From Pomacea canaliculata (lineage: Eukaryota > Mollusca > Gastropoda > Architaenioglossa > Ampullariidae): a stretch of DNA of 64,000 bases. How positions within the stretch are numbered: position 1 is the first letter of the stretch; the number at the start of each line of letters is the position of its first letter. The position numbers were made by a program, and so were the translations under genes. The notes under the pieces were generated by a model that did no database searches, was not told the origin of the DNA, and was given only the letters and a program-made list of their open reading frames with translations. Below are positions 1-64,000 of this stretch, in pieces. Where the stretch lies: the NCBI RefSeq assembly GCF_003073045.1, contig NC_037596.1:25952392-26016391 (forward strand), read 5' to 3'.

Positions 1-2078
1 AAGAAAGAGAGATTTATTAATATCGTGTTTTCCTCCTTAATGTCATGGCTGGGTATAAGATTTCCTATGCACAATCAAAAACATCAACTACTCATTCGAA
101 TGCTGGATCAAAGTAAACTTTGCGACAATCGTAAAGGATAAACTGTCATTTATTAATATATTCTACATCATTAGTGTGAGTTAAGCTGTTATATACATAT
201 ATACATCACAACAGTGACTGGTTATGTTCTTATTATCAGCTGCGTCATAATGATGTGGGTAAAAATGGTTTAGTAATATACATTGTAATTCTTGTTCATT
301 ACCTGTACTTGATCGTCTCAATCTTTTCTCATGTATTTATTCGTCCATCAACCTTGTTATCCCAACCGTTAATATTTTCACACGTTTGTCCAGCCTTTAC
401 TTGTTTACTCACTAAGCTCCAGGAAAGAGTGATGTTAACTCTTTTACTTTAAACTTTAAATCATTTTAATATTATTAAATCATACGAATACCTGCTTGAG
501 CAATCTTGGAAGCCAAACAACCTCGAAACAAATTTTTCAGATGTTTTCAGATTGTTAAGAATAGAAAACATTAAAAAAAATTTAGGAGAATTTCAATTGG
601 TTTATTTGTATTCTGGTTTAAATTAGTCGAGAATTTTGATACTCTGAATTCTGGTATAGGTGCTACTTACATACAGAACTCGCATCATTCAGCCAAACTA
701 GTTTTGCAGAAGTTGTCTGAGGTTCACTGAAATAAATCCTCGACAAAGGAACAGATGCACTACTCGGACTTTCCGACTTGCGAGTGAGGAGATGTCGTGG
801 CTGGATCGAGACTGTGTGGGAGGATGTCTCCTTTTCTTCCGATGTCTTTTCACGATGTTGCAATGTCATCGCAATGACCGGTTCCGTTTCTGGTATGATT
901 TAGATATTTATTCCCACTGAAACACGATTTGGATTAAAAATAGACGGAGGTGTCAGGAGGGAATGTGTGTGTGTGTGAGTGCGCGTGCGCGTGTGTGTCG
1001 CATGGGTCACGAGGTATTGCAGTGGACGTTGTTTAGCCTCATTGTCAAGAGTTGGCAACGGATGTGACCTAAATAGCAGTGACTAACACGTTCGTGGGCC
1101 AAGGAGAAGAATGAAGTCTTCTTACTTTTAGAAAGCACGCAAGCACGGAAAAATGTTTGCACACATAAAACTATGCTGTAACAAAAGTATGAAAGCTACA
1201 TTGACTAAATCATAATACACACACATACACACACCTACATACATAATACGCCCGCACACATACAAAAAACTAGAATACTAGAAAGAGAAATTAGTCACAG
1301 ATACACGCTTATAAACCAGCAGACAGCAACACAAACGCATGTGCGTTTGCACATATTCACAGCCACAAGCATATCCACACACTTGCTAAAGCACGCACGC
1401 ACATATGCATGACACTAGAGGATAGACAGACAGGCAGACACAAAAAACATAAGTTTGTTTTCTATGAGTTTATTTCTAACAGGACCTTTCACAAAAATTA
1501 CAGCAACAAGAACAAAGCAGTCTTCAGATTTTTGTCCTCGGCAAACGTTTGCGCACAAAAGATTGCCTACAATACAAAATTACATAAGTAAGATCTCTCT
1601 CTTTCTCTGTAAAGTTTCATACAGCTATAAAATTTGTCTTCTCTTTCGACACAAAGGGAAGTCACCAACAATAAATCAGAAGAGAGGTTTTTAAGGGGCC
1701 GGGGTCAATTGCAGTCACGGATTCTGACCCTTCAGCGATATACAGTTGCAAACATCGATTCTCAGAAAAAAATGTGCGATGTTGGTAAATATACAACTGA
1801 TAGACATGCTCATTTTGGTCAGTAATATATTTGTAGAGATAATCAGTACACGTTTTTACATGTGTCGTATAGGTCTAACGCTTTATTTTATGAACTCTAC
1901 CACACCACCAAGAACATGACTGAAATTCCCTTAAAACTGCAATTGTAGGTGGTAGCTTTGGGGACAACAGTTTTTGTCCGGGGTTTAGTATGGAGAGTTT
2001 GATATAAGCGTGTCTCTGTCTCAAACAATGTGTCTTTGCTTACTAACAGCGTTTGAAATGTAACTAAACAATAAAATT
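1..2078. other. Intergenic DNA at the left edge
   Basis: No receptor exon was recognised here. The stretch holds GT/CA-rich simple sequence at about 966-1000 and a long CA-rich tract at 1200-1400. One candidate orphan coding exon on the minus strand is listed separately. Everything else is AT-rich with only short ORFs that I judge to be chance. It lies downstream, in transcript sense, of the minus-strand receptor locus 1. Confidence 0.5.
671..899 (-). other. Candidate orphan coding exon, Ser/Thr-rich
   Basis: On the minus strand a frame is open from 899 to about 671. Its product is polar and rich in Ser, Thr, Glu and Lys (for example KTSEEKETSSHTVSIQ, then SEPQTTSAKLVWLND). It ends at a GTAAG donor at 670, with a second possible donor, GTATGT, at 674. 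The composition resembles a cytoplasmic loop or an intrinsically disordered segment. No membrane span or known domain is visible and no clean in-frame acceptor was found, so it may be chance. If real, it belongs to a gene running off the left edge or is a remnant of one. Confidence 0.22.
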
Positions 2079-3624
2079 TCATGTCTTGGTCAGAACTTTA
2101 CGTAGGTCCATACGAAATTTGGGATTGAAATAAAGGTAGATAACCGGGGTGATAGTACTTCTTAAGGTTGGGAGGTAGCGACACGTGGTGGCCAGGTTCA
2201 AGATCCAGGCACTGGTGTGAGGTTCGTAAAATGTCTCATGGAACTGTCTGGAAAACAAAACAAAACAGACAATGACACAATTATTAGTTAAGTGTACTAT
2301 TAGTTTGCTCAGGTGAATATCTTCCAATTGTTGGTTTTAACGAAAATGATTCACGGACTTTTAACTGCTTCAAATCGTACGTTAGTATTTCTTTTTTACT
2401 AACACAAGTGAAGTCACGCGCCTGACTGATGTGATGTAACATGTGACGTGATGATTATTGTAAACATTCAAGTGACTACTGACACATAGGATGTATACCT
2501 CCCAAAAAGAAAGAAAGAAAGAAAGAAAGAAAGAAGGAAAGAAAGAAAGAAACAAACAAACAAACAAACAAACAAACAAACAAACAAACAAACGAAAACA
2601 AGAAGAAAACACGAGAAAGCCCTCATTGCCCACTTACGCCAGTATGAGGTAAGGCAGAAGACAGACTGCATTAGTGACCGTCAGCACGAACATCATCAGC
2701 GTGGTCTTCGAGGACAGACTCTCTTGCGATTGCTGTTGCCCTCCAACCCCTTCAGGCGATGAGGACTTCTCACACCGATCGCAAAGCTTACACTTCTCTT
2801 GACACTCCTTACAGTCTGACCGCTTGTAATCATTGCCCTGGTCACGTGGTCCTAAAATGGCTGCTTCCTTATTTCCTGCAGTCTGCTGCGGAGCTACACC
2901 ACGCACTGCACGCGCCAACTGTCTCGTTTTTCTGGCTGAGAAATCGGAGCCTGCGGAGAATTCGGGAATAGGCGATCACCAGAACCACTAACCCTACTGT
3001 CGCGTAGACCACGAGGACACCACCTTGGATTTGTCTAAAAATATATCCTGGATATTCTTGCCGGAAGCTACATTTCCTGACAATGAGACCAGTCGAGGTT
3101 GTAAATTCGATTCCGTCGTGGAAAGGTGCAAAGGGAAGCGTGGCGAGGACACCCAATCCAAGAGGAAACATCAAAATGAAAGTGGCTTGTCGGGGAGACA
3201 ACTGTCGTCTGAAAGGTTGGCACACGCGACGTCGACGATCCAGACTCACACACAGCAATATACAACCGGAAACGACAATAGGGAAGCTCAACGAGAAATA
3301 CATGGCGGGACAGAAGGTAGGACCGCTGATGGTGTACATCAGGCGGAAGTAAACAATGGCGAGTGGAATGGTCAGCAGGCTGGCGGAGAAGTCGCAGACA
3401 GCCATGGCCACCACGAACACGCGCGTGGCGCTGGACTTGAACTTCTTGAGGTACACAATGAGGACCAAGAGGTTACCAGGGAGACCAGCGCAAATCAAGA
3501 CTGTGAAGATAATGGTGGACGGTAGAAGTTTCTGGAACAACTCAGAGTTGAGTTTCTCCACAGCATCTTCTGACGTGGAGGCCTGGCTGGCATTGAGTGC
3601 ATCTGGATGGGTAGTCGAGTTCAT
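2079..3624 (-). pseudogene. Receptor locus 1: class A GPCR, frame broken in ICL3
   Basis: A rhodopsin-like seven-helix receptor in two recognised exons: 3624-2638 (TM1-TM6) and 2247-2079 (TM7 and tail). The intron runs from a GTAAGTG donor to a TTTTCCAG acceptor. Visible marks are GLPGNLLV (TM1), AVCDFSA with D2.50, FCPAMY with the TM3 cysteine, SLDRRRRVCQPF in place of DRY, VRKCSF (the ECL2 cysteine), CLLP in TM6, and TPVIY in place of NPxxY. The frame breaks once between about 2870 and 2935 in the third intracellular loop; the two exons total 1156 nt, one over a multiple of three. After the break the loop holds an unusual cysteine cluster (CKECQEKCKLCDRC). The ATG at 3624 follows a TTTTAG acceptor, but the phase differs from its relatives and no upstream coding exon was found. 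It is a pseudogene, or the break is a sequence error. Ligand unknown. Confidence 0.8.
2504..2593. repeat. (GAAA)n/(CAAA)n microsatellite
   Basis: A compound tetranucleotide run, first GAAA units and then CAAA units, lies inside the last intron of locus 1, about 45 bp past the splice donor on the minus strand. Its translations (runs of F, L, S, V and C) are artefacts. Confidence 0.95.
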
Positions 3625-3633
3625 GATTGAGCT

Positions 3634-6320
3634 AAAACAAAGATGTTTACAGAAAAAATGAGGTTTACAAAATTATCTTTTGAAAGATTAGCCCGCACGT
3701 AAAGAACACACACAAAATGTTAGCGTATTACATAGAATCATAGCCATCACATTATTTCAAACAATAATAGAAAGTATGCATTTCTAAGAAAACAGCTTAA
3801 GTAATATAATTCTAGACAAAACTTGTGGATGTAAGGATGTCTGCACTAAAAATGTCTAAAGTACTTACCAAATTTTCCGCCAAGAACTATAGAGTGTTCA
3901 TTGTTGACAGTGAGGTATCCAACTGTGGTCGAGCACTCTTCCTCTCGAAACTTGTATCAGTCAGGCGACAATAAAATTTAAACAATAAATCTGTTTTTGT
4001 TTTGAAAAAGAGACCTGAGACAGTCATTTTTTTCCGGCTCATATTCTTTTTTTTGGTGACGGGTCACATGAGCTATGTACAGGAAGCCGTACACTTGTAG
4101 TCTACCTTTACTTCAAGAATTACAACAATCAGAAGGTAAGAGCAGCTGTGAAAAAAACAGTTTACAAACAATATCTGCAAAACCTGTCATATTTTTGTCA
4201 CTTAACAATAAACAAAAATGATGATAACACTTTCAAGAAACTACAATACTGACTGAAAGTGAGTAGCTCCTATCTTTAACCAACGAGAAACTGAAACTAA
4301 AATAATGTACCCATAATATTTGACTTGAATGTCGCAAAATATAAAAATGATTCACATATCAAAAGGACAGAAAATAGACACACGCGCACGCACGCACGTA
4401 CCCAGGGTCACATACAAAAACACGCCGAGCAATTATTTAGTTCCTTCTTTCGATTAATCATTGTTTCTGGAATTTTTTGGGATGGGTGTTAGATAATTTC
4501 CTTGTTTGTCATATTTATCCTGAGGTAGCTTTCTGTATTGTCTTCATAAAATACTACTAAAAATAAGACAATATGCGATAGAGAGAAATACTGTCGATAA
4601 TGTGAGTGGAATTTTAGATTCTAGCTTTCAAATAATTATATTCGTCCTCCATCATACGTTGAAAGGACTTAATAAAGGCCATCAGTTTCATTGGAGGAGA
4701 AAATAAAAGCTGTGTTGTCTTATTCTCGTGCGACTGTCCCCACCCTCTGTGTAACAACCTCAAGAAGACTGGGGTCGAGTTCTTGCCGGTCTCAGAGCCT
4801 CTCACAGACCAGCAATGGCCGACCGAGGTCAGAGGTCTTATCTCGCGAATAACTTTGCGAAACCTTTGACCTCCCGTTAGGCGACAGGTGGCCCCTCTAA
4901 CCGCAGGGCAGCTAGAGGACCGTCGACATTGGCATAAGCAATCCCATCATGAGGGGAATGCCTTGGGCAATCTGCTAGTGCGCATGCGCAAACTAGAAAT
5001 AATCATAGCAAGAGTAACTGTTCAACATTTGGAGAATATTTCATTATTTATATTTTTTTCCAGCCGAGATAAACTGCACTTTCTTCTTTTGGTAAGTAAG
5101 CCTTGTATTTGCTATATTTATATAGTCTTCAGTTGTTGACAAATAGCATTTGACAGGACAGCAACATCAGTGTCGATGAGAGTGACTAGCAATCGTCTCA
5201 AATTAACCGAAAGCAGCAGAAGAGTTCCTGAGAAAAGCTCATAAATATCGCATTACGAAGCTAGCTGGGAGGACGAATAGGCCGGCGGAAGTGGCTTAAA
5301 GTTTAGACGAAACTCATCGGATTTAGAGACTCGGTCGGCTCTTGCCGGTCTGTAGGTGGCTTGGAGATGCAACAAGACCTTGGGGACAGGTCCCTCTACC
5401 AGTGATTAATTACATTAAGTTAACGACAGTTCAACTATTTACAGGTCATACTTTTAACATTGCACTCTTTACTAACTCGGGGTTTTGCTCTTAGCATTCG
5501 ACAGAAACTGAAAGAGTTTAAGCGTCCTCAAGCTCTATAAAATTTGTGGTGTGAATGCCATTGTCTTTAAGCAGGTCATAATCTATAAATCAGTTCCGAG
5601 CAGATTGTGGCTTAGGATAACTAATTTTAGTCCCTTTGTCGTGTGTTAATTTTGAAGAATTAATTCATCGTCTCGTGAATTAAGTGCTTGTGTCCCAAGA
5701 CGACATTTATACAAAGTATCTTTGTTGTGATAACAAGGAATCATATTACCACTTCTGTACAACAGCACTAAACAAATGAAACTCTCGTCAGTTTACCCAA
5801 ACAACAAACAAATTTCTTCATGCTTTTATATAAGCTTCTAACTCATATCTGACACGAGTCAGATAATCATTTTATTGTTATAGGTCATTCAGGTTCGTTT
5901 AATCACTTTTTAACTATATACAACATATTAAACCATATTGGACAGCACAATGGGAATGATATTCAGACAAAGTTTCAGGCAGTGTGCGACACCGATATCA
6001 GACACGGCTTCCTGCTAGAATATCTCAATCCAAGGCTCATGTCCGGAGTCTTTGCTGGCTTGCTTGTGAAATCTTGAAAACAAATCTTGTAATCACCGAT
6101 CTACAGTTTCTCCATTCGCTCTTGGTTTCGATAGTCGACTTGCAACTTCACAGCAAAGGGCGAAAAGTAAACATATCAAAGTTTAAACAGAACCTTGTCC
6201 AGAATTACAAAATTTGCTTCTTGAACTTTGCTATTTGAAGTCGACTTGCAACTTGGAATCTTCCTTGCCTTTGTATGTTTGAAAATCTTGGAGACAGCAC
6301 GTGGAGACTGACATAATAAG
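3634..6320. other. Intergenic region between loci 1 and 2
   Basis: This is 5' of locus 1 and 3' of locus 2, both on the minus strand. At 5600-5770 it shares diverged blocks with 8700-8880 (a stretch with GTGTGTTAA..TTTTGAA and a CCCAAGACGACATTTATAC-like stretch), so it is a duplicated intergenic unit. A more GC-rich patch at 4790-5000 contains GTGCGCATGCGCA; it could be a promoter or an old repeat, but I recognise nothing specific. No further receptor exon was seen. Confidence 0.5.
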
Positions 6321-8171
6321 CTACTTGTGAAAGTAAAATATCCCAAAATTAAGAAACTGTCGAGAGTGTAAACGGAATTTGGGATTAAAATACAGGTAGA
6401 TGAAAGGGTTGATGGTGCTTCTTAAGGTCGGAAGATAAACGCACGTGACACTCAAGTTCATGACCCAGGCCTTCCTGTTTGGCTCGTAAACAGTTTCAGG
6501 TAAAGCTCTGAAACACAACAAAAAGACGAAAGCACAGTAAATGTCATTATGTCAGCAGATAAATATTTTCCAAGCATACATTTGTACCAACACATACCCA
6601 TGTGCACGCGTAAGTGCATGTAGATATAAGTAACATAAATATGATAAACTTGTGAAACAAGGCGCACTTAAATACATTCATACACATCCACACAAATTTT
6701 TAAAAAGTAATCGCTCTTCACATATATACATGTGCTTACGTCCAGATTATATAAGGTGTGAGGCAGACGAGAGTTGTGATGGTCAGGACAAACATCACAA
6801 GCGTTGTCTTTGAGGTCAGAAACTTTCTCGAGTGATGTACCCTGACACTCTTTCTATGTCTTGCTGGTAGAGCCCGACTTGCAGACATCTTGGGGTCCTC
6901 TGCCTTGAGCTCTTCATTTCCACCCTCTGTCCGAGCGACACATCTCTCCTCGTCACGTGACTCTACGTAGTCTTCTGTTGTATTTTCGACTTCATCTTCT
7001 GATTCTCTACCTGAAATTGGGGATGGCGTCCCGGACAAGCCTGTTTCTTGCTGACCGATATCACACATTAGGTTCCGACCAAGTCTCTTAGTCTGCTGCT
7101 TGACTCGATACAGGATGTGACCGTAGGAACCCACCAACAGGGTGAGGCCGACGACACAGTACACTGCCAGAACAATGCCCTCAACAAGTTTGGCAAATTT
7201 TCCCGGAGTCTCTTTCTGAAAGCAGCACTTTCTGACAATTAGACCAGTCGTGGTATTAAACTGCATTCCTGTGTAGAAGGTAACAAAAGGAAACGTTGCT
7301 ATGGCGGACAGGATGAATGGTACAACCAAGAGGAAGGTCGCTTGTCGTGCATCCAGCTGAGGTCTGAGAGGCTGACACACGCGACGTCGACGATCCAGAC
7401 TCGCACACACCAACACAAAGCAAGAAATATAGACAGGGATTCTCAGCACCAAGTATGTACTAGTACAAAAAGCTGGGCTGCTGATGGTGTACATGTGGCG
7501 ATAATACACGAGATTCACAGGAAGCGCAGAAAGATTGACCAAGAAATCGCTCATGGCCATGGTCATCACGAACACACGTGTGGCGCTGGTCTTGAACTTC
7601 CTGAGGTACACGAGGAAGACGAAGAGGTTGCCAATAACTCCTACGCAGTTCAATAGGGTGAACAAAATGGTCGATAGCGACAGTTTCTGGAACAACTCTT
7701 TACTGAGATTGTTTATGTCACTTGGGGTTGTCAAGACACTTCCCGGTAAAGTTGTACTGTTGGATGTGTTGACTTCTAAAGAAAAAAAAATGTGTCGGAC
7801 ATTATTTGAATGTGTGACAAGACTTAAATAATTAAATGTTTTTATCCCGCGTATAAGCTGTTTTATACTGGAATTTAGGATACAAAAGTATTCTAAAATC
7901 CTAATTGTAATAAATCCTGAAGTACATCACAGTCCAGTCTTAAGAATTCAATTTATTCTCATTTTAACATAACCGGATAGTGATTTGCAGAGTAAAAATC
8001 ATGCTCAGTGTACGACTCGTTAATATGTAAAATGTACATACTTGGATATCACAGAAATTCTGCATACCACTACAATAAACACTTTAATAAGTAGAATGAA
8101 AGAATAAAAAAATCAAACAAACCGTTGTGAACAAGGCTAAGCGCAGTAAAGCTGTCTTCCTCCATAGCCAT
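6321..8171 (-). CDS. Receptor locus 2: class A GPCR, subfamily A, intact
   Basis: An intact receptor of 423 aa in three exons: 8171-8123, 7775-6740 and 6507-6321 (49+1036+187 nt, in frame). The short first exon codes MAMEEDSFTALSLVHN plus one base and ends CG|GTTTGT. The main exon starts after TTTCTTTAG with EVNTSNSTTL, which holds an N-glycosylation site. Then come GVIGNLFVFLVYL (TM1), AMSDFLVN with D2.50, AFCTSTY (the TM3 cysteine), SLDRRRRVCQPLRP, VRKCCF (the ECL2 cysteine), a long acidic ICL3 (ENTTEDYVESRDEERC) and CLTPYI in TM6. The last exon gives ALPETVYEP, then NPFIYLYFNPKF and the tail FLNFGIFYFHK. It is a plasma-membrane receptor, presumably G-protein coupled, of a chemosensory or peptide type; the ligand cannot be read. 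The start is the first ATG of the small exon, with a second in-frame ATG two codons later. Confidence 0.85.
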
Positions 8172-9555
8172 CGTAGGTGGTGCTGTTCATTAAAAAAACT
8201 GATCCCTGCCTGTAGTCACAGCTACAACTGCTTTAAGAGTTATCTCCTCACAATGCCAGCTCCATCTGTGTGAGAGTGAAAACGAGCCTACCGCACATTG
8301 TGTCTGACAGGACGGAAGTACAGGAAACACAAAACTTTCTGGATTAAAAGATAACAAGAAACTGTTCTATTAAAGTATGAACATAATTGCTTCCCCTGTT
8401 GCCATAGAGTCCCCTTGTGTTTGAAATGTATTGGCAAACCAAGCTTTGCATGCTGGCCTCATTTTATTGTCCTTAAAATCGTCGGTTTCCTGTGATCCTA
8501 GCCCGATATTCACACTGATGATGTCCAGCGACGACAGCTTATCCCTTTAATTAAATTTAATACTTAATCGTGTTATCCCCTTAATAAATAGAGAAGACTG
8601 GCTCTGAAAAGTCGACATAAATGTAAGAAATTGTAGCATCGACAAGCTTTTGAATTCTCTGATATCTGATATTGATGAGCTTATTACTTGAGTTGTAATC
8701 TGGACATTTTCTCACAGAGGAGTCTGGTTAAGGAAAATTAATTTCGATCAGCTAGTTGTGTGTTAACTTTAATGAATGAATGTTTATGTCACATCCATTT
8801 AAAAGTAGGTGTTTCCCGAGACGAGATTTCAACTGAGCACCTAATGAATTTCTGTCGTGGTAACAATCAAGTGCTTCATCCCACGCTCTGGTCAAAGCGA
8901 AGTAACTCTTGTCATTCCACAACAAAAACGCTATAGGTTATTTCCCCTTCTCCGTTGCATCTAGTCTTGTAACTCTCATATTTGACATAATGTAGAGTTA
9001 GAATTCTGTATTATAAAAGTTTGTTTAGTTACGTCCAAAATAAATAAATAAATAAATAAAATAAAAATAATCATGTATGAAATTTTTAAAGCACACACAC
9101 ACATGTACACATAATGCACACACAAGCACAAATGCATACTTAGTGTGTTTCCCGTAATTTATTTTGCTGAAGTACACACATACTCACAGACACAACATTT
9201 ACATTAAAAAATTAAAAGGAATAAATATCTAACGCTGAGCGTCATTCGAATACCTAGTTTATTTTCCTCAAGCTAAGAAAACAAACCGATGTTTAAAAAA
9301 TAGCTTAGTTTTAAGAAATGTAATTAGAGAAATTCGTTCGCTTATTTACCCGACAACACTGTTATACATAGTAGTAATCGCCAGGATGAAGATTCCCACG
9401 TATAGAAGCCAAACGAGCACCACCTTCATGCAACATTGTTCTCCGACAAACACACATTCTGATTCATTCATTTTTTTTTTCGCTTTCGTTTTCTTGGAGA
9501 AGGGTTTCTTCCCGTTCTCGTTTATCTGCTTTAAAAAGCTGACTTACATTGAAAA
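8172..9555. other. Intergenic region between loci 2 and 3
   Basis: This is 5' of locus 2 and 3' of locus 3. Blocks near 8300 (GACGGAAGTACAG) recur upstream of locus 12 at about 63145. The stretch 8870-9010 recurs at 59930-60060 and, inverted, at 21720-21880. A short (AAAT)n run lies at about 9043-9066 and CA-rich sequence at 9095-9160. No coding exon was recognised. Confidence 0.55.
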
Positions 9556-11099
9556 CTACTGATGAATGTAAGACATCAAGAAATAAAGAAACTGTCGACA
9601 GTAGGAGTAGAATTTGGGATTAAAATAAAGGTAGATGAATGGGTTGATGGTGCTTCTTAAGCTCGGAAGATAAACGGATGTTACTTCCAAGTTCATGACC
9701 CAAGACTTCATGTGCGGCTCGTAATAGGATTCGGGTAAAGGTCTGCAGACATAATAAAGCATATGAAAGTACAATTAATGTGATTGTTTTACTTGATACC
9801 ATACTTGATAACATTTTAAGCTAACGAAAAGATTGCATTATATGCTATGTTTTACAGCTTTTAAACTATCTATCACATGTATACCGATTTCCCCAGACCA
9901 CTTCCTGCATATTATTGCAAGACTATTATACGTGAGTATGATTGTTTTCGTGGATAAGAAACACAAAAACTAAACTCTGTTCCTAACCATACATATGCTT
10001 ACGTCCAGATTATATAAGGCGTGAGGCAGACGACAGTTGTGATGGTCAGTACAAACATGACAAGAGTTGTCTTTGAGGCCAGACGAGTCCTCGACTGATG
10101 TACCTCGACACTCATCTTTCGTCTTGCTGGTAGCGGATGACCTGCAGACACACTGGGGTCCTCTTCCATCACCTCTCTGGCTCCACCTTCTGGCTGATCG
10201 ACGACACAGCTTTCCTGGTCACGTGACTCTCCTGAGATGTCTCTGGTCTTTTTGACTTCCTTCTCTGAACTGTTACCTTTATTTGGAGATGACATCACGG
10301 ACATTCCAATTTGTGGCTGACCAATGTTACATGTTTGATTCTGAGCAAGTTTCTTGCTCTGTTGCTTGACTCGATACAGGATGTGGCCGTAAGTACCAAC
10401 CACCATGGACAGACCAACTATACAGTACACTGCCAGAAGAAGTCCCTCCGCCTTTTTTAAAAAGACTCCAGGAAACTCTTCCCGAAAGCAACATTTTCTG
10501 ACAGTTAGACCAGTCGATGTCGTAAACTGGATTCCACTGTGAAATCCTACAAAAGGAAGCGTTGCTATGGCGGACAGGATGAATGGCACAGCCAAGAGGA
10601 AGGTCGCTTGTCGTGCATCCAGCTGAGGTCTGAGAGGCTGACACACGCGACGTCGACGATCCAGACTCGCACACACCAACACAAAGCAAGAAACATAGAC
10701 TGGGATTCTCAGCACCAAGTATGTAATAGTACAAAATGTAGGGCTGCTGATGGTGTACATGTGGCGATAATACACTAGATTCACAGGAAGCGCAGAAAGA
10801 TTGACCAAGAAATCGCACATGGCCATGGTCATCACAAACACACGTGTGGCGCTGGTCTTGAACTTCCTGAGGTACACGAGGAAGACAAAGAGGTTGCCGG
10901 GAACACCTACACAGTTTATGAAAGTAAACAGCATGGTCGATGGAAGGAGTTTATGGAACAGCTCAGAACTTAATTCGTCCATGTCACTTGGGGTTGTCAA
11001 GAGATTTCTTGGTGAAGATGAACTATTAATATGCCCGATACTTGTGTCCATTTCTGAAGAAACCAATGCGTCAAATATTGCTTGAGCTAGATTTGTCAT
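9556..11099 (-). CDS. Receptor locus 3: class A GPCR, subfamily A, first exon missing
   Basis: The main exon ends at 10003 and the last exon is 9742-9556. Relatives splice into the main exon at 11053 (TTTCTTCAG, then EMDTSIGHINSSSSP). Here, however, no counterpart of their small start exon lies within 800 bp upstream, and the intron sequence joins far-upstream sequence at about 11105. Two in-frame ATGs could serve: 11099, which reads through the old acceptor (427 aa), or 11051 (411 aa). Marks are GVPGNLFVFLVYL, AMCDFLVN, TFCTITY, SLDRRRRVCQPLRP, VRKCCF, CLTPYI in TM6, and NPFIYLYFNPKF with the tail FLYFLMSYIHQ. ICL3 is long and charged (KKTRDISGESRDQESC). All splice sites of the last intron are intact. 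It may still be expressed, but the N-terminus and transcription start are uncertain. Confidence 0.75.
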
Positions 11100-11912
11100 T
11101 AAATATCTAAACAAGACTTGCCTTACTGGCCAAAGTTCCACTACTAAGAATGTTCACCTCAAAACCTCTGGCTTCTTCTGTTCTTCACACACTGTCGAAG
11201 ACGACTGTCCGTTACAAAAGGCTTTTAACGATGATATCACCACGAGGAGGTCACTGATGCAATCAAACAGGACTGTCGACTTTTCACAGTTCAGACTTTC
11301 TATATATCCCGCTTGTATGTATGTATGTCCTGTTAACAATAGACTGCAATGAAAGATTCATGAGGTTATTAAGTCTACGATATCTGAACCCGCTGGCTTC
11401 ACGTGGGTCTTAGTCTGGCAATCACTTCCGGACAAAGTGTGAGTCGAGATAATGTCTTGTGATTTCAATACTATGTTAAGCACACTTACAAGTTCTCGTA
11501 GTCAGCTATTCCATGGCAACTATGTGAACAGCATCCTCACTAAATGTTGGTCCTGAAAACATAATAATCTACTTCAAATTCCTAATAGTTACATTATTTA
11601 GTCGATTGATTCATTGATTGTTTATGTATTGATTATTATTCAATAAAAAGGTATAGAGAATGGTGTGATGCAGTATTGTACACAAGCCTCAGTATAAATA
11701 TTATTACTAAAGACATGAAAGCAGTCGATACATTTTCCTTGTATGGTATCTATAAATGCAAAGAGTGAACACAGGATACGATTTGAAAAGCATTTCCGTT
11801 GCGGCTTATCAACATCTTATTGCTTTCGCCAAGAGATGCTAGTGGTTTCTAGTTTTAGTTGTGACAAGAGGCAATGAGCAGTGTTTACAGAGCATCACAT
11901 CCTGCGAAGGCA
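11100..11912. other. Divergent intergenic region between loci 3 and 4
   Basis: This is the head-to-head point of the array: locus 3 runs left and locus 4 runs right. The part at 11110-11480 resembles 63640-63990 upstream of locus 12 (shared CACACACTGTCGA, CTTCACGTGGGT and CAAAGTGTGAGTC). So the upstream regions of these two minus-strand loci are duplicates. Immediately before the locus 4 start, GAGCAGTGTTTACAGAGC matches the leader of loci 5, 7, 8 and 9. Confidence 0.55.
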
Positions 11913-13950
11913 ATGGAGGAAGACAGTTTTTATAAGCTTAATTCTTTTCAAAACGGTTTGTTTTATTTTTGTACTCTACTAATAAGAGTATTTAATTCAG
12001 TGGGATGCAAGGAAACTAAATTTACATACTTAAGATTCATGTATGTGGTTTATTTTCCTGTTCTTTGAAGAAAAGACTAAAGCTGTTGAGACCCGATGGA
12101 TTTGTACTCAGGGTTAGCAACCATTACATTTTATGATTGTGTAATGCTTTTCTAGCCTTATATTCCAACACAAGGCAGCTGATTCTGTAAGAATCCTAAT
12201 ATATTTAAATAAATTTTATGACAGAGGCTAGTCGCATGTTGTAGCAATGCTCGAAAAATTTTCTTTTCTTTAGACACGGGGAACATAAACAGTTCGACTT
12301 CACCTGAAACTGTTCTGACGACCACATGCGACATGGACCAACTGAGTTCTGAGTTATTCCAGATACTTCTTCCTTCGACCATTTTCTTCACACTCATAAA
12401 CTGCGTCGGCATTCCCAGCAACCTTTTCGTTCTCCTCGTGTACTTCAAGAAGTTCAAAGTCAGCGCCACTCGGGTGTTTGTGCTGGTCATCGCCGGGTGT
12501 GATTTCGTCGTCAATCTTCTGACGATTCCTCTTCTACTTGTGTATTATCGTCACACATACACCATCGCCAGCCACGCCTTTTGTGCGATCAAATACTTAG
12601 TGTTGCGATTTCCTCTCTATCTTTCCTGCCTGGTGTTGGTGTGTGTCAATCTGGATCGTCGTCGTCGTGTGTGTCAACCTTTCAGACGACAGTTGACCTC
12701 ACGACAAGCCACCTTCACCTTGGTCGTTCCGGTTGGCCTTGTCGCCCTGGCAACGTTCCCTTTTGTAGCCTTCTACACAGGAATGGAGTTTACCACAACA
12801 TTTGGTCTAACTGTCAGAAAATGCAGCTTTCAAACAGAATTTCCTGGAGACATTTTGAAGCTAGTTGAGGGCATTCTTCTGGGAGTGTACTGTACCGTTG
12901 GTCTGACCCTTTCGGTTGGTTCTTACGTCAACATCCTCCATCGTATCAAGCGGCGGACCTTTCAATCATATAAAAAAATCACACGTGACTTTGGTCAGCC
13001 TGACCCGAGAATGTTGGAGACGATTTCATCAAACACAAGTAGAAATTAGAGGAAAAAGTTGAAAATACGACAGACTTTGGAGAGTCAGGTGACCAGGAAA
13101 CGTGTGTCGATTGGGTGGAATGTGAAAACAGAGATCAGAAGGTAGAGGGGTCCAGTGTGTCTTCAAGTGTTGCCCGGCCAGGAAGAAGTGAGATGAATCT
13201 CGGAGTAAATCAGACGAGGAAGCTTCTGGCCTCAAAGACAACTCTTGTCATGTTCGTACTGACCATCACAACTGTCGTCTGTCTCGCGCCTTTTATAATC
13301 TGGACGTAAGCATAGACTTTGCTTTTGTAGAAAACTATTACCTTTCATGGTATAATTGTATTTAAAACTGATTTAATTACTTTTTGCTCTTACGGAAATG
13401 CATGACACCTTCCATAACCTTTATACACAGGCGCGTGCACTCACGCACACACATTCACACAGATAAATATACACTCAAGCTCAGACGTCGGCAGTAAGAA
13501 ATGTACGGATGGAGGTATTTGTGTGAATATATATATTACTCAAAAAATATATATATATATATATTTAAAAATGTGTATGATCTGACGATTGTTTTTTCAT
13601 AACTCTTTTCTTATAAATAAATAAACTATTCTGATCGATACACTTACAATATTTTTGTTCATGAATATAAGTGTTTATGACATATTTAAGTATAGGGTTA
13701 GTGTTAGGTATAACAGATATTTTAATCTATTATGATATTTACTATACTCTTGCGTGTTTACAGATATTTCCCCGACACCTTATACGAGCAAGATGTAAGC
13801 CCCTGGGTCATGAACCTGGGCGTCGCATCCGTTTATCTTCCGAGCTTGAGAAGCACCATCAACCCCTTCATCTACCTTTATTTTAATCAAAAATTCCGCT
13901 CACATTGTCGACAGTTTCTTAATTCCGGGATCTCTTACTTTTACCAATAA
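11913..13950 (+). pseudogene. Receptor locus 4: class A GPCR, subfamily A, one frame break
   Basis: There are three exons: 11913-11955 (MEEDSFYKLNSFQN plus one base, donor CG|GTTTGT), 12274-13305 (acceptor TTTCTTTAG) and 13764-13950. The main exon begins DTGNINSSTSPETV, then has IPSNLFVLLVYF (TM1), AGCDFVVN with D2.50, AFCAIKY, NLDRRRRVCQPFRR, VRKCSF and CLAPFI. The last exon gives NPFIYLYFNQKF, where the usual P after N is Q. One base is missing at about 13043-13048 in ICL3, giving an early stop before TM6; the rest of the loop (ENTTDFGESGDQETC) continues in another frame. The exon total is 1262 nt, one short of a multiple of three. TM1-TM3 here are clearly more diverged than in loci 2, 3, 5-9 and 12. 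It is either a young pseudogene or a sequencing indel. Confidence 0.8.
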
Positions 13951-14269
13951 CTTACTATAACAGCTAGATTCTTAAAGGTAATAAAATGTAAATATAAAAA
14001 AGCAATGGAAAAAGGTAAACATGGTTTGTCTGAAGACTTGATTGTAAAAAGAACTGTTGATTCCTAAACAGCAAGCTACAAAAAAGAATACTTTGGTGTC
14101 ATATTTTAAGAGCTGCCTTTTCATATCAAACTGTAAAGTTTGCTACATATTTTGAAGCTGTTATTGCTAAATTAAAATTAAAAGAAGGAACAAATGTGCA
14201 TTTACTTGGGATAAGCATGAGGATTATGAGCGAACCTTCTAGCTTGCGGCGAGCGATGGAGTGAAGCTT

Positions 14270-15065
14270 CTCTTACTAATGACTGTCTAGGACATTAAGT
14301 CTATATTGCTGTAGACAGGCTCAAGAACCGAATCGACTTTACTGTCCTGTGATCAGTTGATCACTTCATCTGTTGAGAGAAACTAAACATCAAAATGGTA
14401 TAGCGAACAGAGAAATATAGCAGAAAGCAATGTAAAGGTCCCATCATCTACCTTCTCGTTGACCCTCGCGAGACGACAGCCTATGGTCTAATGTCCAACT
14501 TTCAGTTGGTTTCAGTTCATGGAAAAATAAAACTCCTAGCCATCTTTATACTTGGATTTCATGATATTACCACATAAATATGGTTTTAGCTGTGTGTGGG
14601 ATCAGAAATGTTTCCCATCCAAAGGCTTGGCGAGGTTACATGAGAGGCTTACATGTTTCCGACTTAATATCCAAAGCTGCCTTTGGCTGGTGTGCATGCG
14701 AAGTCAAAAATAAATTTTAAGTCTCTGATGTCAAGTGGGAACTGGAATGTTCATCACAAGTTTAATTAGAAAAGTAGAAGAGGAAGTTGAGACAGCACAT
14801 AGAAGGTTGCCTCCAAACGCGAGTCAGTCGGCAGACACCAACACTTTTCCCCGAAGACAATCAGCTGAACATCCGCCAATAAGGAAGTTTGTCCTAAGTC
14901 TTCTGTAATGTTCATACATTGTGGATACCATAAAAGGAAAACCTCCCAACTGTTGACATCCGGTTAGTTTAAGTATTTGTACTGAGGTCTGTCTGTATTA
15001 CGCCATTCTCTGTACATTTCTACTCAGTGATGTAAGTATCAAGCGTTTGTATTAGATTATTATTA
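14270..15065 (+). repeat. Upstream block, copy 1 (before locus 5)
   Basis: About 0.8 kb that matches 18220-18832 and 22797-23515 in the same orientation. Shared markers are CTGTCTAGGA, GATCAG.T..TCACTTCATCTG, GACCCTCGCGAGACGACAGCC, CAAAGCTGCCTTTGGCTG and AAGACAATCAGCTGA. Each copy lies upstream of a plus-strand receptor, so the duplication unit carries the 5' flank along with the gene. Confidence 0.85.
14928..15031 (+). promoter_or_regulatory. Putative core promoter and 5' non-coding exon of locus 5
   Basis: CCATAAAAGGAAA is followed about 90 bp later by ACATTTCTACTCAGTGAT|GTAAGTATC, a strong donor. The same arrangement occurs before loci 7, 8 and 9. I infer a TATA-like box and a non-coding first exon spliced to the exon holding the ATG. 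There is no direct evidence of transcription. Confidence 0.4.
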
Positions 15066-15299
15066 GACCATCAGCTGCAAGTCAACCACAATCCGTAAGA
15101 CGTGTCAAATCTTATTTATTTATTTACGCATAGCTTGACATGATTGTTGACTCTATTCTACTTCAGAAAGCATCTTAAGTGAGTTTTGAAGTACTAAGTA
15201 TAAGATATTATATATTTTTAAGAAAGCCGACTAATAAAACAGTTTTAGGTGAGCCCACAGTCAGCAGTGTCTCATGAGCCGCACTACCTACAGAGTCTG

Positions 15300-17319
15300 A
15301 TGGAGATAAATGGTTCCTGTGAGCTCAATCCTGGTAAAAACTGTTTATCTTTGACTCTTGTTTTCTACACATTAGTATATTTAGTCTAGAATCATGTTCA
15401 ATTACTACAATATCCTATCGAATACATTTTATACGTTAAAGGTTTGAGCAAAGAGCACGATTCAATTTTTAATTCAGAATTGCATATCCTGTTTATTTTA
15501 AAGGAATTAGGCACTTAGTATTAGACAGTTCTGTAAAATAATTATAATGCTTTTCTATCTTAGCGTAAAGAAAAATATAAAGGTACAGTTAAAGTTATAA
15601 TAACATTCGATATTTTAGTAAGTTGTATGACATGGTCTACTCTTAAGTTCAAACACAATTTCTTCATTTTAGAATTCAACATATGCATGGCGCACATAAA
15701 TAGTTCATCTTCACCGGAAACTGTCTTCACAACCAAAAAGGATGTGGACAAGTTAAGTGTCGAGTTGTTTCAGAAAATTCTTTCATCGATAATTTTGTTC
15801 AGCTTCTTAAACTGCGTGGGTGTCCCCGGCAACCTCTTCGTCTTCCTCGTGTACCTCAGGAAGTTCAAGACCAGCGCCACACGTGTGTTCGTGATGACCA
15901 TGGCCATGTGCGATTTCTTGGTCAATCTTTCTGCGCTTCCTGTGAATCTCGTGTATTATCGCCACATGTACACCATCAGCAGCCCAGCTTTTTGTACTAG
16001 TACATACCTGGTTCTGAGAATCCCTGTGATTGTTTCTTACCTGGTATTGGTGTGTGCGAGTCTGGATCGTAGACGTCGAGTGTGTCAGCCTCTCAGACCT
16101 CAGCTGGATGCAAGACAAGCGACCATGATCTTAATTTTGATATTCATCCTGACCGCCATAGCAACATTTCCTTTTGTTTCCTTCTACACAGGAATGCACT
16201 TTACTACCACGACTGGTCTAACTGTCAGAAAGTGCGGCTTTCAGAGAGAGTTTCCCGGAGCCTTTGTCAAACGTGCCGAGGGCATTGTTTTGGCAGTGTA
16301 CTTTATCTTCAGCCTCACCCTGATGGTGGGTTCTTATGTTCACATCCTGTATCGACTCAAGCAGCAGAGTAAGAGACTTAGTCAGAACCTAACGAGTGAC
16401 GGTGGTCAGCAAGAAACAGGTCTGTCCGTGGTGTCTTCAATCTCAGTTAGACGGACAGAAGAGGAAGTTGAAAATACAACATATAGCTATACAGAGTCAC
16501 GTGACGAGGAGAGATGTGTCACTCGGTCTGTAGGTGGAGCCAGAGAGCTGATGTCAGAGGACCCCAGTGTGTCTACAATTCATCCTCTACAAGCAAGAAG
16601 TGGGACGAGTGTCAGGGTTCATCAGTCGAGGAAGCTTCTGGCCTCAAAGACAACTCTTGTCCTGTTTGTACTGACCATCACAACTGTCGTCTGTCTCGTG
16701 CCTTATTTAATCTGGACGTAAGCACATGAATGCGTATAAAGAGATATTTTTAAAAAACAGGTTTTTATCCTAGATGTGTGATTTGTTGATTTTTTTAATA
16801 TTTTTTTATTGAGAATGAAACCTTTTCTGTCCCCCTCTCTCTCTTACTTACACACAAGTCGAACACTGTACAGATATCAATGTGAATATGTCATTACAGG
16901 GCTTGTAATTGTGTTACTACTTTGATTTACTTTTATGGATATATTTATAGCTTTATTTAAAAACGCACACATTTACGAGACTGTGACTATGTGTGTTGCG
17001 TGTGTCGGGCGTTTGTTATAAATATTTTTATAAAAATAAGTTGAAATGCCATAAAATAAATAGCATATCATACGTTATATCATACCTATATGTTATTTCG
17101 AAATGTTTTCAAGTTAAAAAATGGTGTTCAATTTTTTTCCTTTTTATTTACAGAGCTTTCCCTGAAACTGTTTATGGGCCACAAGTTAGTTCCTGGGTCA
17201 TTAACCTGAGAGTCACGAGGACTTATCTTCCGAGCCTAAGAAGCACCATTAACCCCTTCATCTACCTTTACTTTAATCCTACATTTCGCCTACACTTTCG
17301 ACAGTTTCTCAATTTTTGA
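15300..17319 (+). CDS. Receptor locus 5: class A GPCR, subfamily A, intact
   Basis: A 414 aa receptor in three exons: 15300-15333 (MEINGSCELNP plus one base, donor G|GTAAAA), 15673-16717 (acceptor CATTTTAG) and 17154-17319 (acceptor TTTACAG). The joined N-terminus reads MEINGSCELNPEFNICMAHI, with NGS and NSS glycosylation sites. The earlier-looking start at 15627 is intron read-through. TM1 GVPGNLFVFLVYL, AMCDFLVN with D2.50, AFCTSTY, SLDRRRRVCQPLRP, VRKCGF in ECL2, an acidic ICL3 (ENTTYSYTESRDEERC), CLVPYL in TM6 and NPFIYLYFNPTF in TM7 are all present. The tail is short (FLNF). The last exon reads AFPETVYGP where most relatives have YEP. It sits head-to-tail with loci 6 and 7. Plasma-membrane receptor; ligand unknown. 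Confidence 0.88.
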
Positions 17320-18235
17320 ATGTTTCACTACGACCAGTAGATTATTATGACACTTCAGCTAGCTTACTAATGCTAACTAAATTAAAAAGAAATAAGGAAA
17401 AAATGTCAAGTCTCCAAGGAAAAACGAAAAAAATCAACGAAGAAATGAATAAATTACAGAGCCTGTATGTGTATGTGAGAATGTATGAAACAGAAATAAT
17501 GAATGAGTTTTTAGTCAGCAGAAGAGAATTGAGAGAAAGTAGGAAGGCGTGGGTTAAAGAACTTCGAAGCAAGGAGTCAGACAGTGACAACAGACTTTAG
17601 GACTGTCAGCTGTCTTCGTGAAATTCCATGGACTTCGGGACCAGATTTGGGGCTACCTGAGAAAGGTAGGAATTCTTTGCCTTCACTGGTAGAAAAAGAG
17701 AATTCAAAAAAAAAAAAACATCTCCATCTGTACTTGTACAAGAAGCCACGTGCACAACTCTGGACTAGGACAGCTTTCGGTAAACGTTTCTCAAGAGAAG
17801 AAGTCCATATACACAGCAAAGACAAGAGATTTAAGGATATTTTTAAGACCTTACATGCATTGCAGCACAGAATCGGGATGTTAATCGTGTACAAAATAGT
17901 GTTTGATATTGATGTCCACACCTTGTGTTTGAAATGTTGGCTAAATATCATTTGTAGTCAGTTGTATATAATTATAAAGTATATCGGATTGTACTCTGCT
18001 GAACCGAAAGTAGTTTGCTTTCTGTTAGCAATGGACTGGTGTTCATCATAATCTTTTTTATTAGAAAGCAAGCAAGTGTAAGTTGAATTATATTACATTT
18101 TATTGCATGTTTAAAAGGTATAAAGTCGTTTAGAGGGGAAGTGTTAAAGACTAGAGTTTTGTCAACAGCTGACATTTGTGATGTTGATGCTCTTTTTCTA
18201 CAAACTTCTTCGCCAATCTCCTGTCTAGGACATTA
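17320..18235 (+). repeat. Downstream block, copy 1 (after locus 5)
   Basis: About 0.9 kb that matches 21935-22800 in the same orientation; a decayed third piece is at 35195-35330. It opens with a Lys/Glu-rich frame (TKKINEEMNKLQSL) that ends at 17600. It then carries a second open stretch to 18051 and the segment AATTATAAAGTATATCGGATTGTACTCTG, split here by its two halves AATTATAAAGTATAT and CGGATTGTACTCTG. It may be 3' UTR or a downstream exon of locus 5; coding status is unresolved. Confidence 0.8.
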
Positions 18236-18832
18236 AGTTTGTTTGCTGTAGACATGCTCAACAAAAGCCGAATTAACTTTACTTTCTTGTGATCAGCTAG
18301 TCACTTCATCTGTTGAAAGAAACTAAACATCATGGTAAAGCGAATGGTGAAATATAGTAGAAAGCCATGTAAAGGCCCCATCATCTGCTTTCCTCGTTGA
18401 CCCTCGCGAGACGACAGCCTTTCTGTTGTTTTTAGTTCAAGGAAAATAAGACTCCTAGATATCTTTATACTTGGATTTCATGATATTACCTCATCAACAT
18501 GGGTTTCGCTGGCTGTGGGCTGAGAAATGTTTCCCATTAAAAGGCTGGGCGAGGTTACATGAGAGGCTTACATATTTCCGACTTAATATCCAAAGCTGCC
18601 TTTGGCTGATGTGCACGCGAAGTCCACAATAAATCTTAAGTCGCTGATGTCAAGTGGGAACTGGAATATTCATAACAAGTTTGATTAGTAAAGTCGATGA
18701 ACTTGAGACAGCACATAGAAGGTTGTCTCCAAATGCGAGGTAGTCTTCAGACACCAACACTTTTCGCCGAAGACAATCAGCTGAACATCCGCCGAAAAGG
18801 AAGTTTGTCCTATGTCTTCTGTAATGTTCATA
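18220..18832 (+). repeat. Upstream block, copy 2 (before locus 6), 3' part deleted
   Basis: The second copy of the block seen at 14270 and 22797. It runs up to GTAATGTTCATA and then jumps straight to the leader just before the locus 6 ATG. The TATA-like box and non-coding exon found in copies 1 and 3 are missing. Confidence 0.85.
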
Positions 18833-18860
18833 ATTTGAGCTGTACCACTTATAAAGTCTG

Positions 18861-20645
18861 ATGGAGACAAATGGTTCCTGGGCTTTCAATCCTGGTAAAA
18901 ATGGTTTATCTTTTACTCTTGTTTTCCACACATTAGTGTATTTAGTCTAGAATGATGTTCAATTAGTACAATATTCTATATTTTAGTAACTTGTATAGCA
19001 TGTCCTGGTTTTAAGTTCAAACAAATTTCCTTCATTTTAGAAATCAACGTATGCACGTGGCAGATAAATAGTTCAGCTTCACCGGAAATTGTCTTCACAA
19101 CCACAAAGGATGTGGAAAAACTGAATGTTGAGCTGTTTCAGAAAATTCTTTCGTCGACAATTTTGTTCACCATCATTAACTGTGTGGGTGTTCCCGGCAA
19201 CCTCTTCGTCTTCCTCGTGTACCTCAGGAAGTTCAAGACCAGCGCCACACGTGTGTTCGTGATGACCATGGCCATGAGCGATTTCTTGGTCAATCTTTCT
19301 GCGCTTCCTGTGAGACTAGTGTATTATCGCCACATGTACACCATCAGTTGCCCAGCTTTTTGTACTATTGTATACTTGGTGATGAGAATTCCTTTGGTTG
19401 TTTCTTACCTGGTGTTGGTGTGTGCGAGTCTGGATCGTAGACGTCGCGTGTGTCAACCTCTCAGACCTCAGCTGGATGCACGACAAGCGATCTTCATATT
19501 AATTTTGATATTCATCATGACCGCCATAGCAACGTTTCCTTTTGTGTCCTTCTTCACAGGAATAAAGTTTACTACAACGACTGGTATAAATGTCAGAAAA
19601 TGCGGCTTTCAGAGAGAGTTTCCCGGAGATTTTGTCAAACTTGCCGAGGGCATTGTTCTGGCAGTGTACTGTGTCGTCGGCCTCGCCCTGATAGTGGGTT
19701 CCTACGGTCACATCCTGTATCGGGTCAAGCAGCAGAGTAAGAGACTTAGTCAGAACCTAACGAGTGACGGTGGTCAGGAAGAAACAAGTCTGTCCGTGAA
19801 ATCGTCTCCGATCTCAGGTAGAAGATTAGAAGAGGAAGTCCAAAATACAACAGAAGACTGTGTAGAGTCACGTGACGAGGAGAGATGTGTCGATCAGACA
19901 GAAGGTGGAGCCAGAGAGCTGATGTTAGAGGACCCCAGTGTGTCTGGAAGTTATCCACTACCAGCAAGACGAAGAATGACTGTCGGGGTACATCAGTCTA
20001 GGAATCTTCTGGCCTCAAAGACAACTCTTGTCATGTTTGTACTGACCATCACAACTGTCGTCTGCCTCACGCCTTATATAATCTGGACGTAAGTACATGT
20101 CCTCGTGTGGAAAGAGATTTCTTTTGGGGGTTTGTAAATGAATTTATTTTAGTGTGATTTATATGATAATGTAAAACCATTTTCATATCCCCGACAAACA
20201 CGCAAACACACGCACGCACAAGCAAACCAACATACATTGTACATATCTACATGTAAAAATATTTATTATAAGTTTTTGTTTAATATTACTGCTATTCATA
20301 TACATATATACGCATTGAATTACGAGACTGTGTGGGGGGATATGGGGATAGTATAAATGTGTGGCTGTCAAAGAGATGGAAAAAGGCTTTAAAAAATCTT
20401 TAGTTTGAAAAGTTACCGACTGTGGCATTCATTGACAATGACATTCATTGTACTACCACAAGTTTTGTTGTGTTTACAGAGGTTTACCTGAAACTGTTTA
20501 CGAGCCAAACACGAAGGCCTGGGTCATGAACTTGAGTATCACTGGCATATATCTTCCTACCCTAAGAAGCACCATCACCCCTTTCATTTACTTTTACTTT
20601 AATCCATTATTCCGCTCACACTGTCGACAGATTCTCAATTTCTAG
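18861..20645 (+). CDS. Receptor locus 6: class A GPCR, subfamily A, intact CDS
   Basis: A 415 aa receptor in exons 18861-18894 (METNGSWAFNP plus one base, donor G|GTAAAA), 19041-20088 (acceptor CATTTTAG) and 20480-20645 (acceptor TTTACAG). The N-terminal 46 residues hold NGS and NSS sites. TM1 is about 47-73; D92 is D2.50; C119 is the TM3 cysteine; D143-R147 is DRRRR in place of DRY; ECL2 has VRKCGF. ICL3 is long and acidic (QNTTEDCVESRDEERC). TM6 has CLTP instead of CWxP. TM7 has TPFIYFYFNP, so N7.49 is T. The main exon has no ATG before the helix, which shows that the small exon is needed. The first intron is only 146 bp, the shortest in the array, and the upstream core region is deleted, so expression is doubtful although the frame is clean. 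Confidence 0.87.
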
Positions 20646-21901
20646 ATGTCTCACTACGACCAGTAGTTTATCACCACTGTTTAGTAATGTAGTTGTTATA
20701 TTTTTGTATAAATATTTGCATACTTGTGTAACTGTGTGCCTAGTGTTCTGTCACTTTATATTTTTATAAAAATGTTCTCGGTCCTCAGTTACAAGTCTGT
20801 CGTTTAAACACCAATTATATTTTCTTTACATGTGTTCTCGCCCAGACTCCAGATGTAATGCTTGTCTCCAACAGGCCGAGCAGGGAACTGTTTAATGTTT
20901 GTCAACACATTGTTTTTGACATGTTGTTCAATTATCAATATCAATGTGCAGTCAGGGCTAGCCAGTTCTATGTGATTATAAAGTATATAGGATTGTACTC
21001 TGATGGCTGTAATAACCTTCCTTAATATGTAGCCGGTCTTGTTGATTATTTACTTTTGTCTCTTTATCACAATGTAGTCGTCTCTGAAAGTGAGCAAGTA
21101 AAAGTTGTATCATGTTAGATTCCAGTTTTGTATAGAAGTAATAATGTGTGGTTGTTTGGTGGCGAGGTGTAGAAGATATTTCTTAGGGTCTAACAGTTGT
21201 AATGATAATGTTTAACTTCTTTTTTCCCAATATGATGTTTATTCAGGTAGGTATTGACTATAGGAGGTCGAGTAGTAAAGACATGCATCATACGAATTAC
21301 TGGAGGGAAATCGTTTTTATATAAGAATTCTCTGTCAACAAATTCAATTGTTTATTCAAGTTTTAAAGATTTTTCTAATATCAATAATACTGCAGACGAA
21401 TTTTTCAAATTTTATTTTTTAAGAAACTGTTGTTTCAACCTGAGGAAAGTGAACAATGTATTTGTATGAGACTTATCACTAACCGTTAGATAAATCTTGA
21501 ATTTGTTGATGTATATTTTGGGCATGCACACGTCTTCTAACTTATTTGTGCATTTAAGCAAAAATGACTGGAAATATATTAAGTATACATTTGTGTTAGT
21601 GTCTGGTTTTGTGTGTGCGTGTGTGTATAAAGATTTTGCTTTTCATGAACACAGGAATATATTTATTTACATTAATTTCTAAGCTCTGCTTTAAACTTTA
21701 AATTTTAGACGGAAATAAAGCAACCACTCTAGCTCTTTAGTGTGTCAGTGAAAACTGCAAAGCTTCCTGCAACGGGAAGGGGACGTAATCTATAATGCTT
21801 TTTGTTTGTAAAGAGTTACTTTCCTTTGACTAGAGTGTTATGGGCTTGTAGGATGAAGCACTTGCTACCACGACAAAATTTCATACTATCATTCACAAGA
21901 A
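20095..21901 (+). repeat. Inverted duplicate shared with locus 12 (arm 1)
   Basis: The locus 6 last intron, last exon and about 1.25 kb of 3' flank are closely matched, on the opposite strand, by 59900-61505. Shared landmarks include AAATATTTGCATACTTGT, CCCAGACTCCAGATGTAATG and GTTCAATTATCAATATCAAT. The match ends at about 21901, where ATCATTCACAAG meets the downstream block copy 2. The two arms are ~38 kb apart. Confidence 0.85.
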
Positions 21902-21934
21902 ACATGATAAATAAACTATACATTTTTTGTCAAG

Positions 21935-22800
21935 TAGCTAGCTTACTAATGTTAAGTAAATTAAAAATAAATAAGGAAAAATCTTCGGCCTCCAAGGAAA
22001 AAAGAAAAAAAATCAAAGAAGAAATGAATAAATTACAGAGCCTTTGTGTGAGAATGCATGAAATAGAAGACCTCATCTGAATAATGAATGAGTTTTTGGT
22101 CAGAAGAAGAGATTTGAGAGAAAGTAGGAAGGCGTGGGTTAAAGAGCTTCGAAGCAAGGGCTCAGACAGTGACAACAGACTTTAGGACCGTCAGCCATCT
22201 TCGTGAAATTCCATGGACTTCGGGACCAGATTTGGGGCTACCTGAGAAAGGTAGGAATTCTTTGACTGGTAGAAAAAAAAGAACCCAAAAGAACCACTCC
22301 ATCTGTACTTGACCAAGAAGCCACGTGCACAACTCTGGACTAGGACAGCTTTCGGTATTCGTTTCTCAGGAGAAGAAGTCCATATACACAGCAAAGACAA
22401 GAGATTGAAGGATATCTTTAACACCTTACATTCATTCCAGCCCAGAATGTGGATGTTAATCATGTATAAAACAGTGTTTGATACTGATCTCCACACCTTG
22501 TGCTTGACATGCTGGCTAAGTATCATTTGTAGTCAGTTGTATATAATTATAAAGTATATCGGATTGTACTCTGCTGAACCGAAAGTAGTTTGCTTTCTGT
22601 TAGCAATTTACTGCTGTTCATCATAATCTTTTTTATTAGAAAGCAAGCAAGTGTAAGTTGTATTATATTACATTTTATTGCATGTTTAAAAGGTATAAAA
22701 TCGTTTAGAGGGGAAGTGTTAAAGACTAGCGTTTTGTCAACAGCTGATATTTGTGATGTTGATGCTTTCCTTCTAAAAACTGCTTCGCCAATCTCCTGTC
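21935..22800 (+). repeat. Downstream block, copy 2
   Basis: A second copy of 17320-18235. The Lys/Glu-rich frame is kept at the start (EEMNKLQSLCVRMHE) but ends early at 22078; the later half (RRRDLRESRKAWVKELRSK) is present past that stop. The second open stretch (22309-22623) also matches that of copy 1. It follows the locus 6 3' flank rather than touching the last exon as copy 1 does. Confidence 0.8.
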
Positions 22801-23515
22801 TAGGATATTCAGTCTGTTTTGCTGTAGACACGCTCAACAAAAGCCGAATCAACTTTACTGTCCTGTGATCAGCTAGTCACTTCATCTGCTGAGAGAAACT
22901 AAACATCAAAATGGTATAGTGAATGGAGAAATATAGTAGAAAGCCATGTAAAGGCCCCATCATCTACTTTCCTCGTTGACCCTCACGAGACGACAGCCTT
23001 TCTGTTGTTTTTAGTTCAAATGAAAATAAGACTCCTAGCCATCTTTATACTTGGATTTCATGATATTACCTCATCAACATGGTTTTCGCTGGCTGTGGGC
23101 TGAGAAATGTTTCCCATCCAAAGGCTGGGGGAGATTACAGAAGAGGTCTTACAATTAAACTGTTGCCGACTTAATATCCAAAGCTGCCTTTGGCTGGTGT
23201 GCATGTGAAGTCCAAAATAAATCTTAAGTCGCTGATGTCAAGTGGGAACTGGAATATTCATAACAAGTTTAATTAGAAAAGTAGAAGAAATTGAGACAGC
23301 ACACGAAGACAATCAGCTGATTATCCTCCGAAAAGGAAGTGCGTGCTAAATCTTCTGTAATGTTCATACTTTGTCGATACCATAAAAGGAAAATCTCCCA
23401 ACTGGTGACATCCGGTTAGTTTAAGTATTTGTACTGAGGCCTGTCTGCTTTACGCCATTCTCTGTACATTTCTACTCCGTGATGTAAGTATCAAGCGTTT
23501 GTATTAGATTATTAT
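22797..23515 (+). repeat. Upstream block, copy 3 (before locus 7)
   Basis: The third copy of the block at 14270 and 18220, with small internal deletions around 23305. It retains the TATA-like box and the GTAAGTATC donor. Confidence 0.85.
23380..23483 (+). promoter_or_regulatory. Putative core promoter and 5' non-coding exon of locus 7
   Basis: CCATAAAAGGAAA, then TACATTTCTACTCCGTGAT|GTAAGTATC about 90 bp later, matching the copy before locus 5. The next exon probably starts after TTTTACAG at 23994, giving a leader GCAATCAGCAGTG ahead of the ATG at 24041. Confidence 0.4.
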
Positions 23516-24040
23516 GATTGGACTAGCTTATACTGTATGTACGAATTCTATCTACACAGGTAGCTACTTAAGTAATTATCTTAGAGAAGAGAAAAAGTCG
23601 GAAAGGTACATACAGTGACAATATTCGAATAAAAAATGTGACAGGTTAAACATACCCCAACACTCTGTTTAAATCAGCGGATACTGCGCTCTGTGTCCCA
23701 GGAAAGCTTCACCTTTGTTGTCTACCTGAATCATTTCAGTGGCATTACTGAGAGAGTGGTTATCCTTCCCATGGTTGTGTTAAATCCCGGTCCATCTTTG
23801 TTTATTTATTATCTGAGATTCGTCTAAACCTCGCAGGTACATCGAACCTACAATTTTATGAAAGTATCACAGGGTAGGATTCTATCAATTTAAGGATTGA
23901 CCAATAGTCTCTCGTAAACTGGTTGGTTTCCACATATCCCATAAACAATGCAGGTTCGTTAAAAGTGAATGATACATGTGGATCGCTCATTTTACAGGCA
24001 ATCAGCAGTGTTTCAAGAGCTGCACCACTTATAAAGTCTG
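23516..24040. other. 5' UTR intron and leader of locus 7
   Basis: This lies between the non-coding first exon and the start exon of locus 7. The AT-rich part has no recognised exon until the TTTTACAG acceptor at 23994, after which the leader GCAATCAGCAGTG is shared with loci 4, 8 and 9. Confidence 0.45.
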
Positions 24041-25981
24041 ATGGAGACAAATGGTTCCTGTGCGTTCAATCCAGGTAAAGATGGTTTATCTTTTACTCTT
24101 GTTTTCTACACATTAGTGTATTTAGTCTAGAATCATGTTCAGTTAGTTCAATATTCTATCGAATACATTTTACACAGGTTTGAGCAGAGAGCACGATTTT
24201 ATTTTGTCTTCAGAATTGCTAAACTTTCTATCTTAGCTTAAAGTAACATACAAAGGTACGTTTAAGTTATAATAACATTACGATATTTTAGTAAGTTGTC
24301 TTAAGTTAAGTTTGGTCTTAAGTTCAAACACATTTTCTTCATTTTAGAATTCAACATATGCACGGGGCAGATAAATAGTTCAGCTTCACCGGAAACTGTC
24401 TTCACAACCACAAAGGATGTGGACAAACTGAATGTTGAGCTGTTTCAGAAAATTCTTTCCTCGACAATTTTGTTCACCATTTTTAACTGTGTGGGTGTTC
24501 CCGGCAACCTCTTCGTCTTCCTCGTGTACCTGAGGAAGTTCAAGACCAGCGCCACACGTGTGTTTGTGATGACCATGGCCATGTGCGATTTCTTGGTCAA
24601 TCTTTCTGCGCTTCCTGTGCATCTAGTGTATTATCGCCACATGTACACCATCAGCAGCCCTACCTTTTGTACTATAACATACCTGCTGCTGAGAATCCCT
24701 GTCTATATTTCTTGCTTTGTGTTGGTGTGTGCGAGTCTGGATCGTCGACATCGCGTGTGTCAGCCTCTCAGACCTCAGCTGGATGCACGACAAGCGACCT
24801 TCCTCTTGGTTGTGCCATTCATCCTGTCCGCCATAGCAACGTTTCCTTTTGTTGCCTTCTACACAGGAATGCAGTTTACAACCACGACTGGTCTAACTGT
24901 CAGAAAGTGCGGATTTCAAAGAGAGTTTCCTGGAGAATTTGTAAAAATCGCGGAGGGTATTGTTCTGGCAGTGTACTGTGTCGTCGGCCTCACCCTGTTG
25001 GTGGGTTCCTACGGTCACATCCTGCATCGTGTCAAGCAGCAGCGTAAGAGACTTGGTCAGAACCTAAGGTGTGCCGGTGGTCAACAAGAAACAGGTTTGT
25101 CCGTGATATCGTCTCCATTTTTAGGCAGAAGATCAGAAGAAAAAGTCGATAATACAACAGAAGACTACGTGGAGTCACGTGACGGAGAGAGATGTGTCGA
25201 TCAGCCAGAAGGTGGAGCCACAGAGATGATGACAGAGGACCCCAGTGTGTCTGCAAGTCATCCGCTACCAGCAGGACATAGGATGAGTCTCAGGGTACAT
25301 CAGTCGAGGAAGCTTCTGGCCTCAAAAACAACTCTGGTCATGTTTGTACTGACCATCACAACTGTCGTCTGTCTCACGCCTTATATAATATGGACGTAAG
25401 TATATGTCCTCGTGTGGAAAGAGATTACTTTTGGGGAGATGTAAATGTATGTGCATAAGTGTGATTTATATAATAATATAAAACTATTTCTTTTTCTCTC
25501 TCTTACACACACTCTCTCTCACACTAATATAAACAAGTAAACGAACGAACGTTGCTCATATTAATGAGCAAATATTCGTCATAAATTTATATATCACTGC
25601 TAATTATACATATAGATATACATTGAAATACGGGACTACATGTGTATGTGTGAGTGCGGGGGAGGAGATTCATTTAAATGTGTGGATGTTAAAAAGAGAA
25701 AAAAACACCTATAGAGTATATTTAGTTTAAAATATTATTGTGTTCGGTATCAAGTGACCCAATGACATTCATTGTACTACCATTAGTTTTCTCTTGTTTG
25801 CAGAGGTTTCACTGAACTATTTTACGAGCCGGACTTGAACTTCTGGGTCATGAACTTGGGTATCACATCTGTTTATCTTCCGACCTTAAGAAGCGCCATC
25901 ACCCCGTTCATCTACCTTTACTTTAATCCCAAATTCCGATTACACTGTCGACAAATTCTCAATTTCAGGAGGTGTCACTAG
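24041..25981 (+). CDS. Receptor locus 7: class A GPCR, subfamily A, intact
   Basis: A 419 aa receptor in exons 24041-24074 (METNGSCAFNP plus one base, donor G|GTAAAG), 24348-25395 (acceptor ATTTTAG) and 25804-25981 (acceptor TTTGCAG). The N-terminus reads METNGSCAFNPEFNICTGQI; the site where loci 5 and 9 have a second ATG is ACG here, so the start must be in the small exon. Marks are GVPGNLFVFLVYL, AMCDFLVN with D2.50, TFCTITY, SLDRRHRVCQPLRP (one R changed to H), VRKCGF, CLTPYI, and TPFIYLYFNPKF with N7.49 as T. The last exon begins GFTELFYEPDLNFWVMNL and the tail ends ILNFRRCH, a pattern shared only with locus 8. A second possible donor, ATG|GTTTAT, lies nine bases past the used one. Confidence 0.88.
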
Positions 25982-28795
25982 GACACCCGATTTATTTTGG
26001 CCGTCAAGGTAGCTTTCTAAAGCTAACGTGTGCGTGTCCATATATATCTGTAGCTAATATCAGTTTATTTCTGTTTGTATACTTGTGTAACTATGTACAT
26101 AGTTTTGTACCATTTATATTTTTATCTCTACATCAAGTTTACAGTTTTACGAAAACTTAAGTGTATTCTGTTTTAAGCATCTTTGTTTAATGAAAAACAC
26201 TGGAGGAGAATAAGTCTCATATCAGCCCCACACCCGTGGGTGGGCTAGCAGTCAAAGGATGGTAATTTGCTATCTTGTGCTGACTACCTGGGGACTAGGT
26301 GAAGATTCTGTGTGCACCCATTGGTATTTCTTGTTTTATGGCTGTGTGTTCAAATGTTTGAAGTAGGGAAACAAAATTGTCGCAAGGTAGTGGGAAATGA
26401 TCACTAGTTACAGTCGTGGATTCATATTGTGCAAAGACACAGAAATAACCTGAAGTAGAATTATACTGGCAACTGTTCCAACTTTGCTTTACCTAATTCA
26501 TCTTGTCTTCTGTTATCAATTTACTGCTGTTTTTATCATAATTTTAACAGTGCTAAAATGTGAGTTGTATTATATTACATTATTTTGCATGTCAGGAATA
26601 AAGCTAAAATCTTGAAGTTTGTTTGAAAGGTGTTAAAGACTAGAGTTTTCTCATGGGGTATATGTAATAAAAACATTGGTTCTCATCCTGCTACCCTATT
26701 TTTTTAAGCTTCTATCAGTCCACCAAGATATTGTGAATAAATACCCGAATTATTTATTTACAATAGCTTGGTCGATCGGTAAAGTTTGAATAGCTAGACA
26801 GACATCAAGCTAACTACAGTGGAAATTCATTAAATTACTTCTAACTAAATATTGTCTAGTTCAACTTTTTCAATAGTTTGGTCAGAGCTTCTACATTTTT
26901 TCCAATTAGATAGAATATAATTTCGTGAGACGTATTATTTTTAGTAAACTGTTTCAACCTAATGTTAATAAGCTATGTATTTGAATAAAGCTTATCACTG
27001 CATGATTTTCTTTTTGTTTATAGATGTTAAGATTCTGTGTTAGTCTGTTTTGAATAGTAATAAGTAGCAGATTTATCTATCCGGGTTAGGATTACAAGCT
27101 ATGTAACAAACACAGGTATTGGAAAAGTTTCCTATCACTCTACTGACACATGGACCTTCAAATTACCTGATAATGGTGCGAAGATATCAAAGTTTTAATA
27201 TATCAAAGTTATCAAAGTTTTAATAAAGTTGGTTGTTACTGTTATTGTTGTTAAAGTTTATATAAGGTGCAAAAGAAATCTTTAACTCATCGACTATTCA
27301 TAAAACCCTATTCTTGAGTTTTAATATTTTCTGAATAAAAATGAAACATTATCCTCGGTAATGTGGCTGTAGATGACAGACATAACACAACTCTTACTAC
27401 CTACGTTGACAGACTCCTGATGGGGAAAGTTACATAAAATATTCTTAGTCCCTTGATAAAGTGTTATTAATACCTGTCATATACAGAATAACAGAATTAT
27501 ACATAAAAACACCAAGAAAAATCTGAATTAAAAATGTAATATTAGAAAGAAAGTATTCAACAAAAATTCTGAACTCAACTAGACAAAAAAAAAAACAACA
27601 ACAAAAAAACCAAACTAACCACATAACAGTAAATCCCTCTCTCCGAGGTAAAAGTCTTTGATAACAAGTTTACAGATGGCACGTCGGCTTTTTGAGACTC
27701 ATCTAAACAGGTTTCAGATGCTTGAAGAAAATATTCACAGTAAATTATACACATCAGTGTTAAGCACCAATGGTTGAAATAACACATTCATATGTTAATC
27801 CCAGGGTGTCCCCCTAACCCTGATAAAGAAATGTACTACCAACAGCTACATGTTGAGATTCCAGACATGCACAGACACAATCTGACATTTATAAGACGAA
27901 GCACAATTATCTAAAGAGAAATAAAAAGATTAATCAAAATAAACGTGTATTTTATCAGCTTGAAAAAGAAACAGTTTATTAAAAAAAATATACATATTTA
28001 GAAAAAAATGTTTTCTACTTCATTAAAATGAAGAAGTTCTGACAACTCTATTGGATTAGGCATTGTTCAACTGACAAATATCCACAGTAGTTGGTTTGAT
28101 TCCACACTGTAAATGCCTTTTAAATGTTTTATTTTTATAGACCTTTTATGCATCCCAGCAAACAATACTTTAGTCTCCATATGTAAGTCAGTCTGCGGTC
28201 ACCAGCACTTGATCATGAAGACAATCAGCCGCAAAGGAAGGGCGTGGCACATCTTTTCCTGAGTTCATACTCTGCGTTTCTATGAAAGGAAGTGTATCAA
28301 CATCTGTTTAGTATTTTGAGACTTGTCTGCATTGCACATTGCACGATTCTCTATACATTTCTCTTCTGTAATGTAAGTATTATTTTGTTGTATTGTATAT
28401 TATAATTGCGCTAGACCATCTAGTTGGTACACATTCTATCTAAGCTGATACCTTCTCCCAAGGCTGTAGCACTGAAAATTCTCTTATTTAATTGAAAATA
28501 AAAAGAAAAAATGTCTGCATGTCGACAAGACAATGTCTAATGGCAGTGGTAATTCTTTAAAAAGCCTTTTTAACACATCTTGCTGCTAACCTATTAGATT
28601 GCAGTCGGTGTCTTAGGAAACCTGCCCCTCTTTTGCCCTTACTTAATGCAAAGATTAGAAGAAAACAATGGTTTTGAGCCAAACAATCATAACTTTGGAA
28701 AGATAGCTGGCTAATTTATTAAAGCCCATTATTAAAACAGTTTCAGGTGTGCCAGGCAATTAGCAGTTTTTCAATAGCAGCACCTACTGTAAACG
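25982..28795. other. Intergenic region between loci 7 and 8
   Basis: The 3' flank of locus 7 (25982-27010) matches the 3' flank of locus 8 (30777-31420) with an extra ~330 bp at about 26080-26430 that locus 8 lacks. That extra piece contains CACCCGTGGGTGGGC and CTGGGGACTAGGTGAAG and may be a small inserted repeat. From 28060 the sequence is the upstream block of locus 8. A poly-A/CAA run lies at 27581-27610. No coding exon was seen. Confidence 0.55.
28281..28372 (+). promoter_or_regulatory. Putative core promoter and 5' non-coding exon of locus 8
   Basis: TATGAAAGGAAG is followed by CTCTATACATTTCTCTTCTG and the donor TAAT|GTAAGTAT. It is more diverged from the locus 5 and 7 copies and closest to the one before locus 9. 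Confidence 0.35.
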
Positions 28796-30776
28796 ATGAT
28801 GGAAATGAACAGTTCATGCGAGTTTGGCATTGCTCAACACGGTTTGTCATTTACTCCTATATCCACACATTAGTGACTTTAATTTAAAAGGATTTCAGGT
28901 TACTACAATATCCTCTCAAACACATTTTACATGTTTAAGGTGTGTGCAGTGAGCATACATTTATTTTGTCCTTACAAAATTTACGGTACATTTTGTAATG
29001 TAAGTAATGGTATTTATTCTTAAAATCCCAGCACAAACTCGCAACTAAAGATGCGTTTAAACTTATAATAACATTACAATAATTATGTATTTGTATGACA
29101 TAGTTTGGTCGCAAGTTTAAACAATGTTCAAACATATTTTCTTCACTTTAGAATTCAACATATGCGTTGGACACCTTAATAACTTCACAACCAAAAGGGA
29201 TCTCTACAAACTAAATTCTGAGCTTTTTCAGAAAATTCTTCTATCGACAACTTTGTTCACACTTTTAAACTGCGTGGGTGTTCCCGGGAACCTTTTCGTC
29301 TTCCTTGTGTACCTCAGGAAGTTCAAGACCAGCGCCACACGTGTGTTCGTGATGACCATGGCCATGTGCGATTTCTTGGTCAATCTTTCTGTGCTTCCTG
29401 TTCATCTAGTGTATTATCGCCACATGTACACCATCAGCAACCCAGCTTTTTGTACTATTGCATACTTGGTGATGAGAACCCCTGCGGTTTTTTCTTACCT
29501 GGTGTTGGTGTGTGCGAGTCTGGATCGTCGACGTCGTGTGTGTCAGCCTCTCAGACCTCAGCTGGATGCCCGACAAGCAACCTTCCTCTTGGGTGTGCCA
29601 TTCATCGTGTCCACCATAGGAACATTTCCTTTTGTAGCCTTCTACACAGGAATGCAGTTTAATACCACAACTGGTATAACTGGCAGAAAGTGCGGCTTTC
29701 AGAGAGAGTTTCCAGGAGACTCTGTCAAACTTGCCGAGGGCATTGTTCTGGCAGTGTACTGTGTCGTCAGCTTTACCCTGATAGTGGGTTCCTACGGTCA
29801 CATCCTGTATCACGTAAAGCAACAGAGTAAGAAATTTTGTAAGAACTTAAGGTGTGGTGTTGGTCAGCAAGAAACGGGCCTTTCCGTGATGTCATTTTCA
29901 ACCTCAGGCAGAAGATCAGAAAAGGAAGACGAAAATACAACAGAAGACATTGAAGAGTCAATTGATGAGGAGAGATGTGTCACTCGGCCAGAAGGTGGAG
30001 CCAGTGAGCTGATGGCAGAGGACCTCAGTGTATCAGCAAGTCATCCGCTACCAGCAAGACATAGGACGAGTGTCGGGGTACATCATTCGAGGAAGCTTCT
30101 GGCCTCAAAGACAACTCTTGTCATGTTTGTACTGACCATCACAACTGTCGTCTGCCTCACGCCTTATATAATCTCTAAGTAAGTATATGTCATCGGGTGG
30201 AAAGAAGTTACCTTTCGGGGGATGCAAATGAATTTGTTTAAGTTGGACTTATACTATGATAATGAGAAACCATTTCCATCTCTTTCTCTCTCTTACACAC
30301 ATACACATATATATATAAGCAAATAAAAGAATTAAGTTGGATATATCTACAATTAAAAATATTCATTACTTTTGTTTCATATCACTGCTAGTTATATATA
30401 TATATACACACACACAGATACATTGAATTACGAGACTGCGTAAGTGCGGGGAGGAAGGGAGGAAGGTTCGTACAAATGTGCGCATGTCCAAAGAAGAAAA
30501 AACATATAAAAAAATTTTAGTTTGAAATATTACCAAGTTCGGTATCAAGTGACACAATGACATTAATCGTACTACCATTAGTTTACTTGTGTTTGCAGAG
30601 GTTTCCCTGAACTACTTTTCGAGCCGGACTTGAACTTCTGGGTCATGAACTTGAGTGTCACGTCTGTTTATCTACCGACCGTAAGAAGCGCCGTCACCCC
30701 GTTCATCTACCTTTACTTTAATCCCAAATTCCGATTACACTGTCGAGAGATTCTCAATTTCAGGAGGTGTCACTAG
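28796..30776 (+). CDS. Receptor locus 8: class A GPCR, subfamily A, intact
   Basis: A 416 aa receptor in exons 28796-28841 (MMEMNSSCEFGIAQH plus one base, donor CG|GTTTGT), 29152-30178 (acceptor CACTTTAG) and 30599-30776 (acceptor TTTGCAG). The N-terminus then reads EFNICVGHLNNFTTKRD; the second ATG of relatives is GTT here. Marks are GVPGNLFVFLVYL, AMCDFLVN with D2.50, AFCTIAY, SLDRRRRVCQPLRP, GRKCGF in ECL2, CLTPYI, then ISK where nearly all relatives have IWT at the exon end, and TPFIYLYFNPKF with N7.49 as T. The last exon reads GFPELLFEPDLNFW and ends ILNFRRCH. It shares its last exon and both flanks with locus 7, so these are recent tandem duplicates. Plasma-membrane receptor; ligand unknown. 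Confidence 0.87.
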
Positions 30777-33181
30777 AACACACGATTTATTTTGACCGTT
30801 AAGGTAGCCTTCTAAAGCTAACGTGTGTTTCCATACATATCTATAGTTAATATCAGTTAATTTCTGTTGGTGTCTGCACATTGTGTTTAACATGTCTAAT
30901 TATCATTTGTATGATTTAGTCAGGTCTTAACAATTGTACAGTGTATTCAATTATGAATTATATAGAATTATACTGGCAACTGCTGGAACTTTGCTCTTGT
31001 CTTCTGTCATCAATTTACTTCAGTTTTTATCATAATTTTTATAGTGCTTAACCGTGAGTTTTATTTACATTTCATTGCATGTTAGGAATAAAGTTCAAAT
31101 CTTGTAATGTTTTGTTGGAAAATTGCTTCTCACCATATTTTCTCCAAGCTCCTATGAATTCGGGTATTTAGTCACAAGAGCTTAGTCGACTGTAAAGTTT
31201 CAATAGTTACAAAGACATCAAGCTAATTACTATAGAAATTCGTTAAATTACTTCTAACTGAGTATTGTCTAGTTCAAGTATTTCAATAGTCTGGTTAGAG
31301 CTTCTAATTTTTATTTATTAGAGTACACAATTTCGTGAAATGTATTATTTTTATTAAACTGTTTCAGCCTGAAAGCAATAAGCTACATATTTGAATAAAG
31401 CTTATCACTGTATGATTTCCGGTTTGTTTATAGATGTTAAGATTGTGTGTTAGTATGTTTTGAATCCTTGGGTTATTACTTCTAAAGTTGCTGTTGGCTG
31501 GTGCGCATGTGAAGTCAAACATCAATTCTAAGACACTGAACTCAAATGGAAATTCAAAACAAACTTAGCAAAGTCAGTAAACTTAAGAAAGCCTTTTAAC
31601 TGGTTTACTTTTATAAACCTTTTATGCAACCTAGCAAACAATTTAGTCTCAATATTTAAGTCAGTCTGTGGACACCAGCCACGAATTTAATCCACCGCAA
31701 ATCAGCCGCAAAGGAAGGGCATGGCACATCTGTTCCTGAGCTTATACTTTGAATTCGTATGAAAGGAAATGTATCAACAACAGTTTAGTATTTAGAGAGC
31801 TGTCTGCATTGCACATCACACCATACTCTATACATTTCGACCTTATAATGTAAGTATCAATCGTTTGTATTAGATTATTATGATTGCACTGGATCATCCA
31901 TTATGTACAAATTCTATCTACTCTGGTATCATTTCCTAAAGCTGCAGCACTTAAAGTTCGCTTATTTTAATGATGACAAAAGAGAAAAAAATGCCTTCAT
32001 GTCGACGAGACAATTTCAAATAATAGTCGTCATTCTTTGAAAAGCTTTTTCCAAAATCTTGCTAGTAACCCCTTAGATTGAAGTCGGTGTCTTTTAACTA
32101 GTAACTGAGTTGAAAAGTCAAAGTGATAATTAAAAGTTAATTTTAAATATATATTTTACTAAACTGCTTCCAAAGCTCTGTATACTAGAGATGTAGTTAC
32201 CATCAGATTACCAGTAACCCTGTCTTAAGCGTTTCCACAAACTAACCTCTACTCATTAATTGTCATAATTTAATATATTTTCAAACAGGACGTTAAGAAG
32301 CAATATGCTTTGTAAACATAATTACTTCGTAATTGAAGGCTGTTTACTTGGATAACCAGAGTCTTAGACTTTGTTACAAGCTGACATTTTAAGGGGTAAA
32401 CACCTCCTTAAAAGTTCAAACTAGTTTCATGACATACTGAGGAGCCCGATGTCATCAGGACCAACATGTAAAGTGGTTGCTGTTCATAGACTAGTTCTGT
32501 GGAAGCTTGCATGCTTGTTAGCACGAACACTTGTATGTGTGGGTAACGTGGAAATCAAACCATGATACATTTTCCTGAATCATCCTTAGCCCGGAAGTTA
32601 TTTTCAGATAAAACTTTGCGGCTAATGCCCGCGGTGGAACACTTCGACCGTTGGTTTAAAATATTTCTAAATATAAACCTGCACAAAAGAAACCATATGT
32701 TGTACGATGTTCTCATTACATTTACATATGTGATTCTTAAAATAAAATATTTTTCGTACTAAATTGAAATGAAAGATTGTAACTGTTCGGGATGTAGAAC
32801 TAAGATCGACAAGTAAGTCTTAAGGAAAAAAAATAAAATTTTTATTTACACAATGTATACACAAATAAAATCCCAAACGAATATATATTTATTACAATTT
32901 ACCTTAAACATCGGTGTCAGATATTATATATTTGAAGAGATGTTAGAATCTTAAACTCATTGTAGTATTTCAGTCGATTAGTAAGAACATACAAACACAC
33001 ACATTAAAGATTGTTTTGTAATTGAAAGCGTGTGTCAAGATTAGAAGAAACCAGTGATTTTGAGCCAAATGATCAAAACTTTGGACAGACAGCTGGATAA
33101 TTTAACAAAGCCAATTACTAAAACAGTTTCAGGTGTGTTAGGCAATCATCAGTGTTTCATCAGCAGCACCACCTGTAACCG
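30777..33181. other. Intergenic region between loci 8 and 9
   Basis: The 3' flank of locus 8 (30777-31440) copies that of locus 7. The stretch 31480-32090 copies the upstream block of locus 8, and 33040-33181 copies its leader. Between them, about 32092-33040 has no counterpart before locus 8: either ~950 bp inserted here or was lost there. I see no terminal repeats or coding frame in it. Confidence 0.55.
31757..31849 (+). promoter_or_regulatory. Putative core promoter and 5' non-coding exon of locus 9
   Basis: TATGAAAGGAAATGTATCAA, then CTCTATACATTTCGACC and the donor TAAT|GTAAGTATC. It lies 1.33 kb before the locus 9 ATG, against about 0.42 kb at locus 8, because of the ~950 bp of unmatched DNA between. 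Confidence 0.35.
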
Positions 33182-35150
33182 ATGATGGAAATAAACAGTT
33201 CATGCGAATTTGACCATGCTCAACACGGTTTGTCATTTACTCTTGTATCTACACATTATTGTCTTGAGTGAAGGATGATGTTCGGCTACTACAATATCCC
33301 AGCGAATACATTTTACATGTTAAGGGCTTGTGTAGTGATCATGATTTTATTTTGAAATTTATTGTACATCTTATATTGTATGTAATGGCCTTCTAATTTA
33401 AAATCTCAGCGTAAAGTAGTATATAAAGAAAGTTTACACTTATAATAATATTGGAAAATTTATGTAAGTTGTATGACACAGTCTGATCGCAAGTTCAAAT
33501 AAATTTTCTTCATTTCAGAAATCAACATATGCATGGGCCACATTAATAGTTCAGCTTCACCGGTAACTGTCTTCACAACAAAAATGGATGTGGACAAACT
33601 AAATTCTGAGTTGTTTCAGAAAATTCTCCCATCGACAATTTTGTTCACGCTTTTGAACTGTGTGGGTGTTCTCGGAAACCTCCTCGTCTTCCTCGTGTAC
33701 CTCAGGAAGTTCAAGACCAGCGCCACACGTGTGTTTGTGATGACCATGGCCATGTGCGATTTCTTGGTCAATCTTTCTGCGCTTCCTGTGAATCTCGTGT
33801 ATTATCGCCACATGTACACCATCAGCAGTCCAGCTTTTTGTACCATTACATACTTGGTGCTGAGAATCCCTCTCTATGTTTCTTACTTTGTGTTGGTGTG
33901 TGCGAGTCTGGATCGTCGACGTCGAGTGTGTCAGCCTCTTAGACCTCAGCTGGATGCACGACAAGCGACCTTCCTCTTGGTTGTGCCAGTCATCCTGACC
34001 GCCATAGCAACATTTCCTTTTGTTGCCTTCTACACAGGAGTACAGTTTGCTACCACGACTGGTCTAACTGTCAAACACTGCGGCTTTCAGAGAGAGTTTC
34101 CCGGATACCTTGTCAAACGTACTGAGGGTATTGTTCTGGCAGTGTACTTTGTCGTTGGCCTCACCCTGACGGTGGGTTCCTACGGTCACATCCTGTATCG
34201 AGTCAAGCAGCAGAATAAGAGATTTCGTGAGAACCTTGCGTGTGGTGGTGGTCAGAAAGAAACTGGCCTGTCCGTCGTGTCTTCTTCAATCTCAGGTAGA
34301 AGATCTGAGGAGGAAGCCGAAAATACATCACACAGTTATGTAGAGTCACGTGACGAGGAGCGATGTGTTGCCCAGCCAGAAGGTGGAGCCGGAGAGATTT
34401 TGGTAGAGGACCCCAGTGTGTCTTCGCTACCAGCAAGACGTAGGACGAGTGTCAGGGTACATCAGTCAAGGAAACTTCTGGCCTCAAAGACAACTCTTGT
34501 CATGTTTGTACTGACCATCACAACTGTCGTCTGTTACCTGCCGTCTATAATCTTGACGTAAGCACATGTACCTGTATAGAGTGATATTTTTTGAAAACGC
34601 GTTCTTAACATAGATGTGTGATGAGTTTTGTTTTTATTTTTTTATTTTTTTTTTTTTTTAGTGAATGAGAATAAGAACAATTTCCATGTCCCTCTTTCTC
34701 TCTCTCTTACTCTCTCACACACACATTGAGCATTGTACAGACATCAATGTGAATATGTCATTAATGGTCTTGACATTCCTTGTACTCCTTTGATTTATTA
34801 ATAGATTTATGTAAAAACGAACACTTACGAGACTGTGTCTATGGATGTTTGCGTGTGTGGGAAGCTTGTTATAAATGTTTCCTAAAATGCCATAAAACAA
34901 ATAGCATATCATATAATGTGTACGCCAGATCGAAATGTTTTTAAGTTAAATAATTGAGATAACTTTTTTCCTTTTTGTTTGCAGAGGTTTCCCTGAACTA
35001 TTTTACGAGACGGACTTGAACATCTGGGTCATGAACTTGATTGTCACGAAGACTTATCTTCCGAGCTTAAAAAGCACCATCAACCCCTTCATCTACCTTT
35101 ACTTTAATCCTAAATTTCGCTTACACTTTCGACAGTTTTTAAATTTTTGA
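33182..35150 (+). CDS. Receptor locus 9: class A GPCR, subfamily A, intact
   Basis: A 416 aa receptor in exons 33182-33227 (MMEINSSCEFDHAQH plus one base, donor CG|GTTTGT), 33519-34557 (acceptor CATTTCAG) and 34985-35150 (acceptor TTTGCAG). The main exon begins EINICMGHINSSASP; its ATG could be an internal second start. Marks are GVLGNLLVFLVYL, AMCDFLVN with D2.50, AFCTITY, SLDRRRRVCQPLRP, VKHCGF in ECL2 (relatives have RKC), CYLPSIILT in TM6 with Y at position 6.48, and NPFIYLYFNPKF in TM7. The last exon reads GFPELFYETDLNIW, ending FLNF. TM6 and the exon end differ clearly from its neighbours, so ligand or coupling may differ. Confidence 0.87.
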
Positions 35151-36493
35151 ATGTCTTATTACGACTGGTAGTTAATTATGACAGTTCACTGACTTACTAA
35201 TGTTAACCAAATTATAAATAAATTAAAAAAAATCTCCGGACTCCATGAAAAAAGTAATAAAATGAAAGAAGGAATGATTGAATTAAAGAGCCTCTGTGTG
35301 TGTGTGTGTTAATGTATGAAGTAGAACACGTGAACTTAAACTTTCACATATGGCTTGCGACCCACACTTTTGCTCTTGAAAGCTCTTCAAAGAAAAAAAT
35401 CAAAGTTAAAAAATAAAGATTTATTTAATATAGATATTATGCAAAATACATGTAAAGACTAGTTTTTGTATTGTTGGGTTTTTTGTAGGTTTTTTTTCTT
35501 TTCTTTTTTTGCTTCCTCCACATGCAACGTAATGTCCGAGTTCACATCCCAGCCTTGATTTTCAGATATTCACTTACTCAACTTCCTTTGCTCTTTCTAT
35601 CTGCGTCAGTCGGCGAAGAAAATCAGTTGAAACAAATGTTTTATTCATGAGGTATGTCTGTCGACACCATAAAAGGAAATTTTTGAAACTTTACCATTTC
35701 ATTGCATTTATTTTAATTATTATCCGTTTGTGACTTGAAGTATGTTACCTCAAAGTAATGTGAGTATAAGGCATACAAATTAGGCAATTATGAGCTTTTG
35801 AAAAGAAAAATACCAAAATGTTGTTAAGTTTTACAACGAAGCTTGTCTGCAGCTGTACCAAATACTAATTCAAACAGCAGACTACACTGAACTGAGAAGA
35901 TGATAAATTTTAACAATATAATCAACCTCTTTTGAGCAAAGATAAAAAGAACAAGTGAATAAAGTACAGAAGAAAGTGGTTAAACATGGCTGCCTGTAGA
36001 TATTGAAAGGAGTCTTGAAGAACCGAGCAGACAGCTGTTTCTAAGTCTTCTGCACACCGACGAGTTTATTGGTGCAGAGGTTGCTATAGGAGTTCCACGA
36101 AACCTTCTAGTATTATTTGTCTAGTTATTGTCAGTTCCACTCGAGCATTTGTTCTGACCAGGGCTTGTGTAACTTCCTCAGTATCCTTCCATCCTGTTTC
36201 CTGCAAAGCAAGGTCTAAGACAGAGCTTACGTCCGGAGTCTTAGCTAGGTTACATGTGAGGTCTTAAGATGGGTCTTCAAGTGTCGGTCGCCTTCCCACT
36301 CACTTTCAAGTCCTCACGTGCTTATCTGGCAAGTTTTCAACTTAACATGGTTAGAATCCTTATGAAACTTAATCCATTTTTTTAAATTTACTCCATGAAC
36401 TTCTTTTAATCTCCTAATCTAAATCCGTTTGTGAACGCAAGCGGTTCTTGTCGAAGACAATCAGCTACACATCGTCCAGAACGGAAGACTTTC
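35151..36493. other. Intergenic region before locus 10
   Basis: The first ~190 bp are a decayed copy of the Lys/Glu-rich downstream block (35195-35330). At 35690 ACACCATAAAAGGAAA resembles the TATA-like element of subfamily A, which hints at a lost or diverged promoter copy. The rest, to the locus 10 start, shows no clear repeat or exon. Confidence 0.45.
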
Positions 36494-39212
36494 ATGTATA
36501 ATCTGCGTCATGGGAAAAAATATCTAAAAACTATATATTCAGGAGAGAGAAAAAGAAAAATCAAAAGGATGATTTTTAGCGGCCAAAAAACCATGGAAGA
36601 ATTGAGCAAGATACTCTTTGAAAAACTTTTGCCAACAATCGTGCTTCTTGTTACTCTGATTGTGGTCGGTGTACCTGGAAACCTGCTCGTCTTCTCTGTT
36701 TATCTCAAGCGTTTCCCTAAAAGTGCTTCGAGAGTGTTTATCCTCGCCATTGCCGTGTGTGACTTATTTACTAATGTCTTCAGTCTGCCCTTGGTGATTT
36801 TTCATCTCAGACACTATTACGACTCAGTGGATAACCCAACATGCAAATTTATTCAAGGTTGCTGGAGACTCCCTACGATCATGTCCATCTGTTTGATAGT
36901 TTGTGTGGCCATTGATCGCCATCGCAGGATCTGTTGTCCTCTCAAGAGACAGATCACACACCGACATGCAATGGTCATTCTACCGATAGTTCTGATGATC
37001 ACTGTATTGCTTACATCTCCCTCTTTGATCCTTCATGGCAAGACACGACTGAAGGGATCGTCTGTGACTTGTTTTATAGAGGAACAATACCGTGAGTCGC
37101 CATGGATAAAACGAAATACATGTTTTGCTGTAATAATGGTCACACTCATGGTCTGCTACATCCACATCGTTTGCAAAGTTCAAAAATTAAAAATGAAGCG
37201 CAAGAGAATGGGAGGGAACAAGCTAAATAAAGATTATCAAGGGCAGCAATCGAAGGACAGTCAATTTTCTTTCAATCATTGCCAGCCACAGCAAGCCTCT
37301 GATTCCCAGATCAACGATTCTAACTCAGATGCAAAGAACGATAACTTCGGTGTCATTTCCAGTCCAGAAACATCCTCAGGGGATGCTACTGAGAAGATGC
37401 CACAAAACAGTCTTTCAAATGAGCATCTGTCACTCGAAATGCCAGTAATGTTACATGTTTCTTCATCAGTAATAAACACAACTGTTGGATTCCAACCGTC
37501 AGATAATTCAAATTTGATCACGCAAAATGTCACCGGATCCCATCAAACAGATGAACTGAAGACCGGAAATCTCCCAACCTTTAGAGTTACACAGAAAGAA
37601 TGATGAACGAACAAAAAAACCTTTGGAATGAGGGACGGAGAGAGGAAACAAACACGGTTTTCTAAAACAACACTCATGATGCTCGTGCTGACTTTGACAA
37701 CATTTGTTCTTTTTGTTCCACACCTGATTATCCAGTAAGTAAAGAATCTAATGACATTTTATTTTTATAAGAAACTAATTATGATTTAGGTCTGATCACT
37801 TACTAAGAAATAAAAAATGTCTTAATTAAACCACATTTCTTTCGACTTTATTCATGTTTGTTGATTGTAGGATGGTCAGATTTTTTCCTAGTTCGCGAAG
37901 AATTGAAAAATGCATTTTATAAGCTCTTGAGCGACAAAAAAAGAGGAAGACAGTGTTGGAAAGAACATCCTCTAACATAATGTATGAATAAGAAATATAT
38001 TAAAATTTATTTGAAGTCAGTATTAGCTCTGCTTACAACACACTTTGCAGCTTAGCTGAAGACCTATAAAGTAAATATCCACTACAGTCAAATCTCCCTA
38101 CTATGCCACCTCTCTACTATGCCACTCTCGGTATTATGCCACTTTTGCTCGGTCCCGACTATAAATTCAATGTAAAAAAAAATTTACTATGCCACCCCTA
38201 CTCTCCCTACTATGCCACTTTTTTGTGACTGTTAAAAGACACAAGTTGTAAAATTCCGCGCAGTGCTCGATTACTAAACTGTATGGTAGTGTGGGACATA
38301 GCAGTTAGGTGATGGAACATAGCACGCACACAGGGAGGTGGAGGCTGGCAATGTGGGGGGGGGGGGTGGTCGCTAGCCGGGTGACAGTCACGTGACAGAG
38401 GGAAGGTGTGAGGGAGTCGACTAGCGACAGGATTCAGGTGCGCGGATGTGGTTGGGAGGGGTGGAGGATGAAGAGGTGAGGGGGAGAATGAGAGGAGACA
38501 GCTAGCGAAGCCAACGATTCTTGAGAGCTTTGGACCAGACCTGGGCAAAGGCCTCCTGTCTCTGACCGGCCCGCCCGCCAGTATATATACTATACATACA
38601 GTATTGGGTAAAACTGAGTTAACTATATTAGTCCGGCCCTCTAAAACCATCCCAATGTCTCATGCGGCCCCTTGGGAAAATTAATTGCCCACCCCTGCTT
38701 TGGACTGACGGGTAACTTGAGCAAATAAAGCCGTTTTTATGAACACTCTCTACTATGCCACTCTCCCTACTATGCCACTTTTGCTCGGTCCCGGTAGGTG
38801 GCATAGTAGGGAGATTTGACTGTATACGAAATATAAATGTAACGAAAGAACCAGAGAACTCTTTGCTCTATCTGCTTTACATAAACATAGAAACACGAAG
38901 CAGAATTATGTTCAGAGCACTGACAGACTCATACTGGAAACTGCGGCACATCAGCTCACACTCCATGACTGATAGTCCATTGTTTTTCTTTCTTACAGAA
39001 TATGGAAGGGTGGATGTCTTGACGTCGATTCACATCTAATTGAGATGAATATTTGTCAGATCGCTGACACCTTTCCAAACCTTAGCAGTGTCATCAATCC
39101 CTTCATCTACAGCTTCTGTAACCCGAAGTTTCGTCTGCAATGTCGACTGTTTCTGCGCGGTGTCTACAATAATGTGTTTCTTCCTGTCAGACATGCTTTC
39201 GCCAGAGACTAA
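36494..39212 (+). pseudogene. Receptor locus 10: class A GPCR, subfamily B, two tandem UGA codons
   Basis: Two exons: 36494-37734 (TM1-TM6) and 38999-39212 (TM7 and tail). The first ATG at 36494 gives MYNLRHGKKYLK; later ATGs are possible. Marks are GVPGNLLVFSVYLKRF (TM1), AVCDLFTN with D2.50, PTCKFIQ (the TM3 cysteine), AIDRHRRICCPLKRQ, VTCFIEEQY (the ECL2 cysteine), a very long Ser/Gln/Asn-rich ICL3, and NPFIYSFCNPKF in TM7. Two adjacent TGA codons at 37601-37606 stop the frame just before TM6. Downstream the same frame is open again (RDGERKQTRFSK, then FVPHLI) into a good donor, and both exons total a multiple of three. Compared with locus 11 this looks like two compensating indels around a dozen codons. 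The product would be a truncated five-helix protein, or the locus is dead. Confidence 0.78.
38085..38822. mobile_element. Pogo/Tigger-like MITE, copy 1
   Basis: A 738 bp non-autonomous element with perfect-looking terminal inverted repeats starting CAGTCAAATCTCCCTACTAT, flanked by TA on both sides (38083-38084 and 38823-38824). The subterminal parts carry many copies of CTACTATGCCAC in both orientations. It has no transposase. It lies in the last intron of locus 10. A second copy is at 54460-55023 with its core in the opposite orientation. TA duplications and CAGT-type ends fit the Tc1/mariner-pogo superfamily by established pattern; the exact family is inference. Confidence 0.8.
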
Positions 39213-41170
39213 AGCAGATAGGTTACATCGTCTGGTCTTGTCTGGTCGGGTCGGGTTGGGTCGGGTCGGGTCGGGTTGGGTTTTTTTACATTGTAAACGT
39301 AAAAAGGAATTTTACGTTATTTTTTCACTAGGAATCGCAATGAAAATTTGAAGCAAGTACAAAATCTTTGAGATTATCTGGTACTGAAAATTATCGTTTT
39401 GTATGCACATGATTTCGGCACGAATCATCCGAGAAGATATATAGGGTTTAATTTCTTTCACACAATCATTTGTTTTGAAATATTTTCACTAAAACATGAT
39501 TTTTTTTCTTGGAAATCCTTTCTTGGATGTTGTAATAATCGTATATAAGCTCCTATATTATTTTTAAGTATCAATGCATTTTTACGATTTTTACAGATTT
39601 ATAAGAACACTTGTTTTAATTGATTTTATGAATTATCAATGACATTCTCATTACTTGACAAAAAATGTATAGTTTATCTATCATGTATCTTTTCATCTCT
39701 CCTAATAGTCTCTTTATGAAAAGTAAATAGGGTGGGTGGATAGTAGATTGTTTCCACTATATTTTTCTATCCCTCCATCCACACTTATTACTGAGAATGC
39801 TTTCTAGTGCTAACAAAAAATGTGCTCTGCTATTTACACTTCTTATACTATTTATACTTGTCTACAAATACTGCTGCCTATACAACAGGGTGTATAATGG
39901 GACAGGATTTTTAGGTACATCACACTACAGTTCCAGATCGTCGAGACAAGGGGCTTAAACATGTGGAAGTAGCTGGTATTGCCGGAAGTCTGCTGCACAG
40001 CACCACTTTTAGATGCTGGTTATTTGATTAACACTGGGCGTGAGCAGCTTCATGATCTCTGATATTGGATTTCACTACCACTATAAAAGTACTGTATGTA
40101 TATGTATATATTGACATATGCACATACTGACATATATATTCATATTGTTTATGACCCACAAAAGGATGTCTTCACTGGTGTCATTTTTTATTTAACAAAT
40201 ATATGGATATTTATATAAAGAGAGAGTTTCCTGTTTCAGTAAGCAAAGCCTGTAGTCATACTTCCTCATGTGTTTCTATCCTATTTTGCTCCTTTGAATC
40301 CATCTTCAATATACTATTCTTCTTTGGTCGATTTATATTTTGTGCTGCAATTCATTGATCTTGTGATCTGTTTCTTGAGCACCTTTTTACACTGAAAATA
40401 AAGTTTTACCTTTACAAGCAATGCGTTCTCCTATTTTGCTAGAGTGTCATTTTAAAATATTACTCTTAACTCTTAGATGAGTCCTTTCTCATTCTACCTT
40501 CACATAAAATCTGGTGCAAAAAAATAACAAGTAAAGATAAGTAATTTTGCAATAGCTTAAACAGTTTGTTGATCATTAAGAGTAAAGATTTATAAATATT
40601 TATTTATATAAAGATTTTTAATACACACAGGTGTACAATAAAAAAATATATATATATATAATACGTCTTTAACAGGAATAAACAGTCTCATTTGAAAAGT
40701 AAGGGTTAGTAAATTCTGTAAATTTCTTTGTTTGAAGGAGCCATGCACTTTTAATTCCTATAATTCAGAATCAGTGAGATTTCTTAATTTTAAACTTTAT
40801 TAAAATTAAGGGGTAAATTTCGTGCTGTATTTAATGCAAGGAGAACAATCTGCCAAGAAAAATGTATGGAAATGTAAAAGTATAAAAGGTTATAAAGTAG
40901 TTAACGCGGATTGATAAAGGAGAACAGCCGAGAACATGAGTGGAATAGCACACCTTCCAAAAACAAGGTTCAGAACGTCAGGTCACGTGACCCAATAAAA
41001 CTCGGAAGTTGATGAGGACCACTAAACAGCTTCCTAGTAGCGATGCAAATGTGTCAGAGAAAAGCTATAAGTGAGCAATCAAATTCCCTGTCAACAAATA
41101 ACAAGTGATACTCCATCATTTTTATCCCGAATTTCTGCAGCGAAACTTTTTGTTTGAATTTTGAGAGTCG
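39213..41170. other. Intergenic region between loci 10 and 11
   Basis: A (TCGGG)n-type run lies at 39244-39281 just past the locus 10 stop. From about 40390 to 41160 the sequence is recognisably similar to 58985-59475 after locus 11 (shared GATTGATAAAG, CAGCTTCCTAGTAGC and TTCCTGTCAACAAATAA), so it is the duplicated 5' flank of subfamily B. A (TA)n run is at about 40646-40661. No exon was seen. Confidence 0.55.
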
Positions 41171-42787
41171 ATGGACGGCTGTTACGAAGAAGAGAGAAGA
41201 AGGAAAGTCAGAGGGATGCTCTCATACAGCGTAGAAGGCAATGAGGAATGGAGCAGGATACTGTTTGAAAAACTGTGGCCAACAATGGTGTTCATCGGAG
41301 TTCTGATTGCCGTGGGTGTCCCAGGTAACCTGCTCGTCTTCTGTGTTTACCTGAAGCGTTTTCGTCCCAGTGCCGCCAGAGTGTTCATCCTCGCCATGGC
41401 CGTGTGTGACTTCCTGACCAATGTCATCAGTCTGCCTTTGATGATTTTTCACCTGAAATACTTTTTCAACTCTGTAGATAACCCAACCTGCAAATTCATG
41501 CATGTTTCGTGGAGATTCACAACAGTCATGTCCACCGGGTTGCTGGTGTGTGTGGCCATTGACCGTCATCGTCGCATCTGTTTTCCTTTCAAGCAACAGA
41601 TCACACACCGACAAGCAATACTCATACTACCGTTCGTGGTGACAATAACTGTAATGCTTCTTTCTCCCTTTGTAGTGTTTTTCGGTAAGATGCATTGGGA
41701 CAACTCATCTGTGATTTGCTTTATTGAGGACCAGTATGTTGAGTCGCCATGGGTAGGACGAACTACAATGTTTCTGATAGCATATGTTGCTCTATTAGTG
41801 ATCATACTCATGATCTGCTACACCCACATCGTTTGCAGAGTTCAACGATTGAAGATGAACAGGCAGAGAATATGTAAAAACCAGCCAAATAAAGATGATC
41901 AACACTCGAAGTTTTCTTCTGATTATAACAAGCCGCAAGAAGCTTTGGATTCCCAGAACATCAGTTCTCATTCAGATGCGAATAAGGATAGCTTCAGTGT
42001 CATTTCTAGTCCAGAAACATCATCAGAGGAAACCTCCACGCAGACGACACAAGAAAGTCTCAAAACTGTTTTAAATGAGCAACTGTTACTTGAAATTCCA
42101 ACTGCTTCAACACCAGCAATAGAGACAACAGTTACATTACAAATGTCAGATAATTTGATCATGAAAAATACCACCAGTCCCCATCAAAGAGACGATTTGA
42201 CTTCAGAAAACCTCCCAACCTTAAGAGATACAGAGCAAGAAATGAAGGTTAATGAGCAAAACAAGTTGGCAAAGAAGGACAGAGGGCGGAAACAAGGACG
42301 ATTTTCTAAAACCACACTGATGATGCTCGTCCTCACCTTGACATCCATTGTCCTCTTCATTCCACACCTGATTATCGAGTAAGTAAAACTAATTTTGACA
42401 TAAATAATGTAATAATAACCGTTCATCTTTCTAAGAAACTAATTAGAAATAAATTTTTACTAAGAAATACAATATAAGTGAATTATATTTCTGACTGGCA
42501 GGGGGTAGCAAAACCCTAGTCCCCTATGTTGTGAGATTGCCGTTCTTTTTTTCTAATTTCTATAAAATTAAGCATTGCATTTCCGTAATCTCTTTAGGAA
42601 GAAAAAAAGTTGAAGAAAGCGTTAGAAGGAGCACTCTTGGCATATGTTTGAAAGAAAAAAGAGATTTAAATTATTCTGAATTCGGTAGATATTCTGATTA
42701 TGATGCAATTTGAAGTTTCGTTCAAGTCTACGTTCCTCGCCAGTAACTATTCTATAGTACGTGTAAGAAAAGTTTATTCGACATTCA

Positions 42788-42839
<52 letters not shown>

Positions 42840-45800
42840 CACCTAATACACCCAGCCGTTCCCGCGCTCAGTGCTATACTCATCCTCCAGCTCTCGGCAG
42901 TTACCCAGTACCTGTCACAGGCACTTGTCTGAAAGCTTTCAGAAGTGAGCCACGACATCATGGTCTGACGTCATCAACTAATCGGAACAACGGCTTCTTT
43001 GTTGCTCTTGCTGAAATTAAATTAATAAAAAATAAATATAAATTAAGTTATTTATAAATTAATTTATTAAATTAAATAATTAAAAATTTATTTTTTGTAT
43101 CTAATGTACGTTTGCAAGCTCTCATTGTTATTATTATTAGTTGTGAAGCAAATTTTGCTGCGACACTGGCAGATTTCCGGCCTGCAGATTGTATTCCGTT
43201 TGTGAAAGCGAAATTTACGTAGGATTTAAAATGCCAAAATTAAATTGTCGCTTTGTGGATTTATGTTGGTATGGAAAGGTTGCTTAGATGACGATATACC
43301 GTTAGTGAATTAATGCCAGGGCGTCATTCCGTGTCGATTCGTTTTCCTTTTCGAAAACCCGACTAGAAAAGGTCGAATTAAGCACCGAACGACAGAAGAT
43401 ACGATTATTAATTCTTTTTAAAAATGCAGCAGACGTTTTACAAAAGCAGAATTAATCAGCAAAAGATTTAACACATCGGCAAACACGAAATTGACAGAAT
43501 TCCTATACGTGTTTTCATGGTTTAACGAAGGGTCAACAACACATGCTATATCACTGGGAAAAGTGGTTATATTTACAATAAAGAGAAAAAAATTGTCTAA
43601 AGAGCTTTGTGAACTTTTTTAATATGTGAAAGTCTGTGTTGTTATCATTTTGATGAGGAGTACGGGTGGGGGGACGTCAGTCAGTGTCATTTGTTTTCCT
43701 TTTCCAAAGAGTTCCAAAACAAGTCCAGAATGCTTTCTAAAAAGTATAGAGGCGGGTCGCAAAAGCTGAAGAAAAAGGGGGGAAATGATATATTGTATGC
43801 ACTATAATACTATATTTTATCCTTAGTCTTTTAAGGTTTGATGTTTTTCTGGTACAAAGCAAGTATTTTTTTTTTAGACTAGTCATTTTATTGAAGGGAG
43901 TAGTCATTTCGATGTTTTCTCTCCTTAAAACAAAAACAAAACAAAACAAAAAAACAAAACCAAAATCTGGTTATTTCGAAAAGTAAAATTTAGAAATAAA
44001 ATGATACAAATATATAAAACATTTATAATATCACCAAGAAGAACTAATGTCAAAGCTAATGAAAACGAGAACCCCACTAATTCGTGTCTCCCTATTGTGA
44101 GCTCCTCCATTAGCCTCGGTGATTTTTCTCTCTTTTTTTAATTTTGTGAAGACGTGTGCACTTAATGAAGCATGCCACGGCCAAGAAAGTGGTATCCAGC
44201 TGCATATACGGTAAATTCGGGCAGGTTGGTAAACGTAAGGAACGATTTTCCGCGGTGGATGTGAGGAAATTGGAAAGTGAACTCTTCAACAGGGGCAAAA
44301 TGGACGTGTACGCACCCAACAACAGGAGGAACGTGACACCTTCCAGGATATTCTTCGAGATAGCAGGATGTATTAGAAAGTTAGTTCTATTCAATTCTTA
44401 CGAGACCAGGTGAAACTGGAGTCAGCAATCATAAGAAGAAAAAAAGTGTCCGAGGCTGAGGGCTGGAAAGATCTGCGAACAGGTCTTGTTCATGTCTACA
44501 TTGAAGAATTCAGACCTGCCACAAAAAAATGCAGCTTCTGTGGCTGTGCACAGGTCCCAGAGATTGTCTTGTGTCCTGATTGTTTACCTGGAAGACTATT
44601 GCAAATCATGTGATGAAAAGATCTACTGTTTGGTGATGTATCATCAGACATACAGTTGGAAAGAAGTAAGTACAATATATCAACATTTGTGGATATATAT
44701 ATTTTTATAATCTTTTAGATTGTTATGTAAATGTAAATATACACAATGGTATCGGCAATCTGAAAATATATTCTCTCAATATATATTTCTCTCTCTGTAA
44801 TATATATATAAGCACATGCTTCAGAAAATCAACTGAAAGGAATCAGAAATGTGGTAAGACTTAGCTAATGTAAGAACTGATACACCATTGTGCATTACAA
44901 TGCCATGGATTCTACTTTTGATGAGGTTTGAAACTTAAATAAATTCCATAATTTGATTATGGCATATTTATAGACTTGAATGCTGCAAGCTTATGTTAAA
45001 ACTTGCTATTGTTTTGTCAGGACGCATCATTGTATTTACCTGTGAAAAGAGAAGCAACCATTTTGTCTGAGCACCAGTGTGACAAGCTCTACTACCGTCA
45101 GATTGGAGTTTTTGATGCACAAGGTACATATGCAAAATTATTATGTTTTCTAGAAAAACAGATTTTACCCAAGCATTTCTTCTCAATTTTTTTTCACATT
45201 TTACTGTCATGCATTCAAAATATCACATTATGGAAGAACCTTGTCTTAACCAAAACAAACAAGCTTGTGAATAAATGTTAATAGATACCTAATGTGAATA
45301 AATGTTCGGAAGCCAGGACTTTCACCAGTGAGGGTTAGCTGTCCTGGGTTTTGCTTTCGTCTCGGGCATGCAATTCTTTTTCTTCGCATGTGACATCTGC
45401 TTACAGGGCTGTCTGCCTTGCCAGACTTTATATTTATTTATAACCTATTGGCACTTTTTGGTTTAATGATCTATAAATTATGTTTTCCTATGTTTACTTT
45501 TATTTTGCACTAACTGTTGAATGTCAGACAAAATAAATATATGAAATAGATTCAAAGAAATGGATACGTAATAATACAATTATAAACGAAAGCTCTAACT
45601 AGCTTTAATTTACAATTCTGAAAGGTAAGAATATTTACTTTACTGAATTACCTTAGGCTGGACTTTAACATGTAGTGTGGAAAGAAAAGAAGTAGGCAGC
45701 ATATTTCAACAATGAGAAGATGTTGCATAATATTTCTGTAAAGGTAGAACAGTATCAAATTCTAAAAGCACGTTTTATGTTCTTCTCTTTATTATTATAG

Positions 45801-48800
45801 GCAGAGATCACATCATGAAAGTACAGTTCTGTGAATGTGAGCCAGAAGCAGTAACACTAATAAGAAATGGCTTATGGCCAGCAACACCAAAGAAGCCAGG
45901 GACCGCATTTTGCATGAAAGTGATGGAGCTATGCAGAATGCTACAGTTAGAAGGACAAATGTCTCTCCAGAAATTTTGCATGGCATCGGAGCGGAGGACA
46001 ACTTTTCTACATAGTCGCAGCAGGACTACAGAAACATGTACAAGGCACTGGGTAAACATGCTATCATTTTGTCACAGCATGACTATAGCAACATGTACTA
46101 GACACTTGGTAAACACATCATAATGTGTTGTCAGCAGAGACTACAGAAACATGTACAAGGCACTGGGTAAACATGCTATCATATTTTGTCACAGCATGAC
46201 TACAGCAACATGTACAAGATACTTGCTAAACATATCGTCATATGTTGTCCAATAAGTCTAACTTTCAAGAAACTCCTCAGGGTATATTGCTTAATGACTC
46301 CATAGAGAACTGTATCAGTGCCACTAGACCTGTAGTCAAGTAGTGCGACAGTTTCATTTGATGGATGTAAATATAGTTTAATTATAAGGGTTATAAGCCA
46401 ATAATTTCAGTTTACATTATTTGGAAACTATGGAAAGAAGATAAGATAAGATAACTTTATTGTCCAGCAAAGGAGATGTGTCTTCCAGCATGCAAGCAGT
46501 CAGATAGAAAATCAAAAACAGCAACAATAACATCAGCAATGGCAGAAGTGAGCACGCACACACACACACACGCCCGTATCAAAAGGACAATACACCAGTT
46601 TCCATGACTACATAATATGTGGATTGTGAAAATGGTATTTTATGTGTTTGTTTAATTGTTTATTGTAGGTAACACAATTATAGAATTTCACCATCATCAG
46701 GTGTTATGTCTTGAGACAGCTCATGCCCATGACTTCCTGGGCAAGAAGTGCCCAATATGTAGTCTGGTATGTTGTATGGGTTAAGGATTAGGCATTTTAA
46801 GAAATATTTAAACACAGTTGCTGTATTCTGCAAACAAAAACACCCACAAAAGTTTATTACACTTGATTTGTACATAATATTTTCACATGGTTGCAATTTA
46901 AGTTTTTGAAAATATGCCTAATCTGTGCACATCAGTTTCCCGACGTTTTGATATAAAGAGAATTTATCGACATTGTCTAATGCCTACTGATAATTTTGGG
47001 CCATGTCTTTCAAAAACATATCTTCTATTTCATGAGGAATTAATAGATGTGATTAGTGATCTTCACTCAGATATCGATTCGAAATCTGGTGAAGACAATG
47101 AAGAGGAAGAACACTTTTTTCCATAAGTTGTTGAGCTATTACTTTCTTTAGTCAGTTTACTGAAGGGGACAATTGATATGTTTATTGAAATTGTAAAGGT
47201 ATTTAAGGGATGATAGCATGTTTATTTGTTTTAAAGCATTGCTACAACCAACATCAACAAAGGCTTTATGAATTCATTGCTACATTTTTGAACCAAGAAC
47301 GGTGTAACCTTCTAATTCTGTTTTTAGCAATGTACTTTTTTTTTTATAGTATACATACAAGACACATTCACACCGTGCATCCAGTTGCTTTCACCCACAG
47401 AAACAAGCCGTTTAATATATTTTATATGCCACTCTGGAGCAAGGCATGAGCTTATTCTTAAGTATATTGCTGTGGCACAATATATGTCTAGAGACTATCA
47501 TTTGAGAAAAGAATTGTACATAACAGTATACTGCCTTCTCATTGCTCATTCTCCTAAAAGTTTGAAGTGATGGTAGTAAATAAAACAGGGAAACAAACAC
47601 AGTTTTTGCTTTGAGGAAAATTAAGTGAAAAGAATTTTCACTCGTATATCATGTTATTTACTTACAACATATTCTTACTAAGGATGTTATATAAACAGGT
47701 ATGCTTTGTTATAAATCTTGAGAAATCTATTTTTGTGTTCTGCAATGGTGGTTACCTGTCAAGAGGGAGAAATGGCACATGGAAAAGGACATAGTCAAAT
47801 GTATAAATATGTGCAAATATCTAGATTTGATTGCTTTCAACAAGACTATCTGTTTGTTGTGCTATTGTGGATGTTTTATGGAGTGCCCAAAAAAAGTGTC
47901 ATTGGGATAACCATATGTTTTTGGCACATGGTGTGCATTCACCACTATTTTCATGTTTTTTCACATTTCTTGCATTTTGTGATCATTCAAAGTGACATTG
48001 CTACTATCCTGTCATGTCCCTTTTGTCCAGGTGTTGTAGAGTCGGTAATATATGAAAAAGATACAGGGTAGTGAGAAAGAAATGTAAACACTATTACCAT
48101 CTGCTTTCCAGTTATCCATGCTGGTAGAAAATACTGACAAGTTTGTAGTTAATAATGTAACTAATAACTGAATATTTGACTCTATACAGTTCGTCTAGAA
48201 CTCTAGATTATGATGTATGTTTTTGCATTGTATTGTATTGTGTATTGTTTGGATTCGGCTTGAAATATGCGGAAGGCCTTTTCCATAAATAAAATCAATA
48301 AATTGTTTCTTTCCCCGTATTTTGCATCTAGCAGGGAGACTTCTGAGGTCAGACAAACACTATCACTGTAAATCCACCGCTTGACCAAGCACGAATAGCT
48401 ATTTTACTGTACTTCATTAAAGTGTATGTTCAATAAATTGAAAAGGGCTTGAAAAACGAGAGTGTGGTATTGTAAATGAGAGACAAAATGTTACGCGCGC
48501 GTGTGTGTGTGTCTGCGCGCGTTTGTTTACAACGTATCATAGAAGTAGTAGGCTCTGGCTATGCTCGGGTTCGTGCCATTCTGGAGGAGTATGTGTCGGG
48601 GAAGGTAGCAGTTCCATTGGTGTACGGTGCCAACTACAGTGTATACAAATCGATGAACCCACGATTGCGATTGCACCGTGAACGCAAACGTGTGTGTGTT
48701 GATCGTGAGTGTGTTCGCGTGAACTGCTTTTCGACATGATCGGGGTCAATCACGATGGTGCCAACTGTCATCAGTAGTTGTATGTGTAGATCACTTCCAA

Positions 48801-51800
48801 CAGCGCCCTCTTATTGCTGTACATAAACACACACCGACTACACGAGCACAACATTGACAAGTTTTCGCAAACTGGCAAGATGGGTTGTTGCAGATTAGGG
48901 AAATCTTCAAAGGAGGTGAGAATCAAGCAGGCAATGTTCGAGAAGAATTAAAAAAATAGCACAATGCCACTAAAAGTTAAACCAGTTATATGTACTTTCA
49001 CACTACAATGGGTGTTCGTCAGAAAAATCACGCCACAAAAGACGACCACCTAACACCACATGCATCTGTATCTTTCTATTGATTACAGCGGGAAACTTTC
49101 CACTTTCATGACTTGTAAAAACTCATCTGCAATCGAATATCAAAGGGGCGTACAGTTTCGACCTCAAAGTGGTATCACGGATTTAGATATCCCAACAGCT
49201 GCGATAGTTGTGTGCGCACCGTGAACGTTGCTTGTTTGGGGGATGACTGGCAATGGGCAAACCAATGTTACAAGACTTTCCCTAGCTTGGCCGAATCTTG
49301 CGTTTGCTGGGAGTTATTCAGAAAAGAAAGGTTAAACAAAATGGTAAATTACACCTAATGTATAAGAGACAATACAGACAGAGAAAAGGGGGCAAAGACA
49401 GGAGTAGATGAGATACAGGAACAACAGACACACAAATAAACCCTAAATGCAAACTTGATACAAGAGGTCATCTTCCGTTCTAAAAGTAAGGTCAGACATG
49501 AAGGTCTTGGTTACTTCTGGGACTTTAACGTTTAACTTCTAATAATATAGAACTTTTTCGTAAATATATCATTTCTTAATATGTATTGGGTGTGTCTTTT
49601 CCCGCTACGAGACGGGCGGTCCCCGCGGGAGGAGAGGATGGAATCAGTCCAAGCGACGAGAGCCGTCCCGTGACACTTAAGACACCTATGACCACAAAAT
49701 AACAGCAAAACAGAAACTTATGTCAATGAGCAGCTAGTAGAGATAAGCAGCTTCCTTTAAGTGGAGGACAACCTTGTAGCATTGGAGTCATTGTAGAAAT
49801 TCTGGTTTTCCTTCGTCGGGTGCGTTATCTAATGTACCTAGCGTTGTGTTGGTGTGGGTTGTTTTTTTTGTTTTCTTTTTTTTTTTTTCTCATCTACTGC
49901 ACACCCGCACTTAGCCGACCTTAAATCTACAAAAGTCCCTGCATTGTACCCAACAAAAGTGTGTTTTCTTTGGTGCATTCTTCTGCTATGTCACAACTAC
50001 GGACAACACGAATCTCGTTCACTACAGTGATCAACGTTCAGCTCATTCGCACGACCAGGACATAAGTGCAACAAGCTAGCATTCTTGTGGACAGACATGT
50101 TCCCACAGGTAAATAGGTTTAAAGACAGATTTATTTACATTTCTCTCTCTCTCTCTCTCTCACACACACGCAACTGCTATTTCTATTCTAATCCACCTGC
50201 CTAGCCTACTGAATTCTAGCACCAAACTCCCGGGGCGGGTGAAGAGTTGCCACACATAAGTATGCCCGCGCGATTTTCTATTTTTATGTACCTATAAATC
50301 TGTTATTTGACTTGTGTTAAACAATCGTCGATTTGTTTTCATTGGAAGACTAATTGATTATTCATTCATATCTTTTTTTACACAATACTGTGGTATCGTC
50401 GGGGACATTGAGACAGTTCTTGCGCAAGTCTTGCATCATTCCTGCTGAGTGGCATGTTTAGCCCTATATTTTATGTTGGTTCTTCCTCAACCCTCATTGT
50501 CTTTGTCCTCACTCAAGGGTTTTCCAGAGGATGTTCTTCACTAAAGTCTTGTGGCTGGTTACATGGCCAGACAAGAGACGCTTTTCCCGTCGCCAGAAGG
50601 GGTTCTCGTTGGCCTATCATGATTCGCACATCTTCATTAGTCTTGTGATGAATAGAAGAAATTCGGAATTTCTCAGGCACTGGATCTCGAATGCTTTTAT
50701 TCGCTTTACAGACCGGTGAAAATGGTAAAAGAGATTATGAATTTCGAGTGTGTCTTTAGCATCCGTACTGGCTTCAAAGGTCAGCAGTAAGAAGACCGAA
50801 GTGATGAGAATCCACAACAAGCAGGAACTCCCAATCCAACTTCAAGGAGAGAACATCCTGGAAACAGACTGCTTCACGTATCTGAGGAGCATTGCCAACA
50901 GAGATGTTGGAACGGACGATGACATCAAAAAGGCCAGACATGCCTCTTTATTATTATCATCATCGTCATAATTATTGTAAACTTGTATAGCGCCATATTG
51001 CGGCCCTATGGCTCATGGCGCTTTGCGGGGGAAAAAAAAAACAACCCAACCTAACATACAAAATCGTTAACTACAGAATGACAGGCGAGATTAAAGATAT
51101 TTAGCAACAAGATGCGCCAGCGTGCGCATATCAACAGCCTACGCCCCATCCCGAGCATTCTCCTTCCGCAGTAAGACCCGCATCTTCAACACAATTGTGA
51201 AGGCAGTCCTACTGTATGGTTCTGAAACCTGGAGAGCGACATAGGCCATCTACACCATATAAAGGGAATAAGATGGACTGAAAAGATCTCCAACAGCAGC
51301 CTGTGCAAAAGAACCAACCATAATGCCACTAGTCAAGACATCAAAAAGCGCAAATGGGGCTGAACAGGACACACCCTGCGCAAACCACCTGACACCATTG
51401 CCAAGCAGGCACTTGACTGGAACCCTCAGGGAAAGAGGAGAGTTGGGAGACCGAAGCAGACTTGGAAAAGAACAGTAGAAAGTGAGACAAAGGATATCGG
51501 AACCACATGAACCCAAATGAGGCATGCTGCCCCAAACCGGGTCCGATGGCAAGGTGTTGTTGCGGCCTTATGTTCCTCGAGTAGTAACATGAACTAGACT
51601 AAACTTCGGCATCCGTACTATGTAGCAAACTGTATGATAGTGCTTCTGTAAGTCATGTTCAATGTGTCAATCGCTGCTGTGGCTGTTGCGATCCATGTGT
51701 TTCATTTGACGGTTTCGATCAAGAAGAGACCAAATACTAATATGTTGCTTAGGGAAAGTAAGCTGCATGAGGTCACCGAGGGGGCTATAGACGCCAAGTA

Positions 51801-54800
51801 TGTAATTAAAGCCAAGTTCAGTTGCTAAATATTCCGTCGTTATGCAGCATACCTATATATGTTTTACGAATTTGTGCTCTACTGTGTTATTGGATACTGT
51901 ATTATATACTGTCAAAGCGGCGCTAGAATAAAAGCTGGAGTCATAGCCACATAAGGTTCATGGTTCTTTATCATCCTCTGTTGTCTTGCCCGTCCTTCTT
52001 AAGCCGGAAATAGTGTAAGCATAACGGTTTTCAATTTTGTCCGCTGTTTGAATTATCTTTTTGTCAGCGCTGCTCGGTCTTTCTTTTAAATCACACCTTA
52101 AGATCTGACATCAAGATCAGTTCTAAAACTGTTTTTTTTTTCATCAGAAAGAAATTATCAATCAAAAAGATGAGGAAGAGGAAGAGGAAGAGGAGGAGGG
52201 GGAAACTGAGTCTGTTTTAAAGTTACAGATAAAGGCTGCAACCTCTTTCCACCATCCATACTTTTTGTTACACATTTACTTTGAGACACATTCAAAACAG
52301 GCAAAAGACATCAACTGCATATTTCTTCTGAAAACTGATATACACTTTTTAATCCCATGAAATGTTTTTATGTCCACATTGAAGAAGAAATTTTACAATG
52401 AGCGAAATATATTAATACAAATTTAAAACAAACGAAAAGAGAAAACAGCACACTGACTCCCATATATACATGACAGTATTGACTTGATGTATATGAATCA
52501 CATTTTACAATCTGCTGTTAGGACTGCAATGGAAAATCATTCAGCACTACTCTGCTCCAAAGCCAATGCAGTTACTGAAGCGCCAATATTTGTATGTATA
52601 GCCAGAAGTCACAATATGCAAGATGATTCATTATGTCTTATCTGACTAAATTTAAAGTGCATCCTAAGCTATGCACAAATGTAAACCACAAATAATAAAT
52701 GTTATTTTCTTTTCATTCTACTTTTATAAATTTTCTGGTCAATTTGATTCATATCAAAGAATTAATATCAAATTTAGCCAAAACTGGATTGTTCTGGCAA
52801 ATTTATTCAATTTCTATTGAACTGGGTATGTGATCAACGGCCCCAAGCTGTTTTCTTATGCTTTAACTGTAATTGCATCCCATGTGACTTGTGTTCCTGC
52901 ACACAGAGGTAAACAATGATATGTAACCTTGCATTTTTATAGTTACAAACAATCACATAAATATGCTTTGGAACAGACTGCACTGTAAGATTCAATATGA
53001 TAAAGATTGTGCTAATACTCATAAATAATAATAAACTCAAATAGCACCATATCCTAGCCTTTGGGCAAACTCATGATTGACACACACACACACACACAAG
53101 CATACATGGACGCACAGCATAAAATGCAAATTATATTGTCTACAAAATGCCACATGGGATAAAAAGTAGACCGAAATTATTCGCAGCATACATAATTCAG
53201 CTTGAGAAAGACTGTGATTCATCCAGGCTGCAAATGCTATGATCCACATTCCACACCACAGTTTCTACCATAGCAAGATCTATGAGGCCATTGTTCTGCT
53301 TATAGGTCTGACTGCAAAATGCCTTCTTGAAAAATCATACTGAAATCCAGGAAGTCAATGCAAATTCAGTGATGTAACAATTTTTAGGACACATTAGTTG
53401 TTAATAAGCACACTTATATAGCACCTTTCTCCATCATCAGCCACACTAAAAGCGCTTTACATGCATAAAGGCACACAAGCACAGGGATTTGGGACAGGCA
53501 TAACTATTGGTTTATTGGCTGTAAACCTAGGGGGCATAAGATTATATTAAAACAATCACACAATAACAATCTAACAGGTGCAACAAATGGTGACAATATG
53601 GCAAAATATATAGATGAGTACATAAGACAAAACAATATATGTATAGAATTTACTTCAACCGTGGTTATGCAATTTGAATCAATTTGCATAAATTTATAAG
53701 CATATTTTTGGATGTAATATTCATCAGCCAACGAAATTTAAATTCATTTGGATAATGCACAAAATAAACAGGAAGCAGCACTGTCTGTGACAAAGTTAGC
53801 AAAGGGTGAGCACAATAATAAGCATAAGTGAACACAACAAGAGGTCAAGAGCAAAACTAAAATCCTCCAAAAGCCTGTTCACAAGAAAGGACACAGAAAA
53901 TACTAATTTTCAGTCTTACTTTTGGCCTTTGGCAATTCCTTTAATGCAACTTCCAGAGAATTAGTATTTGTCCAATCTGTAACAGATTAACCACTGCTTG
54001 TATAAGAACTGCGAAGGCAACAAACTGATGAAATTCAGTGTTGTAAAGTCTGAAACCTAGTGAAAGTCTGAAACCTAGTGAAATGTAGACTCAATTATTA
54101 TGCCCAAGTTCAAAATAATTTTACAATAACTCTCACACATTGATTGTATGACACAGAAAGAAGAGAATGAGTGGATTTAAATAATAAAAAACATGCCATG
54201 ATCTGTGAGTTTAAAAGTATAAAAAATATTAAACATCTCAATATTGTATGGCAGGGTTACAGCTACTAATCTATTACTTGAATGTAATACATTTCATGTT
54301 TTCACCAGCTTTGGCTATGATTTGGAAATTAACATAGCAGTGATATAGAGAAAGCACTAATCTCAAGCTTTTGGAAAATATAATAGTAAATAAGAACTAA
54401 TAAAAAAAATAAGAACTAGTATTCCTTACATTAGAAAAGGTACTTCCATTAGGGATTTACAGTCAAATCTCCCTACTATGCCACCTACCGGGACCGAGCA
54501 AAAGTGGCATAGTAGCAAGAGTGGTATAGTAGCGAGGGTTCGTAAAAACGGCTTTATTTGTTCAAGTTACCCGTCAGTCCAAAGCCCTCAAGAATCGTCT
54601 GCTGGCACTAGCTGTCTCCTCTCATTCTCCCCCTTACCTCTTCATCCTCCACCCCTCCCAACCATATCCGCGCACCTGCATCCTGTCGCTAGTCGACCCC
54701 CTCCCGCTCTCCCTCTGTCACGTGACTGTCACCCGGCCAGCGACCACCACCCCCATCACCAGCCTCCACCCTCCCTGTGTGCATGCTATGTTCCATCCAC

Positions 54801-57799
54801 CTAACTGCGATGCCCCACACTACCATACAGTATAATAATCGAGCACTGCGTGGAATTTCACAACTTGTGCCTTTTAACAGTCACACAAAAGTGGCATAGT
54901 AGCGAGAGTCTGGGGTGGCATAGTAATTTTTTTTACATTGAATTTATAGTCGGGACCGAGCAAAAGTGGCATAATACCGAGAGTGGCATAGTAGCGGGGT
55001 GGCATAGTAGGGAGATTTGACTGTATTTAACTAATCAATTGCACTGACTAAAGAAAATCTATTACCCGAATAGTGAGCACAAATATTTTCCATCATCGTG
55101 GACTGCTCATTACTTGTTGGTACCATGAAAATACATCGATTCATAAAGATATCTAAAAATCTCAAGGCCTACACATTACAATGGGTATGTGTTTTAGTAT
55201 CCCCAAAAGCGCTTTTATAGGACTTCATTAGCTCTGCCCTAAGGACCATCCTTCTAGCTACATCTTGCTTTTACCCTTTGAGGTGCCCAGCATTGGTAGC
55301 CCTAAACAGCACAATTCCATAGGTCACTAGACACAGGTAAGCTACATAAAATGGTGTCAACCATAGGGGTAGAATAAACATATAAATTACTGGCCATTGC
55401 TCTAATACTGTACTTGCATATTGTAATACTTCTTGCATTTGGATCAACACTTTCGCTCAATTGACACCAACCATAAAGCATACTATTTGGCTGATTCTGC
55501 TTATCTGTCATCATCATACAATACATTCAGGCATCACCTGACTCGGGAATAATCTAAGATTATTGTATCAATCCCTAAAGATTCTTATAACACTTTACTA
55601 ACAAGTTATTATCTTTCTCATTCTTTCATGCCTACTTTAGCAGCTTGTACTTCTTTTTCTTTAATCGGTGGTAATGCATCCTTTCTATGAACTATATATA
55701 CATCTTAATATAGAATTATGTCATTAATACACTAAAAACTTTAAAAAGTAGGATGTAAGATAAGTAGAATAGAAAAGTGCTTCAACGCATGCAATTAATG
55801 TAGTATAATAGCTGCTGTACATGCTTGAGATAAAATAAACCTACCCTTCAGCCTTTTGCTGCAGAACACATTAAAAGCCGTGGTTCTTTTGAAAACTGGT
55901 TCCATTGTCTACACAAAAAAGAAATATTTGTCTGAAATGTATAGCTATGTATATCTCAATGTTACAAGGTATTGTCATTTTTGTTTTATTGGAATGAGTT
56001 AGACCTGATATGATGATAGCTCTTAATTATACCTCATCACTTTAGAACACAGGTTTCTGCTTGGCACATTACTATTACTATTACACATTACTATATATTT
56101 GTAGTGAATGTAGCATGACCACCACATTCACTAAAGTTATAATGTATAGCTATCAACAAGGTTACAACTGTTCCACAGTTTACAATAAATCAAAGATTCT
56201 GGTTTTGTGTTTGGACTTGGGATGTGGCTGTCAACTTTCTATACCTATTCAATTATTTTCTCTAATTATATATACAAACATATAAAAACATATATCGTCA
56301 TACTTTTCCCATATGAAATGCATATTTTTTACACTGTGTGCAGTTGAAAAGACTTGCAATAATTCCAAATTTTCTGTAGTCATGTCAAAAGGTCTCGTTA
56401 GAATTGAATAGAACTAACTTTCTAATACATACTGCTATCTCGAAGAATATCCTGGAAGGTGTCACGTTCCTCTTGTTGTTGGGTGCGTACACGTCCATAT
56501 TGCCCGTTCTCTTTCGCCGCATCCAACCCCTCACATCCACCGCTGAAAATCGTTCCATGCGTTTACGAACCTGCCCGAATTTACCCACAAAGACCGTATA
56601 TCCAGCTGGATACCACTTTCTTGGTCTTCACAAAATTAAAAAAAAAAGAGAGAAAAATCACCGAGACTAATGGAGGAGCTCACAACAGGGAGACACGAAT
56701 TAGTGGGGTTCTCGTTTTCATTAGCTTTGACATTAATTCTTCTTGGTGATATAATAAATGCTTTATCTATTTGTATCATTTTATTTCTTAATTTTACTTT
56801 TCGAAATAACCAGTTTTGGGTTTTGTTTTTCTTTTTTTTTGTTTTGTTTTGTTTTTGTTTGAAGGGGGAACATCGAAATGACTCCTCCCTTCAATAAAAT
56901 GACTAGTTTAAAAAAAATACTTGCTAATTTTGTACCAGAAAAAAAAATCAAACCTTAGAAGACTAAGGATAAAAATATAGTATTATAGTTATATAATATA
57001 TAATTTCTCCCCTTTTCCTTCTGCTTTTGTGACCCGCCTCTATACTTTTTATAAAGCATTCTGAATGTGTTTTGGAACTCTTTGGAAAGGGAAAACAAAT
57101 GACACTGACTGACGTCCCCCCACCCCTACTCCTCATCAAAACGATAACAACACAGAGTTTCACATATTAAAAAACTCCACAAAGCTCTTTAGACAATTAT
57201 TTTTCTTTTTATTATAAATATAAACACTTTTCCCAGTGCTATAGGCTATATATAGCCTGTGTTGTTGATACTTTGTTAAACCATGCAAGCATGTATAGGA
57301 ATTCTGTCAATTTGGTGTTTGCCGATGTGTTTAATCTTTTGCTGATTAATTCTGCTTTTGTAAAACGTCTGCTGCATTTTTAAAAACAATTAAAAATCGT
57401 ATGTTCTGTCGTTGGATCCTTGATAAATTAATTAAAACAACACTGTCTGTATTATCCGCTTTTGAAATTGGTCCGAATTTTTTGACTACCCGCAGTCAAA
57501 ATTAATTAAAATCTAATTCATCGTATTAAACATATATATTAATTAAAACAACGCTGTTTGTATTACCGAATATCCGCTGCACCGTATTAAACATATACAT
57601 TAATTAAAACAACGCTGTCTCTATTACCAATTATCCGCTTTTGAAATTGGTCCGAATTTTTAGTTGATGACGTCAGACCATGATGTCGTGGCTCACTTCT
57701 GAAAGCTTTCAGACAAGGGTCTGTGACAGGTACTGGGTAACTACCGAGAGCTGGAGGATGAGTATAGCACTGAGCGCGGGAACGGCTGGGTGTATTAGG

Positions 57800-57873
<74 letters not shown>

Positions 57874-58173
57874 ATACCAAGAAACACTCAAGATTGAGTA
57901 ATATATTTTAATACCCTTTAACTCAAAATATATAAAAATAAATATAAGAAAAGAATAAGTGAACTTATTCTTTCTTACAGGCTCTGGTTAGTGGGATGTC
58001 TTTACATCGATTATCCGTTTTTGAAGATAAATAGTTGCCAGGTGGCTGATCTCTTCCCATACCTCAGCAGTGTCATCAATCCCTTCATCTACAGCTTCTG
58101 TAACCCAAAATTTCGTCTCCAGTGTCGACTGTTTCTACGCGATGTCTGTCAGCTGTGCTTTGCAAGGAAATAA
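41171..58173 (+). CDS. Receptor locus 11: class A GPCR, subfamily B, intact, 15.6 kb intron
   Basis: A 466 aa receptor in exons 41171-42378 and 57981-58173 (1208+193 nt, in frame). It starts MDGCYEEERRRKVRGMLSY, then WSRILFEKLWPT, GVPGNLLVFCVYLKRF (TM1), AVCDFLTN with D2.50, PTCKFMH (TM3 cysteine), AIDRHRRICFPFKQQ, SVICFIEDQY (ECL2 cysteine), a ~130-residue polar ICL3, and SKTTLMMLVLTLTSIV with LFIP (no W6.48) in TM6. The last exon supplies ELWLVGCLYIDY, then NPFIYSFCNPKF and a Cys-rich tail (LQCRLFLRDVCQLCFARK). The donor GA|GTAAGT and acceptor TTCTTACAG are good and the phase matches locus 10. The intron is 15602 bp because a large transposon lies in it; the locus 10 equivalent is 1264 bp. 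Splicing across the element is required for a seven-helix product. Confidence 0.85.
42788..42839 (+). repeat. (GAT)n microsatellite, left flank of the large element
   Basis: About 17 GAT units directly abut the left end of the large transposon. The same repeat in the same orientation abuts the right end, which suggests that the element inserted into one pre-existing GAT array. Confidence 0.9.
42840..44407 (+). repeat. Left terminal inverted repeat of the large element
   Basis: About 1.57 kb, inverted relative to 56394-57801. The outer 180 bp and the inner 1 kb match well; 43020-43385 has a different filler from the right arm. It includes an AT-rich patch (43013-43100) and, at its inner end, the first recognisable coding segment (GKFGQVGKRKERFSAVDVRK). 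Confidence 0.85.
44156..46050 (+). pseudogene. Transposase remnant, cysteine-rich (KDZ/CxC-like) exons
   Basis: Three spliced segments are visible. The first, to 44665, carries DVYAPNNRRNVTPSRIFFEI, then KKCSFCGCAQV..LCPDC and YCKSCDEKIYCLVMYHQ, a B-box-like cysteine/histidine pattern; it ends at GTAAGT and contains a frame change and a stop. The second, 45021-45123, codes DASLYLPVKREATILSEHQC and ends CQ-type DAQ|GTACAT. The third, from 45802 (TTATTATAG acceptor), continues in phase as GRDHIMKVQFCECEPEA and GLWPATPKKPGTAFCMKV, then QMSLQKFCMA. I recognise the FCECE..FPAT..P.TAF-type signature from proteins associated with KDZ transposases. The catalytic part is not recognised. It is inactive as read. 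Confidence 0.55.
46017..46252 (+). repeat. Minisatellite, four ~58 bp units in two dimers
   Basis: Two dimers of about 117 bp, each with ACTACAGAAACATGTACAAG-type and ACTA.AGCAACATGTACTAGA-type halves separated by TGGTAAAC-like spacers. The first unit overlaps the end of the third transposase segment, so the array seems to have grown from an exon end and its splice donor. Confidence 0.8.
46671..46790 (+). pseudogene. Possible further transposase exon, HH..CPIC
   Basis: After TTATTGTAG the frame reads IIEFHHHQVLCLETAHAHDF and then LGKKCPICSLV before a stop. The His/Cys spacing looks like another piece of the same transposase. No clear donor follows. A second possible piece at 47925-48070 reads ILSCPFCPGVVESVIYEKD. 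Both assignments are tentative. Confidence 0.35.
46791..50750. other. Interior of the large element, mostly unrecognised
   Basis: Short ORFs only. 46914-47126 codes an acidic-tailed peptide (SKSGEDNEEEEHFF). 48476-48739 is open for 87 codons in a locally GC-richer patch with CGCGCG/GTGT runs. 48190-48300 ends in AATAAA-rich sequence like an element 3' end. 49600-49680 holds a GC-rich patch (CGGGCGGTCCCCGCGGGAGG). A (CT)n/(CA)n run is at 50141-50169. None could be assigned to a family. Confidence 0.4.
50755..51600 (+). mobile_element. Non-LTR retrotransposon (LINE) fragment, RT C-terminal part
   Basis: Conceptual translation gives KKTEVMRIHNKQELPIQLQG, then DCFTYLRSI; later SKTRIFNTIVKAVLLYGSET; then a stretch with GHTLRKPPDTIAKQALDWNP and GKRRVGRPKQTWKRT. 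This order is characteristic of the thumb and C-terminal region of LINE reverse transcriptases of the RTE/CR1-like kind. It is 5'-truncated, has several stops and frame changes, and is split at 50941-51106 by a short repeat. It lies inside the large DNA element, so it inserted later or was carried along. Confidence 0.75.
50941..51106. repeat. Short dispersed repeat inside the LINE fragment
   Basis: About 165 bp with a TTGTATAGCGCCATATTGCG / GGCTCATGGCGCTTT imperfect palindrome, then a G-run and an A10 run. A related motif (TATATAGCACC..AAAGCGCTTTACATG) is at 53413-53465. It is probably a small SINE-like or fold-back repeat common in the genome. Confidence 0.5.
51601..54459. other. Interior of the large element, right-centre
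   Basis: AT-rich, with only short ORFs, several of them stop-delimited by chance. A purine-rich GAGGAAGAGGAAGAGG run is at 52169-52201 and a (CA)n run at 53080-53098. No transposase or host exon was recognised. Confidence 0.4.
54460..55023. mobile_element. Pogo/Tigger-like MITE, copy 2
   Basis: 564 bp with the same terminal inverted repeats as copy 1 (CAGTCAAATCTCCCTACTAT) and TA on each side (54458-54459 and 55024-55025). Its GC-rich core is inverted relative to copy 1, and it lacks ~150 bp present there. It is nested in the large element. Confidence 0.8.
55024..56393. other. Interior of the large element, right part
   Basis: AT-rich DNA between the MITE and the right terminal inverted repeat. 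Only short chance ORFs. No recognised family. Confidence 0.4.
56394..57801 (-). repeat. Right terminal inverted repeat of the large element
   Basis: About 1.41 kb, inverted relative to 42840-44407. On the minus strand its inner end codes a near-copy of the left arm's first coding segment (KFGQVRKRMERFSAVDVRG, then MDVYAPNNKRNVTPSRIFFE). A segment at 57427-57660 is unique to this arm and made of three imperfect TTAATTAAAACAACGCTGT-type units. Confidence 0.85.
57427..57660. repeat. Imperfect tandem repeat in the right TIR
   Basis: Three diverged units with TTAATTAAAACAACGCTGTC, TATTACC and TATCCGCTTTTG blocks. It replaces the differing filler at 43020-43385 of the left arm. Confidence 0.65.
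57802..57872 (+). repeat. (GAT)n microsatellite, right flank of the large element
   Basis: About 23 GAT units directly abutting the right end of the large element, in the same orientation as the left array at 42788-42839. ORFs reading poly-M, poly-I or poly-H here are artefacts. Confidence 0.9.
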
Positions 58174-59480
58174 TTTGCAATTTTGAGGAATTAGTTTTGT
58201 GGGTGTTTTTTTCTTTTTGCAAATCTCATAATCACTCGATTTTATCGAACTGTTTTCATTATACTTTAATTGTCCTGCTTTAGCATCCCTTGGTTTTGAA
58301 TTGTTGTAATCATAAAATATAAGCAGTTTGTTACTAGTTATCAATACGTTTGCTTAATTTATACAGACGTATAACAAAATATTTTATTGATTTATTAAGA
58401 GGTTTTTTTTCAGAAACAAACAAAATATAAACACAGACACATAAACTTGTGTTTATATATATATATGTAGAAAAACAATAGAAATATTGTGTTTATAGCC
58501 TAAATTAAAAAAAAATGTCTCCACTTGTCGGTGATTTTTTAAATTAACGGATCTTATATATAAACCAGTTTCTTGTTTCTTGGATAACTTTAAAAAGATT
58601 CAGCAATATGAAACTGTACAGATTATCATCCTTCCGCATTATGAATCTTTTAAAAAATTCTGCTTATATGATCATTCTTTGTACTTCGTCATCAGTATGC
58701 TACACTTTTTTTTAGTAGTTTTTTGTTTCGTTTGCAACTCATTGAGTTTGTGATGTCTGACTTGCATCTTAAAAATTCAAACATTGTAGGCGTCTCAGCA
58801 TTTCCGCTAGAAATCTTTTTACTGATATTATTTCTGTATATTTTAAGCTTAACATGCAGTATAGCGAGAAAAACTAGCCTAGATGTTGTCTATGTGAGAT
58901 TTCTAATGAAAAATACTTACACTTTTGAATGTCAACGCATTCTAAACACATGTTTTCTTAGGAATTGCTTTTACCTTTAAATAATCGTCTACTGAAAATA
59001 AAAGTTGACTTTCATAAGCAACGCACCTTCATATTTTCATAAAGTCTCTTTTCAAAACTTTAAAGCTGAACTAAATTGTTGCCGTGGGATTGGTGCATGG
59101 ATAACAAGCTGTTAAATAAAAAAAGACTTTTTTTCTGATTGAAGAAATTAAGTAAAAAATTAATAAATTTAATGAAACAGTTTTCGTGGATTGATAAAGT
59201 AGCCAAGGGCGGAACTGGAATAACACCGCCTCAAAAAAAAAAAAAAAGTCCAAGACCACGAGGTCAGCCTGCTCCAGTGACAGACAATGGTTGATGATGT
59301 CCTCTCAACAGCTTCCTAGTAGCCAAGCGAATGTGTGAGGGAGCAGCTGTAAGTAACGACCGAATTTCCTGTCAACAAATAAAGTGTCGACCCGATAACA
59401 ATTTATGCTCACATCATTTGTGTCCTCGTTCTTCATTTCTGTACCAAAACTGAACTGGAAAGTCGATCAGGAAAAGCATA
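58174..59480 (+). repeat. Duplicated subfamily B flank after locus 11, relic of a third copy
   Basis: The 3' flank of locus 11 resembles the interval between loci 10 and 11. Matches include AAATAAAAGTTGACTTTCAT/AAATAAAGTTTTACCTTTAC, CAGCTTCCTAGTAGC and CCTGTCAACAAATAA. The similarity runs to the point matching the locus 11 start, where GTCGATGG is GTCGATCAGG here, and then stops. A third subfamily B gene would be expected, but none follows. Confidence 0.6.
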
Positions 59481-60951
59481 TCGTTTGCTCATCTAATTAC
59501 CAAAAGGTCAATAACTTAATTGGGGACATCCCAAAGCACCTCTTTAATCATAAAATTTTGACAGAGCAACCTATTCCAACTAGAAACTTCCTTCTTGCTT
59601 CCTCGGCCTGTCACTCACTCGTTGTAAAGTGCTGAAAGCTATGACAATGCCAGATTTTGACGACTTCAAAGTCATTTGATCAAAGCCACATAGCAATGTT
59701 TCATACAGTGACATAATGTTGCCTTTGTACTTTAAAAATATTATCTCGATCAGAATGAATATGATGGGTTTAGATAACAGAAGTGTATATAATGCAGCCC
59801 CTACCAGTCAGGATGGAAAAAGGAATAAGCTTGAATCGGTTTGTAAGCTCTTCAACTTACTTGAATCGTCCACCTGGTAGGCCAAATTAGTACAGCTTGT
59901 GAATGATAGTATGAAATTTTGCTTCATCCTACATTCCCACAACACTCTGGTCAAAGGAAAGTAACTCTTGTCGCTTTACAAACAAAGACCATTATAGATT
60001 ACTTCCCCTTCCCGTTGCAGGTGGTCTTGCAGCTTTCACTGACACAATAAAGAGCTAGAATGGTTGCTTTCTTTCCGTCTAAAATTTAAAGTTTCAAGCA
60101 GAGCTTAAAAATTAATGCAAATAAATATATTCATGTGTTCATGAAAAGCAAAATCTTTATACACACACGCACACACAAAAAGCAGACACAAACACATATT
60201 TATACTCAGTGTATTTCCAGTAATTGTGCTTAAATCCACAAATACGTTAGAAGACGTATGCATGCCCAAAATATAGATCAACAAATTAAAGATTTATCTA
60301 ACGGTTAGTGATAAGTCTCATACAAATACACCGTTCACTTTCCTCAGGTTGAAACAACAGTTTACTGGGAAAAAAGAATAAGACAAGAAGTTAAACATCA
60401 TTACAAATGTTAGCCTCTTAGAAAGGTCTTCTACACCTCGCCACCAAACAACCACACATTATTACTTCTATACAAAACTGGAATGTAACATGATACAACT
60501 TTTACTTGCTCACTTTCAAAGACGACTACATTGTGATAAAGAGACAGAAGTAAATAATCAACAGAAGACCGGCTACATATTCAGGAAGGTTATTACAGCC
60601 ATCAGAGTACAATCCGGTATAATTTATAATCACATAGAACTGGTTAGTCCTGACTGCACATTGATATTGATAATTGAACAACATTTCAAAAACAATGTGT
60701 TGACAAACATTAAACAGTTTCCTGCTCGGCATGTTTGAGACAAGCATTACATCTGGAGTCTGGGCGAGAACACATGTAAAGTAAATATAATTGGTTTTTA
60801 AATGACTGACTTGTAACTGAAGACCGATAACATTTTTATAAAAATATAAAGTGACACAATACTAGTTATACAAGTATGCAAATATTTATACAAAAATATG
60901 ATAACAACATTGCTAAACTGTCATGACAAACTACTGGTCTTAGTGGCACAG
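59481..60951. other. Intergenic region, 3' flank of locus 12
   Basis: From 59900 to 60951 this is the inverted arm matching locus 6's 3' flank. 59930-60060 also matches 8870-9010. 59481-59900 shows no clear match. No exon was seen. Confidence 0.55.
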
Positions 60952-61505
60952 CTAGAAATTGAGAATCAGTCGAGAGTAAAAGCGGAATTGAGGATTAAAG
61001 TAAAGGTAGATGAAAGGGTTGATGGTGCTTCTTACGGTAGGAAGATAAACACAGGTGACACTCAAGTTCATGACCAAGGCCTTCTTGTTTGGCTCGTAAA
61101 CAAATTCAGGTAAACCTCTGTAAACACAACAAAAGTAATGGAAGTACAATGAATGCCATTGTGTCACATGATACCATACTCGGTAACTTTTGAAACTAGA
61201 GATGGTTTATAGCCTTTTTCCATCTCTTTGACAGGCACACATTTATACCAACCCCATATCTCCCACACACGCAGTCTCGTAATTCAATGCCTATATATAT
61301 ATATGAATAGCAGTAATATTAAACAAAAACTTATAATCAGTATTGTCACATGTAGATATGTGCAATGTTTGTTGGTTTCCTTGTGTGTGCGTGTGCGTTT
61401 GTGTTTGTCGGGGGATATGAAAAAAGGTTGCACATTATCATATAAATCACACTAAAATAAATTCATTTACAAACCCCCAAAAGAAATCTCTTTCGACACG
61501 AGGCC
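59900..61505 (-). repeat. Inverted duplicate shared with locus 6 (arm 2)
   Basis: Reverse-complement match to 20095-21901: the last intron, last exon and 3' flank of locus 12 copy those of locus 6. See the finding on mosaic structure. Confidence 0.85.
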
Positions 61506-62973
61506 ATATACTTACGTCCAGATTATATAAGGTGTGAGGCAGACGACAGTTGTGATGGTCAGTACAAACATGACAAGAGTTGTCTTTGAGGCCAGAAGCT
61601 TCCTAGACTGATGTACCCTTACAATCATTCTTCGTCTTGCTGGTAGCAGATGACTTGCAGAGACACTGGGGTCCACTGCCATCAGCTCTCTGGCTCTACC
61701 TTCTGTCTGATCGACACATCTCTCCTCGTCACGTGACTCTACACAGTCTTCTGTTGTATTTTGGACTTCATCTTTTAATCTTCTGCCTGAGTTCGGAGAC
61801 GATTTCACGGACAGACCTGTTTCTTGTCGACCAACATCACACGTTAGGTTTTGACGAAATCTCTTACTCTGCTGCTTGACTCGATACAGGATGTGACCGT
61901 AGGAACCCACCAAGAGGGGAAGGCCGACGATGGTGTACACTGCCAGAACAATGCCCTCGGCAAGTTTGACAAACTTTCCGGGAAATTCTTTCTGAAAGCA
62001 GCACTTTCTGACAGTTAGACCAGTCGATGTCGTAAACTGGATTCCAGTGTGAAATCCTACAAAAGGAAATGTTGCTATGGCGGTTAGGATGAATGGCACA
62101 GCCAAGAGGAAGGTCGCTTGTCGTGCATTCAGCTGAGGTCTGAGAGGCTGACACACGCGACGTCGACGATCCAGACTCGCACACACCAACACAAAACAAG
62201 AAACATAGACAGGGATTCTCAGAATCAGGTATGTTATAGTACAAAAAGCTGGACTGCTGATGGTGTACATGTGGCGATAATACACGAGATTCACAGGAAG
62301 CGCAGAAAGATTGACCAAGAAATCGCACATGGCCATGGTCATCACGAACACACGTGTGGCGCTGGTCTTGAACTTCCTGAGGTACACGAGGAAGACGAAG
62401 AGGTTGCCGAGAACTCCCACGCAGTTTAAAAGCGAGATCAAGGTTGTTGATGGAAGAAGTTTCTGGAACAACTCAGAACTCAGTCTGTCCATGTCACTTG
62501 CGGTTTTCAAGACAATTTCTGGTAAAATTGAACTGTCATTGTTCCCCCCCGATAGTAGTGATTTCTAGAGTAAAAAGAAAATGTCGGGTAACTTAAATTT
62601 GGGAATACACGATGTCATAAAATTGACTCAAATATCTTTTTTTTAAGCTAAGGATTAACGCATCTTATTTTGTCACTTTATGGGTGGTGTTTCTGCTTCC
62701 AAAAGTTAGATTTTTGTTGTTGTTAACCCCACCAAACTGCGTTGTTTTAAAGGCTTTAATTTACTTTTTCTAAAAACAGGAAAGGTAAACTCTTTGACTA
62801 CACATTCAATTATGCTCAGTGTACAAACCTCAAATATATATTATTTATTTCCTAGAATATTGTAGTAAATCAACATTATTATTTGTTACTAAAGAACCTA
62901 GCATGTAGAAAATTAGTTCGAAAAACAAACCATTTTTGTCCCAGTGGAATGCACTTAAACTGTTTATCTCCAT
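60952..62973 (-). CDS. Receptor locus 12: class A GPCR, subfamily A, +1 base in the N-terminus
   Basis: Exons 62973-62931 (MEINSLSAFHWDKN plus one base, donor TG|GTTTGT), 62564-61516 (acceptor TTTACTCTAG) and 61117-60952. The total is 1258 nt, one over a multiple of three. The excess lies in a G7 run at about 62544-62550, before TM1. If that is a sequence error the protein is ~418 aa; otherwise an internal ATG at 62492 could give a 380 aa receptor with a short N-terminus. Marks are GVLGNLFVFLVYL, AMCDFLVN with D2.50, AFCTITY, SLDRRRRVCQPLRP, VRKCCF, CLTPYI and NPFIYLYFNPQF. In the last exon the nearly invariant W before TM7 is L (KALVMNL). The 5' half is closest to loci 2 and 3, the 3' half to locus 6. 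Confidence 0.75.
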
Positions 62974-64000
62974 CAGCCTTTACATGTGATGCTGTTCTTG
63001 AAACACTGTCTCTTTTCTGACAAATCTGAAATTGTTTTACAAGTGAGTATTTTTTAAAAAGAAGTAATGTGCAGCAGTGCAGCTATAAACTATCTGTGTG
63101 TGATTGAAAATAAGGTCTTCTTGGAGGATTAGTTAGATAAGTTGGAGGACGGAAGTACAGACAACGCAAAACTGTTTGAAAGATAGCAAGAGACATTTCC
63201 AAAGTACAAGTTACAACAAGTAAGATAAAAAAAAATAATTTATGAAGAAACACACATAAAATCTGCTCTTACTACGAATTTTAGACGTGTTCATTTACAC
63301 TTACTTGCAGGAGTTTCGAAATATCAGTTCAGACAGAGATTACACACACACACACACGCTTATTTACAAACACAAGGTCAGGTCAGGTCAGGTCAGTCCC
63401 ATGCCCGGTCCGGGCGTAGGGGGGACCGTCCGGCAGCAGCAACAGACAGAATTTTCCACCCGGTCCTGTCTTGAGCAGATGAGAGCAGGTCTGGCATCTC
63501 GCGTTCGGTCCATTCTTTGATGTACAAACACAAACATATGTATAAATATACTTACTGTGTGATTCCCGTTGTTTTCACTGAAGTCCGCAGATACGTTTAT
63601 CTTACTTTGAAGGGCTCCTCGAAGTCCAGATGGACTGGAAACAAGACTTGACTAACCTCAGCAGGATGGTCAGAATTCCACTACTAAAAAGGTTCGCCTC
63701 AAAACCTCTGATTTCTTCTGTTCCTCACACACTGTCGATGACTAATGTCCCTTACAAGAAAACCTTTAATGGTGAGGACACTAATAATACTAATGATTCA
63801 ATAAAACAGGAAGCTTAGACTTTCATCTTAATCCGATTGGGTGAAAGTGTCGGTGCTGTTAATAATAAACTGAATACAAAGAGTTTAGGCCTTCGTGAGA
63901 GTATCAAGATTTTGATATCTGATGCCTTTAACTTCACGTGGGTAATCATTTCCGGTTATCATCTGGTAATCATTTCCAGGCAAAGTGTGAGTCAGAAAAA
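62974..64000. other. Upstream region of locus 12
   Basis: 63130-63200 matches the upstream region of locus 2 (GACGGAAGTACAG). 63640-63990 matches that of locus 3. Between them lies a (CA)n run at 63341-63358 and (AGGTC)n at 63374-63396 running into a GC-rich stretch (CCCATGCCCGGTCCGGGCGT) that looks like an inserted short repeat, to about 63520. No coding exon was recognised. Confidence 0.5.

Follow-up and report, generated by a model that had tools for sequence, protein, structure and literature searches.

Precedents for the targeting of microsatellites by transposable elements exist in plant Mutator-like elements and in CryptonV, as described in the portions of the literature drawn on here. 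MuTAnT, SaTar, Ac-mMITE and Micron are elements with terminal inverted repeats (TIRs) that enter microsatellites (PMC4486113, PMC5907723, PMC8449440); clusters of neighbouring insertions are also described for SaTar and Ac-mMITE (PMC5907723, PMC8449440), and the flanks of SaTar are often inconsistent with a plain target site duplication (TSD) (PMC5907723). For CryptonV families, insertion is described as specific to microsatellites (PMC8869645), and the passages on Dada describe target-specific DNA transposons of animals with TSDs of 6-7 bp (PMC3706591). In the Kyakuja-Dileera-Zisupton (KDZ) superfamily, an excerpt on Ectocarpus reports a giant element of 30.3 kb that carries passengers (PMC12477816). 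In searches of the open-licence PMC literature, we found no account of microsatellite targeting by KDZ elements, and the passages of the KDZ literature available to us contain no description of how KDZ transposases choose their targets.

Structure of the element and its insertion site

The window (the whole 64-kb stretch of DNA analyzed) contains a large element that begins with CACCTAATACACCC at 42840-42853 and ends with the reverse complement of that sequence at 57801 (Table 1), which bears out the earlier note's proposal of a TIR transposon of about 15 kb bounded by these inverted termini. Runs of at least four GAT or ATC units occur in the window only on the two sides of the element and have the same orientation, as had been proposed for an array split by the insertion. 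Of the two flanking receptor exons, the first matches the Pfam 7tm_1 profile (E 7e-25); the last one is short and, searched by itself, gave no match. The host gene is a rhodopsin-type receptor and the element sits in an intron; the splice sites (GTAAG after 42378, CAG before 57981) keep the reading frame across the element, as the earlier note had also read them.

Table 1. Features of the element and of its host gene in the window
Feature	Position	Strand	Remarks
Host receptor exon, 7tm_1	41165..42378	+	Start putative; donor GTAAGT at 42379
Left flank of the split target array, (GAT)17	42788..42838	+	Read from the sequence
Whole element, 14,962 bp	42840..57801	+	Termini CACCTAATACACCC...GGGTGTATTAGGTG
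Left TIR	42840..44407	+	Interrupted at ~42985-43375 by a segment aligning poorly with the right TIR
Open stretch in left TIR	44150..44413	+	Repeated in the right TIR within 56385-56627, minus strand
Open stretch with CxC2-type cysteine cluster	45731..46123	+	PF18803, E 3e-13; also CxC1 and CxC3
Four tandem repeat units, 3' end of the CxC open stretch	46009..46249	+	Spacing 57-59 bp
Weak DUF6451 match	51149..51217	+	25.7 bits, below the cut-off of 28
Right TIR	56391..57801	-	
Right flank of the split target array, (GAT)23	57802..57870	+	Read from the sequence
Host receptor last exon	57981..58173	+	Extends from the NPFIY region to the stop codon; reading frame continuous with the upstream exon

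The TIRs are approximately 1.4-1.6 kb long, interrupted and asymmetric. Their outer 141 bp are 97.9% identical and their inner blocks (43377-44407 and 56391-57424) about 86% identical, with a poorly aligning stretch between the blocks (roughly 42985-43375 on the left and 57655-57425 on the right). The length of about 1.5 kb given earlier is thus correct, but the two repeats are not simple mirror copies. The open stretch found in both TIRs has 73% amino acid identity over 70 aa between its two copies, and may represent an initial transposase-gene exon that was duplicated into the two TIRs.

The element was also thought to contain KDZ/CxC-like exons, and the profile search confirmed one half of this description. 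A CxC cysteine cluster of the kind associated with KDZ transposases is present, with a CxC2 match of 50.3 bits against a cut-off of 27, but a six-frame Pfam scan of 44399-56502 found no KDZ transposase core (PF18758); the same scan gave no Mutator-type match at E values up to 0.1. With no KDZ core detectable, the window copy is best described as a likely derivative of a KDZ lineage, probably non-autonomous and probably moved in trans. Copies of the element seem to differ in the number of tandem repeat units that close the CxC open stretch. The DUF6451 match, together with an open frame at 50741-50971 which we take to resemble reverse transcriptase, suggests a passenger LINE fragment.

Copies in the genome and their flanking arrays

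The exact 14-bp terminus was found at ten loci in the 440-Mb genome, which may be that of Pomacea canaliculata, so that other copies with these ends do exist, as expected if the locus is a transposon. All 16 exact matches to this 14-mer in the 440 Mb are ends of this family (family I), while about 3 matches would be expected by chance for a random 14-mer. Most family I copies are about 13-15 kb long, and divergence between the interiors of seven copies is just 0.9-2.3%. At least seven perfect GAT/CAT units lie within 8 bases of the terminus at 13 of the 16 ends. These ends are not fully independent, two of them lying in a single array and others being the two ends of the same element. The three ends without seven such units have 4 units (C3:7084668), an imperfect GGATG-rich array (C3:7069927), and nothing (C9:1565360). 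The genome-wide search for such arrays gave 29,005 overlapping matches, compared to 1,362 for the reversed control; scaling from the 18 arrays found among 100 listed matches, we estimate that the genome contains 5,200 arrays of at least seven units, covering about 0.04% of its length.

A sister family (family II), with the terminus CACCCGATGCGACCC, has at least 10 units at 10 of the 11 ends fetched. Array-free ends were limited to two of the 27 that were read in all (C9:1565360 and C6:26918283). In both families most copies lie in one repeat type with a low genomic background, and the insertion is no accident: at least two related families regularly target GAT microsatellites. Some arrays hold more than one insertion: one array at C11:5.56 Mb is common to two family I copies, and at C3:7.08 and C6:8.38 Mb a family I end and a family II end meet across one GAT tract. 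The array is not a fixed part of the TIR, as its orientation varies (7 GAT-inward and 8 CAT-inward among the 16 ends). A 159-bp MITE with related ends sits in a (CAC)n array. A search of a phage collection gave nothing useful.

The junctions share a register. Written with a slash at the junction, GAT-type ends of family I read GATG/CACC in seven of seven cases and CAT-type ends read CATC/CACC in five of eight, with the other three shifted; of the 19 exact termini of family II, ten have CATCATC or GATGATG immediately before them and nine depart from the perfect 7-base register. The phase in split perfect arrays implies a TSD length of 1 mod 3, which 7 bp fits and 8 bp does not, the exact length being hidden inside the array. 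A length of 10 bp is also 1 mod 3.

KDZ-bearing relatives

A KDZ core is present in three family II copies, at a distance of 4.7-4.8 kb from one end. In the one of these that was scanned in three frames (L038), CxC2 and KDZ lie in one frame; a one-frame Pfam scan of L041 gave nothing useful. A relative at C3:8.35 Mb also has a KDZ core, and its end is 94% identical to the window TIR over 139 bp. This copy is without the outermost 14 bp, its array abutting the TIR directly; compared with the window element, its interior gave no match in nucleotides and one at the protein level (45% over 51 aa). The link that it provides between the window TIR and a KDZ core is weakened because the 14-bp end and a nucleotide match in the interior are missing.

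Discussion

We consider it likely, with a probability of roughly 0.8, that the window copy, giant and probably non-autonomous, belongs to a KDZ-type lineage of cut-and-paste DNA transposons with a preference for (GAT)n/(ATC)n trinucleotide microsatellites as integration sites. Directly observed are the enrichment in arrays, the shared junction register, the existence of a family of many copies, the CxC exon and the relatives with a KDZ core. A transposase supplied by KDZ-encoding relatives, either family II or copies like that at C3:8.35 Mb, would act in trans on the shared end region. The cut would be staggered and would fall at a constant point of the GAT unit, on one strand before CATCATC and on the other before GATGATG; the two CA...TG ends would be joined to the cut, 7 bp (or another length of 1 mod 3) would be duplicated, and the duplication would vanish into the array. 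The enzyme may recognize GAT DNA directly, perhaps through the CxC zinc cluster, and landing in non-coding repeats might be beneficial to the element.

That the insertions fell into microsatellites by chance is a negligible possibility, rejected by the family-wide count: 13 of 16 ends of family I and 10 of 11 fetched for family II lie in arrays, and arrays of this kind make up very little of the genome. It is more conceivable, but still unlikely, that the arrays grew after insertion, with a short GAT-like target (CATCATC) expanded on both flanks by slippage at the duplicated 7-mer. Short TA targets of maize TAFT(A) elements are reported to have expanded up to (TA)50 (PMC5907723), and arrays that grew separately at the two ends could make the flanks less symmetric in copies where they are opposed. 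However, several flanks are long, imperfect or interrupted GAT-rich tracts, one of them over 300 bp, and so resemble old pre-existing arrays; in addition, two elements have a single array between them, thousands of suitable arrays are estimated to be in the genome already, and growth of this kind would still require the choice of a GAT-like target. Less probable again is entry by homologous recombination, in which a microsatellite carried by the element in circular or excised form pairs with an array in the chromosome, as in the model for SaTar, whose described flanks are likewise TSD-inconsistent and whose elements are modular and side by side (PMC5907723). A transposase would be expected to produce a common junction register, and by our reasoning recombination within arrays would leave both flanks in one orientation, so that opposite flanks would go unexplained.

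Opposite flanks are indeed frequent, being found in five of the 11 copies with arrays on both sides. They are not obtainable by simple insertion into one array, and the earlier view of a single split array, although correct for the window locus, does not extend cleanly to some of the other copies. Insertion into pre-existing palindromic arrays is not the general cause, since (CAT)5N0-30(GAT)5, with a spacer of at most 30 bp, occurs at one place in the genome. As an addition to preferential GAT integration, and not in competition with it, we give about even odds to ectopic recombination between inverted copies, producing inversions or translocations, or to assembly joins at the 15-kb repeats. 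One pair of copies, at C3:7.07 Mb (GAT/GAT, with an imperfect left array) and at C3:39.26 Mb (CAT/CAT), is mutually inverted and reciprocal, as a single 32-Mb inversion would leave them, and copies of Galileo are described as having made inversions through ectopic recombination (PMC4168063). On the other side, five in 11 is a high rate, and no clear reciprocal partner was found for C11:9.6, C9:13.41 or C21. The copy at C6:1.08 Mb, with a degenerate left terminus, may be GAT/GAT.

It is tempting to speculate, although we think it doubtful, that the whole KDZ lineage evolved GAT-repeat-specific integration by way of its transposase or the CxC zinc cluster, and that its long-TIR giants seed chromosomal inversions, nearly half of the large two-array copies bridging formerly separate arrays. 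If the opposite-orientation copies do mark inversions, the family would tie together microsatellites, long-TIR transposons and genome rearrangement. To our knowledge, few biochemical studies have addressed KDZ transposases. With its defined GAT target, shared cut register and young copies, this lineage makes KDZ target choice directly testable, and it could supply an enzyme for targeted integration.

Compared with the known systems, in the parts of their descriptions cited here, the plant elements are Mutator-like where assigned and enter mainly (TA)n, whereas the element here, of a probable KDZ lineage, lies in (GAT)n in an animal-type genome, where most family I copies reach about 13-15 kb. 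SaTar and MuTAnT have a Mutator-like transposase, for which the scan of 44399-56502 gave no match, and TSDs of 8-11 bp, a range that includes the 10 bp that would also suit the phase; the relatives encode KDZ. CryptonV uses a tyrosine recombinase (PMC8869645), and Dada targets snRNA and tRNA genes with a DDE-type transposase of another superfamily (PMC3706591). Among KDZ elements, Zisupton and a Dileera element have 8-bp TSDs (PMC12730594), which the phase in the perfect array does not fit, and the fungal Kyakuja elements are described in the cited passages as lacking TIRs (PMC12730594), unlike the long TIRs found here. The same Kyakuja elements have a 7-bp TSD (PMC12730594), a length that fits the window locus, and the features held in common with the KDZ superfamily are the CxC2 cluster, the PF18758 core, here carried by related copies, and the CA...TG ends.

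The window element and its insertion site

The transposon proposed in the earlier note was real and its coordinates were accurate. Runs of at least four GAT or ATC units occurred only twice within the 64-kb window, and these were exactly the two flanks outside the element ends, in the same orientation as had been claimed. The receptor exons on either side do join in frame; the first encodes a rhodopsin-family receptor (7tm_1, E 7e-25), and the host intron without the element would, by subtraction, be ~0.64 kb. Inverted arms were detected by a repeat search, but alignments showed that the long TIRs described earlier are interrupted, with 97.9% identity over the outer 141 bp, ~86% over the inner kilobase and a poor match between left and right in the stretch separating the two. 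Both TIRs carry a similar open stretch, an arrangement that would result if lengthening of the TIR had placed a second copy of the first transposase exon at the far end. A stretch of ~174 bp that is a gap in alignments to most other copies is perhaps, judging from those alignments, a later small insertion.

Positions in the window and in the contigs (C) of its own genome; split copies have GAT arrays in the same orientation at both ends, opposite copies in opposite orientation
Feature	Position	Remark
Element terminus CACCTAATACACCC	window 42840-42853	reverse complement ends at 57801; element length 14,962 bp
Flanking arrays	window 42788-42838; 57802-57870
Open stretch in TIRs	window 44150-44413 (+); 56385-56627 (-)
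Stretch of ~174 bp	window 46440-46613
Split copies	window; C5:14.2, C11:5.55, C14:18.58, C11:23.40, C2:38.09 Mb	6 copies
Opposite copies	C3:7.07, C3:39.26, C11:9.6, C9:13.41 Mb; C21	5 copies; C21 from junction count only
Inverted copies on C3	C3:7069927-7084668; C3:39259315-39273947	L046-L049
159-bp MITE	C4:34288087-34288245	L076, L077

Copies of the element and their GAT arrays

Other copies with these ends exist, since a search with the terminal 200 bp returned 26 places in the window's own genome (440 Mb, 24 contigs). The exact 14-bp terminus, for which ~3 matches would be expected by chance for a random 14-mer, was found 16 times across ten loci, each time as an end of one family (family I). 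TIR sequence follows the terminus in 15 of these ends; in the sixteenth (C11:5561670) it is joined straight to interior sequence matching window 44498 onwards. The right end of that copy (C11:5561657-5561747; L059, L060) keeps only the terminus before resuming at this base, and the alignment of the C6:1.08-Mb copy likewise starts there; an ancestral short-TIR form or recurrent deletion is possible. When seven other copies were compared with the whole element, those at C3:7.07, C3:39.26, C5:14.2 and C11:9.6 Mb aligned over nearly its full length and those at C11:5.55, C6:1.08 and C9:1.54 Mb over most of it. Family I is young, because seven sequences, the window included and the C9 copy with its large insertion excluded, differed by only 0.9-2.3% over a 7.6-kb interior stretch, gaps not counted; in the tree of this stretch the C3:7.07-Mb copy was nearest to the window element.

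At least seven perfect GAT or CAT units lay no more than 8 bases from the terminus at 13 of the 16 exact ends, which are partly non-independent (two share one array, others are paired as left and right ends of the same element). The end at C3:7084668 had four units only, that at C3:7069927 an imperfect GGATG-rich array, and at C9:1565360 no array was found beside the exact terminus. The arrays were not selected for, since the ends were located by their own sequence. Genome-wide, runs of at least seven units gave 29,005 overlapping matches versus 1,362 for the reversed pattern, or an estimated ~5,200 arrays covering 0.18 Mb (0.04% of the genome), as scaled from 18 arrays among the 100 matches listed. 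A variant terminus was found at five places (reversed control, 0): one in a long (GAT)n, one beside (ATC)5, one in a mixed GAT/ATC/CAC tract, and two that are both ends of a 159-bp MITE. This MITE, with related ends, lies inside a (CAC)n array adjoining (GAT)4, and therefore targeting may extend to trinucleotide arrays of other types.

KDZ transposase and a sister family

Of the KDZ/CxC-like exons reported earlier, the CxC part was borne out by a CxC2 exon in the window element. A KDZ core was not found there: a genome-wide KDZ search gave at least 17 places, none inside the element among the best candidates scored, and the only Pfam matches in all six frames of 44399-56502 were CxC and weak hits to passenger sequence, among them a weak DUF6451/LINE-like match at ~51.2 kb; within the TIRs, separate scanning covered the open stretch at 44150-44413 only. 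At C3:8346931 there is a relative with CxC and KDZ exons ~1.7-4.2 kb inside; over 139 bp, its end shows 94% identity to the window element's TIR. Its outermost 14 bp are missing, the array passing directly into the TIR, and its interior had no nucleotide match to the window. Most likely, the 15-kb family lost its KDZ core, gained passengers and is moved in trans.

A sister family (family II, terminus CACCCGATGCGACCC) has ends on the far side of the GAT tracts at C3:7084668 and C6:8381807. KDZ cores lie 4.7-4.8 kb from an end in its copies at C9:13.41, C7:17.79 and C14:18.59 Mb, and in the C7 copy (L038) a single frame contains both CxC2 (E 2e-13) and KDZ (E 5e-20). KDZ matches on the small contig C21 (63,879 bp) and at C7:14512214 (14.51 Mb) had identical scores and extents, and C21 may represent the C7 locus in an alternative haplotype. 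The family II terminus gave 22 matches, 19 of them exact. Of 11 ends fetched and read, ten had at least ten GAT/CAT units and one (C6:26918283) had no GAT/CAT array.

Register and orientation of the junctions

Read from outside into the element, the junction was GATG/CACC at all seven GAT-type family I ends and CATC/CACC at five of eight CAT-type ends; at the other three there is a shift of one or two bases. The family II terminus directly follows CATCATC or GATGATG at 14 places genome-wide, in a count whose pattern includes the array itself. Ten of these belong to the 19 exact termini, and nine of the 19 are therefore out of perfect register. Of these nine, five were read: in three the array's last unit is imperfect, one lies in an imperfect tract and one has no array beside it. 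Five split copies were in register at both ends (the window, C5 and C11:5.55 in family I; C14 and C11:23.40 in family II); in the sixth (C2:38.09), the right array finishes in GGTGGTG.

On the sequence of these junctions, the register would require a duplication of 1, 4, 7 or 10 bp. A staggered 7-bp cut within one GAT array would account for the pairing of a GAT-type with a CAT-type end in each copy. The five opposite copies, among 11 with arrays at both ends, do not fit such a cut. These 11 include short or imperfect arrays (both sides of C3:7.07 and the left side of C11:9.6) and two putative single elements whose end pairs lie 22-23 kb apart (C9:13.41, C21); they leave out C6:1.08 (degenerate left terminus), C9:1.54 and C6:26.9 (one end without an array), any copy of which a single end is known, and the MITE, itself split. 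Genome-wide, palindromic arrays were found at a single place when spacers of up to 30 bp were allowed. The two C3 copies are inverted, with reciprocal flanks (GAT/GAT versus CAT/CAT), as recombination between them would leave at the ends of one 32-Mb inversion; an assembly join or misjoin is the alternative. No clear reciprocal partner was found for C11:9.6, C9:13.41 or C21.

Comparison with known systems

The published Pomacea canaliculata assembly shows a recent burst of DNA transposons (PMC6129957), and Ectocarpus giant transposons, KDZ included, are reported to contain nested insertions that are fixed across copies (PMC12477816). Plant Mutator-like TIR elements target microsatellites, mainly (TA)n (PMC4486113; PMC5907723; PMC8449440), and the same has been stated for CryptonV families (PMC8869645). 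In searches of the open-licence PMC library, we found no report of microsatellite targeting by KDZ or at GAT repeats. The 7-bp TSD reported for fungal Kyakuja (CATCATC/GATGATG here) is among the lengths that the register allows, whereas the 8-bp TSD of Zisupton misfits a perfect array (PMC12730594). The microsatellite-targeted SaTar elements resemble the present families in that some of their flanks, as described, likewise do not agree with a simple TSD (PMC5907723).
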